A stretch of 46,882 nt of DNA from Verrucomicrobiota bacterium (GTDB lineage: Bacteria > Verrucomicrobiota > Kiritimatiellia > SS1-B-03-39 > UBA6053). Of the stretch, positions 1 to 46,882 are shown in pieces. The stretch covers positions 1 to 46,882 of the forward strand of contig JAFIGC010000028.1 in NCBI GenBank assembly GCA_020831635.1. The letters run 5' to 3'. Numbering within the stretch: position 1 is the first letter of the stretch; each line of letters opens with the position of its first letter. The notes below the pieces were generated by a model, which ran no database searches, was not told the DNA's origin, and saw nothing but the letters and a program-made list of their open reading frames with translations. Made by a program: the position numbers and the translations under genes.

Positions 1-28
1 TGGGTTGACGCCATCGACGACGCTGGGG

Positions 29-718
29 TCACCCTGGGGCCGCCTCCTGCATCGGGCCCGCCGCGCCGGGGGGGCCGGCGGTGGGTGTGGGCTGGGGGGG
101 GGGTGGAGCGTTGTCTTCCCGCAACTTGCGGAGCACGAACCAGAGCGTCAAGGCCAGGGCGATAAAGCCGATGAGGCTGAAGAGGAGGTTGCGGCGGAAG
201 CGGCGGATGGCTTCCGGCCCTCGGAAGTCCATGAGTTCCATGTTTCCGGGGTTCGGAACCGCGTCGTCGTCGGCCAAGAGCGGGGTGACGGTGAAGGTGT
301 GGTGGGGCAGGTCGATGTCCACGGGCGGTTCGTCCCGGGTCCGCACCCGGTTTTCCGCGAAGAGGGTGACGTTGGTGACGCTATAGAGGGCGACCTGCAA
401 GTTGGCCTTTTGCCGCCAAATACCGTCTTCGTCGGCGCTTCCGGCGGGGGTTTGATGGTTCAGGAGGCGGACTTGATCGTGCAGGAGTTCGCGCCAGGCG
501 GGCAGTTGCAGGCGTTCGTCGGCGCTGATGCGCAGTTCCACGTCCACGACATCTCCCACCCGGGGGCTGTCTTCGGTGACCCGGGCCTGAATGGCGGGCA
601 GGGTTTCGGGTTCGGGCCATTCGGGGGCGGTGTCCTTTCGGGCACAACCGAAGGCCAGGACGAGCAGGAGACCCGCGGCGATGGGATGTGGCATTCGGAA
701 TTTGGAGCGGGATCTCAT
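29..718 (-). CDS. membrane-anchored lipoprotein of the MoxR/DUF58 operon (BatD-like)
   Basis: The 229-residue protein opens with a signal peptide ending in a lipobox (LAFGC, Cys about residue 25). A beta-rich, Ig-like stretch follows (about 40-150), then one membrane helix near residues 181-199 and a short Pro/Ala-rich cytoplasmic tail. I do not recognise a catalytic motif. It overlaps the upstream DUF58 gene by four bases (ATGA), so the two are probably translationally coupled. In MoxR/DUF58/Bat operons this position is often held by small membrane proteins of the BatD or DUF4381 type, which suggests a part in a periplasmic chaperone or envelope-stress complex; that is inference. A GTG overlapping its own stop (32-30) could begin the next gene, which runs off the window. 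Confidence 0.6.
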   Translation of the reverse strand: MRSRSKFRMPHPIAAGLLLVLAFGCARKDTAPEWPEPETLPAIQARVTEDSPRVGDVVDVELRISADERLQLPAWRELLHDQVRLLNHQTPAGSADEDGIWRQKANLQVALYSVTNVTLFAENRVRTRDEPPVDIDLPHHTFTVTPLLADDDAVPNPGNMELMDFRGPEAIRRFRRNLLFSLIGFIALALTLWFVLRKLREDNAPPPPQPTPTAGPPGAAGPMQEAAPG

Positions 719-1599
719 TTGCCCCTCCTTGCGGTGCGTTGGCGGAAAAATTTGGCGAGGGCGAATTCGTAGGGTTCACCGGTGGAAATTGAGAGGGGGT
801 CGATGCCGTTGCGGCGGAGGTCGCGGTCGTGCTGGTCGGCCCATTGTTCCTGATGGGTTTGCAGGGCGGTGCGCACGGCGGCGCTGGAGGTGTCCACCAA
901 GGTGCGGGCGCCGGTTTCGGGGTCGATCCAGTCGATGAGTCCGGCGGAGAGCCATTCGCGTTCGCGGGGGTCGTGGAGGGTGATGGAGACGACGTCATGG
1001 CGGCGGGCGGTGAGGCTGGCGGCGCGGAGGCTGTCGGCGGGGTAGATGCCGTCGCCAATGAGAAAGACGACCGATTTGTGGTGGGACACGCGGTTGAGGA
1101 AGGTGAGGGCGGGTTGCAAATCGGTGCCCTTGGATTCCGGTTGGCGGGTGAGAATGTCCCGCACCACCCGCAGGACGTGGCGGGGGCCTTTGCCGGCGGG
1201 GATGTAGTGTTCCACCTGATCGGTGTGCAGGATCAGGGCCACTTTGTCCTGATTGCGGATCGCGGCCAGGGCGAGGACGGCGGCGAGTTCGGCGGCGATG
1301 TCGCGCTTCAATTTGTCGCCGGAGCCGAAGGCCAGGGATTTGCTCAGATCCACCACCAGGAAAACCGTCAATTCGCGTTCCTCGCGGTAGGTTTTGATGA
1401 AGGGATGGCGCATGCGGGCGGTGACGTTCCAGTCGATGCTGCGCACATCGTCCCCGGGGAAGTATTCGCGGACTTCCTCGAATTCCATGCCCGAGCCTTT
1501 GAAGGCGCTGTGGTACTGGCCCGCGAGCACTTCCGTGACAATATGACGGGTGCGGATCTCAATCGCCCGTATTTTCCGCAACATCTCCTGTGAGAGCAT
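715..1599 (-). CDS. DUF58 domain protein
   Basis: A 294-residue soluble protein with the DUF58 hallmark block near residues 36-75: EVREYFPGDDVRSIDWNVTA, followed by a conserved Tyr-Arg-Glu-Glu-Arg-Glu segment. After it comes a von Willebrand A-like fold with a metal-site start DLSKS (DxSxS, about residue 80). DUF58 proteins are encoded beside MoxR ATPases across bacteria and are thought to act with them as a chaperone pair; no enzymatic reaction is established. A GAGG ribosome site lies about 6 bases before the ATG, and only 15 bases separate it from the moxR stop. It overlaps the following lipoprotein gene by four bases. Confidence 0.9.
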   Translation of the reverse strand: MLSQEMLRKIRAIEIRTRHIVTEVLAGQYHSAFKGSGMEFEEVREYFPGDDVRSIDWNVTARMRHPFIKTYREERELTVFLVVDLSKSLAFGSGDKLKRDIAAELAAVLALAAIRNQDKVALILHTDQVEHYIPAGKGPRHVLRVVRDILTRQPESKGTDLQPALTFLNRVSHHKSVVFLIGDGIYPADSLRAASLTARRHDVVSITLHDPREREWLSAGLIDWIDPETGARTLVDTSSAAVRTALQTHQEQWADQHDRDLRRNGIDPLSISTGEPYEFALAKFFRQRTARRGK

Positions 1600-1614
1600 G
1601 GCGGACCTCGGGGG

Positions 1615-2604
1615 TTAGGGGACGGGGAGTTCGCGGAGGATTTCGTCGATGATGGCGTCGGAATCCAATTCCTCCGCCTCGGCCTCGTAAGTCACCAGCA
1701 CGCGGTGCCGCAGGACGTCGTGGGCCATGGATTTCACGTCCTGGGGGGTCACGTAGGCCCGGCCTTGCAGGAAGGCGTGGGCGCGGGAGGCGAGGGCGAG
1801 GCAGATGGTGGCCCGGGGACTGGCGCCGTAGCGGATATAGTTTTCCAGTTTCAGGTTGTAGTCCGACGGGGCGCGGGTGGCGAAAATGATGCTGAGGATG
1901 TAGTCTTTGATTTTTTCATCCAGATAGATTTGGTTGACCACCTTGCGGGCGTCGAGCACCTGTTGGCCTTCCACCACGGGTTTCAGATCCTCCTGTCTGC
2001 CGGTGATGGCGTGGCGTTCCATGATTTGCCGTTCTTCGGCGATGGAGGGATAGCCGATGCGCAGTTTGAACATGAAACGGTCCACCTGGGCTTCCGGCAG
2101 GGGGTAGGTGCCTTCCTGCTCGATGGGGTTTTCCGTGGCCAGCACCAAAAACGGGGCGGGCAGGGGATAGGTGGTGTCGCCAATGGTGACCTGACGCTCC
2201 TGCATGGCTTCCAAAAGGGCGCTTTGCACTTTGGCGGGGGCGCGGTTGATTTCGTCCGCCAAAATCAGGTTGGCGAAAATGGGACCCTTTTTGATGGTGA
2301 ATTCGCCGTCCTTGGGATTGTAAATCAGGGTCCCCAGCAGGTCGGCGGGCAGGAGGTCGGGGGTGAATTGCAGGCGTTGAAACTTGGTGTGGAACAAAGA
2401 GGCCAGGGTTTTGACGGAGAGGGTTTTCGCCAAACCGGGCACCCCTTCGAGGAGCACGTGTCCGTCGCAGAGAAGCCCCAGGATCAGGCGGTCGACCAGA
2501 TAGGTCTGCCCAATGACCACGCGGGCCATTTGTTGGCGGATTTGGTCGAGAAAACCGCGTTCGGCGTCCACGCGTTCCTGAATAATATCGATTTGGTTGC
2601 TCAT
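1615..2604 (-). CDS. MoxR-type AAA+ ATPase
   Basis: The 329-residue protein is a typical full-length MoxR ATPase. The Walker A loop GVPGLAKT is at residues 54-61 and Walker B LILADEIN ends at residue 120 (D117, E118). The sensor region TENPIEQEGTYPLPEAQVDRF and a C-terminal lid domain follow. MoxR ATPases are cytoplasmic chaperones that use ATP to mature or activate partner complexes, often metal-binding or VWA-containing ones. It is first in a minus-strand operon with DUF58 and a lipoprotein, the common arrangement. The AAAGGA upstream lies about 13 bases from the ATG, somewhat far for a ribosome site. Confidence 0.93.
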   Translation of the reverse strand: MSNQIDIIQERVDAERGFLDQIRQQMARVVIGQTYLVDRLILGLLCDGHVLLEGVPGLAKTLSVKTLASLFHTKFQRLQFTPDLLPADLLGTLIYNPKDGEFTIKKGPIFANLILADEINRAPAKVQSALLEAMQERQVTIGDTTYPLPAPFLVLATENPIEQEGTYPLPEAQVDRFMFKLRIGYPSIAEERQIMERHAITGRQEDLKPVVEGQQVLDARKVVNQIYLDEKIKDYILSIIFATRAPSDYNLKLENYIRYGASPRATICLALASRAHAFLQGRAYVTPQDVKSMAHDVLRHRVLVTYEAEAEELDSDAIIDEILRELPVP

Positions 2605-2659
2605 ATGTGTGTAAAGTCCTTTCTCAAAAAGCGGTTAGGCGGTCATAGACGCATGAAAA

Positions 2660-3511
2660 TCATGCTTCGTTCAAAATTTTCGGGGCGACGAGGATCATCA
2701 GGGCTCCGCTGCCGAACATCAAAAGGCTGTAAACCACCGCCGGAACGGAAACCCCCGGAATGTTGAGAATGCCTTGGGCGATCCCCAGGGCGAGGGTTCC
2801 GTTTTGAATGCCGGATTCGATGGAAATGGTGATTTGCTGGCGGCGGGGCAGGCGCAGAAGGGCGGCGGTGCCAAAGCCCGTGGCCATGGTGAGGAGGTTC
2901 AAGGCGATGGCGGCCGGACCCGCGTCGCGGAATTGTTGTCCGAGGTTTTCCTCCTCCAGCACCGCCCCCACGATCACCAGGGCCAGGAAAAGCACGGAGA
3001 GGATGTTGAAGGCGCGTTGGGATTTGGCGCAGAAAGCCGGTTTTTTGGCGTGCAACAACATGCCCAGCGAAATCGGCAGAATCGTCACCACGATCAATTG
3101 CAGCATGATTGTGAGGTAAGGGGGCGGGATTTGCCCCGGCTCCAGAAAATGCCCCATGGCCGCGCCCACCACCAGGGGAATGGTGAACACGGTAATGACA
3201 CTGGACACCGCAGTGAGGGTCACTGACAAGGCGGTGTCGCCCTTGGACAAGTGGGAAATGATGTTCGAGGTGGGACCACCCGGACAGGCCGCGATGAGCA
3301 TCAAGCCCACCGCCAGTTCACCGGGCAGGCGAAACGCGAAGACCAGCCCCAGGGCGATCAGGGGAAGCAGCAGCAATTGGTTGAGCAAGCCCAGCAACTT
3401 GGCCTTGGGCGCGAGAATCACGCGTTTGAAATCGGCGGGCGTCAGGGTCATCCCCATGCCGAACATGATGATGATCAGGGCGATTGGCAATAAAACGGTT
3501 TTCAAATCCAT
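2660..3511 (-). CDS. bile acid:sodium symporter family (SBF) transporter
   Basis: The chosen ATG gives 283 residues, beginning with a membrane helix (MDLKTVLLPIALIIIMFGMG) and preceded by a strong AAGGGGAG ribosome site. An in-frame extension to 3691 runs through repeat DNA and is unlikely to be translated. About eight to nine hydrophobic helices are visible, with the SBF-family signature region LMLIAACPGGPTSNIISHLS (about residues 70-90) and the second conserved stretch SIESGIQNGTLALGIA. Family members couple sodium entry to uptake or efflux of organic anions; the substrate cannot be read here. It is transcribed the same way as the moxR operon, 55 bases away, but is functionally unrelated. 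Confidence 0.88.
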   Translation of the reverse strand: MDLKTVLLPIALIIIMFGMGMTLTPADFKRVILAPKAKLLGLLNQLLLLPLIALGLVFAFRLPGELAVGLMLIAACPGGPTSNIISHLSKGDTALSVTLTAVSSVITVFTIPLVVGAAMGHFLEPGQIPPPYLTIMLQLIVVTILPISLGMLLHAKKPAFCAKSQRAFNILSVLFLALVIVGAVLEEENLGQQFRDAGPAAIALNLLTMATGFGTAALLRLPRRQQITISIESGIQNGTLALGIAQGILNIPGVSVPAVVYSLLMFGSGALMILVAPKILNEA

Positions 3512-3584
3512 GGGCTCCCCTTGTGGCTTTGGATCGGTTTTGTCCAGAATCTTTGTAAAATCCTTCGAGGGACCTGAATATTTT

Positions 3585-3780
3585 GAAAGCGAACTTTGAA
3601 CATCGAACGTCCAACAGCGAACGTAGAACCGTTGGGGACGGAGGGGGACAGGAGCGCCGATCTCCGCATCGGCAGGGGCGAAGGGGGGCATTTAGCATTC
3701 GTCACTCTGCACTCGGCATTCGACACTCGCCCTCGCTCCGCACTCGTCACTCGTCATTCGTCATTCGACACTCGCGCTGG
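3585..3780. repeat. low-complexity dispersed repeat (GAACATCGAACG and CACTCG-type words)
   Basis: This stretch strings together variants of GAACATCGAACGT and then of the hexamer CACTCG/CATTCG. A related block occurs at 11750-11825, with GAACATCGAACGTTGAACG followed by CACTCCGCATTCCGC. The two are similar in order and wording, so this is a dispersed intergenic repeat and not a gene. The whole gap from 3512 to 4525 holds this block, one hairpin repeat (3644-3691), two inverted repeats and the start of the cassette region. No convincing gene was seen. Confidence 0.6.
3644..3691. repeat. dispersed hairpin repeat, copy 1
   Basis: The core is GGAGCGCCGATCTCCGCATC followed by GGC and a GGGGCGAAGGGGGG tail. 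Other copies are at 28444-28486 and 45059-45107. The arms GCCGAT / ATCGGC form a six-base-pair stem. The third copy has GCCAAT / ATTGGC, a paired change that keeps the stem. Confidence 0.65.
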
Positions 3781-3783
3781 CTT

Positions 3784-3950
3784 ATGGGGGCGGCGCATCT
3801 TGCGCCGGGTGCTCTTCCACCTGATCTTTCTCTAAATATTTCCAAAGCTCAAATTCTATAAAAACGTGCGTGTCTCCCGTGTAGGAGGCAGATTGGATGG
3901 ATGAGCTTGAATTGTTCTGAAGATTCCGGCGCAAGATGCGCCGCCCCCAT
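3784..3950. repeat. perfect 25-bp inverted repeat with 117-bp interior
   Basis: The arm at 3784-3808 (starting ATGGGGGCGGCGCATC) is the exact reverse complement of 3926-3950 (ending GCGCCGCCCCCAT). The interior is AT-richer and has no gene. It could be the ends of a non-autonomous element (MITE- or REPIN-like) or a large terminator or cruciform. Confidence 0.75.
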
Positions 3951-4288
3951 GGTTTTCACTCGAAAGCCTTGACCAGGGGGGCGTGCTGCAAAGGGGGGAA
4001 CAAAGTACTGCCTTCCCCATCTGTATGACCCCATCAGTAACCTATGGAACATATAAAGCTTGAAAATGGCCCGGAAATGTGATCAGGTGGATGTCGAAGC
4101 AAACTTATAAACTTAAATTGGTTAATTTTAGCCGATTTTTGTTTTGATATCCACCAAAATCCGGTTGCTATCGGATTTTCTGACAATCACTTGTTACATT
4201 GGCGATCACCTTAAGTCTATGGGCAAAAGCACTTAGATGGATGACATGACGATTAAAAATAAAAAGCTTGCGAACACTGCTATACATG

Positions 4289-4356
4289 TGTTACACTTCG
4301 TTCCAGCGTTCAGATCATGGGTGAAGTGCTACTGACGACTGGAACGAAGTGTAACA
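4289..4356. repeat. perfect 18-bp inverted repeat, 32-base loop
   Basis: TGTTACACTTCGTTCCAG at 4289-4306 is matched exactly by its complement at 4339-4356, and partial pairing continues into the loop (CAG/CTG). Flanking AAGCTTGC and TTCGAAGCTTGC words extend the symmetry loosely. Its order (GTT first, AAC last) is the opposite of an integron attC, so it is listed separately. It sits at the left edge of the cassette region. Confidence 0.7.
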
Positions 4357-4439
4357 GTCCAAGGGGTTCGAAGCTTGCTGATTTTTTGAAAAAGGACATG
4401 ACAACTATCAAAGAGTATTTGACATTTGGAGCCAGGAGA

Positions 4440-4513
4440 GCACAACGTAACAAAAGGATATTGCGGACGTCATTTCGTTGCACTCATGAAGCCGCAAACC
4501 CTTAACGTTCGCC
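4440..4513 (+). other. candidate integron attC site (junction before the radical SAM cassette)
   Basis: The 3' end has an R'-like box GTTCGCC (4507-4513), 12 bases before the radical SAM start codon. Upstream, an AAC-ending box (4440-4446) and the stem TTGCGG (4460s) / CCGCAA (about 4492-4497) give an imperfect palindrome. The R'' box is a poor complement of R', so this site is weaker than those at 5884 and 8947. The R' is within one base of the complement of the next cassette's R'' (GGCTAAC against the expected GGCGAAC). Confidence 0.45.
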
Positions 4514-4525
4514 GAAAGAGGAATA

Positions 4526-5641
4526 ATGAAAACAACCCAAAATCCCAGTGGACGTAAAAAACAAAGACGCTTGGCTATGCTAACCCTCACTGAAAGGTGT
4601 AATCTTAATTGCGTCTACTGTTACGAGCATAATAAGAGTAAATCTTCGATGAGCTTGGAAACAGCAAAAGCTGTTGTGGAATTTGAATTTGCGAATGCGA
4701 TAGGTTTTGATGAAGTCGAGTTTGATCTATTCGGAGGAGAACCAACCTTGTGTAAGGAATTAATTATAGAGCTTGTGGAATGGACGATTTGTCAAAAATT
4801 CTCCAAACCATTCGTGTTTTTTCTGCAAACAAATGGAACCCTTATACACGGCGACTTTCAAAACTGGCTTGTGCGACACAAACAATTTGTGAAAGTAGGC
4901 CTAAGCTTAGACGGAAGCAGAGAAACGCATAACTTTAATCGAAGTAAATCGTACGATAGGATTGATATTAGTTTTTTTCTTGAGCATTATAAAACTCAAG
5001 GAGTAAGAATGACGATCAATGCTGCTACAATTGAGAACCTCAAGAACGATATTATTCATCTTCATGCACTGGGTTTTGAACGAGTTGATGCGTTTTTCGC
5101 ATATGGTATTGATTGGGACGACTCGCAAGTTCTGTCCACTCTTTGTACCCAATTAAGGGAACTTGCAGACTACTATCTTGATAACCCAAAAATACCGCAA
5201 TGCTCATTGTTTGATATGAGCATACTACGAGTCCTTCATCCCTCAACACGAAGTGAAAAATGGTGTGGAACGGGAACCGAAATGGTATCTGTCGCTGTTG
5301 ATGGGAAAAGGTATCCTTGTCAAGCATTTCAACCCAACACCAATGAAAACCCCATAAGCCTAGATGAAATAGATTTTAATAAAATAAAAGATTTTTCGGA
5401 TAATGAATGCTCCGATTGCCCGATTGAAGCCATTTGCCCAAACTGCTATGGCATCAACTATCTCAAAACTGGAGATATGCTGAAACGAGATAAATCTATT
5501 TGCAACGTAACCAAACTGCGAGCGATGTCGGTATCCTATCTTCGAGGGCAGGAGTTAATACGTGACAGATCAACCCTGTCGCCTGCTCAACTTTTTCAAA
5601 CTATAAAGGCAATTCAAAAATTACAAACCTTAAAAATTTAG
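4526..5641 (+). CDS. radical SAM/SPASM peptide maturase
   Basis: The 371-residue protein carries the radical SAM cluster motif CNLNCVYC (C25, C29, C32) and the glycine-rich FGGEP motif (69-73). A SPASM region for auxiliary iron-sulfur clusters follows: C247, C265, C295, C298, C304, C307 and C326. Enzymes of this build modify ribosomally made peptides, for example by forming thioether or carbon-carbon crosslinks, starting with reductive cleavage of S-adenosylmethionine. An AAGAGGA ribosome site lies about 5 bases before the ATG. A gene for a 65-residue Cys-rich peptide starts 33 bases downstream and is the obvious substrate. No exporter or protease gene is next to it. The island is visibly AT-richer than the flanking core genes, which fits acquisition as a cassette. 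The crosslink type is unknown. Confidence 0.88.
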   Translation: MKTTQNPSGRKKQRRLAMLTLTERCNLNCVYCYEHNKSKSSMSLETAKAVVEFEFANAIGFDEVEFDLFGGEPTLCKELIIELVEWTICQKFSKPFVFFLQTNGTLIHGDFQNWLVRHKQFVKVGLSLDGSRETHNFNRSKSYDRIDISFFLEHYKTQGVRMTINAATIENLKNDIIHLHALGFERVDAFFAYGIDWDDSQVLSTLCTQLRELADYYLDNPKIPQCSLFDMSILRVLHPSTRSEKWCGTGTEMVSVAVDGKRYPCQAFQPNTNENPISLDEIDFNKIKDFSDNECSDCPIEAICPNCYGINYLKTGDMLKRDKSICNVTKLRAMSVSYLRGQELIRDRSTLSPAQLFQTIKAIQKLQTLKI

Positions 5642-5674
5642 CCAAAACAGACCATAACAAACAAGAGGTGTAAC

Positions 5675-5872
5675 ATGAATGAACTAACACTGGAAAAACA
5701 CACAATGACTACTCTCGCCGAGATTGAGCAGGAGTTGAATGAAACACATGGAGCAGCCACACTGCTGGTTGAAGTAGAGAAATCGAGTACAGGTGACAGA
5801 TGTAAAGGTTGCAGTGGAACTTGTGAAGGCTCTTGCAGCGGAAATTGTGACGGCCTTTGCATTATTACGTAG
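5675..5872 (+). CDS. CXXX-repeat peptide, probable RiPP precursor
   Basis: The 65-residue product has an acidic leader (about residues 1-40) and a short core with six cysteines: C43, C46, C50, C54, C58 and C62. The last five are at strict four-residue spacing, with Gly/Ser/Asn/Asp between them (CSGTCEGSCSGNCDGLC). Such CXXX arrays next to a radical SAM/SPASM enzyme are a known signature of radical-SAM-modified peptides. The modification itself, such as Cys sulfur to alpha-carbon thioethers, is an inference. A good ribosome site (AAGAGGTG) precedes the ATG at 5675; a second ATG at 5705 would shorten the leader to about 30 residues. The alternative is a small metal-binding Cys-rich protein, but the neighbouring maturase makes a precursor more likely. 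The attC site begins 11 bases after the stop. Confidence 0.75.
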   Translation: MNELTLEKHTMTTLAEIEQELNETHGAATLLVEVEKSSTGDRCKGCSGTCEGSCSGNCDGLCIIT

Positions 5873-5883
5873 ATCAAAACATC

Positions 5884-5942
5884 GGCTAACAATAAAGGCA
5901 GCGAACCGAGAGTATTCGGTACGCTGCATTAAGACGTTAGCC
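5884..5942 (+). other. integron attC site (59-base element)
   Basis: R'' GGCTAAC (5884-5890) and R' GTTAGCC (5936-5942) are exact complements. L'' GGCAGCG (5897-5903) pairs with L' CGCTGC (5922-5927), and the centre forms ACCGA / TCGGT. The total is 59 bases, the classical length. R' departs from the GTTRRRY consensus at one base. The next cassette's R'' (8947-8953) is again GGCTAAC, the complement of this R', as expected if the recombination cut lies after its G. Confidence 0.8.
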
Positions 5943-5985
5943 ACGCGAGCATAATGCATCAATCGACGAAAAAAGACTACATAAA

Positions 5986-6768
5986 ATGAAAAAAACTCAA
6001 GCATTCAAAATATTCGCAACATGTGCTGAGGCCATCACCAAGGGCGTGTTGATTAAACAGGTGAGCCGATCCGACAAAGAATTTCATTTTCAAAACTGGT
6101 TCGAAAAGCGACTTGAAAGCACAGGCATTCTTTTCGATAAGAGCGGCAGAAATTCCTATCCAGATTTCACGTTAGTTGAGCATACTGAGGGATATGAGAT
6201 CAAAGGTTTAGCATGGCCAGGACGTGAATCAAATTATGACTGTAACAGCCAAGTACCTACCGGTTGGCACAATGGGCGCGACGTCTTTTATGTGTTTGGG
6301 CGTTATCCAAAGCCAGAGGGAGGTAGTAGCGAATATCCAGTAATTGATTTGGTAATCTGTCATGGTGATTTTTTGAACGCAGACCATGAATATGTTCACA
6401 AAAATAAGAACATCAAGGGATTTGGTAGTTACGGCGACATTATGATAAGGGATCGAAAGATGTATGTCGCTCCAACCCCATTTGCATTGGCTGATGGATT
6501 AACCGGAACTCGTACATTTATTACACCAAGTACTTGGAAAGCTCCAAACTCACTAAAGGCAGTTGGGGAACTATCGAGAACAGAGGCAACAAAATTAGTG
6601 GTTGGGTATGAATTCGATCTAAAAAGCAATCGCATCAACGCGAAAACAATTCCCAATCCATCCTCGGGAAATGAGCATTGTTTTACCGCTTATCGAATAA
6701 AGAAGGACAGTGACACTTGTGTTGCCATGACGCAGACTGACCAAAATAGTGTGCAATCTGATGACTAA
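5986..6768 (+). CDS. probable type II restriction endonuclease (PD-(D/E)XK)
   Basis: The 260-residue protein has a PD-(D/E)XK core near its N-terminus: YPDF at 58-61, then GYEIKG with E71 and K73. The catalytic triad would be D60, E71 and K73, and a conserved-looking helix HFQNWFEKRLE precedes it. No helicase or specificity domain is visible, so a stand-alone type II-like nuclease is most likely. Its stop overlaps the methyltransferase ATG by eight bases, which fits a paired restriction-modification system. It starts 43 bases after the attC. The recognition sequence cannot be read from the protein. A simple nuclease with another role is possible, but the partner gene argues for restriction. 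Confidence 0.72.
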   Translation: MKKTQAFKIFATCAEAITKGVLIKQVSRSDKEFHFQNWFEKRLESTGILFDKSGRNSYPDFTLVEHTEGYEIKGLAWPGRESNYDCNSQVPTGWHNGRDVFYVFGRYPKPEGGSSEYPVIDLVICHGDFLNADHEYVHKNKNIKGFGSYGDIMIRDRKMYVAPTPFALADGLTGTRTFITPSTWKAPNSLKAVGELSRTEATKLVVGYEFDLKSNRINAKTIPNPSSGNEHCFTAYRIKKDSDTCVAMTQTDQNSVQSDD

Positions 6769-9004
6769 GCACAATAAGGACGATAGGGAAGGGGCTAATA
6801 AACGAAGGTTGATTGAAGCTGACTTCCCGTTTGCAGAACTTTCACGGATAGCAGAAAGGGAGTCGTGGCGAAAAGAGGTCTACCGCCCTGTTTACTATAT
6901 ACACAAGTGGTGGGCACGTCGGCTGGGATCTGTCTTTCGCGGTGTTCTGCTTGGAGCTTGTCTTGATGAGGATGAGGACTTTTGGAGCAGATTTTATGGG
7001 CATAATGATCTGGACGAAACAGTAATTTTTGATCCCTTTATGGGCAGTGGAGTCACCATTGGCGAAGCTATTAAGCTTGGCTGCACAGCTTTGGGGCAAG
7101 ACATCAATCCCGTTGCCTACCTCGCATGCAAAGCCGCTTTCACGAAGTACAACTTGCCCGAAGTACTAGACACGTATCAAAACCTTGAGCGCACCGTTAG
7201 CTCCAAGATTTTAAGCTATTTCGAAACCCGTACAGACAATGACGAGCAGGCAACCGTACTGTATTATTTTTTAGTAAAAGTCGTCTCTTGCCCAGAGTGT
7301 AATAAGGAAATCGATCTGTTCAAATCTCGTATCTTTTCGAAAAACGCCATACCACGTAAAGATCCGAGCGCACGCTCGGTTTGTCCTGGTTGTAATGCGA
7401 TAAACATTACTCAATACGATGCGGATTCGGTCTTCTGTCCCGAGTGTTCCCGAACTTATAATCCACAAGAGGGCAATATCACCGGAGCAAAAGTTAAATG
7501 TGATGATTGCGGACATCAGTTTCGTCTTGTTGATCGTATGTCTTCACTATGCAGCCCGCTCGGCTATCGGCGGTACGCTAAGATGGTCCTTACTTCTGCT
7601 GGACAAAAGCGATATGCCTCCATGAATTCGTTTGATGACGAGACCGAAATTAGGATCAAAAAGGAATTTTCCGCTTTAAAAAATCCTTTCCCGGAAACGG
7701 AAATCACTTCCGGGCACAATACGAACCAGATTCTCAAACACAACTACCGCTTCTGGCATGAACTGTTCTCGGACAGACAGCTTCTATGTATCTATCATCT
7801 TCAAGAAGCCATCCGTAACATTAACAATCCAGATCACAGACTATTGTTCGCCTGCCTTTTCTCAGGAGTTCTTGAGTTCAATAATTTGTTTGCATCATTC
7901 AAAGGTGAGGGGACGGGTGCTGTGCGACACATGTTCTCACATCATGTTCTGAAACCGGAGATGATGCCCATCGAGGCCAACATGTGGGGAACGAGGAAGT
8001 CTTCGGGATCTTTTTCCACATTATTTCGCTCTCGTATCCTTAATGCGCTTGCCTACAAGGCTGATCCGACTGAGCTCCTGTTGAACTCTGGAATGAGTCA
8101 TAAAATCGGAGGAATCAACCGACCTCTTTCTGTCAAGGTTTCCAAAGATTTTGCTTTGCCCCGCTGCAGCGAAAATACAGCTTTCCTGCGGCAAGGGGAC
8201 TCAAGTTGCACAAACATACCCGATAACTGCGTTGATGTTGTCGTCACCGACCCGCCGTTCTTTGACAACGTTCATTATTCGGAACTCGCCGATTTTTTCT
8301 ATTACTGGATAAACCAGATAATTGGCCACTCCGATGCTGAGACAACGAGACAGGAGGCCGAGGTTCAAGACACCAATCCCCTGCACTTTACTAATAAACT
8401 GACGTCTGTCTTTGCCGAGTGCAATCGAGTACTCAAGAAGGCTGGAGTCCTTGTGTTCACTTATCATCATTCCAGGCATGAGGGCTGGACATCGGTGCAT
8501 CGAGCAATTAGGCATGCCGGGTTCGTCTGCACTCAAGCTTACCCGATCAAAGCAGAGATGTCCGTGTCAATGCCACTAAAACAGGCGAAATCCCCGATAC
8601 ACTTGGATCTGATACTGCTTTGCAAGAAGGATCACGAGGTCGACGAACAACATGCTATCCCTGCCAATATTCAGTCTGCAACCCTGCAAGCCCAAGATCA
8701 GGTTTCAGCACTGAAATCAAATGATATTGCCGTATCGCTCGGAGATGCCAAAGTCATTCTGATGGGACGCTTACTTTGTGAGGCACACCGGATGATGAGC
8801 TTGGAGGATGAAGAGAGGTTCCTGTCAGATATTGAAAAGAACATAGACTCGTATGTAGCTGATGTTATCGAAACTAAAGGAGAAGTCCTCTACAAGCAGA
8901 ATCCATCTGAACAACTCGTTCTTTTTGAAAAGATGGCGAACTATTTGGCTAACAATGCCATACACTCGAACAGGGATTCCGCTACACTTCATCCCCGCCG
9001 GTGA
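6761..9004 (+). CDS. DNA adenine/cytosine-N4 methyltransferase, DUF1156-like
   Basis: From the ATG at 6761 the product is 747 residues; a GTG at 6749 would add four. The N-terminal block IHKWWARRLGSVFRG resembles the HKWWARRP block of DUF1156-type methylases. Motif I FDPFMGSGVT lies near residues 90-100 and catalytic motif IV DPPF at 497-500, followed by a conserved Tyr-Ser-Glu-Leu. Between them are zinc-ribbon-like pairs (CPEC, CPGC, CPEC, CDDC). Such enzymes transfer a methyl group from SAM to exocyclic amino groups of DNA bases. It is coupled to the upstream nuclease gene and would protect host sites. The 3' end of the gene forms part of the attC at 8947-9019. Larger DUF1156 systems also carry helicase or DUF499 genes; none is present here. 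Confidence 0.82.
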   Translation: MTKHNKDDREGANKRRLIEADFPFAELSRIAERESWRKEVYRPVYYIHKWWARRLGSVFRGVLLGACLDEDEDFWSRFYGHNDLDETVIFDPFMGSGVTIGEAIKLGCTALGQDINPVAYLACKAAFTKYNLPEVLDTYQNLERTVSSKILSYFETRTDNDEQATVLYYFLVKVVSCPECNKEIDLFKSRIFSKNAIPRKDPSARSVCPGCNAINITQYDADSVFCPECSRTYNPQEGNITGAKVKCDDCGHQFRLVDRMSSLCSPLGYRRYAKMVLTSAGQKRYASMNSFDDETEIRIKKEFSALKNPFPETEITSGHNTNQILKHNYRFWHELFSDRQLLCIYHLQEAIRNINNPDHRLLFACLFSGVLEFNNLFASFKGEGTGAVRHMFSHHVLKPEMMPIEANMWGTRKSSGSFSTLFRSRILNALAYKADPTELLLNSGMSHKIGGINRPLSVKVSKDFALPRCSENTAFLRQGDSSCTNIPDNCVDVVVTDPPFFDNVHYSELADFFYYWINQIIGHSDAETTRQEAEVQDTNPLHFTNKLTSVFAECNRVLKKAGVLVFTYHHSRHEGWTSVHRAIRHAGFVCTQAYPIKAEMSVSMPLKQAKSPIHLDLILLCKKDHEVDEQHAIPANIQSATLQAQDQVSALKSNDIAVSLGDAKVILMGRLLCEAHRMMSLEDEERFLSDIEKNIDSYVADVIETKGEVLYKQNPSEQLVLFEKMANYLANNAIHSNRDSATLHPRR

Positions 9005-9019
9005 TGGCCAACGTTCGCT
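8947..9019 (+). other. integron attC site overlapping the methyltransferase 3' end
   Basis: R'' GGCTAAC (8947-8953) and R' GTTCGCT (9013-9019) flank L'' GCCAT (8957-8961) and L' ATGGC (9004-9008), with an inner GGGAT / ATCCC stem. R'' exactly complements the R' that begins this cassette at 5936. R' exactly complements AGCGAAC at 9625, in the next cassette. The methyltransferase stop codon (9002-9004) lies inside the site. Confidence 0.7.
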
Positions 9020-9024
9020 AAAAA

Positions 9025-9657
9025 ATGAAATCTATGTCTTGGTCTCACATTGATGAACAAATGCGCTCCTTCGCGCCATTTCTGCGAGACCAATTCGGCA
9101 TAACTCCACCACAGAGCAACCATCTTGCTTCCGAGATCGCTGCCGAAATTCGAATGCTCCCGAGGGAAACATTGGATTCCATCACGGAAGCAGATCCGAT
9201 CAGCGCGACAGCACGTTTGGAAGAGTTGAGAGGATTCCAAATGTTTATGGACATCGTTCAGGCGTTCGAGTCACACCCGTCGGTCACTCGAGCACAAGTG
9301 ATTAATCAGAACTACGTCTGTTTTGTCTACTTGGGTGACGCTTGCTTCAATGCACTACGGAAGGCTGCACCACCAGGTAGCGTGACGAGGAAGTGCTGCA
9401 AATTTCTGACCGACAATCCAGTTCGCGCATTCCGCAACTCTCTCGCCCACGCGAATTGGACTTACCGGGAAGACTTCAGTGGTTTGGTATTCTGGGCACG
9501 CAAGGGAGGCGATCCGAACGAATCCCTTACGAGATTCGAGGTCGGCCAGAACGACCTTAATTTCTGGCAGGCACTTTCAAGATGTGTCGCATATATCGCC
9601 TACACTCTTGTCACCGAAACAAACAGCGAACAAGGCGAGAGAGGCAATTCCGAGTAG
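9025..9657 (+). CDS. HEPN-like protein, cassette-borne
   Basis: A 210-residue, mostly helical protein starting only five bases after the attC end. The notable motif is FRNSLAHANW, with R137 and H142 giving the R-x4-H pattern (RNxxAH) typical of HEPN domains, many of which are RNases of toxin or abortive-infection systems. No second catalytic domain is visible. Being next to a restriction-modification cassette suggests a defence role, perhaps a backup that acts when restriction fails, but cassettes are independent units, so the link is inference. No antitoxin-like nucleotidyltransferase partner is adjacent. The R-x4-H reading is motif-based and needs a profile search. Confidence 0.5.
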   Translation: MKSMSWSHIDEQMRSFAPFLRDQFGITPPQSNHLASEIAAEIRMLPRETLDSITEADPISATARLEELRGFQMFMDIVQAFESHPSVTRAQVINQNYVCFVYLGDACFNALRKAAPPGSVTRKCCKFLTDNPVRAFRNSLAHANWTYREDFSGLVFWARKGGDPNESLTRFEVGQNDLNFWQALSRCVAYIAYTLVTETNSEQGERGNSE

Positions 9658-9660
9658 CGC
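9625..9660 (+). other. truncated attC-like end of the cassette array
   Basis: AGCGAAC (9625-9631), inside the end of the HEPN-like gene, is the exact complement of the R' box (9013-9019) at the start of this cassette, as an R'' box should be. GGCA / TGCC follows as a possible stem, but no GTTRRRY-like R' box appears in the next 100 bases. This suggests that the site lost its distal half. The rest of the gap to 10173 is repeat DNA. Confidence 0.4.
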
Positions 9661-9783
9661 TGCCGTGGGAAAAGTGTCAGGCCGCACCATGTAGCATTTT
9701 GAGGCTCTTGAATACCATTTCATCCTCCCCAACAAGAACCCCAGCCCGCCCGCAAGACTTGCCCCCTGAAGCTTCCAAATTGA

Positions 9784-9835
9784 GTTTCCGAGCGTCGGAA
9801 GACTTTTTCCAGCGACTTCCGAGCGTCGGAAAATC
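9784..9835. repeat. pair of TTCCGAGCGTCGGAA palindromes
   Basis: Two direct copies of the near-palindrome TTCCGAGCGTCGGAA lie about 40 bases apart. The same family (TTCCGACGTTCGGAA) forms an inverted pair at 28584-28634. This is a REP-like dispersed repeat; its function is not visible. Confidence 0.6.
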
Positions 9836-10110
9836 GTTCTTGCCGAATCTTGCCAATCTCCCGAAATGATTTCCGCCGGTTGTAACGCGGCAACAAATTC
9901 ATGGGCACAATTGGGCCAAACCCCGAGGATTTATGAGGCCGGGGGGAGTGGCATCCCGTTGGGGTGCGGGTTCGTGTGGGGATGCCAATCCCGGGGTTTC
10001 ACCCCGGTCTGACGAGTGGCATCCCGTTGGGATGCGACTTCCGGGAAGGGACCCATTCGATGAAAGACCCCAACGGAGTCCCACTCGTCAGCCCTCGGGC
10101 AAGGCCCTGA
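9828..10110. repeat. composite direct repeat, copy 1 (left of ATPase 1)
   Basis: The order of words is CTTGCCAATCTCCCG, GGTTGTAACGC-GCAACAA, ACAATTGGGCCAAA, GAGGATTTATGAG, then a 79-base palindromic unit at 10011-10089. That unit starts GACGAGTGGCATCCCGTTGG and ends in its complement, CCCCAACGG...CACTCGTC. The same words in the same order recur at 11393-11690, and most of the last part recurs at 13305-13515. Confidence 0.7.
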
Positions 10111-10135
10111 CGAGTATACACAATTTTATGCTTTT

Positions 10136-10173
10136 ACCTTGAAAATCGGGAATTCATTCCCTAATTTCAAGGT
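10136..10173. promoter_or_regulatory. 38-bp palindrome abutting the ATPase 1 start codon
   Basis: The arms ACCTTGAAAATCGGGAAT and ATTCCCTAATTTCAAGGT match at 16 of 18 positions around a two-base centre. The symmetry ends at the first base of the ATG. It may be an operator, a start-site hairpin that limits translation, or an insertion target. No factor can be named. Confidence 0.6.
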
Positions 10174-11352
10174 ATGATGATGAAACGTAAGCTTGAGTCC
10201 GAGTTACGCGACCGTCTTCGGACGAGTCCGGTGGTGGTGTTGCTGGGGTCACGCCAGGTGGGAAAAACGACCCTGGCTCGAGGATTGTCATTGGACAAAC
10301 CGACGCATTATCTGGATTTGGAACGTCCTTCGGATCTGGCAAAGATGGCGGACCCGGAACTGTATCTGTCCGGTCGGTCGGATTGCCTGGTGATTTTGGA
10401 TGAGATCCAACGGGTTCCCGATCTTTTTCCGGTGCTTCGCAGTCTGGTGGACGAACGGAGACGCAAAGGAGAGAAAGCGGGGCATTTTCTGTTGCTGGGG
10501 TCGGCCTCGCCGGAGCTATTGCAACAGAGTTCGGAAAGCCTGGCCGGCCGCATCAGCTATCTGGAATTGACCCCGTTGCAGGCAAACGAGCTGCCAATGG
10601 GGGAGGAGTCGCTGGAAACCCATTGGGAACGGGGCGGCTATCCGGACAGCTTTTTGGCTTCGGACGAAAGTGAGTCTCTGCGGTGGCGGGATGATTTCAT
10701 GACCAGCCATGTGGAGCGGTTTCTGCCGCAGTTGGGGATTGAAGCCACACCGTTGTTGTTGCGCAGGCTTTGTACCATGCTGGCTCATCAGCAGGGAGCC
10801 ACATTGAACCTGAGCCGACTGGGGAGTTCATTGGGCATTAGCGGCAAAACCGTCCGTCATTATCTCGATTTGTTGGAGGGCCTGTATTTGATGCGCATCC
10901 TGCCGCCCTGGAGTCGAAATGTGGCCAAGCGGCTGGTGAAATCGCCGAAACTCTACTGGCGGGACAGTGGGCTTTTGCATGCGCTGATCGGATTGCAGAC
11001 CTTGGAGGATGTGCTGGGTCATCCTGTCTGCGGCGCTTCATGGGAAGGGTATTGCATCGAGCAAATCGCGCTGGCCGCTCCCCGAAAAACGATATTCAGT
11101 CACTATCGCACCCATGCCGGGGCGGAGGTGGACTTGGTGATGGAGTATCCGAACGGCGATGTCGTGGCCGTGGAAATCAAACGGACCTTGTCTCCAAAGC
11201 TCACCCCAGGACTGATCGAAAGCATGACCACCCTGGGGGCGGATCGAGGTTTGATCGTGATTCCCAAGGGCGAGGCGTATCCCCTCTCGGAAACGGTGAA
11301 TGCCTGCGGGTTGTGGGATTTTTTGGAAGGAAGGTTGGAAGTTGCCCGTTGA
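10174..11352 (+). CDS. AAA ATPase with C-terminal DUF4143 (PD-(D/E)XK-like) domain
   Basis: The 392-residue protein has Walker A GSRQVGKTT (residues 25-33), Walker B LVILDEIQRVPDLF and the arginine-bearing sensor stretch GSASPELLQQSSESLAGR. A winged-helix segment sits near residues 195-245, and a C-terminal nuclease-like motif reads AEVDLVMEY...VAVEIK (ExK intact). These ATPases are common in genomes with many repeats and are not assigned a firm function; mobile-element or toxin-antitoxin-like behaviour has been proposed. It is flanked by direct repeats on both sides and has a palindrome ending at its start. It shares family with the gene at 11925 but little sequence identity. Confidence 0.82.
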   Translation: MMMKRKLESELRDRLRTSPVVVLLGSRQVGKTTLARGLSLDKPTHYLDLERPSDLAKMADPELYLSGRSDCLVILDEIQRVPDLFPVLRSLVDERRRKGEKAGHFLLLGSASPELLQQSSESLAGRISYLELTPLQANELPMGEESLETHWERGGYPDSFLASDESESLRWRDDFMTSHVERFLPQLGIEATPLLLRRLCTMLAHQQGATLNLSRLGSSLGISGKTVRHYLDLLEGLYLMRILPPWSRNVAKRLVKSPKLYWRDSGLLHALIGLQTLEDVLGHPVCGASWEGYCIEQIALAAPRKTIFSHYRTHAGAEVDLVMEYPNGDVVAVEIKRTLSPKLTPGLIESMTTLGADRGLIVIPKGEAYPLSETVNACGLWDFLEGRLEVAR

Positions 11353-11392
11353 AAGTTGCCGGTTGCCGGTTGAATGGGGGTGGGGTCATGTA

Positions 11393-11690
11393 TCGGAAAA
11401 TCGTTCATGTCGAACTTCGCCAATCTCCCGGAATGATTTCTTGGGTTCTGATCCACCGGTTGTAACGCTGCAACAAAAGCAAGGACGCAATTGGGCCAAA
11501 ACCTGAGGATTTATGAGTTCTGGAGGAGTGGCATCCCGTTGGGATGCGACATCCGGGAAGGAACCCAATTCGGTGAAAGACCCCAACGGGATCTCACTCG
11601 TCAGCCCGGCGGCAACGCCCCGGGAAACGTATCCTCCCCGTTTGCCGACCCCAATGGGGGCGCACCCCTCTTTGTCACGAGCTTTGTCTC
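11393..11690. repeat. composite direct repeat, copy 2 (between the ATPases)
   Basis: This is the second copy of the unit described at 9828-10110, including the palindromic part at 11525-11602. From about 11591 to 11677 it continues with words CAGCCCGGCGGCAACGCC and CGTATCCTCCCCGTTTGCCG that are nearly identical in copy 3 (13423-13510). The gap between the ATPases (11353-11924) holds only this, a low-complexity repeat and the palindrome before ATPase 2. Confidence 0.75.
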
Positions 11691-11749
11691 AAGCTTTGTC
11701 TGGAACTTTGTCCCCGAAGGCCAGCGCCTCCCGCATTTTTTGGGGCAGG

Positions 11750-11825
<76 letters not shown>

Positions 11826-11877
11826 CCTTTTCCCATAAGATTGCGCGGATTCACCGCAAAGATCTCAAGGATTCAGA

Positions 11878-11933
11878 TTATATTAGACTTTGCAGAAGTC
11901 TAAATATAAAGTATATTAGTCTTTATGAAAGAC
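11878..11933. promoter_or_regulatory. palindrome and 33-base-spaced direct repeat at the ATPase 2 start
   Basis: The arms TTATATTAGACTT (11878-11890) and AAGTCTAAATATAA (11896-11909) form a palindrome with one unpaired base. TATATTAG-CTTT recurs 33 bases on at 11912, and GTCTTT-ATG-AAAGAC (11919-11933) is symmetric around the start codon itself. The AT-rich palindrome differs in sequence from that of ATPase 1 but sits in the same place. Confidence 0.6.
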
Positions 11934-13244
11934 CAAATTAAGCAGATCGTGCAGGAGAAAATTCTCAGCGGGATGCAACGTCATTTGCCTGCATTTACCC
12001 GGAGGGATGTTCGGATCCCATTGATTTCCGGCAAGGCGATGACGGTGATCGGTATGCGGCGTGCCGGGAAAACCACTTTTTTACATCAGGTGCGCTCGGA
12101 TCGGATTCGGGAGGGTGCGGCTCCGGAATCTCTGGTGTATTTCAATTTTGAAGACGAGCGTTTGGCCGGGTTTCAGGCGGAGGACCTGCATCGAATTCTC
12201 AGCGTCCATCAGAGACTTTATGCTTTGCCGGAAGATGTCCGGAGCACGTTTTTTCTGGATGAGATTCAACTGGTGCCGGGTTGGGAATCTTTTACCCGCC
12301 GTTTGTTGGATGAAGACGGATGTGATCTCTTTTTATCGGGATCGTCCGCACTTCTCTTGAGCCGAGAGATTGCCAGTTCCATGCGGGGACGCGGCTGGGA
12401 AATCAACATCCAACCGTTTAGCTTTCGGGAGAGTCTGCGGCATAGGAATTTGGACATTCCCGGGACACCTCATCGGTTGACGGCACGGGAGCAGGCCTCC
12501 TTTGACCGATATTTCCGGGAGTATCTGGAGGCCGGCGGCTTTCCGGAAGCACAGGGTCTGGAGACGATTGACCGACGGCAACTTTTGCAGGGCTATGTGG
12601 ATTCCCTGCTGTTGCGGGATGTGATTGAACGGCATCGGGTGACTAACCCCACGGCTTTGCGCTGGATGACCCGGCGTTTGTTGGGAAATCCGGGGGGACT
12701 GTTTAGCGTGACCAAATTCGAGGCGGATCTAAAGTCGCAGGGCATCGCGGTTGGGCGGGAGAGTCTTTATCAATTTTTGGGTCACTTGGAGGACGCGTTT
12801 TTGTTAAATGCGATTCCAGTCGCCACCGACTCTGAAAAACGGCGTCAGGTGAATCCCCGGAAAATCTATCCGGCGGATCCTGCGATCGGCCCAGTATTTG
12901 ACCGAAGCGCCAAAGCGAACCTGGGGCACGCTCTGGAAGTTGCCGTTCAGAATGAACTTTCCCGTCAGGGCGCGGAAACCGCCTATGTGAAAACGCCGGA
13001 AGGATTCGAGGTGGACTTCCTCAGCCGAAATGCGGATGGAACGCAATGGTTGATCCAAGCCGCGGTTCATGTGGATGATGCGGAAACGCTGGGTCGTGAA
13101 TGTCGGGCGTTGATCGCGGCAAAACAATTTTTTGCCGCGGATCGGTTGCTTCTGCTTACAGGAGAATCCAGGATGCCAATGCCCGCCGTTCCGAAAGGCA
13201 TCGAGGTGATTCCGGCCTGGCAATGGATGCTGTCCCATCCGTGA
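11925..13244 (+). CDS. AAA ATPase with DUF4143 domain, second copy
   Basis: The 439-residue protein has Walker A GMRRAGKTT (residues 43-51), Walker B FFLDEIQLVPGWE (about 108-120) and the sensor GSSALLLSREIASSMRGR. The C-terminal DUF4143-type region follows. Its nuclease-like motif reads FEVDFLSRN...LIQAAV, so the ExK lysine seen in the 10174 gene is replaced and the nuclease is probably inactive. It has no partner gene in an operon. It lies between copies 2 and 3 of the composite repeat, which, with the neighbouring ATPase, suggests spread or rearrangement by recombination between repeats. Confidence 0.82.
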   Translation: MKDQIKQIVQEKILSGMQRHLPAFTRRDVRIPLISGKAMTVIGMRRAGKTTFLHQVRSDRIREGAAPESLVYFNFEDERLAGFQAEDLHRILSVHQRLYALPEDVRSTFFLDEIQLVPGWESFTRRLLDEDGCDLFLSGSSALLLSREIASSMRGRGWEINIQPFSFRESLRHRNLDIPGTPHRLTAREQASFDRYFREYLEAGGFPEAQGLETIDRRQLLQGYVDSLLLRDVIERHRVTNPTALRWMTRRLLGNPGGLFSVTKFEADLKSQGIAVGRESLYQFLGHLEDAFLLNAIPVATDSEKRRQVNPRKIYPADPAIGPVFDRSAKANLGHALEVAVQNELSRQGAETAYVKTPEGFEVDFLSRNADGTQWLIQAAVHVDDAETLGRECRALIAAKQFFAADRLLLLTGESRMPMPAVPKGIEVIPAWQWMLSHP

Positions 13245-13304
13245 AAGATTGGACCTGAATCCGTGAGAGGGGGCCGATCTTCCATTTCGCCATTTTAAAC
13301 CCAT

Positions 13305-13515
13305 CGTTCTTTTCGAATCTCGCCAATCTCCCGAGCCCGGGGGTTCACCCCGGTCTGACGAGTGGCATCCCGTTGGGATGCAAATTCCGGAATGGGACAC
13401 CATTCCCAATCGACCCCAACGGGGTCTCACCCGTCAGCCCGGCGGCAACGCCCCGGGAAACGTATCCTCCCCGTTTGCCGACCCCAACGGGGTCGCACCC
13501 CTCTTTGTCGGGAAA
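13305..13515. repeat. composite direct repeat, copy 3 (right of ATPase 2)
   Basis: Words TCGCCAATCTCCCG, CCGGGGGTTCACCCCGGTCT and the 79-base palindromic part (13357-13435) are followed by the same 85-base tail as in copy 2. The left half of the unit is shorter than in copies 1 and 2. The rest of the gap from 13245 to 13742 shows no gene. Confidence 0.7.
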
Positions 13516-13614
13516 AATCACCGGAAAATCTTCATTTTCATGCCCGGAATAGGCTGGGGCTATGGAAGAGCGGTTCGCGACTGCATTTTGATCAATCTTT
13601 CTTCTTTTTTCCGT

Positions 13615-13643
13615 TTGACGAAAGGCATGGTTCCAGTTTAAGA
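13615..13643 (+). promoter_or_regulatory. possible promoter of the respiratory operon
   Basis: TTGACG (13615-13620) is followed after 16 bases by TTTAAG (13637-13642). This would leave a leader of about 95 bases before actA. The match is modest and the call is tentative. Confidence 0.25.
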
Positions 13644-13742
13644 AGGACATTACTCTTGAAAAAGTGAAAAATTTAACGATTGAGGGCGGACATCCCGGAA
13701 TTTTCGGATAAGGACGCAGTCAACGCACAACCCCCAAACCAC

Positions 13743-14405
13743 ATGTCATCGCAACTTTTTACCACCACACACAACACCCTGGCCCGGCTGACTTTGCTTT
13801 TGATCGTCCTCGGCGGCGCCGGTTTTCTGGGTTTCATGGATATGATCCATCGTTCGCCGTATGTGCGATACACGAAGGTGCGGCGGGAGCAACCGGTTCC
13901 CTTCAGTCACAAGCACCATACCAACATGGGCATTGACTGTCGGTACTGCCATACCTCCGTGGAAGTGAGTGGATTTGCGAACATTCCCCCAACCCAGACC
14001 TGCATGAACTGCCACAGTGAAATCTACAAGGACGCGCCGATCCTGCAGCCGGTGCGGGACAGTTACGCGTCCGGCGAGTCCTTGGAATGGACCCGGGTGC
14101 ACGACCTGCCGGATTTTGTGTATTTCAACCATGCCATTCACGTCAACAAGGGCATTGGCTGCGCCACCTGCCACGGTCGGGTGGACCAAATGCCGTTGAC
14201 TTGGCGTGAAAAACCCCTGTTTATGAAGTGGTGTCTGGAATGTCACCGCGATCCGGCGCAGAACGTGCGCCCGAAAGATAAAATTTTCGATATGGCCTTT
14301 GATCCCGCCAGCCTTTCACGCGAAGCGCGTGAAGCCCTGGTGGAAGAATACGGGATCGACCATGCCAACCACCGTCTCACCAACTGCGCGATTTGCCACC
14401 GATGA
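13743..14405 (+). CDS. actA: alternative complex III subunit A, pentaheme cytochrome c
   Basis: The 220-residue protein has an N-terminal membrane anchor (about residues 13-33) and five CxxCH heme c sites, at C66-H70, C87-H91, C140-H144, C164-H168 and C215-H219. Five hemes is the hallmark of ActA, which carries electrons on the periplasmic side from ActB/quinol oxidation toward the oxidase. An upstream TTG at 13680 would add a non-conserved extension; the ATG at 13743 gives a normal signal anchor and is preferred. Its stop overlaps the actB ATG by four bases. It is first in the run act-sco-cox-ctaB. Confidence 0.92.
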   Translation: MSSQLFTTTHNTLARLTLLLIVLGGAGFLGFMDMIHRSPYVRYTKVRREQPVPFSHKHHTNMGIDCRYCHTSVEVSGFANIPPTQTCMNCHSEIYKDAPILQPVRDSYASGESLEWTRVHDLPDFVYFNHAIHVNKGIGCATCHGRVDQMPLTWREKPLFMKWCLECHRDPAQNVRPKDKIFDMAFDPASLSREAREALVEEYGIDHANHRLTNCAICHR

Positions 14406-17400
14406 AGAATCCCAACAGCCCCACATCCTTTGGAGACAGTCACCTGCGTTTGGACTTGCCGCGAATGCGCAAGATCCAGGAGGAAGACTGGAAAAACCGC
14501 GACCGCAGGATTTATCGCAGCTTGCTGGAGCGCGATGCCACCGAACTGCCGGTCGCATCCGCAGCACCCTCTGAAAGTTCCGAAGAAGGGGAGGGCGTGG
14601 ACCGCCGTTCCTTTATGAAGCTCATGGGCGGTAGCGTGGCGCTGGCCGGGATGGCCGCCTGCACCAAACAGCCCAAGGAATTGATCGTTCCCTACGTGAA
14701 AGCGCCGGAAGAACTGATTCCCGGCAAACCCCAGTTTTATGCGACCAGCTATATGTTCGGCGGCTTTGCACAGGGTGTGCTCGTCGAATCGCACATGGGA
14801 CGTCCCACCAAAATCGAAGGCTTGGAGGCGCACCCCGCTTCCCGTGGCGGTACGGATACCTTTGCCCAGGCGTCGGTTTTGGATTTGTATGATCCCGACC
14901 GCTCCCAAGCCAGCCGCAAAAACGGCCTGCCCAAGGATTTCAACACCTTTAAGAGCGAACTGGAGCACGTGTTGGGCAATCTTCCCGGCGGAGAAGGCTT
15001 CCATCTGGTGTTGTCGCCCAGCAGTTCCCCCACCGAAAAACGCCTCTTGGACGCGGTCTTGGAAAAATATCCGCAAGCCAAAGTTCACGTCTACCATGCC
15101 GTGGGCAACGACAACGAATACGCGGGCACCCAACTCGCCTATGGCAAACCCATGCAAGTGGTTCCCCGGCTGAATGAAGCCGACGTGGTTTTGGCCTTGG
15201 ACGCGGATTTTCTGGGCTGGAGCAATGCCCGGGCGCGCATCATCCGCGATTTTGCCGACCGCCGTCGTCTTTCCTCCGACGCCGACCGCAACCGCTTGTA
15301 CAGCATTGACTCCTCCTTCACGCAAACCGGCGCCAATGCCGACCACCGTCTGCCCGTGCGGGCCGCCCGGGTGCAGGGCCTGGCCCGGGCCGTGGCCTCC
15401 GCCTTGGGGGTGGGCGGCAGAGCACCGGAACTTTCCGAAAAGGAAAGCGCCTTTATTTCCGCCCTCGTGCAGGATCTGCGCCGCGCGGGCAACAAGGCCT
15501 TGGTTTTGGCGGGTGAAAATCAACCTCCGGAAGTACACGCCATCGCCCATGCCATCAATCAGAGTCTCGGTGCCGTGGGCACGACCGTGAATTTGATCGA
15601 GCCCGTGCTCAATGGCCCGCTGAACGCCCGCGAAGATTTCCTGACTTTGGTCAAGGAGATGCACGAGGGCAAGGTCAAGGCTCTGGTCATGGTCGGCGTC
15701 AACCCGGTTTATTCCGCGCCGCTGACCCTGCGGTTTGAGGATGCCCTCACCAAGGTGCCTTTCTCCGTACACATGGGCAGATTTGTGGACGAAACCGCGA
15801 AGCGTTGCCTCTGGCATTTGTCCCAAACCCACTATCTGGAATCTTGGGCCGATATGGCCGCATTCGATGGCACCTTGTCCATTGCCCAGCCACTCATCGC
15901 CCCCCTGTACAAAAGCAGAAGCTTGATCGAACTGCTCTCGACCATTGCCGACGACGAAAAGACGGCCCATGAATTGATCCAGGAAACCTGGAAAACCCGC
16001 ACCGGTTTGGGCAATGACGAGTTGGGCTTCCGCCGTTTTTGGCGCACCGCCTTGCACGATGGCTTTGTTCGCGATACCGAAGCCCGCGCTTGGCGGGGAC
16101 TGAAGGTGAACACCGCCTTTTTGAACACGCCGTATGCCGAAGAAAACGCCGATTTCGGGGTGGAAGTGGTTTTCCGTCCCGATGGACGGGTTTGGGACGG
16201 TGAAAGCGCCAACAATCCCTGGTTGCAGGAACTGCCCGCCCCAATCAGCACCCTGACCTGGGACACTGCTATCCTGATGAGCCCCAACACGGCCCGGAAA
16301 TTCAGGATCAAGCTCACGAACGAAAACGTGCAAAGCCGAGAAAGGGTGCGTCCCACCGTGCAGGTCGTGGAAATCAATCTCCGCAACCGCACCGTGCAGG
16401 GGCCCGCTTTGGTGATCCCGGGACATCCCGACGACACCTTGACCGTGACCCTCGGCGGCGGACGGGAAATGGGCAAAGTGGCCAAGGGCGTCGGTTTTAA
16501 CGCGTCGTTTTTGCGGTCTTTCGCCAACCAATGGTTCGAACAGGGCGCGACCCTGCGGGTTCTCAAGCGGGAAATGCAATTGGCGTTGACCCAAGACCAT
16601 TTCCCGTTGCAAGCGGACGGACGTGCCATCATTCGCCAGGCCAGCCTGCCGCAGTACCGGGCCGATCCCGATTTCGCCAAGCAGATGGGGCATGAATTTC
16701 CCCGGAAATACTCCCTGTATCCCGAATGGGACTACAGCAAGGGCAATCAATGGGGCATGGTCATCGACCTGAACACCTGCATTGGTTGCAGCGCCTGCAT
16801 GGTCGCCTGCCAAGCGGAAAACAACATTCCCACGGTGGGCAAAGACGAAGTGATGAACAGTCGTCACATGAACTGGATTCGCGTGGACCGGTATTTCGAG
16901 GAAACCGATTCCGGGGATACCCGTCTGCACGTGATGCCCATGGCCTGCGTGCATTGCGAAAACGCGCCCTGCGAAACCGTCTGTCCCGTTGGGGCCACCA
17001 TGCACAGCAACGACGGCCTCAACATGATGGTCTACAACCGCTGCGTGGGCACGCGCTACTGTTCCAACAACTGCCCCTACAAGGTGCGTCGCTTCAACTT
17101 CGGCAAATATACCGATGACGAGACCGAGAGCATCAAACTGCAGCGCAATCCCAACGTCACCGTCCGCTTGCGGGGTGTCATGGAAAAATGCACCTACTGC
17201 GTGCAGCGCATCAACAATGCCCGCATCGACGCCAAGGTCGCGAACCGTCCCATGAAAGACGGGGATGTCATCACCGCCTGTCAGTCCGCCTGTCCGGCCG
17301 GGGCGATCGTGTTCGGGGACATCAACGATCCCAACAGCGAAGTGACCCGTCTGAAGAAGCTCCCGCTCAACCACACCATTCTCGAGTCCCTCAACACCCG

Positions 17401-17569
17401 CGCCCGCACCAGTTATCTGGGGAAAGTGCGGAATCCCAATCCCGTTTTGGAGCCGGAGGCCTTGCACCGCCTGACCTTCATGCACGGACCGGGCGGGCAT
17501 CACGCCCACGATGAAGAGGGAACCCACGTCCACCATCAAGACGGCAAACGTCAAGACAGCAAGCACTAA
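14402..17569 (+). CDS. actB: alternative complex III subunit B, molybdopterin-like/iron-sulfur protein
   Basis: From the ATG overlapping the actA stop the product is 1055 residues. A twin-arginine-type signal lies at residues 68-87 (RRSFMKLMGGSVALAGMAAC), preceded by a long N-terminal tail. Residues of about 90-760 resemble a molybdopterin oxidoreductase fold; ActB proteins are known to lack the cofactor. The C-terminal part is a four-cluster ferredoxin domain with CIGCSACMVAC (C793-C803), CVHCENAPCETVC, CVGTRYCSNNC and CTYC...CQSACP groups. It ends in a His/Asp-rich tail, unusual in length. It moves electrons from quinol toward the ActA and ActE hemes. The 21 bases before actC hold no promoter. 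Confidence 0.93.
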   Translation: MKNPNSPTSFGDSHLRLDLPRMRKIQEEDWKNRDRRIYRSLLERDATELPVASAAPSESSEEGEGVDRRSFMKLMGGSVALAGMAACTKQPKELIVPYVKAPEELIPGKPQFYATSYMFGGFAQGVLVESHMGRPTKIEGLEAHPASRGGTDTFAQASVLDLYDPDRSQASRKNGLPKDFNTFKSELEHVLGNLPGGEGFHLVLSPSSSPTEKRLLDAVLEKYPQAKVHVYHAVGNDNEYAGTQLAYGKPMQVVPRLNEADVVLALDADFLGWSNARARIIRDFADRRRLSSDADRNRLYSIDSSFTQTGANADHRLPVRAARVQGLARAVASALGVGGRAPELSEKESAFISALVQDLRRAGNKALVLAGENQPPEVHAIAHAINQSLGAVGTTVNLIEPVLNGPLNAREDFLTLVKEMHEGKVKALVMVGVNPVYSAPLTLRFEDALTKVPFSVHMGRFVDETAKRCLWHLSQTHYLESWADMAAFDGTLSIAQPLIAPLYKSRSLIELLSTIADDEKTAHELIQETWKTRTGLGNDELGFRRFWRTALHDGFVRDTEARAWRGLKVNTAFLNTPYAEENADFGVEVVFRPDGRVWDGESANNPWLQELPAPISTLTWDTAILMSPNTARKFRIKLTNENVQSRERVRPTVQVVEINLRNRTVQGPALVIPGHPDDTLTVTLGGGREMGKVAKGVGFNASFLRSFANQWFEQGATLRVLKREMQLALTQDHFPLQADGRAIIRQASLPQYRADPDFAKQMGHEFPRKYSLYPEWDYSKGNQWGMVIDLNTCIGCSACMVACQAENNIPTVGKDEVMNSRHMNWIRVDRYFEETDSGDTRLHVMPMACVHCENAPCETVCPVGATMHSNDGLNMMVYNRCVGTRYCSNNCPYKVRRFNFGKYTDDETESIKLQRNPNVTVRLRGVMEKCTYCVQRINNARIDAKVANRPMKDGDVITACQSACPAGAIVFGDINDPNSEVTRLKKLPLNHTILESLNTRARTSYLGKVRNPNPVLEPEALHRLTFMHGPGGHHAHDEEGTHVHHQDGKRQDSKH

Positions 17570-17590
17570 GATTTTCGGAGAATCCACCAC

Positions 17591-18988
17591 ATGTCATCAG
17601 AAGTGAAACGAGATCCGGACGGTCAACTGCCTTACATCAGTGGCCACGATTTGGAATCGGTGAGTAACAAAATCGCCGCCGTGACCTTGCGCCCCATGCG
17701 GGAAATGCCCAAGTTTTGGTATGCAGGGCTGTTTATTGGCGTGCTGTTGTTGCAATTGCTTTTTTATGCGATCTACAAGTTGATTGTGACCGGAACCTAC
17801 ATTTGGGGTTTGAATATTCCCGTGGGCTGGGGCTTTGCGATCATCAACTTCGTGTGGTGGATCGGCATCGGCCATGCCGGGACCCTGATCTCGGCGATTC
17901 TGTTTCTCTTCAAACAGGATTGGCGAACCTCGATCAGTCGATTTGCCGAAGCCATGACCCTGTTCGCGGTGGTCTGCGCGGGCCTGTTCCCCCTGTTGCA
18001 CGTGGGCCGTCCCTGGCTGGTCTATTGGCTCTTCCCGTATCCCAACACCATGGGCATGTGGCCGCAGTTCCGTTCCCCGCTTTTGTGGGACGTGTTTGCG
18101 GTATCCACCTACGCCACGGTTTCGATTTTGTTTTGGTTCACGGGGTTGGTGCCCGATTTGGCCACCATGCGCGCCAGAGCCACGGATGTTTGGGCCAAAA
18201 AGATTTACCACGGCATGTCCTTGGGCTGGACGGGTTCCGCTCGCCACTGGCACCGCTACGAAATCGCTTACCTGCTGTTGGCCGGGCTTTCCACGCCGCT
18301 CGTGCTTTCCGTGCACTCCATCGTGTCCCTCGACTTCGCCGTCTCCCTCGAGCCCGGCTGGCACACCACCATTTTCCCGCCCTACTTCGTGGCCGGGGCG
18401 ATTTTCGCGGGGTTTGCCATGGTGCTCACCTTTATGATCCCCGTCCGGCACATCTTCGGCATGAAAGATTTGCTGACCGAGCGCCACCTGAACAACATGT
18501 GCAAGGTGATGCTGTTCTCCGGACTCATCGTGGCCTATGGCTATATGATGGAGTTGTTTTTCGGTTGGTACAGCGGTTCCGTTTTCGAACGCTTCATGGT
18601 CCTCAACCGGCTCTTGGGTCCCTATGACTACACGTATTGGCTGTTGATTCTCTGCAACGTCCTGGTGCCACAGGCACTCTGGAGTTACAAAGTCCGCACC
18701 AATCCCATCGCCGTTTTCATCATTTGCCAATTCATCAGCGTGGGCATGTGGCTGGAACGCTTTGTGATCGTGATCATTTCCTTGCACCGGGATTTCCTCG
18801 ACTCCAGTTGGGCCATGTATGCCGGCACGCGCTGGGACTGGGCCATGTACGTGGGCACCATGGGCCTGTTCCTGACCCTCGTATTTCTCTTCATCCGTAC
18901 CCTTCCGTTCATCGCCATCTTCGAGATGCGGGAACTGATCCACAAAGACGAACACCACGACGACGAGCATCACGACGATGAACACTAA
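17591..18988 (+). CDS. actC: alternative complex III subunit C, NrfD-like quinol-binding membrane protein
   Basis: The 465-residue integral membrane protein has about ten hydrophobic helices of the NrfD/PsrC type, with conserved-looking loops such as NFVWWIGIGHAGTLISAILF early and WHRYEIAYLLLAGLSTPLVL later. In alternative complex III, ActC binds quinol and contributes to the proton path. The protein ends in a short His/Asp-repeat tail (HHDDEHHDDEH). Its stop lies just before the actD start at 19002, on whose ribosome site it borders. Confidence 0.93.
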   Translation: MSSEVKRDPDGQLPYISGHDLESVSNKIAAVTLRPMREMPKFWYAGLFIGVLLLQLLFYAIYKLIVTGTYIWGLNIPVGWGFAIINFVWWIGIGHAGTLISAILFLFKQDWRTSISRFAEAMTLFAVVCAGLFPLLHVGRPWLVYWLFPYPNTMGMWPQFRSPLLWDVFAVSTYATVSILFWFTGLVPDLATMRARATDVWAKKIYHGMSLGWTGSARHWHRYEIAYLLLAGLSTPLVLSVHSIVSLDFAVSLEPGWHTTIFPPYFVAGAIFAGFAMVLTFMIPVRHIFGMKDLLTERHLNNMCKVMLFSGLIVAYGYMMELFFGWYSGSVFERFMVLNRLLGPYDYTYWLLILCNVLVPQALWSYKVRTNPIAVFIICQFISVGMWLERFVIVIISLHRDFLDSSWAMYAGTRWDWAMYVGTMGLFLTLVFLFIRTLPFIAIFEMRELIHKDEHHDDEHHDDEH

Positions 18989-19001
18989 GGATTCTCCCCA
19001 C

Positions 19002-19550
19002 ATGGAAGACATTTTAGAAGCCCAAACGTATGGCGTGGTTGCCGAATTCGCGCACCCCAACGAAGTGCTGGCCGCCGCCCACAAGGCCCGCGAGGCCGGT
19101 TACACGGTCATGGACGCCTACAGCCCCGTGCCCGTGCATGGTCTGGACGAGGCCCTGGGCCGCAAGCGCAGCATTCTCGCCTGGTTGGTGTTCGCCGGTG
19201 GCCTCACCGGCACCCTCACCGGATTCGGCATGCAATACTGGATGGCCCACATCAATTATCCTTGGAACGTCGGCGGACGCCCCACCATCAGTTGGCCCGC
19301 CTTCATTCCCGTGACCTTTGAGTTGACCATTCTGTTCGCGGCCCTCACCTGCGTCTTCGGCATGTTTGCGCTCAACGGACTGCCCCGTCCCCACCATCCC
19401 ATTTTCAACACCCCAAACTTCGACCGTTCCGCGATCGATCACTATTTTCTCTGCATCGAAGCCAAAGACCCCCAATTCGATGAAGAAAAAGTCACCGCGT
19501 TTCTGAAGGAATGCGGACCCGAAGCCGTAAACACCATCACCGACGCCTGA
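19002..19550 (+). CDS. actD: alternative complex III subunit D (DUF3341)
   Basis: The 182-residue protein has an N-terminal ACT-like soluble part (FAHPNEVLAAAHKAREAGYT) and two membrane helices near residues 60-80 and 100-125, separated by the WPAFIPVTFEL segment typical of DUF3341. The ATG at 19002 follows an AAGGA site with good spacing; an ATG at 18978, inside actC, would add eight residues. ActD is a structural membrane subunit of the complex. Confidence 0.9.
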   Translation: MEDILEAQTYGVVAEFAHPNEVLAAAHKAREAGYTVMDAYSPVPVHGLDEALGRKRSILAWLVFAGGLTGTLTGFGMQYWMAHINYPWNVGGRPTISWPAFIPVTFELTILFAALTCVFGMFALNGLPRPHHPIFNTPNFDRSAIDHYFLCIEAKDPQFDEEKVTAFLKECGPEAVNTITDA

Positions 19551-19564
19551 CGGGAATACCATTT

Positions 19565-20197
19565 ATGAAGCGCCGCATCCTTTATACACTTTTCACCGCC
19601 ACGCTGCTCCTTGGCAGTGGATGCAAACCCCTGTTTGACATCCGCAAGGCCATGTACGACCAGCCCAAATACGAAACTTTGGAAGCCACCGACTTTTTCG
19701 GCGACCGCCGGTCTGCACGCCCTTTGATCGAAGGCACCGTCGCCCAGGGACAACTGCGCCTTGACGACCATCTCTATCAGGGATTGGAATGGATCGACGG
19801 CGAGCAGCTCCAGGCCCGCACCTATCCCTTCGAAATCACCATGGACGATTTGAAACGGGGAAAGGAACGCTATGAGATCTTTTGTTCGGTATGCCATGGG
19901 GTGAGCGGATACGGGGACGGGATCGTGGTGCAACGGGGCTTTCCCCCCGCGCCCGGATACCATAGCGATCATCTGCGCAACATGCCCCCCGGCTATTTTT
20001 ATTCCGTGGCCACCAACGGCTATGGGAAAATGAAGGGCTATGCCTCGCAGATTCCGGTCGAGGACCGTTGGCGGATCGCCGCCTACATTCAAACTTTGCA
20101 ACGCAGCCAAAACGCCACCTTGGAAGAATACGAAGCCGCCTTGCGGGCGCAGTCTTCCAACGACAATCACTTGGATTCAACGCATGACCACCACTGA
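19565..20197 (+). CDS. actE: alternative complex III subunit E, monoheme cytochrome c lipoprotein
   Basis: The start at 19565 gives a 210-residue product with a lipoprotein signal (LLLGSGC). One CxxCH site, CSVCH, lies in the C-terminal half, and the later Met in the RNMPPGYFY loop is a likely axial ligand. ActE takes electrons within the periplasmic arm. An in-frame GTG-type extension to 19511 lies inside actD and is not credible. The protein ends in a His-rich tail (NDNHLDSTHDHH). Its last 14 bases overlap the actF start. Confidence 0.9.
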   Translation: MKRRILYTLFTATLLLGSGCKPLFDIRKAMYDQPKYETLEATDFFGDRRSARPLIEGTVAQGQLRLDDHLYQGLEWIDGEQLQARTYPFEITMDDLKRGKERYEIFCSVCHGVSGYGDGIVVQRGFPPAPGYHSDHLRNMPPGYFYSVATNGYGKMKGYASQIPVEDRWRIAAYIQTLQRSQNATLEEYEAALRAQSSNDNHLDSTHDHH

Positions 20198-21431
20198 AAC
20201 GGATTTTCTCCCCAATAAACTCAAACAGATGCAATCCTTCGCCCTCATCATGGGGGGGGCCGGACTTGCCATTATGATCCTGAGCTGGTTTGCCGGGGTG
20301 GCCAACTTCTATCAAGGCTACCTGATCGGCTGGTTTCTGGCCCTGGGCTTCGCCTTGGGTGGCTTGCTGATTCTCTGTATCCACAACCTCGCGCACGGCG
20401 GATGGGGCTTCTTGCTTCGTCGTCCGGCCGAAGCCTCGGCCATGACCCTGTTGCCGCTGATGGTTCTGTTTCTGCCCATCATGTTTTCCCTGGACGCCCT
20501 GTACCCCTGGGCCATTCGCGATGCCAACGGGGTTTCGGTCTATGCCACCGACCCGATCGTGAGCAGCAAACTGCATTACCTCAACCACAGTTTCATCTGG
20601 ATTCGCTATTTCATTTACGCCATTGTCTGGGTGGGCGGGGCCCGCTTGTTCTGGACCTATAGCGGAAAACAGGACGAAACCGGGGACATCGTCTGGCGGC
20701 AGAAAATGCGCTTCATGGCCGGCCCCATGGCGTTGATCTACATTCTCACGCTGACCTTGGCCTCCGTGGACTTCCTCATGTCCCTGGAACCCCAGTGGTT
20801 TTCCTCCATTTACGGAGTGATGGTCGCCTCGGGGCACATGCTCTCCATGCTGAGTTTCGGTCTGGTGTTCCTCACTTGGCTTTCCAAATGGGAACCCGTG
20901 AAAACCGCCTTTACCCTTGAACGTCAGCACGATATCGGCAAGCTGCTGTTCGCGTTCATTATTTTTTGGGCCTACATTCAAGTGTCCCAGTTCATCATTT
21001 ATTGGCACGCCAACCTGCCCGAGGAAATCACCTGGTACATGAACCGCTGGTCGCCCGGGTTCAACTCCGTTTCCTGGATTCTGGTGCTCTCCCAGTTCGT
21101 GGTGCCCTTCCTGTTTCTGATTTCCCGCAGCACCAAACGAAATTCCAAAACCTTGGTGTTCGCCGCGTGCTTCCTGTTGGTGATCCGAGTGGTCGATATG
21201 TACTGGATGATTGCCCCCAGCATCAACATTCCCGAAACCCGCGATCTCTATCCCGTGGCCACCAAGGCCATGACGGGTTCCGCCATCCATCTTCTGGATT
21301 TGGTGGGCGTGGTGACCTTCGGGTCACTTTGGTTCGGGATGTTCCTTTACTATTTCCGCCAACGTCCGATATTGCCAGTCAACGATCCCTATTTTTCTTT
21401 GGGAGTTCAATCCAAGGAGCCAAACGCATGA
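20184..21431 (+). CDS. actF: alternative complex III subunit F, NrfD-like membrane protein
   Basis: The 415-residue protein, starting at the ATG inside the actE end, has about ten hydrophobic helices and is a paralogue of ActC in fold. Landmarks include HNLAHGGWGFLLRRPAEA near residues 63-80 and WAYIQVSQFIIYWHANLPEE near 255-280. ActF is the second quinone-side membrane subunit. Its stop overlaps the next ATG by four bases, coupling it to the cytochrome c gene. Confidence 0.9.
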   Translation: MTTTETDFLPNKLKQMQSFALIMGGAGLAIMILSWFAGVANFYQGYLIGWFLALGFALGGLLILCIHNLAHGGWGFLLRRPAEASAMTLLPLMVLFLPIMFSLDALYPWAIRDANGVSVYATDPIVSSKLHYLNHSFIWIRYFIYAIVWVGGARLFWTYSGKQDETGDIVWRQKMRFMAGPMALIYILTLTLASVDFLMSLEPQWFSSIYGVMVASGHMLSMLSFGLVFLTWLSKWEPVKTAFTLERQHDIGKLLFAFIIFWAYIQVSQFIIYWHANLPEEITWYMNRWSPGFNSVSWILVLSQFVVPFLFLISRSTKRNSKTLVFAACFLLVIRVVDMYWMIAPSINIPETRDLYPVATKAMTGSAIHLLDLVGVVTFGSLWFGMFLYYFRQRPILPVNDPYFSLGVQSKEPNA

Positions 21432-22882
21432 GTGAAGATAAAGACAAACCCACAGATTCCAAATCCCCCGATTCCAAGTCAGGGTCCAAGCCCGACGCCA
21501 AGCCCTCGGACAACGCGAAATCCAAACCGGACGCCAAGCCCAAGGCTTCCGAGCAACCCGAGACCAAACCCGAGGCGAAGCCCGAGACGAAGTCTGCGGC
21601 CAAATCCGAGGCCAAGCCCGAGACCAAACCGGAAGCAAAAGCGGCGGCCAAAAAATCAGATGAAAAATCCGAACCCAAAGCCGAACCCAAATCCGAACCC
21701 AAGGCCGCATCCGCTTCCAAATCCGCGGACAAAAAAGACGGGGATGTCGCGAAAGACGTGGAAGTGAAGGTTGAGGACGATTCGAAAGGCAAAAAGGCCT
21801 CCGGTCATGGGCACGGCGCTCCCGTGGATCCCGATCAGCCCGTGAACGCGGATTACCAAGACAACGATATCCAGTTGGATACCGTGCGCCGTTTTATGTT
21901 TGGTTCCCTGGGCGTGACCCTGGTCTTTTTCGTGCTCATGCTTATCGTGCACCGCATCTACACCAAGGGCTTCTCCAAAGAACGTGGCGTGGCCACCGAA
22001 GAAACCCGTCAGATTCCTCGCAGAGACCAAGCTTTGTTGCAAACCGATGAATTGGTGGACTTGGACACCTATTTGGCCCAGCAGGGCGATCAATTGAGCC
22101 AGCCCCGCGAAACCGAAACGGGACAGCGTACCATTCCCATCGAAGAGGCCATGCAAAACATGATCGCTCAAGGGGCTTTCCCCACCGCGACCCCCGCGCC
22201 CGAAGGTCAAATGGCCGCACGACCCGCGCCGACCCAAAGATCCCAACCGAGTGCCCCCGCCGCGCCCAGCGCGCCGTCCGCACCGGAAACCGCGACTGGG
22301 GAAACGGCGTCCGCGCCTGCCGAGGTTTTGGACCCGGAAATGGTGGCCGCCGGAAAAGCGCTTTGGGAGGCCAACTGCGTGATTTGTCACAGTGGTCCCG
22401 GCGGAATCGGCCCCCACATTCTGCATGCCTTTGGCACCATGCGTGAGTTGGAAAACGCGGATCCGATCCTGATGGACGACTGGTACGTGCGCAACTCCAT
22501 GAACAATCCCAACGAGCACATTGCCAAGGGATATCAGGCCATCATGCCTACCCAGTTCAAAACCCAGTTCAGCAAGAACCAGAAAACCCAAATCATCGAG
22601 TATTTGAAATCCGAAGGGCCCAATCCGCCGCCGATGAAGGGCGAGGAACCCGAGCCAGAGCCCACGCCCGAGCCTGCGCCCGAGCCTGCGGTTGAAGCCG
22701 AACCGACGCCCGTTCCCGCCACCACTCCGGTGACACCGCAGCCCGCGCCTGCCGAGCCTGCCCGGCCGACGCCGCAACCCGCCCCGGTTCAACCGGCGCC
22801 GATGCAACCCGCCCCGCAACCGCAACCCGCCCCGGCGGAACCCACCCCCGTGCCGGAACGTTCCGCGCCCATCTTCATCTGA
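21428..22882 (+). CDS. membrane-anchored monoheme cytochrome c with long low-complexity tails
   Basis: The 484-residue protein starts with about 125 residues rich in Lys, Pro, Glu, Ala and Ser (repeats of KPEAKPETK type), then a GHGHG patch. One membrane helix follows at about 157-176, then a Pro/Ala linker, a cytochrome c domain with CVICH near residue 317, and a C-terminal tail of about 90 Pro/Ala/Glu-rich residues. The heme domain is close in sequence to that at the end of CoxB (shared AGKA-WEANCVICHSGPGGIG and GTMRELE-type words). Its location between act and cox genes suggests that it shuttles electrons between the two complexes. The tails have no clear parallel that I can name and may tether or space the complexes. 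Confidence 0.8.
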   Translation: MSEDKDKPTDSKSPDSKSGSKPDAKPSDNAKSKPDAKPKASEQPETKPEAKPETKSAAKSEAKPETKPEAKAAAKKSDEKSEPKAEPKSEPKAASASKSADKKDGDVAKDVEVKVEDDSKGKKASGHGHGAPVDPDQPVNADYQDNDIQLDTVRRFMFGSLGVTLVFFVLMLIVHRIYTKGFSKERGVATEETRQIPRRDQALLQTDELVDLDTYLAQQGDQLSQPRETETGQRTIPIEEAMQNMIAQGAFPTATPAPEGQMAARPAPTQRSQPSAPAAPSAPSAPETATGETASAPAEVLDPEMVAAGKALWEANCVICHSGPGGIGPHILHAFGTMRELENADPILMDDWYVRNSMNNPNEHIAKGYQAIMPTQFKTQFSKNQKTQIIEYLKSEGPNPPPMKGEEPEPEPTPEPAPEPAVEAEPTPVPATTPVTPQPAPAEPARPTPQPAPVQPAPMQPAPQPQPAPAEPTPVPERSAPIFI

Positions 22883-23802
22883 TGAAGGGCGCATTCCTCC
22901 ATATCGCGGTTGTCGCGGGACTGCTGTTTTCTCCCCTGCTCAGGGGAGAAGACAGTCTGCCCGCGGCTCAGTTGGAAGACGGCACCACGACCACCCAAAG
23001 CCCCTGGGTCCCCCGGGATCCGAGGGCGGAGCCGTTTCTTGCCGTCTCTTTCTCCCCGCAATTGAACGTGAATGTTCCCCTGGACTTGGAGTTCATGGGG
23101 GCCGATGGCATGAGAACCACCCTCCGGGAACGCGTGGTGCCCGGCAAGCCGATCATCCTCGCCATCGTCTACTATCGTTGCCCGACCATGTGCAACTTCA
23201 TCATCAACGACATGGTCATGGCGCTCGCCGATGTCCCCTACGTCCCCGGCGAGGATTTCACGGTGCTGTCCGTGAGTTTTGACGCCGAGGAAACCCATGT
23301 GGTCGCCCAAGGCAAAAAAAACGGTTCCTTGGAAATGTACGGCGATTTTGACACCGCCGATGGCTGGCAATTCATGGTGGGCAACGAACCCGAGATCGTG
23401 AAACTCACCCGGGCGGTGAACTTCGGGTATAAATTCGATCCGGCCACGGGCGAATATGCCCACGGCAGCGGCTTGTTGATTTTGACCCCGGACGGCCGTC
23501 TTTCCCGTTTTTTGCCCGGCGTCGGTTACCAACCCCGCGACCTTCAACTCGCTCTCGTGGAAGCCGGCGAGGGGAAGATCGGCACCTTGACCGACCGCAT
23601 TGCCCTCTTGTGTTACAAATATGATCCCGAAACCGGGAGATACGGGCTGTTGATCAATCGCGTGATCATCGTCGCCTGTCTCATCACCGTGGCCGCTTTG
23701 GCCTGGATGATCCTGGGTCTGCTCCGCCTTGAAAAACGCCGGGCTCAAAAAGAGGTTCCCGCACATCCCCCCGCCAACCCGCCTTCCGAACAACCCACTT
23801 GA
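22882..23802 (+). CDS. SCO1/SenC copper-insertion protein
   Basis: The 306-residue protein has a signal peptide and a thioredoxin-like SCO fold with the copper-binding pair CPTMC (C100, C104) and a His near residue 194 (YAHGSG). A C-terminal membrane helix lies at about 258-280. SCO proteins deliver copper to, or reduce, the CuA site of cytochrome c oxidase subunit II. That subunit is encoded next. The ATG overlaps the preceding stop by one base (TGATG). The C-terminal anchor, in place of the usual N-terminal one, is notable but seen in some bacteria. Confidence 0.92.
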   Translation: MKGAFLHIAVVAGLLFSPLLRGEDSLPAAQLEDGTTTTQSPWVPRDPRAEPFLAVSFSPQLNVNVPLDLEFMGADGMRTTLRERVVPGKPIILAIVYYRCPTMCNFIINDMVMALADVPYVPGEDFTVLSVSFDAEETHVVAQGKKNGSLEMYGDFDTADGWQFMVGNEPEIVKLTRAVNFGYKFDPATGEYAHGSGLLILTPDGRLSRFLPGVGYQPRDLQLALVEAGEGKIGTLTDRIALLCYKYDPETGRYGLLINRVIIVACLITVAALAWMILGLLRLEKRRAQKEVPAHPPANPPSEQPT

Positions 23803-23831
23803 ATTTCAGTCTCCGCACTTCACCAGAAATC

Positions 23832-24791
23832 ATGAATCTACTTGCAGTCAAAACCAGACCCGTTGTCGCCTCGGATTATGCCGAAGAGGTGGACGCACTG
23901 TACAATTACCTCCTGGGTGTTTCGGTGTTTTTCACCGTGGCCATTTGCTCGGTCATCGTGTTCTTCGCGATTCGATATCGCCGACAATCCGATGCGGACC
24001 GCCCCGAAGCCACCAAAGACGGCAAGCTCTTGGAAATCCTGGGCTCGGTGATTCCCTTCATTTTGGTGATGATTATGTTTTTCTGGGGCGCCAAGCTGTA
24101 CTTTGACGCCTACATGCCCCCCAAGGATGCCATGGAAATTCTGGTCACCGGCAAACAGTGGATGTGGAAAATGCAGCATCCCAATGGCAAGCGGGAAATC
24201 AATGACCTCCATGTCCCCGTGGGCGTGCCCATTAAATTGACCATGACCTCAGAGGATGTGATCCACAGTTTTTATCTGCCCGATTTTCGCAAGAAAATGG
24301 ACGTGGTGCCCGGGAAATACACCCAGATGTGGTTCCACCCCAGGGAAGAAGGCGTTTACCATTTGTTTTGCGCGGAATACTGCGGCTCGGAACACGCGTT
24401 GATGGTGGGTAGGCTGCACGTGGTTAGTCCCGCGAAATACGAGGAGTTCCTCTCCTCGGGCGGAATGGGCGCCATGGCCGAAGCGGCCGCCAGCGATGAT
24501 CCGGTCGTGGCGGGCAAGGCGGTTTGGGAAGCCAATTGCGTGATTTGCCACAGCGGACCCGGCGGCATTGGACCCAATATCCACAAGGCCTTTGGCAGCA
24601 TGCGGGAATTGGAAACCGGGGAATCGATTCTCATGGATGACGACTATGTCCGCAACTCGATTCTCAACCCCAACGATGACATTGCCAAGGGGTATCCCGC
24701 GGCCATGACGTCTTTCAAAGGGCAGTTGAACTCCACTCAGATCAGCCAAGTCATCGCCTATCTCAAGTCTGTCAGCGAAGCTGATCAGTAA
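23832..24791 (+). CDS. coxB: cytochrome c oxidase subunit II fused to cytochrome c (caa3 type)
   Basis: The 319-residue protein has two N-terminal membrane helices and the CuA motif C180-x3-C184-x3-H188-x2-M191 (CAEYCGSEHALM). A C-terminal heme c domain with CVICH (C236, C239, H240) follows. The heme domain lets the oxidase take electrons directly from complex III without a free cytochrome, as in caa3 oxidases. The ATG at 23832 is preferred to a TTG overlapping the SCO stop. It is followed by coxA after 33 bases. Confidence 0.93.
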   Translation: MNLLAVKTRPVVASDYAEEVDALYNYLLGVSVFFTVAICSVIVFFAIRYRRQSDADRPEATKDGKLLEILGSVIPFILVMIMFFWGAKLYFDAYMPPKDAMEILVTGKQWMWKMQHPNGKREINDLHVPVGVPIKLTMTSEDVIHSFYLPDFRKKMDVVPGKYTQMWFHPREEGVYHLFCAEYCGSEHALMVGRLHVVSPAKYEEFLSSGGMGAMAEAAASDDPVVAGKAVWEANCVICHSGPGGIGPNIHKAFGSMRELETGESILMDDDYVRNSILNPNDDIAKGYPAAMTSFKGQLNSTQISQVIAYLKSVSEADQ

Positions 24792-24824
24792 ACCTTCATT
24801 ATTTTCAGTCTCGGAACCTCACAG

Positions 24825-26447
24825 ATGAACGAATCGACCACCAAACCCAAGCCCAATTACATCACCGCCGGAAACACCGCGAAGTCCTGGCTGTTGACCG
24901 TGGACCACAAGCGGATTGGCCTCATGTATTTGCTGGGCATGACCTTTTTCTTTTTGATAGGAGCCACCGCAGCCGCTCTGTTCCGTTTCGAACTGGCCAC
25001 CCACAATGCCAATGTGTTTGCCAACGACACCTACAACCGCCTGTTTACCATGCACGGCATCCTCATGGTGTTTTTCTTTCTAATTCCCGCCGTGCCCGGC
25101 GTCCTCGGCAATTTCCTCGTCCCGCTCATGATCGGCGCCAAAGACGTCGCCTTCCCCCGCTTGAACCTGGCCTCTTGGTATATTTACATGTTGGGGGGGA
25201 CATTCACCTTGGGGGCGATTGTGCTCGGGGGCATTGACACCGGATGGACTTTCTATACCCCCTACAGCTCCGTGTACGCGGATTCCCAAGTGATTCTTGC
25301 CGGAACCGGGGTCTTTATCACCGGGTTCAGTTCCATCCTCACGGGTTTGAATTTCATTGTCACCATTCACAAAATGCGTGCCCCGGGAATGACCTGGATG
25401 CGCCTTCCCCTTTTCATTTGGGCCCAGTACGCGACCTCGATCATCAACGTCCTCGGCACCCCGGTGATCGCCATCACTTTGTTGTTGGTTGTCTTTGAAC
25501 GGGCCTTGGGCTTTGGCATTTTCGATCCCCAAAAGGGCGGGGACCCCGTGCTCTACCAGCATTTGTTCTGGTTTTATTCGCACCCGGCGGTGTATATCAT
25601 GATTCTGCCCGGTTTCGGGGTCGTCTCCGAGGTCTTGGCCTGTTTTTCCCGCAAACGGATTTATGGGTATGAATTCGTGGCCTTTTCCAGTCTCGCCATC
25701 GCCGCGATCGGATTTTTCGTCTGGGGACATCATATGTTCACCAGCAGTCAGTCTCCTTACGCGGGGTTGATCTTCTCGATTCTCACCTATCTGGTCGGGA
25801 TTCCCACCGCCATTAAGATTTTCAACTGGACCGCCACCCTGTACAAGGGGTCGATTCTGCTCTCCGCGCCCATGATCTATGCCCTGGGTTTTATCGGGTT
25901 GTTTTTGGTGGGCGGGCTCACCGGCCTTTTCCTGGCCACCATGGCCATCAACGTCCACTTGCACGACACCTACTTTGTGGTGGCCCACTTCCACTATGTG
26001 ATGGTTGGCGGCATGATGATGGCCTGGCTGTCCGGACTGCATTTCTGGTGGCCGAAAATGTTTGGCAAGATGTACAATGAATTTTGGGCCCGCGTGGGTG
26101 CCGTCATTATTTTCTTTGGCTTCAACTTCACCTTCTTCCCCCAGTTTATCGCCGGGTACATGGGCATGCCCCGCCGCTATCATGTGTACGATATCGAATA
26201 TCAGCCCTTCCAAATGCTCTCCACCGTGGGCGCGTATTTCATGGGCGTTGGCTTGATCATTTGCTTTGTAACCTTGGTGTCCTCGATCTTCAAAGGCAAA
26301 CCCGCGGGCAAAAACCCATTTAAAGCCACCGGAGTGGAATGGAACCAAGCCGACAGTCCCCCGGATCAGCACAACTTCACCTCTCCGGTCAAAGTGGATG
26401 TCGAGGCCTACGACTACACGGATGAACGCATTTATCAGGATACATAA
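24825..26447 (+). CDS. coxA: cytochrome c oxidase subunit I
   Basis: The 540-residue heme-copper oxidase subunit has about 12 helices. The heme a ligand lies in [11 protein letters not shown]; the CuB ligands lie in YSHPAVYIM and in the GHHMFT pair; the last ligands are in HFHYVMVGG. The YSHP form, where A1 enzymes have GHPEV, places it in the A2 subgroup, which fits its caa3-type partner. It reduces oxygen to water and pumps protons. Its C-terminal tail is soluble. Confidence 0.95.
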
Positions 26448-26476
26448 ACCCCCTCTTTTATTTCTGGAAAACGAAC

Positions 26477-27178
26477 ATGTCCCACGCCGTCACCGATACC
26501 GAACACAAGCCATATCAGCAGCACCATTTTGAAAACATGGAGCAGCAGACCCAGTCCACATTGCTGGGGATCTGGCTCTTTATGGCCCAGGAAATTCTTT
26601 TCTTTGGCGGTTTGTTTGCCGCGTACACCATTTACCGGATTCTGTATCCCGCCGCATGGGCGGCCGGCGCCTCCACCCAAAACGTGTTTTTGGGCATGGT
26701 CAATACCATCGTGCTCATCGGCAGTTCCGTGAGCATTGTCATGGCCGTGCATTCCGCCCGTCACGACGACCGCAAGGCCATTCTTAAATGGTTCGCGGTC
26801 ACCTTGTTGCTTGGGTCCGTCTTTTTTGGCATTAAAGCCATCGAATACGGCACCAAATGGGATCACCAATTGGTCCCCGGCCTGAATTGGAACAACGAAC
26901 ACGCCCTGCATACCATTCAAGAACATGCGCCGAAGAATGTCGAAATTCTGGAATTGCCCAAAGGCATTCAGATTTATTATTCCTTGTATTTTGTGATGAC
27001 CGGCATGCACGCCCTCCACATGGTGATCGGCTTTGGCCTCGCCTTTTGGATCATGGCCAAGACCGCCCGCGGACGTTTCAATGCCGAATACTACCCCCAC
27101 ATCGAATATTTCGGCCTCTATTGGCACTTCGTGGATATCGTGTGGATTTTCCTCTTTCCCCTGCTTTACCTGGTCTGA
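26477..27178 (+). CDS. coxC: cytochrome c oxidase subunit III
   Basis: The 233-residue protein has five hydrophobic segments with the subunit III features [20 protein letters not shown] near the N-terminus and [10 protein letters not shown] plus [18 protein letters not shown] at the end. A loop of about 45 residues between helices (about 135-180) is longer than usual. It stabilises subunit I. It is followed by coxD after 14 bases with an AGGAG ribosome site. Confidence 0.92.
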
Positions 27179-27192
27179 CAAGGAGTTTCATC

Positions 27193-27537
27193 ATGTCCAT
27201 CAACACCCGACTCACCGACGATCACAACCACACTTCCGTTTTTGGCTACCTCTGCGTTTTTGGCGCCCTCATGATCTTCACGGTTTTGACCGTGCTGCTC
27301 TCCTTCTTGAATTTTGGACTCATCATTGACGCCGTCATCGCCCTGGCCATTGCCGCGACCAAAGCTTCCTTGGTGATTTATTTCTTCATGCATGTGCGCG
27401 AAAGCCCGAAAATCATCGCCCTCATTGTCGTGGGCAGCTTCCTGTGGCTCTCCATTCTGTTCCTGTTCACCATCGCTGATTTTCAGGCGATGTATGGCGA
27501 TGGACCCACCAGCGTTCCGCACGCTTTGCCCTGGTAA
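27193..27537 (+). CDS. coxD: cytochrome c oxidase subunit IV (prokaryotic type)
   Basis: This 114-residue, three-helix protein has the typical small-subunit order: a helix, a helix containing KASLVIYFFMHVRESP, and a third helix ending near ADFQAMYG. An AGGAG site lies 8 bases before the ATG. The stop overlaps the ctaB start by one base (TAATG). It is an accessory subunit with no cofactor. Confidence 0.87.
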   Translation: MSINTRLTDDHNHTSVFGYLCVFGALMIFTVLTVLLSFLNFGLIIDAVIALAIAATKASLVIYFFMHVRESPKIIALIVVGSFLWLSILFLFTIADFQAMYGDGPTSVPHALPW

Positions 27538-28406
27538 TGAACGCATACATTCAGCTCTGCAAGCCCGGCATCGTCCGCATGGTCGGCGTGACCGCCGCTT
27601 TCAGTTTTTTACTGGCCTCCCCGGGAAGCCTTTGGACGGATTGGCTGCGATTGCTCGCGGCTTTGATTGGCATTATGGCCTCCGCCGCCGGATCCGCGGC
27701 CCTGAACAATGTGATCGAAAAAGATTTGGATGCCCGTATGGACCGTACCCGCAATCGGGCCCTGCCCCGCGGGGAGATTACTTCGGAACAAGCCCTGGGT
27801 TTTGGCATTTGCCTGACGCTGGGCGGGACCATCTGGCTGATCTTGACCGTCAACCTGCTCACGGCCTTTTTGGTCTTGGCCACCGCTTTTCTGTATGTCC
27901 TCGTTTACACACCCTTGAAAACCCGCACCTGGCTCAACACCACCATCGGCGCCGTCCCCGGGGCCATGCCCACGCTATGCGGATGGGCGGCGGCCTCCAA
28001 CAATCTTGATTTCGGGGCTTGGGTCATGTTCGCCATCCTCTTTGCCTGGCAACACCCCCATTTTTACGCCATTGCCTGGCTCTACAAGGAAGACTATCGA
28101 AAGGCCGGATACAGAATGCTGAGTGTCATCGATTCCGAAGGCTCCCGGCTTTTCGTGCAGGTCATTCTCTTCTCATTGCTTCTGGCGGCGGCAAGCATCG
28201 TCCCCGCCCTCGCCAACATGGCGGGCACGGTCTATTTGGTGGGCGCGGTCTTGTTGGCCGTCTACATTTTGCGGGCCTCCTATCGCTTTGTCAAACACCA
28301 CACCAACGTCGAAGCCCGCGCACTCCTGCTCTCCACCATTTTTTATTTGCCCGCGCTCTTGCTGGTGATTATTGCCGACATCGGCTTCACGTGGATGATG
28401 GGCTGA
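27537..28406 (+). CDS. ctaB: protoheme IX farnesyltransferase (heme O synthase)
   Basis: The 289-residue UbiA-family membrane enzyme has about nine helices and the Asp-rich prenyl-diphosphate motif NVIEKDLDARMDRT (about residues 59-72). The second conserved loop, YKEDYRKAGYRML, is near residue 180. It transfers a farnesyl group to heme b to make heme O, the precursor of the heme a used by the oxidase encoded just upstream. It is the last gene of the respiratory run; the next gene is on the opposite strand. Confidence 0.94.
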   Translation: MNAYIQLCKPGIVRMVGVTAAFSFLLASPGSLWTDWLRLLAALIGIMASAAGSAALNNVIEKDLDARMDRTRNRALPRGEITSEQALGFGICLTLGGTIWLILTVNLLTAFLVLATAFLYVLVYTPLKTRTWLNTTIGAVPGAMPTLCGWAAASNNLDFGAWVMFAILFAWQHPHFYAIAWLYKEDYRKAGYRMLSVIDSEGSRLFVQVILFSLLLAAASIVPALANMAGTVYLVGAVLLAVYILRASYRFVKHHTNVEARALLLSTIFYLPALLLVIIADIGFTWMMG

Positions 28407-28443
28407 GTCACTTGCAATATCAGGGAAGAAACAGCCGGGAAAC

Positions 28444-28486
28444 GGGAGCGCCGATCGCCGCATCGGCAGGGGCGAAGGGGGCATGG
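28444..28486. repeat. dispersed hairpin repeat, copy 2
   Basis: GGGAGCGCCGATCGCCGCAT continues as CGGCAGGGGCGAAGGGGGC. It matches the copy at 3644-3691, with stem GCCGAT / ATCGGC. It lies just after ctaB between convergent genes. Confidence 0.65.
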
Positions 28487-28583
28487 CTCAAGTGCGGAGT
28501 AAAGCGTGCGGCGTAGTCGCTTTGGAGTGCGGTAGCGAGTGCAACGAAGCTACCGCTTTTCCACGGTCAAACGCAAAAAACCT

Positions 28584-28634
28584 CTTTTCCGACGTTCGGA
28601 AAGCATTGGAAAATGTTTTCCGAACGTCGGAAAG
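28584..28634. repeat. inverted pair of TTCCGACGTTCGGAA palindromes
   Basis: The arms CTTTTCCGACGTTCGGAAA and TTTCCGAACGTCGGAAAG face each other across about 13 bases. They lie between convergent ctaB and metY, where they could act as a bidirectional terminator. The same motif family is at 9784-9835. Confidence 0.65.
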
Positions 28635-28659
28635 ATGCGGATAAAAGCTTTTTGGGTTC

Positions 28660-29931
28660 TCAGCCCAGTGCCTGAACCAAATCGTCAATCAGATCCATTG
28701 GGGTCTCTAAACCGACGGAGAGACGAATCATTTCAGGCGGAATGCCCGCCGCTTTTTGCTGTTCTTCGCTCAACTGGGAATGGGTGGTGCTGGCCGGATG
28801 GATGGCCAGACTTTTCGCGTCGCCGACATTGGCCAAGTGCGAGAACAACTTGAGGCTCTCGATGAATTTCCGACCGGCTTCGGCACCGCCCTTGATGCCA
28901 AACACGACCATCGAGCCCCCTTTGCCCTTCATATATTTGTCCGCCATGGATTTGGCGGGATCGTCGGGCAGGGCGGGGTGGCGTACCCAGTCCACTTTGG
29001 GATGTTCCTTGAGGAATTTGGAAATGTTCAACGCGTTTTCGCAATGGCGTTCCATCCGCAAGGGGAGGGTTTCGATGCCTTGCAGGAACATCCAGGCGTT
29101 GTCCGGGGAAATGCAGGCACCGAGATTCCGCAGCGGAATCACGCGCATCCGAATGGCATAGGCCACGGGAGCCAGCATGTCCGGCAGATCGTAGGCCCAA
29201 CGCACGCCGTGATAACTGGATTCGGGTTCGGTCATCAGCGGAAACTTGTCGCTCTTCCAGTCAAATTTGCCGGAGTCCACCATGATGCCCCCGATGCCGG
29301 TGTTGTGGCCGCCGAGCCATTTGGTGAGCGAATGAACGACAATGTCCGCGCCAAATTCGATGGGGCGTTGCAGGTAGGGGGTCGTAAAAGTGCTGTCGAC
29401 GATCAAAGGCACCCCGTGGGCATGGGCCACATCGGCAATGTTTTGAATGTCGGAAACCTCGAGGCCCGGATTGGTGACGGTTTCACAGAAAACGGCTTTG
29501 GTTTTCGGGGTGATCGCGGCCGCGAAGGCATCCGGGTTTGTGCCGTCCACCAAATGGACTTTGATCCCGAACTGGGGCAGGATGTCGTTGAACATCGTGT
29601 AGGTGCCGCCATATAGGTTTTTGGCGGAGACCACTTCATCCCCGGCCTGACAGATGTTAATGATGGCATAGAACACGGCGCTGGTACCCGAGGCGAGGGC
29701 CAGACCGGCGGCTCCGCCGTCGAGGGCGGCCACGCGTTGTTCCAATACATCGGTGGTCGGGTTCATGATCCGTGAATAAATGTTGCCCAATTCTTTGAGC
29801 GCAAAAAGGTTTGCGGCGTGTTCGGTGCTGTTGAACACGTAGGAGGCGGTTCGGTGAAGCGGAACGCCACGGGAATTGGTGGTGGGGTCGGGTTGGGTGC
29901 CGCCGTGCAGACACAGGGTATCGAAGTTCAT
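28660..29931 (-). CDS. metY: O-acetylhomoserine sulfhydrylase
   Basis: The 423-residue Cys/Met metabolism PLP enzyme has N-terminal features LHGGTQPDPTTNSRGVPLHR, a YSRIMNPTTDVLEQR cofactor-loop segment, and the PLP lysine in HSLTKWLGGHNTGIGG. The large size and the TQPDPTT start fit the O-acetylhomoserine sulfhydrylase subgroup better than cystathionine gamma-synthase. It joins O-acetylhomoserine with sulfide to make homocysteine. An AGGAG site precedes the ATG. The 46-base upstream gap holds no riboswitch. Confidence 0.9.
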   Translation of the reverse strand: MNFDTLCLHGGTQPDPTTNSRGVPLHRTASYVFNSTEHAANLFALKELGNIYSRIMNPTTDVLEQRVAALDGGAAGLALASGTSAVFYAIINICQAGDEVVSAKNLYGGTYTMFNDILPQFGIKVHLVDGTNPDAFAAAITPKTKAVFCETVTNPGLEVSDIQNIADVAHAHGVPLIVDSTFTTPYLQRPIEFGADIVVHSLTKWLGGHNTGIGGIMVDSGKFDWKSDKFPLMTEPESSYHGVRWAYDLPDMLAPVAYAIRMRVIPLRNLGACISPDNAWMFLQGIETLPLRMERHCENALNISKFLKEHPKVDWVRHPALPDDPAKSMADKYMKGKGGSMVVFGIKGGAEAGRKFIESLKLFSHLANVGDAKSLAIHPASTTHSQLSEEQQKAAGIPPEMIRLSVGLETPMDLIDDLVQALG

Positions 29932-29977
29932 GCAGGGTCTCCTGTTGGAAGTTTCGGTTTAATTGGGGTGAATGGCA

Positions 29978-30559
29978 TTACTTGAAAAAATATCCGGGTT
30001 CGTTCCCGGGGGTCCATTTGATGTTACAGCCGATGGAGGGTTGTTGTTCCGTGGTGATCTCATGCCCGGAAAGCATGGTATCGATCGCCGTGCGCAGATC
30101 CGCTCCGGTCACGGGAATTCCCGAACCAGGACGGCTGGAATCCAGCTGGCCCCGATATTTGAGTCGATGGTTTTCGTCGAAGAGGAAAAAATCCGGCGTG
30201 CAGGCTGCGGTATACGCTTTGGCGGTCTCCTGGGTTTTGTCATGAAGATAGGGAAAATTGAAGCCGGCTTTCCGGGCTTGTTCCGCAAGCTTTTCCGGGG
30301 CGTCGCCCGGATGACTCTTCACATCGTTGGCGCAAATCGCCAGGATTTTCAGGGAGGTGGGGCCATAGTCCTCACCCAGTTTCGCGAGTTCTTCCTCGAT
30401 ATGGATCACGAAAGGACAGTGGGCGCAAATGAACATGATCAGCAAGGGTTCGCCATAATACTCGGAACGAGAAATGACCTTGCCGCTCACGACATCCGTC
30501 AAATGAAAATCCGGGGCCGGTGTGCCCAGGGGCAACATGGTGGACGCGGTTTTAACCAT
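29978..30559 (-). CDS. AhpC/TSA-type redoxin, thioredoxin-fold protein
   Basis: The chosen ATG gives 193 residues and follows an AAGGAAG ribosome site; the in-frame extension to 30751 crosses the neighbouring gene. The thioredoxin fold has a redox pair in ICAHCPFV (CxxC) and a conserved TPDFFLFD segment. No signal peptide is evident. It probably reduces disulfides or peroxides in the cytoplasm; the partner is unknown. The start overlaps the small membrane protein gene by eight bases, so the two are likely co-translated. Confidence 0.82.
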   Translation of the reverse strand: MVKTASTMLPLGTPAPDFHLTDVVSGKVISRSEYYGEPLLIMFICAHCPFVIHIEEELAKLGEDYGPTSLKILAICANDVKSHPGDAPEKLAEQARKAGFNFPYLHDKTQETAKAYTAACTPDFFLFDENHRLKYRGQLDSSRPGSGIPVTGADLRTAIDTMLSGHEITTEQQPSIGCNIKWTPGNEPGYFFK

Positions 30560-30785
30560 GGGGATCTTCCTTGTTTTCGAGGGTTGAAATTTTGACCGTT
30601 GCTTTGCGATGACGTTTGTGCAGGACATACGAGGCGATGGCCAGAATCGGCAAGCCGATGGCCAACCCAAGCAAAAAGTGCGTGGCGTCACCGTGGTCCG
30701 GCGCGCCGGGGTGCCCCGGATGAGCGGAGAGACGGACTGCGAATGCCGCAATACTCAGGAAAGAAAACGTGATTTTGTATTTCAT
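30552..30785 (-). CDS. small His-rich membrane protein
   Basis: From the ATG at 30785 this is a 77-residue product with a signal peptide ending near LSAHPGHPGA. A short His/Pro/Asp stretch (HPGHPGAPDHGDATH) and one membrane helix (about 35-52) follow, then a basic tail. I do not recognise a family. The His-rich exposed patch suggests metal handling, inferred only. An upstream ATG (30845) would add 20 residues ahead of the signal peptide and is less likely. Confidence 0.5.
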   Translation of the reverse strand: MKYKITFSFLSIAAFAVRLSAHPGHPGAPDHGDATHFLLGLAIGLPILAIASYVLHKRHRKATVKISTLENKEDPHG

Positions 30786-30853
30786 AAGGGGTTTATCGTA
30801 CTGGGGGAAGGGGAATTGTCTACCCTTGATCGCTGAAAAATGCATTTAACCCA

Positions 30854-31978
30854 TTACCGAAGCTTTTCGGCACCCTTTGCCAAGGCTTGTGAGATTTGAC
30901 GCACCTCACCGGTTGTGCTGGGCATGCCCAAGCTGATGCGAATGCTCTGGGCCGCGGTTTCGTCATCCACGCCCATGGATTGCAGCACATGGCTGGGTTT
31001 CTCTTGCATGGAGGCGCAGGCGCTCCCGGAACTGGCCACAATCCCCGAAAGTTGCGACAGCCATTTTCCCCGGAGCCCCGGACAACTGAACATCGAGGTG
31101 CCGGGAATGCGCTCGGCTTTCGCGCTTTGCACGACAACCCCCGGGATTTGACGACAGACCTCGCTTTCAAGTTGGGCGGTCAATTTTTGCAGATGCGCCC
31201 GACGGGCATTGACTTCCCGCGCCGCCAAATCCGCAACCAGCCCGAATGCCGCGATCGCGGGGACATTCTCCGTGCCGCTCCGCAATCCGCTTTCCTGCCC
31301 TCCGCCGCGCAGCAGGGGAGACAAGGCCAACCCGCGTCGCTTGTAGAGGGCACCGATCCCCTTGGGCCCATAGCATTTGTGGGCCGAGAAGCAGGCGAAA
31401 TCCACTTGCTCCGTATGCACCGAAAACGGAACTTTGCCCAATAATTGCGTCATGTCGCAAAAAACCAGCGCACCCGCATCATGTGCCAGTTTCACAACCG
31501 CAGGGAGATCCTGCATGACCCCCGTTTCATTGTTGGCCGCCATCACGCAAACCATAGCCGTGGGGTGTTCCAATTCCTTGGACAGAGCCGCCAAGTCCAG
31601 CCGACCCTGTCCATCCACCGGAATTTCGATCCATTCCGCGCCCGCGGAAGCACAAGCCTCGGCCGGCATACAGACGGCGGGATGTTCGATGGCCGAAGTC
31701 AAAATCCGCGGACGATCCCGCATCAACCGCTCCATGACCCCGAAAATCGCCATATTGCAAGCCTCCGTAGCCCCGGAAGTAAAGATCACCTCATCCGCAA
31801 AAGCGCCCACCGCCCGCGCCACCTGTTCACGGCCCAAATCAATGGCCCCCCGCGCGGTCCGGCCAAACAAAGACGCCCGATTGCTCGGATTGCCAAAGTC
31901 ATCGCAAAGCATCCGGGTCATCAACCGCGCCGCTTCAGGCAAACAAGGAGTCGTGGCATTATAATCGGCATAGATCAT
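30854..31978 (-). CDS. cysteine desulfurase (NifS/IscS-like)
   Basis: The product is 374 residues from the preferred ATG; a longer frame to 32032 lacks support. The class V aminotransferase fold has the start IYADYNATTPCLPEA, the PLP lysine in FSAHKCYGPKGIGALY, and the sulfur-accepting cysteine in SSGSACAS (near residue 320). It removes sulfur from cysteine for iron-sulfur cluster or tRNA thiolation chemistry. No iscU or suf genes are adjacent. It is divergent from the RAYT gene across about 110 bases. Confidence 0.88.
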   Translation of the reverse strand: MIYADYNATTPCLPEAARLMTRMLCDDFGNPSNRASLFGRTARGAIDLGREQVARAVGAFADEVIFTSGATEACNMAIFGVMERLMRDRPRILTSAIEHPAVCMPAEACASAGAEWIEIPVDGQGRLDLAALSKELEHPTAMVCVMAANNETGVMQDLPAVVKLAHDAGALVFCDMTQLLGKVPFSVHTEQVDFACFSAHKCYGPKGIGALYKRRGLALSPLLRGGGQESGLRSGTENVPAIAAFGLVADLAAREVNARRAHLQKLTAQLESEVCRQIPGVVVQSAKAERIPGTSMFSCPGLRGKWLSQLSGIVASSGSACASMQEKPSHVLQSMGVDDETAAQSIRISLGMPSTTGEVRQISQALAKGAEKLR

Positions 31979-32030
31979 TCTCGCACAAAACCAGAAAACC
32001 AAGCCCTTGGCAAGCCAAACAAAACCAAAC

Positions 32031-32047
32031 ATTGCAACAGGTGCAAT
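32031..32047. promoter_or_regulatory. ATTGCA-n5-TGCAAT palindrome in a divergent promoter region
   Basis: A perfect six-base-pair inverted repeat lies between the divergent cysteine desulfurase and RAYT genes, next to a TTGACG (32054-32059) that could be a -35 box for the RAYT side. It may be an operator; no regulator can be named. Confidence 0.35.
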
Positions 32048-32087
32048 ATTGGCTTGACGGGGGGCGGAAATGTGGTATGGGGGATGG

Positions 32088-33251
32088 ATGAAACGAAGTG
32101 AAAATGATGCTTTTTACAAGATGTCGACGATCTGGGCGGGGGTTGGGCCGGATCGGAAGCGGGGTTTGCGGATTTTGCCGAAGGAGGGCGGGTACTTCGT
32201 GCATGTCACCAGTCGGGCGACGCAACAACGGTTTTTGCTGGGGGAGAAGGAGAAATGGGTTTTGTTGGATTTGGTGCGGAAATGGGCGGATTTTTCGGGA
32301 ATTTCGGTGGTGACGCATTGCTTGATGGACAATCATTTCCATTTGCTGTTGTATGTGCCGGAAAGGATGGAGGTGGGGTATGAGGAGGTTCTGCGGAGGC
32401 TGAAACGGGTGTGGCCCGCGAAAAAAGTTGAATATTGGCAGGCGTTTTATGAGAATCAACGCGGGGAGAGAAAGTCCTCGATGCTTGCGGCGCTTACGGA
32501 CCGGATGTATGATTTGCCGGCGTTCATGCGGATCGTGAAGCAAAGTTTTTCGTCTTGGTACAATCGTCGGCATTCGGTGAAGGGGAATTTTTGGGAGGGC
32601 CGCTATCGGAGCGTGGTGGTGGAAAACACGCCGCTTGCACTCATGTCGGTGGCGGCATATGTGGATCTGAACCCTTTGCGGGCCAATCTCTGCGAGGATC
32701 CGTTGACCTATCGGTGGTGTGGGTATGGAGAAGCCTGTGGGGGCGGGGAGTTGGCGCGCGCGGGCTTGGACATGTTGGTGCGTTTGGCGCGGGGACATCA
32801 GCCGGCCGCGGCGTTGCATGTGCGGCGGGGTCAATTGAACCGCGAGATGCATTGGAAGCAAGTCGGGGCGGTTCTGCAAGCGGAGCACTGTCGTCGGGCG
32901 GCGCCGAAGGGGTGGGCGGAGGTACAGGCCGCCTATCGCATCTGGCTGGTACACAAGGGGACTTCGCAAAAGGACAACCCAAGGGCCAAACGTGCTTTCC
33001 AAAAACGGAAGGGATTCGATCCCGTGCAGGTGGTCGCGGAATTCGAACGACAGGGGGAGGTGCCGATGGCCATGCTGTTGCGTCAACGCATGCGCTATTT
33101 CACCCAAGGGGTTGCGATTGGCGGGCAGGCGTATTTGGAATCGCTTTTCAAAGAATATCGTGGCTGTTTTGGTCCGAAGCGAACAAAAGCGGGCCGAAAT
33201 ATGAAGGGCGGCTGCTGGCCGGGAATGCAAACCATGCGTCAGGTGGAGTAA
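32088..33251 (+). CDS. REP-associated tyrosine transposase (RAYT, Y1 family)
   Basis: The product is 387 residues from the ATG at 32088, which follows a GGGGGATGG site; an ATG at 32070 is possible. The HUH metal motif is in MDNHFHLLL (H83, H85). The catalytic tyrosine is probably in SFSSWYNRRH, followed by GNFWEGRY. The C-terminal half (about residues 215-387) is long and basic, beyond the usual domain. RAYTs are single-copy relatives of IS200/IS605 transposases thought to move or maintain REP/REPIN palindromes, which this window has in plenty. The gene ends three bases before the SpoU methyltransferase start, so it may share its transcript. Confidence 0.87.
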   Translation: MKRSENDAFYKMSTIWAGVGPDRKRGLRILPKEGGYFVHVTSRATQQRFLLGEKEKWVLLDLVRKWADFSGISVVTHCLMDNHFHLLLYVPERMEVGYEEVLRRLKRVWPAKKVEYWQAFYENQRGERKSSMLAALTDRMYDLPAFMRIVKQSFSSWYNRRHSVKGNFWEGRYRSVVVENTPLALMSVAAYVDLNPLRANLCEDPLTYRWCGYGEACGGGELARAGLDMLVRLARGHQPAAALHVRRGQLNREMHWKQVGAVLQAEHCRRAAPKGWAEVQAAYRIWLVHKGTSQKDNPRAKRAFQKRKGFDPVQVVAEFERQGEVPMAMLLRQRMRYFTQGVAIGGQAYLESLFKEYRGCFGPKRTKAGRNMKGGCWPGMQTMRQVE

Positions 33252-33254
33252 ATT

Positions 33255-34094
33255 ATGGCCAAACCCGCACCCGATTGGCGTAAAACCGTCCATTTGATTC
33301 AGCAATTATCCCTGCCTAAGGGCCGGGAGCAGTTGGGCTTGTTTACGTTGGAGGGATACCGAAGCATGGAGCGTGCGCTGCGAAACGGGGCGCCATTGGA
33401 AGAGGTGTTGGTGGGGGAGGATTTTGTCGAGGCGCCCAATCAACGTCAGGAGCGGATTGTCAGGGAGGTCCTGGATCTGGGGGTTCCGATGCGGGTGGCA
33501 CCAGTTGAGGAGGTTCGGCGGATGACGGGCGGGAGGGGATTGGGCAATGTGTTTGCGGTGATGCGTCAACCGCCGCCGCCCGAGTGGGAGGAGATGTTTT
33601 CAGTCGAAGGGCGCAAGCTGGTGGTGGTGGGGTGGAATCTGGGGGACCCCGGGAATACGGGTGCGGTGATTCGGAGTGCTTTGGCGGCGGGGGCCTCGGC
33701 TTTTTTGGCGGTGGGCACGACGGATCCCTGGCATCCTAAATCGGTGCGCACCAGCATGGGCAGCTTGTTTGCGATCCCCATTCTCCGGACGTCCAATGAG
33801 GAGTGGATCGAACGTTTCCATGACTTGGGCGTGGAGACTTTTGCCACGGTTTGTCGGGACGCGGAACCTTTGCCCTCGGTTCGTTTGCATGGGGAGCGCA
33901 TGGCCTTGGTCATGGGCAGCGAGGCTTTTGGACTGCCCGATGAGATCGCCAATCGTTTGAAGCGTCGGGTGACCATTCCGATGCCGTCCGGGGTGGATTC
34001 CTACTCGATCAATGCGGCCACGGCGGTTTTGGCGTACACGCTCATGCAGAAGGTATCGACAAATCCCGATATGTCGTGTAAGGTACCCACATGA
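33255..34094 (+). CDS. SpoU/TrmH-family RNA 2'-O-methyltransferase
   Basis: The 279-residue SPOUT protein has an N-terminal RNA-binding substrate domain (about 1-100). A knotted C-terminal domain carries the three SpoU motifs: NLGDPGNTGAVIRSALAAGA, VMGSEAFGLP and IPMPSGVDSYSINAATAVLA. It methylates ribose 2'-OH groups of rRNA or tRNA using SAM; the target cannot be told. Its stop overlaps the ArsR gene start (ATGA). Confidence 0.9.
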   Translation: MAKPAPDWRKTVHLIQQLSLPKGREQLGLFTLEGYRSMERALRNGAPLEEVLVGEDFVEAPNQRQERIVREVLDLGVPMRVAPVEEVRRMTGGRGLGNVFAVMRQPPPPEWEEMFSVEGRKLVVVGWNLGDPGNTGAVIRSALAAGASAFLAVGTTDPWHPKSVRTSMGSLFAIPILRTSNEEWIERFHDLGVETFATVCRDAEPLPSVRLHGERMALVMGSEAFGLPDEIANRLKRRVTIPMPSGVDSYSINAATAVLAYTLMQKVSTNPDMSCKVPT

Positions 34095-34405
34095 CGGATC
34101 AAACCTTGACCCCCGAATCTTTTGCCCGCGCGGCCGAATGTCTGCGCACCTTGTCCCATCCGGTACGTTTGCAGATGGTGGAGATGTTATTGCATGGGAA
34201 ATACACGGTCACGGAATTGGCGGAGGCCTGTGGGGTGTTGCAGCACGTGGCTTCGGAACACTTGCGGCTCATGCAGCATTGTCAACTGCTGGACCGCGAG
34301 CGGGATGGACGAAAAACCTATTATTTTGTCGCCGAACCCGGTTTGGCCTCTATTATGCATTGCATCCGCACCCGATTTTCAGAACCTTCTGCACAATCAT
34401 CATGA
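34091..34405 (+). CDS. ArsR-family winged-helix regulator
   Basis: A 104-residue single-domain repressor of the ArsR type: HPVRLQMVEMLLHGKYTVTE leads into the recognition helix CGVLQHVASEHLRLMQHCQL, and a wing (RERDGRKTYYFV) follows. The classical ELCVCDL metal site is absent (TELAEACG), so metal sensing by that site is doubtful. It overlaps both neighbours by four bases. It may control the cobalamin adenosyltransferase gene or unlinked genes. Confidence 0.85.
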   Translation: MTDQTLTPESFARAAECLRTLSHPVRLQMVEMLLHGKYTVTELAEACGVLQHVASEHLRLMQHCQLLDRERDGRKTYYFVAEPGLASIMHCIRTRFSEPSAQSS

Positions 34406-34956
34406 GTATTACCACCCGAAGAGGCGACCTGGGTCGCACCCAGTTGTATTCCGGACAAGACGTTTCCAAGAGTGATCTGCCGCCGGCGGCAGTGGGTGCG
34501 TTGGATGAGGCGGTGAGTGTTTTGGGCATTGCCCGCAGTTTGACGGATGACGCCGATCTGCACTCACGAATTCTGGAATTGCAACGGGCCTGTTTTCGGG
34601 TGGGGGCTGAATTGGCCACGCATCCCGATTCGATTCATCGCTTGAAGGAGCGCGTGGATGCGGAATTTTTGGCCACGCTGGACGCGGAACGCGATCGCTT
34701 GGAGGCCGAGGTGCCCATGCCAAAGGGGTTTGTGATTCCGGGGGGGACGCCGTTGGCGGCGCATTTGGACCATGCGCGAACGATTTTCCGGCGTTGTGAG
34801 CGGGTTGCCGTGGAAATGTGGGAAATCGAGTTTCTGGAAAACGATTTGGTCTTGAAATGGCTGAATCGCGCTTCGGATCTGTTATGGCTTTTTGCGCGCC
34901 AAGTCGAAGGCGATCACGTGGAACCCGCGAAAATCCGTTCTGCCCCAAAAAATTGA
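34402..34956 (+). CDS. PduO-type cob(I)alamin adenosyltransferase
   Basis: The product is 184 residues from the ATG overlapping the arsR stop. PduO-type markers are the N-terminal TRRGDLGRTQLYSG with Lys/Ser loop (VSKSD), the mid-segment VIPGGTPLAAHLDHARTIFR, and the last block LNRASDLLWLFAR. It transfers an adenosyl group from ATP to cob(I)alamin to give coenzyme B12. No B12 riboswitch is visible upstream. Confidence 0.88.
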   Translation: MSITTRRGDLGRTQLYSGQDVSKSDLPPAAVGALDEAVSVLGIARSLTDDADLHSRILELQRACFRVGAELATHPDSIHRLKERVDAEFLATLDAERDRLEAEVPMPKGFVIPGGTPLAAHLDHARTIFRRCERVAVEMWEIEFLENDLVLKWLNRASDLLWLFARQVEGDHVEPAKIRSAPKN

Positions 34957-35046
34957 AGCTTCCGGTTTCCTGAGAAGTAAGCGGTTCCGTTTTATCCCCC
35001 CTTTTATCGCTTGAAGTTCGGGCGAAGCCCGCCTATATCATCAGGT

Positions 35047-37656
35047 ATGAGTCGTCCTTTAAAACTGTTTTTAGTCTTGGTGTTTTCCTTGCTGGCATTG
35101 GGAGTTCTTTTCGTTGCCATCAACTTCCTCTTTTTGGAATTTTTCGTGGACGTGTATTGGTATCGATCCTTGGGGTATCTGCGGCTCCTCTTGCTCAAAA
35201 CCACTTACAAATACATGATTTTGATTGGTGTCACCGCGTTTTTCTTTCTGGTGATGTTCTTGAATTTTTGGGTGGCGTCCCGCTATTTGGGGGTCAACAT
35301 GCGGAATCAGGGGGCGGAGCCTGAAAGCCGGACCGGGAGGGTGATTCGCAGCTTTCGTCATGGGTCGATGAAGGTGTACATCCCGCTGTCGCTGGTTTTT
35401 GGCATCCTGTTGGCGCTTCCGCTTTATCATCAATGGGAAAGCGCGTTGCTGTTCTTTTTCGCGCCCGCCAAGGGGGTTCAGGATACGCTGTTCAACCTGG
35501 ACATCAGTTATTATCTGTTTTCCCTGCCAATTTTCAATTTGTTGCAGGGCCGGCTGATTCTCACCCTGATTTTGCTGTCGGCATCCTTGGCGATTCTGTA
35601 CGCCGCCGAAATGCGGGTATTGCAACGGGAGGGCCAGGCCTTGTACCTGGGGGCGAAAATCCATTTGTCGGTCATTGTGTTTCTCATTTTCTTGGTGCAA
35701 TCGTGGGGTTACGTGCTGGAAGCGCATATGTTACAGTACAGCACAAACAACGAACCCCTGTTTTTTGGGCCGGGTTTCGTGGAAATCTACGTGAATTTGC
35801 CTTTGATCTGGGCCTCTGGAATCCTGTTTCTACTTTTGGCGGTTTCGCTGATTGTATACGTGCACATGCGGAAGGGGCTCGTGGCCGTGATCGTTTTTTC
35901 GGTTTTGGCGCTGTTGACCCATGCGATCCGCGACTGGAGTTTCATCAATAATACCGTGAACAATGTTTTGGTGAAGCCCAGCGAATTGGAACGGCAGCGT
36001 CCGCACATGCAATCCTCGATTAACGCCACATTGGCCGCCTATAATCTGACGGAGGTCGAGCGACGTCCCTACAGTCAATTGCAAGAGGATGAAAACGTGC
36101 CCGAGCTGGGACAACGGACGGATTTGGCCAACATCCCACTTTGGGATTACGAGTTGCTTGCGGATGTGTTTCATCAGGAGCAGGTGATCCGTCCCTATTA
36201 TGGATTCAGCGATGTGGATGCGGCCCGGTACATGGTGCTGGGTCAATTGCACCAAGTCTATTTGGCGGGGCGTGAAATTCATTCCGAGAAATTGCCGGAA
36301 GGCGCACAGAATTGGATCAGCCGTCACTTGAGATACACGCATGGGCACGGAGCGGTGATGATTCCTGCGGCCCAACGTGGCGAAGCGCCCATGGAATGGT
36401 ATTTGCAAAACATGCCCATGGAATCACGAGTGGGATTTCACGTGGGAAAACCCTCGATCTATTACGGAACGGCCCAGTATTTTTACGCGATTGCCCCGTC
36501 ACGGGAAGAGGAATTTCACCATCCCGGAACGGAAGAAGAGGTGATGATTGACTATACCGGCAGAGGGGGCGTTCCGGTATCAGGCCTTTTCAAGCGCGCC
36601 TTGTTCGCCATGTATTTTCGTGAGCGGAATATTCTGTTGACCCCGCGAATTCAGCGGAACAGCCGCATCTTGTTTCGCCGAAACATCGTGGAGCGCATTG
36701 AAAAACTGACGCCTTTTTTGAAGCTGGACCGCGACCCGTATCTGGTGGTGGGGCCGGATCGGATGTATTGGATTCAAGATGCGTACACCACGAGCAATTG
36801 GTACCCCAATTCCGATGTCTATGGGGATGAGGACTTCAATTACATCCGCAATTCGATCAAGATCGTGGTGGATGCGTATGATGGGACAGTGGATTATTAT
36901 CTGTTTGAACCGAACGATCCGGTAGCATTGGCCTATCAACGCATGTATCCGGGTTTGATCAAAGACAAGAGCGAGATGCCGGACTTTTTGCTGGAACAGG
37001 TACGGTATCCCCGGGATTTGTTCGATATTCAGATGCACATGTATTCCGTGTACCATCAAATCAATCCGTCCACTTTTTTCATGGAAGAAGACCGGATGCA
37101 GTTTGCCGAGATTCGTCATCGGGATACCTTGATCCGAATGGAACCCTATTACCTGACGTTGGATCTGATTGATTTCAACAAGCCCGAGTTTTTTCTGATT
37201 ACGCCCATGTTGCCTTACGAGCGTGAAAACCTCAGGGCGCTGGCCTTGGCGGGAAGCGATGGGGAAAATTATGGTCGGATCATCGTGTACACGTTTCCGA
37301 AGGGCAGTCAATTCTATGGCCCGGCGCAAATCAATGCCCTGATTGACCAGGACACGATCATTGCGGAAAGAATGACCCTCTGGAACCAGCAGGGCACGGA
37401 AGTCAAACGGGGAAAAATGATTGTCCTGCCCTTGGGCAAACATATTTTGTATATCCAGCCTCTTTACATGGAGGCCACGGGTGGATTACGCATTCCCCAA
37501 TTGAAGCGGGTCATCGTCAGCGCGGACCAAATGGTGGTCATGGCCGAAACCTTGGAAGAGGCCATTGACCGGCTTCAGATCGCATTGGATCTGCAAAAGC
37601 ACAGGCCAACCATGCCGGGCGATCCGCGCTTGGGCGAGGATGTCACCACACCCTAA
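35047..37656 (+). CDS. UPF0182 family large membrane protein
   Basis: The 869-residue protein has about seven N-terminal membrane helices (residues 1-310) and a long extracytoplasmic domain. Family landmarks include NPSTFFMEEDRMQF-type stretches (about 675-690), the YWIQDAYTTSNWYPNS segment (about 577), and GSDGENYGRIIVYTFPKG (about 740). UPF0182 proteins are widespread but functionally uncharacterised. The ATG at 35047 starts just before the first helix; a TTG at 35011 is less likely. Confidence 0.9.
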   Translation: MSRPLKLFLVLVFSLLALGVLFVAINFLFLEFFVDVYWYRSLGYLRLLLLKTTYKYMILIGVTAFFFLVMFLNFWVASRYLGVNMRNQGAEPESRTGRVIRSFRHGSMKVYIPLSLVFGILLALPLYHQWESALLFFFAPAKGVQDTLFNLDISYYLFSLPIFNLLQGRLILTLILLSASLAILYAAEMRVLQREGQALYLGAKIHLSVIVFLIFLVQSWGYVLEAHMLQYSTNNEPLFFGPGFVEIYVNLPLIWASGILFLLLAVSLIVYVHMRKGLVAVIVFSVLALLTHAIRDWSFINNTVNNVLVKPSELERQRPHMQSSINATLAAYNLTEVERRPYSQLQEDENVPELGQRTDLANIPLWDYELLADVFHQEQVIRPYYGFSDVDAARYMVLGQLHQVYLAGREIHSEKLPEGAQNWISRHLRYTHGHGAVMIPAAQRGEAPMEWYLQNMPMESRVGFHVGKPSIYYGTAQYFYAIAPSREEEFHHPGTEEEVMIDYTGRGGVPVSGLFKRALFAMYFRERNILLTPRIQRNSRILFRRNIVERIEKLTPFLKLDRDPYLVVGPDRMYWIQDAYTTSNWYPNSDVYGDEDFNYIRNSIKIVVDAYDGTVDYYLFEPNDPVALAYQRMYPGLIKDKSEMPDFLLEQVRYPRDLFDIQMHMYSVYHQINPSTFFMEEDRMQFAEIRHRDTLIRMEPYYLTLDLIDFNKPEFFLITPMLPYERENLRALALAGSDGENYGRIIVYTFPKGSQFYGPAQINALIDQDTIIAERMTLWNQQGTEVKRGKMIVLPLGKHILYIQPLYMEATGGLRIPQLKRVIVSADQMVVMAETLEEAIDRLQIALDLQKHRPTMPGDPRLGEDVTTP

Positions 37657-37744
37657 CAGACGCCGAGTCAAAGCAAAGCGCCGAAGAGAATTGCCGGGGA
37701 CGGTCGGCCCTGGCGTTCATTTTCCGAAAATATCTCCAACCGGG

Positions 37745-39511
37745 CTACGCGTTCTGGAACTGTAGCTGATAGAGGTGTTTGTAGATGCCGTTTTGTTTCA
37801 GGAGGTCCGTGTGGCTGCCTTGTTCGACGATCTGACCTTCCTGCAGGACGAGGATGCGGTCGGCGTGTTGGATGGTGCTGAGGCGGTGGGCGATGACGAT
37901 GCTGGTGCGGCCTTTCATCATGGTGTTGATGGCCTCCTGGACGAGGCGTTCGCTTTCGTTGTCGAGGGCGCTGGTGGCTTCGTCGAGAATGAGGATGGGG
38001 GCGTCGCGGTAAATGGCGCGGGCGATGGCGATGCGCTGGCGCTGTCCGCCGCTGAGGTTGCCGCCGCGTTCGCCGACTTTGGTGTCGTATCCTTTGGGCA
38101 GTTGCTGGATGAAGTCGTGGGCGTTGGCTTTGCGGGCGGCGGCGATGATGGCTTCGGGGACGGCGTCCTCGCGTCCGTAGGCGATGTTGGACGCAATGGT
38201 GTCATCAAAGAGGAAGGTGTCCTGGGTGACGAGGGCGACGTGTTCGCGCAGGGATTTCAGGCTGAGGGAGGGGAGGTCGTGGTCGTTGAGGCAAAGGCGG
38301 CCCCGGGTGGGATCGTAGAAACGGGGCACGAGACTCACGAGGGTGGATTTGCCACTGCCGGAACTGCCGACCAAGGCCACGGTTTCACCGGCGCGGATGG
38401 TGAGGTTCACATTCCGGAGCACGGGTTTGTCGCCGTAATCGAAGCCCACGTTTTCAAAGCGGATTTCCCGCAAGTCTTCGTTGAAGTCGAGGGCGTCCGG
38501 GGCTTCCACCACGTCGATGGGTTCGTCGAGCAGGGAGAAAATGCGTTCGGCCGCGCCCATGGCCTTTTGAATTTCCATGTGGACCTTGCTGAGCATTTTC
38601 GCGGGCTGATAGAGCATGCCGAGGGCGGCGGCAAAGGCGAAAAAGTCGCCCACCTCCAAATGGCGCACACGCACGTACATCATCATGGCGACAATGCCGA
38701 GGCCGGCCACGAATTCCATCAGGGGTTGGTTGATGTTGCGGGCGAGCACGGTTTTGATGAGGCGTCCGAAGACGCTGCGGTTTTCGCGGTCGAATTTTTC
38801 CTCTTCGTAGGCTTCCATGCCAAAGGCTTTGACCACCCGGGTGCCGCTGACGTTTTCCTGGAGCACCGAGGAGAGTCCGGCGAGATATTCCTGGCTTTGC
38901 CGGGAATATTTGCGAACCTTGCGTCCGAAAATGATCACCGGGGCCACGCAGATGGGGAAAATCACCAAACTCAAGAGGGCCAGCACCGGGTCGGTCATGA
39001 GCATGAACGCGAGGGCGGCGATGAGGGTGAGGGGTTGGCGGACGATATCGGCCACCACGCCGGAGACGGCGTGCTGGACCTGCATGGTGTCGTTGGTGAT
39101 CCGGGAAATCAGCTCGCCGCTGCTGTGTCGGCTGTAAAAGCCCAGTTGCAGGACCTGGAGCTTGTGGAAGCTTTCGCGTCGCAATTCCTCCACCACCTTG
39201 AAGCCGACCCAGTTGATGTGATAGATGGAGAAATAATTGCCCAGCCCGCTGAGCAGAAAGAAGAGGATCAGCAGCAGGGCGGTGACCAGAAACCCGGAAT
39301 CCGAGGAGATCAGGGCCTCGAGGGTGCCTTCCACCTGATCGGAGGCGAAAGCTTTGTTGGCGGTTTTCGAGAGGCTGGCCAACATGCCGAAAATGGACCC
39401 CCCACCGAGGACGCCGAGCAAAAACCCGGCCAGCAAACGCCCGCGGTGCTTCAGCCCGTAGCGATACAGACGCCGGATGGGGCGTTTTTCCAGGGGGGGA
39501 GGGGTGCTCAT
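37745..39511 (-). CDS. ABC exporter, ATPase fused to membrane domain (MsbA-like)
   Basis: The 588-residue half-transporter has six N-terminal helices (about 1-320) and an ATP-binding domain. That domain carries Walker [10 protein letters not shown], the signature [13 protein letters not shown], and Walker [13 protein letters not shown]. The family exports lipids, drugs or peptides as homodimers; an MsbA-like lipid A role is possible but not shown. The start at 39511 overlaps the trxB stop by four bases. Confidence 0.92.
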
Positions 39512-40434
39512 GCGTGCGAGGTGCGCTCGAGATAGCGTTCGGCCTCCAGGGCGGCCATGCAACCGGTGCCGGCGGCGCTGATGGCCTGGCGGTAGACGCT
39601 GTCCTGCACATCGCCGGCGGCGAACACGCCGTCAATCGTGGTTTTGGTGGAGTCGGTGATCAAATAGCCGGTGTCGTCCATCTCCAACTGCCCCTTGAAG
39701 GGGTCGGTGTTGGGTTTGTGGCCGATGGCGAGGAAAAAGCCGTCCACCGCGAGTTCGGATTGCTCGCCGGTTTGGGTGTTTTTGAGTTTCAGGCCGCGCA
39801 CGGATTTTTCTTCGACCCCGAGGACGTCCTCGACGACGGTGTTGTAGATGACTTCGATTTTTTCGTTGGCGAGCATGCGGTCGATCATGATTTGCGAGGC
39901 GCGGAATTCCTCGCGGCGATGGATGAGATAGACCTTGCTGGCAAAGCGGGTGAGGAAGGTGGCTTCTTCCATGGCGGAATCGCCGCCGCCGACCACGGCC
40001 ACGGGCACGTCGCGATAGAAGGCTCCGTCGCAGGTGGCGCAGGAGGTGACCCCGTAGCCGATGAGGGCTTGTTCGGAGGGGAGTCCGAGATATTTCGCGG
40101 AGGCACCGGTGCAAATGATCACCGATTTGGTTTCCAGGGATTCGCCGGAATCCAGGGTGAGGGTTTTCACATCGCCCTTGAGGTCGCAGTCCGTGACCAG
40201 CCCGGTCTGATAACGGGTGCCGAAGCGGGCGGCCTGTTTGCGCATGATGTCCATGAGTTCCGGCCCCATGATACCGTTTTCAAAGCCGGGGAAATTCTCC
40301 ACGTCCGTGGTGGTCGTAAGTTGTCCGCCCGGTTCGCGGCCTTCGATGACCAGGGGGTTGAGATTGGCGCGCGCGGTATAGATCGCGGCGGTCAGCCCGG
40401 CGGCGCCGGTCCCGATGATAATGACGTTTTCCAT
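39508..40434 (-). CDS. trxB: thioredoxin reductase
   Basis: The 308-residue flavoprotein has an FAD-binding [10 protein letters not shown] (8-17), the redox pair CATC (C132, C135) and the NADPH-binding [14 protein letters not shown] late FAD motif, GVFAAGDV, is near the C-terminus. It reduces thioredoxin with NADPH. The stop overlaps the exporter gene start. The upstream 414 bases hold a 23-bp tandem repeat and no gene. Confidence 0.95.
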
Positions 40435-40540
40435 AAAAAAATCCTTTGGAGGTTAAGCGTTCGACTCGAAAAGCTGTCGCGTCTCGAATACATATCTTAC
40501 AAGTTCCGGCTTGGCAAGCTTGCTCGCCTTAGGCTCGCTG

Positions 40541-40690
40541 GGATATGCGCTCGCAAGCTCGCTGGATATGCGCTCGCAAGCTCGCTGGATATGCGCTCGC
40601 GGAGCTCGCTGGATATGCGCTCGCAGGCTCGCTGGATATGCGCTCGCAGGCTCGCTGGATATGCGCTCGCGGAGCTCGCTGGATATGGGA
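40541..40690. repeat. tandem repeat, six units of 23-24 bp
   Basis: Six head-to-tail units start GGATATGCGCTCGC and continue A/G-AGCTCGCT or A/G-GCTCGCT. They begin at 40541, 40564, 40587, 40611, 40634 and 40657; units 3 and 6 are 24 bp long with an extra G (CGCGGAG). Diverged fragments flank the array. It lies between divergent trxB and araB. The period means copy number can change by slippage. Confidence 0.85.
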
Positions 40691-40848
40691 TATTCCAAAA
40701 CTGGCAACTACCCAACCACCCAAACACTCAACCACTCAACCACTCAACTTTCAACCATTCCCCTCCATTCACCAGAAAACGTTTGCCATGCCGAATCGGA
40801 TTTCGTAAAGATTTCCGCATCTTGACAACTTTTTTGATGAGGCAATCT

Positions 40849-42513
40849 ATGAAAACAACCATTGGTCTTGATTTTGGCACCAACTCGGTGCGGGCACTTG
40901 TTGTGGACACCGCGGACGGGCGCGAGCTGGGGTCTGCCGTGTATGAATACGAACACGGGGACATGGGGGTGGTGATTGATGCCAAGGACCCGAATCTGGC
41001 CCGTCAACATCCGGCGGACTATTTGACGGGCATTGAACGGACCATTCTTGACGCCTTGGCGGAGGCCGGTCCGGGAGTTGCGGATTCGGTGGTGGGCATT
41101 GGCGTGGATACCACCGGGAGCACCCCGATTCCGGTGGATGCCAAGGGAGAGGCGCTGGCGCTGCAACCCGAGTTTGCGGACAACCCCAACGCCATGGCTT
41201 GGCTGTGGAAAGATCATACCTCCACCCGCGAAGCCTTGGAAATCACCGAGGCGGCCGCCGCGCGTCATCCGGAATATTTGGCCAAGTGTGGGGGCACCTA
41301 CTCTTCTGAATGGTACTGGGCGAAATTGCTGAAATGCGCCCGCACGGACGCGAAGGTCTTTCAGGCCGCCGCGAGTTGGGTGGAATTGGCCGACTGGGTG
41401 CCGGCGGTCCTGACGGGAACCACGGCCCTGGCGCAGGTGAAGCGCTGCATCTGCGCCGCCGGTCATAAAGCCATGTTCAATCCCGCTTGGGGCGGATATC
41501 CTGCGGAGTCGTTTTTGTCCGTTTTTGACGACGGGGTGCTGACTCTGGCGCGCAAGACCTTGCCGGACATCGCGTACAATGTGTCGCAGGCCGTGGGGGC
41601 ACTCACGGCGGATTGGGCGGCGCGTCTGGGTTTGCCCGCGGGCATTCCGGTGGCGGCGGGGGCGTTTGACTGTCATTTGGGGGCGATTGGCTCCGGGATC
41701 CGTCCCGGCACCATGGTGAAAGTGATTGGCACTTCGACCTGCGATTTGGCGGTGCTGCCCATGGGGGGCGATTTTCAGGATATTCCCGGGGTTTGCGGGG
41801 TGGTCCCGGAATCGGTGCTGCCCGGCAATTACGGGGTCGAGGCGGGTCAGTCGGCCGTGGGCGATATTTTCAATTGGTACGTGCACAAACTCCAGCCCGG
41901 CGCCGGGATGGACCACGCGGCCTTGAACCGTGCCGCCGAGAACCTTCGGCCCGGCGAAAGCGGACTGCTCGCGTTGGATTGGCACAATGGAAACCGCACC
42001 GTGTTGGTGGACCAGGAACTGACGGGGCTGGTGCTGGGGTTGACCCTGCACAGCTCTCCCGGGGAGCTGTTCCGAGCCTGGGTCGAGTCCACCGCGTTCG
42101 GCGCCCGCATGATTCGAGACCGGATGACCGAATACGGCGTGCCCGTGGATCGGGTGATCGCCTGCGGCGGCATTTCCCTGAAAAGCCCCATGCTCATGCA
42201 GATTTATGCCGACGTGCTGAATTGTCCGATGCTGGTGTCCGGCAGCGAACAGACCTGCGCACTGGGATCGGCCATGGCGGGGGCGGTGGTCGCGGGCGTG
42301 TATCCTGATTTTGATCGGGCCGCGGAGGCGATGACGAACCTGCACGAGGTTCGCTATGATCCCATTCCCGAAAACGTGAAAATCTACGAGCGTCTTTTCG
42401 GGCTCTACAAACGGCTGCACGATCTGTTCGGCACCCGGGAATACGCCGAAAACCAATACGAAGTGATGAAAGCCCTGATCGAACTCCGAAATCAAGAACG
42501 GGGCCGGGCATGA
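40849..42513 (+). CDS. araB: ribulokinase
   Basis: The 554-residue FGGY-family kinase has an N-terminal phosphate loop (GLDFGTNSVRALVVD) and a C-terminal FGGY region around IACGGISLKSPMLMQIYADV. It phosphorylates L-ribulose to L-ribulose 5-phosphate. The upstream extension in the same frame crosses trxB and is not credible. It overlaps araD by four bases (ATGA). Confidence 0.93.
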   Translation: MKTTIGLDFGTNSVRALVVDTADGRELGSAVYEYEHGDMGVVIDAKDPNLARQHPADYLTGIERTILDALAEAGPGVADSVVGIGVDTTGSTPIPVDAKGEALALQPEFADNPNAMAWLWKDHTSTREALEITEAAAARHPEYLAKCGGTYSSEWYWAKLLKCARTDAKVFQAAASWVELADWVPAVLTGTTALAQVKRCICAAGHKAMFNPAWGGYPAESFLSVFDDGVLTLARKTLPDIAYNVSQAVGALTADWAARLGLPAGIPVAAGAFDCHLGAIGSGIRPGTMVKVIGTSTCDLAVLPMGGDFQDIPGVCGVVPESVLPGNYGVEAGQSAVGDIFNWYVHKLQPGAGMDHAALNRAAENLRPGESGLLALDWHNGNRTVLVDQELTGLVLGLTLHSSPGELFRAWVESTAFGARMIRDRMTEYGVPVDRVIACGGISLKSPMLMQIYADVLNCPMLVSGSEQTCALGSAMAGAVVAGVYPDFDRAAEAMTNLHEVRYDPIPENVKIYERLFGLYKRLHDLFGTREYAENQYEVMKALIELRNQERGRA

Positions 42514-43211
42514 GTTTCACCCCCTTGCAGGAACGTGTCTGCCAAGCCAACCGGGAGATCAACCGGATTAAATTGGCGATTCTGACCTGGGGCAACGCGA
42601 GCGAGGTGGACCGCGAGGCCGGGGTGTTCGCCATCAAACCCAGCGGCGTTTCGTATGCGGAATTGACCCCCGAGATGATCCCCCTGATTTCCCTGGAGAC
42701 GGGAAAGGCCGTGGGCGGGACCTTGAATCCGTCCTCCGACACCGCCACCCACTGGTGGCTTTACCGGGAATTTCTGGAGATCGGCGGGGTGGTGCACACC
42801 CATTCTCCCAACGCCACCGCCTGGGCGCAGGCGCAAAAAGCCATTCCATGTTTTGGCACCACGCATGCGGACGCGTTTTACGGCCCCATTCCCTGCACCC
42901 GTCCGCTGACGCGGGCGGAAGTGGAAGACGCCTACGAACTCAACACCGGCAAGGTGATCGTGGAACATTTTCGCGAGCACGGCCTTTCGCCCATGGAGGT
43001 GCCCGGCGTGCTGGTGTCCGCCCACGCGCCCTTCACCTGGGGAAAACATGCGATGGCCGCGGTCACCCAAGCCCAAACCCTCGAAGAGGTGGCCAAAATG
43101 GCACTGGCCAGCTTGGCAATGAACCCCGACCTCGCGCCGGTGGACGATTTTCTCCTCGAAAAACACTATACCCGCAAGCACGGCCCCAAAGCCACTTATG
43201 GTCAAGCCTAA
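42510..43211 (+). CDS. araD: L-ribulose-5-phosphate 4-epimerase
   Basis: The 233-residue class II aldolase-like protein has metal-binding histidines in VVHTHSPNA (H96, H98) and a third in VSAHAPFTWG. The substrate loop TTHADAFYGPIPCTR follows the first site. It converts L-ribulose 5-phosphate to D-xylulose 5-phosphate. It lies 18 bases before araA. Confidence 0.94.
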   Translation: MSFTPLQERVCQANREINRIKLAILTWGNASEVDREAGVFAIKPSGVSYAELTPEMIPLISLETGKAVGGTLNPSSDTATHWWLYREFLEIGGVVHTHSPNATAWAQAQKAIPCFGTTHADAFYGPIPCTRPLTRAEVEDAYELNTGKVIVEHFREHGLSPMEVPGVLVSAHAPFTWGKHAMAAVTQAQTLEEVAKMALASLAMNPDLAPVDDFLLEKHYTRKHGPKATYGQA

Positions 43212-43229
43212 AACCCCACCCAAGAGTCC

Positions 43230-44702
43230 ATGCAAAAAAAATCCCACACCCTTTGGTTTGTCACCGGCAGCCAGCATCTGTACGGCCCCGAAACCCTCGA
43301 GCAAGTGGCCGCGGACGCGCAGGCTATCGCCGCCGCGCTCGACGCCGCCTCCGAAATCCCGGTTCGGGTGCTGTGGAAACCCACGGTCAAAACCCCCGAT
43401 GAAGTGTACGCCCTTTGCCGGGATGCCAACGCGGATGCGGATTGCATCGGACTGATCACTTGGATGCACACTTTCAGCCCCGCCAAAATGTGGATTGGCG
43501 GGTTGACGGCTCTGAAAAAGCCCTTCCTTCACCTGCATACCCAATTCGGCAGCGCCATCCCCTGGGAATCCATCGACATGGATTTCATGAACCTGCATCA
43601 GTCCGCGCACGGGGGACGCGAGTTCGGGTTCCTCTGTTCGCGTTTGCGCAAAAACCGCGAGGTGGTCGTGGGGCATTGGCAGGACGCGGAAGTTCGCGCC
43701 GAATTGGGCGACTGGGCCCGGGTGGCCCTGGCCTGGAATGAATCCCAACATCTGAAAGTGGCCCGATTCGGGGACAACATGCGCGAAGTGGCGGTGACCG
43801 AAGGGGACAAGGTCGAGGCGCAAATCCGATTCGGGTACGCGGTCAATGGCTACGGCATGGGAGATTTGAAGGCGTATGTGGACCGGGTGACGGAATCCGA
43901 GGTGGATGCGCTCATGGCCGAATATGCCCGACTGTACCGCATCGCCCCGGAGGCCGCGGAAGCGAACATCCGCGAACAGGCCCGCATCGAGATCGGGTTG
44001 CGCTCGTTTTTAACCGAAGGCGGCTTCGGCGCGTTCACCACCACTTTCGAAAATTTGCACGGATTTCGTCAACTGCCCGGGCTCGCGGTACAGCGACTGA
44101 TGGCGGACGGATACGGATTCGGGGCCGAGGGCGACTGGAAAACCGCGGCCATGACCCGCATCCTGAAAGTCATGGGCGAAGGTTTGTCCGGCGGCACTTC
44201 CTTCATGGAGGATTACACCTACCATTTCGACGCGTCCGGGGACAAAGTGCTGGGCTCCCATATGTTGGAAATCTGTCCTTCCATTGCCTCCGACACGCCC
44301 AGCTTGGAAGTGCATCCCCTCGGCATTGGCGGCAAGGAAGATCCGGCCCGTTTGGTATTCAATTCCCCCGCCGGACCCGCCATCAACGTGTCCCCGGTGG
44401 ACATGGGGAACCGCTTCCGTATTCTCGTGAACGAAGTCGAAGCGGTTACGCCCGAGCAGGACCTGCCCAAACTGCCGGTGGCCCGGGTACTGTGGGTGCC
44501 CCAACCCAACTTGAAAGTCGGGGCCGCCGCCTGGATTTTGGGCGGAGGCGCTCACCATACCGTCTATTCGCAGCAGTTGAAAACCCGCCACATCGAAATG
44601 TACGCCGAAATGGCCGGGGTGGAACTGCTGGTCATCGATGCCGACACCCGCCTGCGCGATTTCAAGAACGAGATCCGTTGGAACGAGTGTGCGTACCGCT
44701 GA
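43230..44702 (+). CDS. araA: L-arabinose isomerase
   Basis: The 490-residue protein begins [18 protein letters not shown], typical of AraA. It has the conserved segments [15 protein letters not shown] and [13 protein letters not shown] (Glu metal ligand) and the late histidines in [10 protein letters not shown]. It isomerises L-arabinose to L-ribulose. The order is B-D-A, and no transporter or AraR gene is in view. A structured non-coding stretch follows about 105 bases after the stop. Confidence 0.95.
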
Positions 44703-44807
44703 CGGTCAAAAAAGTTTTCTCGCCTGATATAGATTGGTGACAATTGGCTTTGCTTGTAGCATGGCTTTTGCAAAATGAGTCAGAAGGTGTTTGTGGATCT
44801 ATAAAAT

Positions 44808-44988
44808 GGGAAAAAGCCTTCGGGGGAGACCGGACTCTTGATCTCACGCCGCCTTTCGCGCTTTCGGGGGGACGTCACCATCAGAAGATGCGTTAGCCCC
44901 CCGAAATCGCAAAATCCGACGCAAGCTGAATAGCCCGGTCTCCCATAACCCTGATGGATTGACGAGAAAGAGCCCGAAGGCTTTTCCC
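44808..44988. ncRNA. nested inverted-repeat region, possible structured RNA (candidate only)
   Basis: Three nested stems span 181 bases. The outer arms are GGGAAAAAGCCTTCGGGG (44808-44825) and CCCGAAGGCTTTTCCC (44973-44988). The middle arms are GGGAGACCGG (44824-44833) and CCGGTCTCCC (44935-44944). The inner arms are TTTCGGGGGG (44862-44871) and CCCCCCGAAA (44897-44906), capped by ACG-CATC / GATG-CGT. A 28/28-base symmetric internal gap lies between the middle and inner stems. TATAAA at 44800 could be a -10 box. No RNA family is recognised; it could equally be a non-coding mobile element. Confidence 0.4.
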
Positions 44989-44995
44989 AGTCAGA

Positions 44996-45013
44996 CCCGA
45001 GCCCCCGCTCGGG
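44996..45013. repeat. CCCGAGC-n4-GCTCGGG hairpin
   Basis: A perfect seven-base-pair stem begins 8 bases after the nested structure. No T-run follows, so a terminator role is uncertain. The remaining gap 44703-45480 holds a dispersed repeat and one more inverted repeat; no gene was seen. Confidence 0.5.
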
Positions 45014-45058
45014 ATACCCAGTTGAAGTGAGTGTGGTGCATGACTTTTGCGGGGCCAC

Positions 45059-45107
45059 GGGGACAGGAGCGCCAATCGCCGTATTGGCGGGGCATGGGGG
45101 GGCATTG
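45059..45107. repeat. dispersed hairpin repeat, copy 3
   Basis: GGGGACAGGAGCGCCAATCG is followed by CCGTATTGGCGGGGC. It is a variant of the copies at 3644 and 28444. Its stem is GCCAAT / ATTGGC, with both arms changed together. Confidence 0.65.
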
Positions 45108-45313
45108 CTTTGCCCTAAACTTTGTCTCAAGCACGGACCTGGAGGTTTCAACCCCGTCTTGGTTTGATGAAAACACATGTTTGAGGGAGAGAAAGCCTTA
45201 TCGTGGATTCGGCTTGACATCCTTTCTCCATTTCACCACGATTTCATCATGTCACACCATATTGCAACCCCTACACAGGAGTCCATCCCTATAAACAGAT
45301 TTCGGAACCACCC

Positions 45314-45353
45314 GTTGCATAAGATTCAGCTTGCACACGGAATTTTATGCAAC
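45314..45353. repeat. GTTGCATAA / TTATGCAAC inverted repeat
   Basis: Perfect nine-base arms at 45314-45322 and 45345-45353 lie with a 22-base loop in an AT-rich gap upstream of the second cassette region. Its function is unknown. Confidence 0.55.
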
Positions 45354-45401
45354 AGCATGCATCACATATGCTTTCGAAAAAAGAAAATTTCTGCAATTGT
45401 T

Positions 45402-45457
45402 CCTGAACACAGGTGGCATGCAGAAAAAACAACGAGTTTCTGAATATAATGTTCGGT
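45402..45457 (+). other. candidate integron attC site (left edge of the right-hand cassette)
   Basis: An R'-type box GTTCGGT (45451-45457) is the exact complement of the R'' box ACCGAAC of the attC at 46489, the match expected when both belong to one cassette. Upstream, CCTGAAC (45402-45408) and a CAGAAA / TTTCTG stem give a plausible but loose site body. The R' match is the stronger evidence. Confidence 0.45.
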
Positions 45458-45480
45458 AAAAAGTTGTGAAAAGGAACCCA

Positions 45481-45894
45481 ATGCCGAAAGCATCATACAG
45501 ACAGTTTTCGATCGAAGTTTCTGATGGCTGGTCGGTGAGAGTGGAGAGCGACTCCACATCTGATTTTCTCAGCATCACACACAGCAACCACTCGGCACAA
45601 CTTCGCCTCTCAACCTTTGACCCACAGCAGATGTCAGCAAAGGACTGGGTGGAATTCGCGGCGAATACGAACCGGATGAAGAATCGTTCTGTATTGGCTA
45701 CCGAAGTTGGACCGCTGGCGGGGTACGAGGTCCAATTTACCGGAGGCCTCACTTGGATTCGTGGATGGGTTCTTGAATGCAACGGAGTTCCACTGGATAT
45801 AACCTACCGATCCGACATCAGCCTACGCGGACTCGATGATGCAGACATCGATGCAATGCTCAAATCGCTACAGGTGAATCCAAGCATCGAATAA
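45481..45894 (+). CDS. hypothetical cassette protein
   Basis: The ATG at 45481 follows an AAAAGGA ribosome site and gives 137 residues; a GTG at 45466 is the alternative. The product is a small soluble alpha/beta protein with alternating strands (WSVRVESDSTSDFLSITHS, YEVQFTGGLTWIRGWVLE) and a C-terminal helix. It is reminiscent of small PsbP/DcrB-like folds, but I do not recognise a family. It lies in the interval bounded by R' boxes at 45451 and 46558. Confidence 0.55.
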   Translation: MPKASYRQFSIEVSDGWSVRVESDSTSDFLSITHSNHSAQLRLSTFDPQQMSAKDWVEFAANTNRMKNRSVLATEVGPLAGYEVQFTGGLTWIRGWVLECNGVPLDITYRSDISLRGLDDADIDAMLKSLQVNPSIE

Positions 45895-45897
45895 GGC

Positions 45898-45936
45898 GTC
45901 ACCTACTCTGCCCGACAAATCCAAACAGCAGGTGAC
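45898..45936. terminator. GTCACCT / AGGTGAC hairpin after the hypothetical gene
   Basis: Perfect seven-base arms flank a 25-base loop, three bases after the stop codon. No strong T-run follows on the plus strand, so terminator activity is uncertain. It has no R' box and is not an attC. Confidence 0.3.
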
Positions 45937-45984
45937 AAAACCCTGCCAATGTGGTAAGTATAAGACAACTTCCGGAGCTTTATT

Positions 45985-46233
45985 ATGCCAGTTATAGCAC
46001 GTTTCTATGGGATCCTGATCAAAATGTACTTTCGTGAGCACGGTGTGCCGCATTTTCATGCTGTCTATGCCGAGTTTAATGGAGTGTTCGACTTAAACAC
46101 CTTGGAGATGATTGAGGGTGACCTCCCGCCACGGGCTCAGCGCCTCGTGCGCGACTGGGCAGAAAGGTACAAAGGCGAGCTACAACGGATGTGGGAAACC
46201 CAAGATTTTATGAAACTCCCTGGATTAGAGTAA
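45985..46233 (+). CDS. DUF4160 protein
   Basis: The 82-residue protein has the full DUF4160 pattern: MPVIARFYGILIKMYFREHG, PHFHAVYAEF, and the tail LVRDWAERYKGELQRMWE. The family is small, often paired with DUF2442, and suspected to be part of a toxin-antitoxin-like unit; its activity is not established. A DUF2442 gene starts three bases after its stop, so the two are probably translated together. Confidence 0.85.
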   Translation: MPVIARFYGILIKMYFREHGVPHFHAVYAEFNGVFDLNTLEMIEGDLPPRAQRLVRDWAERYKGELQRMWETQDFMKLPGLE

Positions 46234-46236
46234 AAT

Positions 46237-46521
46237 ATGAAAACAACCGCGAAATACCCAAAGATACGAAACGTAAGTCCGAAACCTGGCAAGACTTTGC
46301 TGGTCACCTTCGACAACGGCGACAGTAGGCTATACGATTGCAAACCTCTTCTTGATAAAGAAGTCTTTCGCCCGCTGCGTGAAGAAGCCATCTTTCGATG
46401 CGCTCATGCCGACTCCCACGGACACGGTGTCGTTTGGAATGATGATATCGATCTTGCCGAGTCCGAGATCTGGCTCAACGGAAAATTCACCGAACCAGAC
46501 GATGCCCTCGACAAACAATAA
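46237..46521 (+). CDS. DUF2442 protein
   Basis: The 94-residue protein shows DUF2442 features: VSPKPGKTLLVTFDNGDSRL, then YDCKPLL, and the end GVVWNDDIDLAESEIWLNGK. It is the usual partner of DUF4160; a DNA- or partner-binding role is suspected only. The stop codon lies inside the attC hairpin, typical of compact cassettes. Confidence 0.82.
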   Translation: MKTTAKYPKIRNVSPKPGKTLLVTFDNGDSRLYDCKPLLDKEVFRPLREEAIFRCAHADSHGHGVVWNDDIDLAESEIWLNGKFTEPDDALDKQ

Positions 46522-46564
46522 CCGCTACGCGGCTATTGTTTGCGAGTGATCGTAGACGTTAGGT
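46489..46564 (+). other. integron attC site
   Basis: R'' ACCGAAC (46489-46495) and R' GTTAGGT (46558-46564, a full match to GTTRRRY) enclose a long imperfect stem. The paired blocks are ACGAT / ATCGT, CTCG / CGAG, CAAACAATA / TATTGTTTG and CCGC / GCGG around a TAC loop, with single unpaired bases as in attC sites. The total is 76 bases. Confidence 0.75.
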
Positions 46565-46571
46565 AGGCAAT

Positions 46572-46832
46572 ATGACTAAAAACAAATTTATCTTACATAA
46601 TGGCGTAAAAATGATAGAAGGCTGGCCTGAACAGATCGAAGACAGCCAAAAAATATGCAAATACAATGTGGACGGAGAAGACGTTGATCGCATTCCTTTC
46701 GGAAATGAGACGTATATGAAAAATGAATATTTAACTGCATGTCCTGACTGCGGTGTGACTCTAGGTCAGTTTCATGTTGCATTTGTATGCGATACCGAAG
46801 AATGTCCCGTGTGTCATACATCACTATTGTAA
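46572..46832 (+). CDS. small zinc-ribbon-like cassette protein
   Basis: An 86-residue protein starting eight bases after the attC. Its C-terminal half has two CxxC pairs (CPDC about residues 56-59; CPVC about 78-81) plus an extra Cys, a likely structural zinc ribbon. The N-terminal half reads like a short beta domain. I do not recognise a family. It appears to be the first gene of the next cassette, whose own attC is beyond the window. Confidence 0.6.
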   Translation: MTKNKFILHNGVKMIEGWPEQIEDSQKICKYNVDGEDVDRIPFGNETYMKNEYLTACPDCGVTLGQFHVAFVCDTEECPVCHTSLL

Positions 46833-46882
46833 GCGTCCGGGGATCGACCCACTGGCGTGCCGGGTTTGTCCGTGGTAAGATG

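What the first reader, a model, noticed from the sequence alone, without database searches (positions are those of the whole stretch)
4440..9660. Integrase-less integron cassette array (CALIN) in a Verrucomicrobiota-like chromosome
Three attC-like sites separate the radical SAM, restriction and HEPN genes, all on the plus strand with short leaders. The best evidence is cross-junction matching. Integrase cuts after the G of R', so the rest of each R' belongs to the next cassette, whose own R'' should be complementary. The R' at 5936 (GTTAGCC) matches the R'' at 8947 (GGCTAAC) exactly. The R' at 9013 (GTTCGCT) matches AGCGAAC at 9625 exactly. The R' at 4507 matches the R'' at 5884 at six of seven bases.
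Basis: partly seen in the sequence, partly recalled or inferred. Interest (0 to 1): 0.8.

Follow-up and report, generated by a model that had tools for sequence, protein, structure and literature searches.

The report
Integron array with attI, no integrase
The window carries a real string of mobile gene cassettes that still begins with its docking site but lacks the enzyme that normally sits beside it; relatives show that such enzyme-less docking sites are scattered through these genomes and that their cassettes still change.

Summary
Three attC sites (4445-4513, 5884-5942, 8947-9019) lie on the + strand at the stated places, far above shuffles (0.015 hits expected, 3 seen). A covariance model trained only on other genomes finds two of them.

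The array is larger than reported. The fourth site (9625) is half an attC.

"Integrase-less" holds locally, not for the genome: an intact lineage-A IntI lies on contig C120, and about 36 attCs lie on other contigs. The window's right end holds a second attI-headed array (45451) without intI.

Across the family at least eight attI-headed loci lack intI. One is shared by two species with the same flanks but different cassettes, which implies turnover by IntI acting from elsewhere.

Contents: a long structured palindrome found in four genomes; a CXXX-repeat peptide with radical-SAM maturase; a restriction-modification pair; a possibly HEPN protein.

A known kind (CALIN), in an informative variant.

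The parts
4128..4195 (+). attI of lineage B; crossover G^TT at 4193 (core CAATCACTTGTT 4184-4195)
   Evidence: 58 bp at 79% (E 8e-11) with the attI beside intI in relative G008; same core beside intI in G009 and G011
4193..4507 (+). Cassette 1, no evident ORF: 314-bp conserved imperfect palindrome
   Evidence: Homologues with the same G^TT boundaries in G009 (83%), G010 (68%) and G011; folds z=-4.8; compensatory changes
4445..4513 (+). attC of cassette 1 (R'' ACGTAAC, R' GTTCGCC)
   Evidence: CM R1 24.8 bits, E 0.003; homologous attC in G009, G010
4526..5641 (+). Cassette 2 gene 1: radical SAM/SPASM peptide maturase, PapB / CXXX-repeat type
   Evidence: NF047865 150 bits, TIGR04115 150 bits, both below cut-off; PF04055 above cut-off
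5675..5872 (+). Cassette 2 gene 2: 65-aa precursor peptide with CKGCSGTCEGSCSGNCDGLC (Cys every fourth residue)
   Evidence: Translation; TIGR04117 E 1e-3 and TIGR04114 E 0.13, below cut-offs
5884..5942 (+). attC of cassette 2
   Evidence: CM R1 33 bits, E 5.7e-5; bottom strand folds z=-6.0
5986..6768 (+). Cassette 3 gene 1: PD-(D/E)XK nuclease-like protein (D60, E71, K73)
   Evidence: 53-61% identical to four plasmid proteins, motif invariant
6749..9004 (+). Cassette 3 gene 2: N6/N4 DNA methyltransferase, DUF1156/PglX-like
   Evidence: PF01555 above cut-off; PADLOC PglX/DUF1156 models; same gene pair in four plasmids
8947..9019 (+). attC of cassette 3
   Evidence: Scanner 15.7 (0.0025 per shuffle), 7/7 cross-junction match to R' 5936; missed by CM R1
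9025..9657 (+). Cassette 4: 210-aa helical protein with RNSLAH (R-x4-H), possible HEPN
   Evidence: Translation; 45% to an Emticicia plasmid protein near kwaAB and rloB; no Pfam match
9625..9665 (+). 5' half of the attC of cassette 4 (R'' AGCGAAC, L''); L' and R' missing
   Evidence: 9617-9665 is 84% identical to an attC start in G011; exact cross-junction match to R' 9013
45441..45453 (+). attI of lineage A (TGAATATAATG^TT), head of a second array without adjacent intI
   Evidence: Pattern found 9 times in 12 genomes against 1 for the reversed control; beside intI in C120, G004, G007, G010
45451..46558 (+). Right array, cassette 1: unknown ORF 45481-45894, DUF4160/DhiT-like 45985-46233, DUF2442 46237-46521
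   Evidence: boundaries by 7/7 match GTTCGGT/ACCGAAC
46489..46564 (+). attC of the right array
   Evidence: Scanner 20.75, the highest in the window; bottom strand folds z=-6.7

Best explanation
Positions 4128-9665 are an integron cassette array that keeps its docking site (attI, integrase lineage B) but has no integrase gene beside it. Cassettes were inserted at G^TT of this attI by a lineage-B IntI, now absent from the assembly, or one acting from elsewhere, and stacked in the same direction; the last attC was later cut in half, so cassette 4 is probably locked. The array is one of several attI-headed loci in this genome that lost intI: C194 keeps about 20 codons of it, C287 an internally deleted copy, C57-right and C57-left none. 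Only C120 keeps an intact gene, of lineage A. That IntI could still act from a distance on the lineage-A attI at 45451 and, through attC x attC recombination, excise cassettes 1-3 of the left array. Shown here: attI homology, attC sites, junction matches, absence of intI nearby, intI remnants at sister loci. Inferred: order of events and present activity.
For: attC sites. attI. Orphan attI duplicates an integrase-linked one inside a complete genome: G009 1795909 is 92% identical over 141 bp to the attI beside intI at 2468859, and the homology stops about where the intI frame begins. intI remnants: C194 aa 1-21 at 90%, C287 internal deletion. Two integrase lineages, 57-83% and 48-76% identical within and 30-37% between, each with its own attI core. 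Cassette turnover at a locus without intI: G008 C76 and G009 share 275 bp upstream including attI (89%) and a downstream gene (82%), with unrelated cassettes between (about 2.3 kb against 12 kb) and no intI in either.
Against: attI function is inferred from position, homology and junction complementarity, not from recombination. CM R1 misses 8947-9019, and the folds of 4445 and 8947 are only modestly better than shuffles (z -1.4 and -1.6). The assembly is fragmented (308 contigs, 96.5% complete), so a lineage-B intI could be missing from it. Only 4.2 kb lie left of the attI in this contig. No intI remnant is detectable beside either attI of the window, so loss in place is not directly shown there.
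Confidence: 0.85

Rival explanations
1. The cassettes were inserted one by one at a chromosomal secondary site (attG-like) by a distant IntI, so that no attI was ever present.
For: One of the three origins of CALINs proposed in the literature (PMC8618304). The genome has an active-looking IntI elsewhere.
Against: The head of the array is 79% identical over 58 bp to an integrase-linked attI; in closed genome G009 an orphan head is 92% identical over 141 bp to its intI-linked attI.
Confidence: 0.06
2. The array was split from the genome's main integron by a chromosomal rearrangement and moved with its attI, intI staying behind, rather than intI being deleted in place.
For: Left flank (MoxR, DUF58, SBF symporter) and right flank (alternative complex III operon) are not neighbours in G009 (3.44 and 1.13 Mb), and window 3548-13543 is variable against the same-genus genome G004.
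Against: No lineage-B intI is found anywhere in the assembly. Sister loci show remnants of intI next to attI, as expected of deletion in place.
Confidence: 0.25
3. The attC-like sites are chance inverted repeats and the genes are an ordinary defence island.
For: The restriction-modification pair and the cassette-4 protein have relatives in defence-like surroundings on plasmids.
Against: Shuffle and real-sequence controls, the independent covariance model, cross-junction matches, and the same architecture next to intI in relatives.
Confidence: 0.02

Closest known systems
[quoted passage not shown] Cury et al. 2016 as cited in PMC8618304)
   Same: Several attC sites in one orientation, cassettes of one or two genes, no intI nearby
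   Different: Headed by a recognisable attI of a defined integrase lineage; the genome holds several such heads and an intact intI elsewhere
CALIN with its own attI in Shewanella prophage M16-3 (PMC9892861)
   Different: There one case in one prophage; here at least eight chromosomal loci over six genomes, two attI types, intI remnants, and one locus with exchanged cassettes between species
Sedentary chromosomal integron (as in Vibrio; here G009 1.69-1.735 Mb)
   Same: Same attC family, large arrays, IntI of the same family in the same genomes
   Different: The window arrays are short and lack intI
sRNA-Xcc1 and ORF-less promoter cassettes (PMC12444791, PMC6557892)
   Same: Integron cassettes whose cargo is not, or not only, a protein
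   Different: The palindromic cassette matches no Rfam family and is found only in four genomes of this family; RNA or DNA function is open
CXXX-repeat / PapB ranthipeptide systems (TIGR04115, NF047865)
   Same: Radical SAM/SPASM maturase beside a short peptide with Cys at every fourth residue
   Different: Scores below the curated cut-offs, and it sits in an integron cassette; a full-text search found no report of such a cassette

Membership tests
CALIN | At least two attC sites close together | tested here: met
   Three complete attCs in 4.6 kb
CALIN | No integron integrase nearby | tested here: met
   tblastn with 12 related IntIs finds none in the window; best weak hit E 0.09
Complete integron | intI adjacent to attI | tested here: not met
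Complete integron | attI at the head of the array | tested here: met
   Homology to integrase-linked attI; function not assayed
Integron gene cassette | R'' of a cassette complementary to the R' remainder at its own start | tested here: met
   6/7, 6/7, 7/7, 7/7, 7/7 at five cassettes
Integron gene cassette | Recombination by IntI at G^TT of the bottom strand | not testable with these tools
   Needs an assay
CXXX-repeat / PapB ranthipeptide maturase | Score above the curated family cut-off | tested here: not met
   150 bits against cut-offs of 340-350
CXXX-repeat / PapB ranthipeptide maturase | Adjacent peptide with CXXX repeat | tested here: met
   C at every fourth residue in the 65-aa ORF; TIGR04114 12.8 bits against 20
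Restriction-modification pair | PD-(D/E)XK motif in the nuclease partner | tested here: met
   D60, E71, K73 invariant in five proteins
Restriction-modification pair | Methyltransferase partner of recognised family | tested here: met
   PF01555 43.8 bits, cut-off 26.7
HEPN (cassette 4) | HEPN fold and R-x4-6-H motif | tested here: inconclusive
   Motif RNSLAH present; no Pfam match; single-sequence model mostly helical but pLDDT 46

The most novel reading that the evidence does not exclude
In this family of Kiritimatiellota the integron is a split system: many attI docking sites, most without an integrase gene, are scattered over the chromosome and are kept supplied with cassettes by one or two distant integrases. 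'Integrase-less' arrays would then be working parts, not relics. The evidence is the G008/G009 locus, whose flanks and attI are shared while all its cassettes differ and neither copy has intI.
Probability: 0.5. Interest if true: 0.75.

Novelty: new variant of a known kind. Interest (0 to 1): 0.6.

Why it matters
How CALINs arise (stray insertion, loss of intI, or rearrangement) is an open question because attI is usually unknown outside a few integron classes. Here attI can be recognised for two integrase lineages, so the origin of each array can be read directly: arrays headed by attI come from integrons, not from stray insertion. The G008/G009 locus, and one intact IntI next to several orphan attIs in one genome, make work at a distance testable. 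The cassettes also carry unusual cargo: a radical-SAM peptide pathway, a two-gene restriction system of 3.1 kb, and a conserved structured palindrome.

Tried and rejected
Rfam: no match at gathering scores in the whole window; permissive matches around the palindrome (mir-205 and others) are chance hits of a long hairpin. Plasmids hold no DNA similar to the palindromic cassette. A short pattern found 71 viral contigs, but none contains the element by covariance model. Two weak phylum hits (E 0.03) were not pursued and are probably chance. Test of RNA against DNA: standard pairs broken to G-T and to A-C are about equally frequent (69 and 73 over all comparisons), so the strand or the RNA nature of the palindrome cannot be decided; template-switch repair of quasi-palindromes could also produce compensatory changes without selection. 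Promoter and terminator scans of 4080-4560 found nothing above shuffles. No clean empty site was found: the flanks of the left array are not adjacent in relatives and the 10 kb between them are variable. The single-sequence fold of the cassette-4 protein failed (pLDDT 46). IntegronFinder's attC_4.cm was not available; model R1 stands in for it.

Full report
WHAT IS THERE. The window is the whole of contig C57 of a 6.0-Mb genome in 308 contigs. Its close relative G009 is CP120722.1, Kiritimatiellota bacterium B12222.

CHANCE. An R/L-box scanner gives three plus-strand sites of score >=14.5 in 4101-9800 against 0.015 per dinucleotide shuffle (400 shuffles), and none in 35 kb of other window sequence on either strand. 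Filters were set after seeing attCs of related genomes, so I also built a covariance model from 50 attCs of other genomes. It finds 5884-5942 (E 5.7e-5) and 4445-4513 (E 0.003) but not 8947-9019. The last rests on its L-box stem with one extra-helical base and on its exact 7/7 match to the preceding junction. The bottom strands of 5884 and 46489 fold far better than shuffles (z -6.0, -6.7), those of 4445 and 8947 modestly (z -1.4, -1.6).

THE ARRAY BEGINS WITH attI. Window 4212-4495 resembles the first cassette beside intI in relative G010. Following that homology leftwards gives a G^TT at 4193 whose upstream 58 bp are 79% identical (E 8e-11) to the site beside intI in G008. The same core, AATCACTTG^TT, lies beside intI in G009 and G011 as well. 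This is attI of a lineage I call B. A second core, AATATAATG^TT (A), lies beside intI in C120, G004, G007 and G010 and at window position 45451. The A pattern occurs nine times in 12 genomes against once for its reversed control, the B pattern 18 times against once; some B hits, in coding sequence and without attC, are chance. In most loci where the first attC lies in reach, its R'' is the exact complement of the attI junction. The two integrase groups are 57-83% and 48-76% identical within and only 30-37% between.

THE GENOME IS NOT INTEGRASE-LESS. An intact IntI lies on C120 (TIGR02249 436 bits, cut-off 265), with the HxxR and tyrosine motifs in place. Thirty-eight attC-model hits lie on about 20 contigs, two of them in the window. 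C287 holds an intI with an internal deletion next to attI, C194 only about 20 codons of it next to attI. The window holds two attIs and no trace of intI.

ORPHAN attI ARRAYS ARE COMMON IN THE FAMILY. Besides C57-left, C57-right and C194 they occur in G004 (C484), G005 (C31), G008 (C76), G009 (1795909) and G010 (C34, C177), with no intI in the 8-16 kb upstream where that much contig exists. In G005 C31 and G010 C34 the first attC is degenerate or distant. G009 is a single closed contig, so assembly breaks cannot explain it there. Its orphan attI is 92% identical over 141 bp to its own integrase-linked attI, and the homology ends about where the intI reading frame begins.

TURNOVER WITHOUT A LOCAL INTEGRASE. 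G008 C76 and G009 share 275 bp up to and including the attI (89%) and a gene beyond the array (467 bp, 82%). Between them G009 has about 12 kb with at least 11 attCs and G008 about 2.3 kb with one detected attC, and the cassettes are unrelated. Neither has intI there; both carry a lineage-B intI elsewhere. The simplest reading is that the locus lost intI before the species split and IntI acting from a distance has since exchanged its cassettes. Independent losses after the split would also fit, though both copies end at the same upstream sequence.

CASSETTE 1 (4193-4507) has no evident gene. Homologues with the same G^TT boundaries exist in G009 (83%), G010 (68%) and G011 (covariance E 8e-10), the last in mid-array beside intI, so it moves as a cassette. 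The whole body folds into a rod (z -4.8, -7.9, -4.0, -10.0 for window, G009, G010, G011). Compensatory double changes exceed expectation, for example 18 against 4.4 between window and G010. G-T and A-C departures are equally common, so I cannot say whether it acts as RNA or as folded DNA, and template switching could mimic covariation.

OTHER CARGO. Cassette 2 pairs a radical SAM/SPASM enzyme nearest to PapB and CXXX-repeat maturases (150 bits, below the cut-offs) with a 65-aa peptide bearing Cys at every fourth residue. A plasmid relative of the enzyme (40%) is also followed by a short Cys-containing peptide. Cassette 3 (3.1 kb) is a PD-(D/E)XK protein plus a DNA methyltransferase, a pair kept together in four unrelated plasmids. 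Cassette 4 may be HEPN (motif only); its attC is cut after about 9665, so it is probably locked.

HOW IT WORKS, AND LIMITS. Cassette insertion at attI and stacking follow from established integron biology. Loss of intI is shown at sister loci and inferred here. Present activity is inferred. The left array's matching integrase lineage is not seen in this assembly, so new insertion at 4193 is unlikely unless lineage-A IntI accepts this attI; excision of cassettes by attC x attC recombination by the C120 IntI is possible. Literature: CALINs can be mobilised in trans (stated in PMC12444791), three origins have been proposed (PMC8618304), and one attI-headed CALIN is known in a Shewanella prophage (PMC9892861). 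No report on integrons in Kiritimatiellota was found in the searched library, which is incomplete.

Noticed in passing
window 45441-46882: A second attI-headed cassette array without adjacent intI runs off the right contig end; its first cassette holds a DUF4160 protein (DhiT-toxin-like, 84.6 bits, below the cut-off of 100) and a DUF2442 protein, which looks like a toxin-antitoxin pair.
   Followed up: yes
L017 9290-10693 (G000:C120) and relatives: Integrases of both lineages carry an N-terminal extension ahead of the usual SAM-like domain (PF13495 starts at residue 157 in C120), and in C120 part of the extension weakly matches the N-terminal part of the integrase model a second time.
   Followed up: partly
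L018 1-1300 (G000:C287): An intI with a large internal deletion next to an intact attI, whose first cassette ends in an attC stretch identical to that of the first cassette on C120 although the cassettes differ.
   Followed up: partly
window 10174-13453: Two AAA_14/DUF4143 ATPase genes separated by intergenic repeats of 100-150 bp that recur several times here and elsewhere in the window.
   Followed up: no
attI-B sites of G005, G009, G011 (L195, L051, L044): Lineage-B attIs contain an inverted repeat 30-50 bp before the crossover whose arms differ between species but stay complementary (GATCCACC/GGTGGATC, GCACC/GGTGC), perhaps a structural part of attI.
   Followed up: no
L034, L037 (G009): About 1.4 kb 99.6% identical between the two integron regions of G009, apparently an insertion element inside both arrays.
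   Followed up: no
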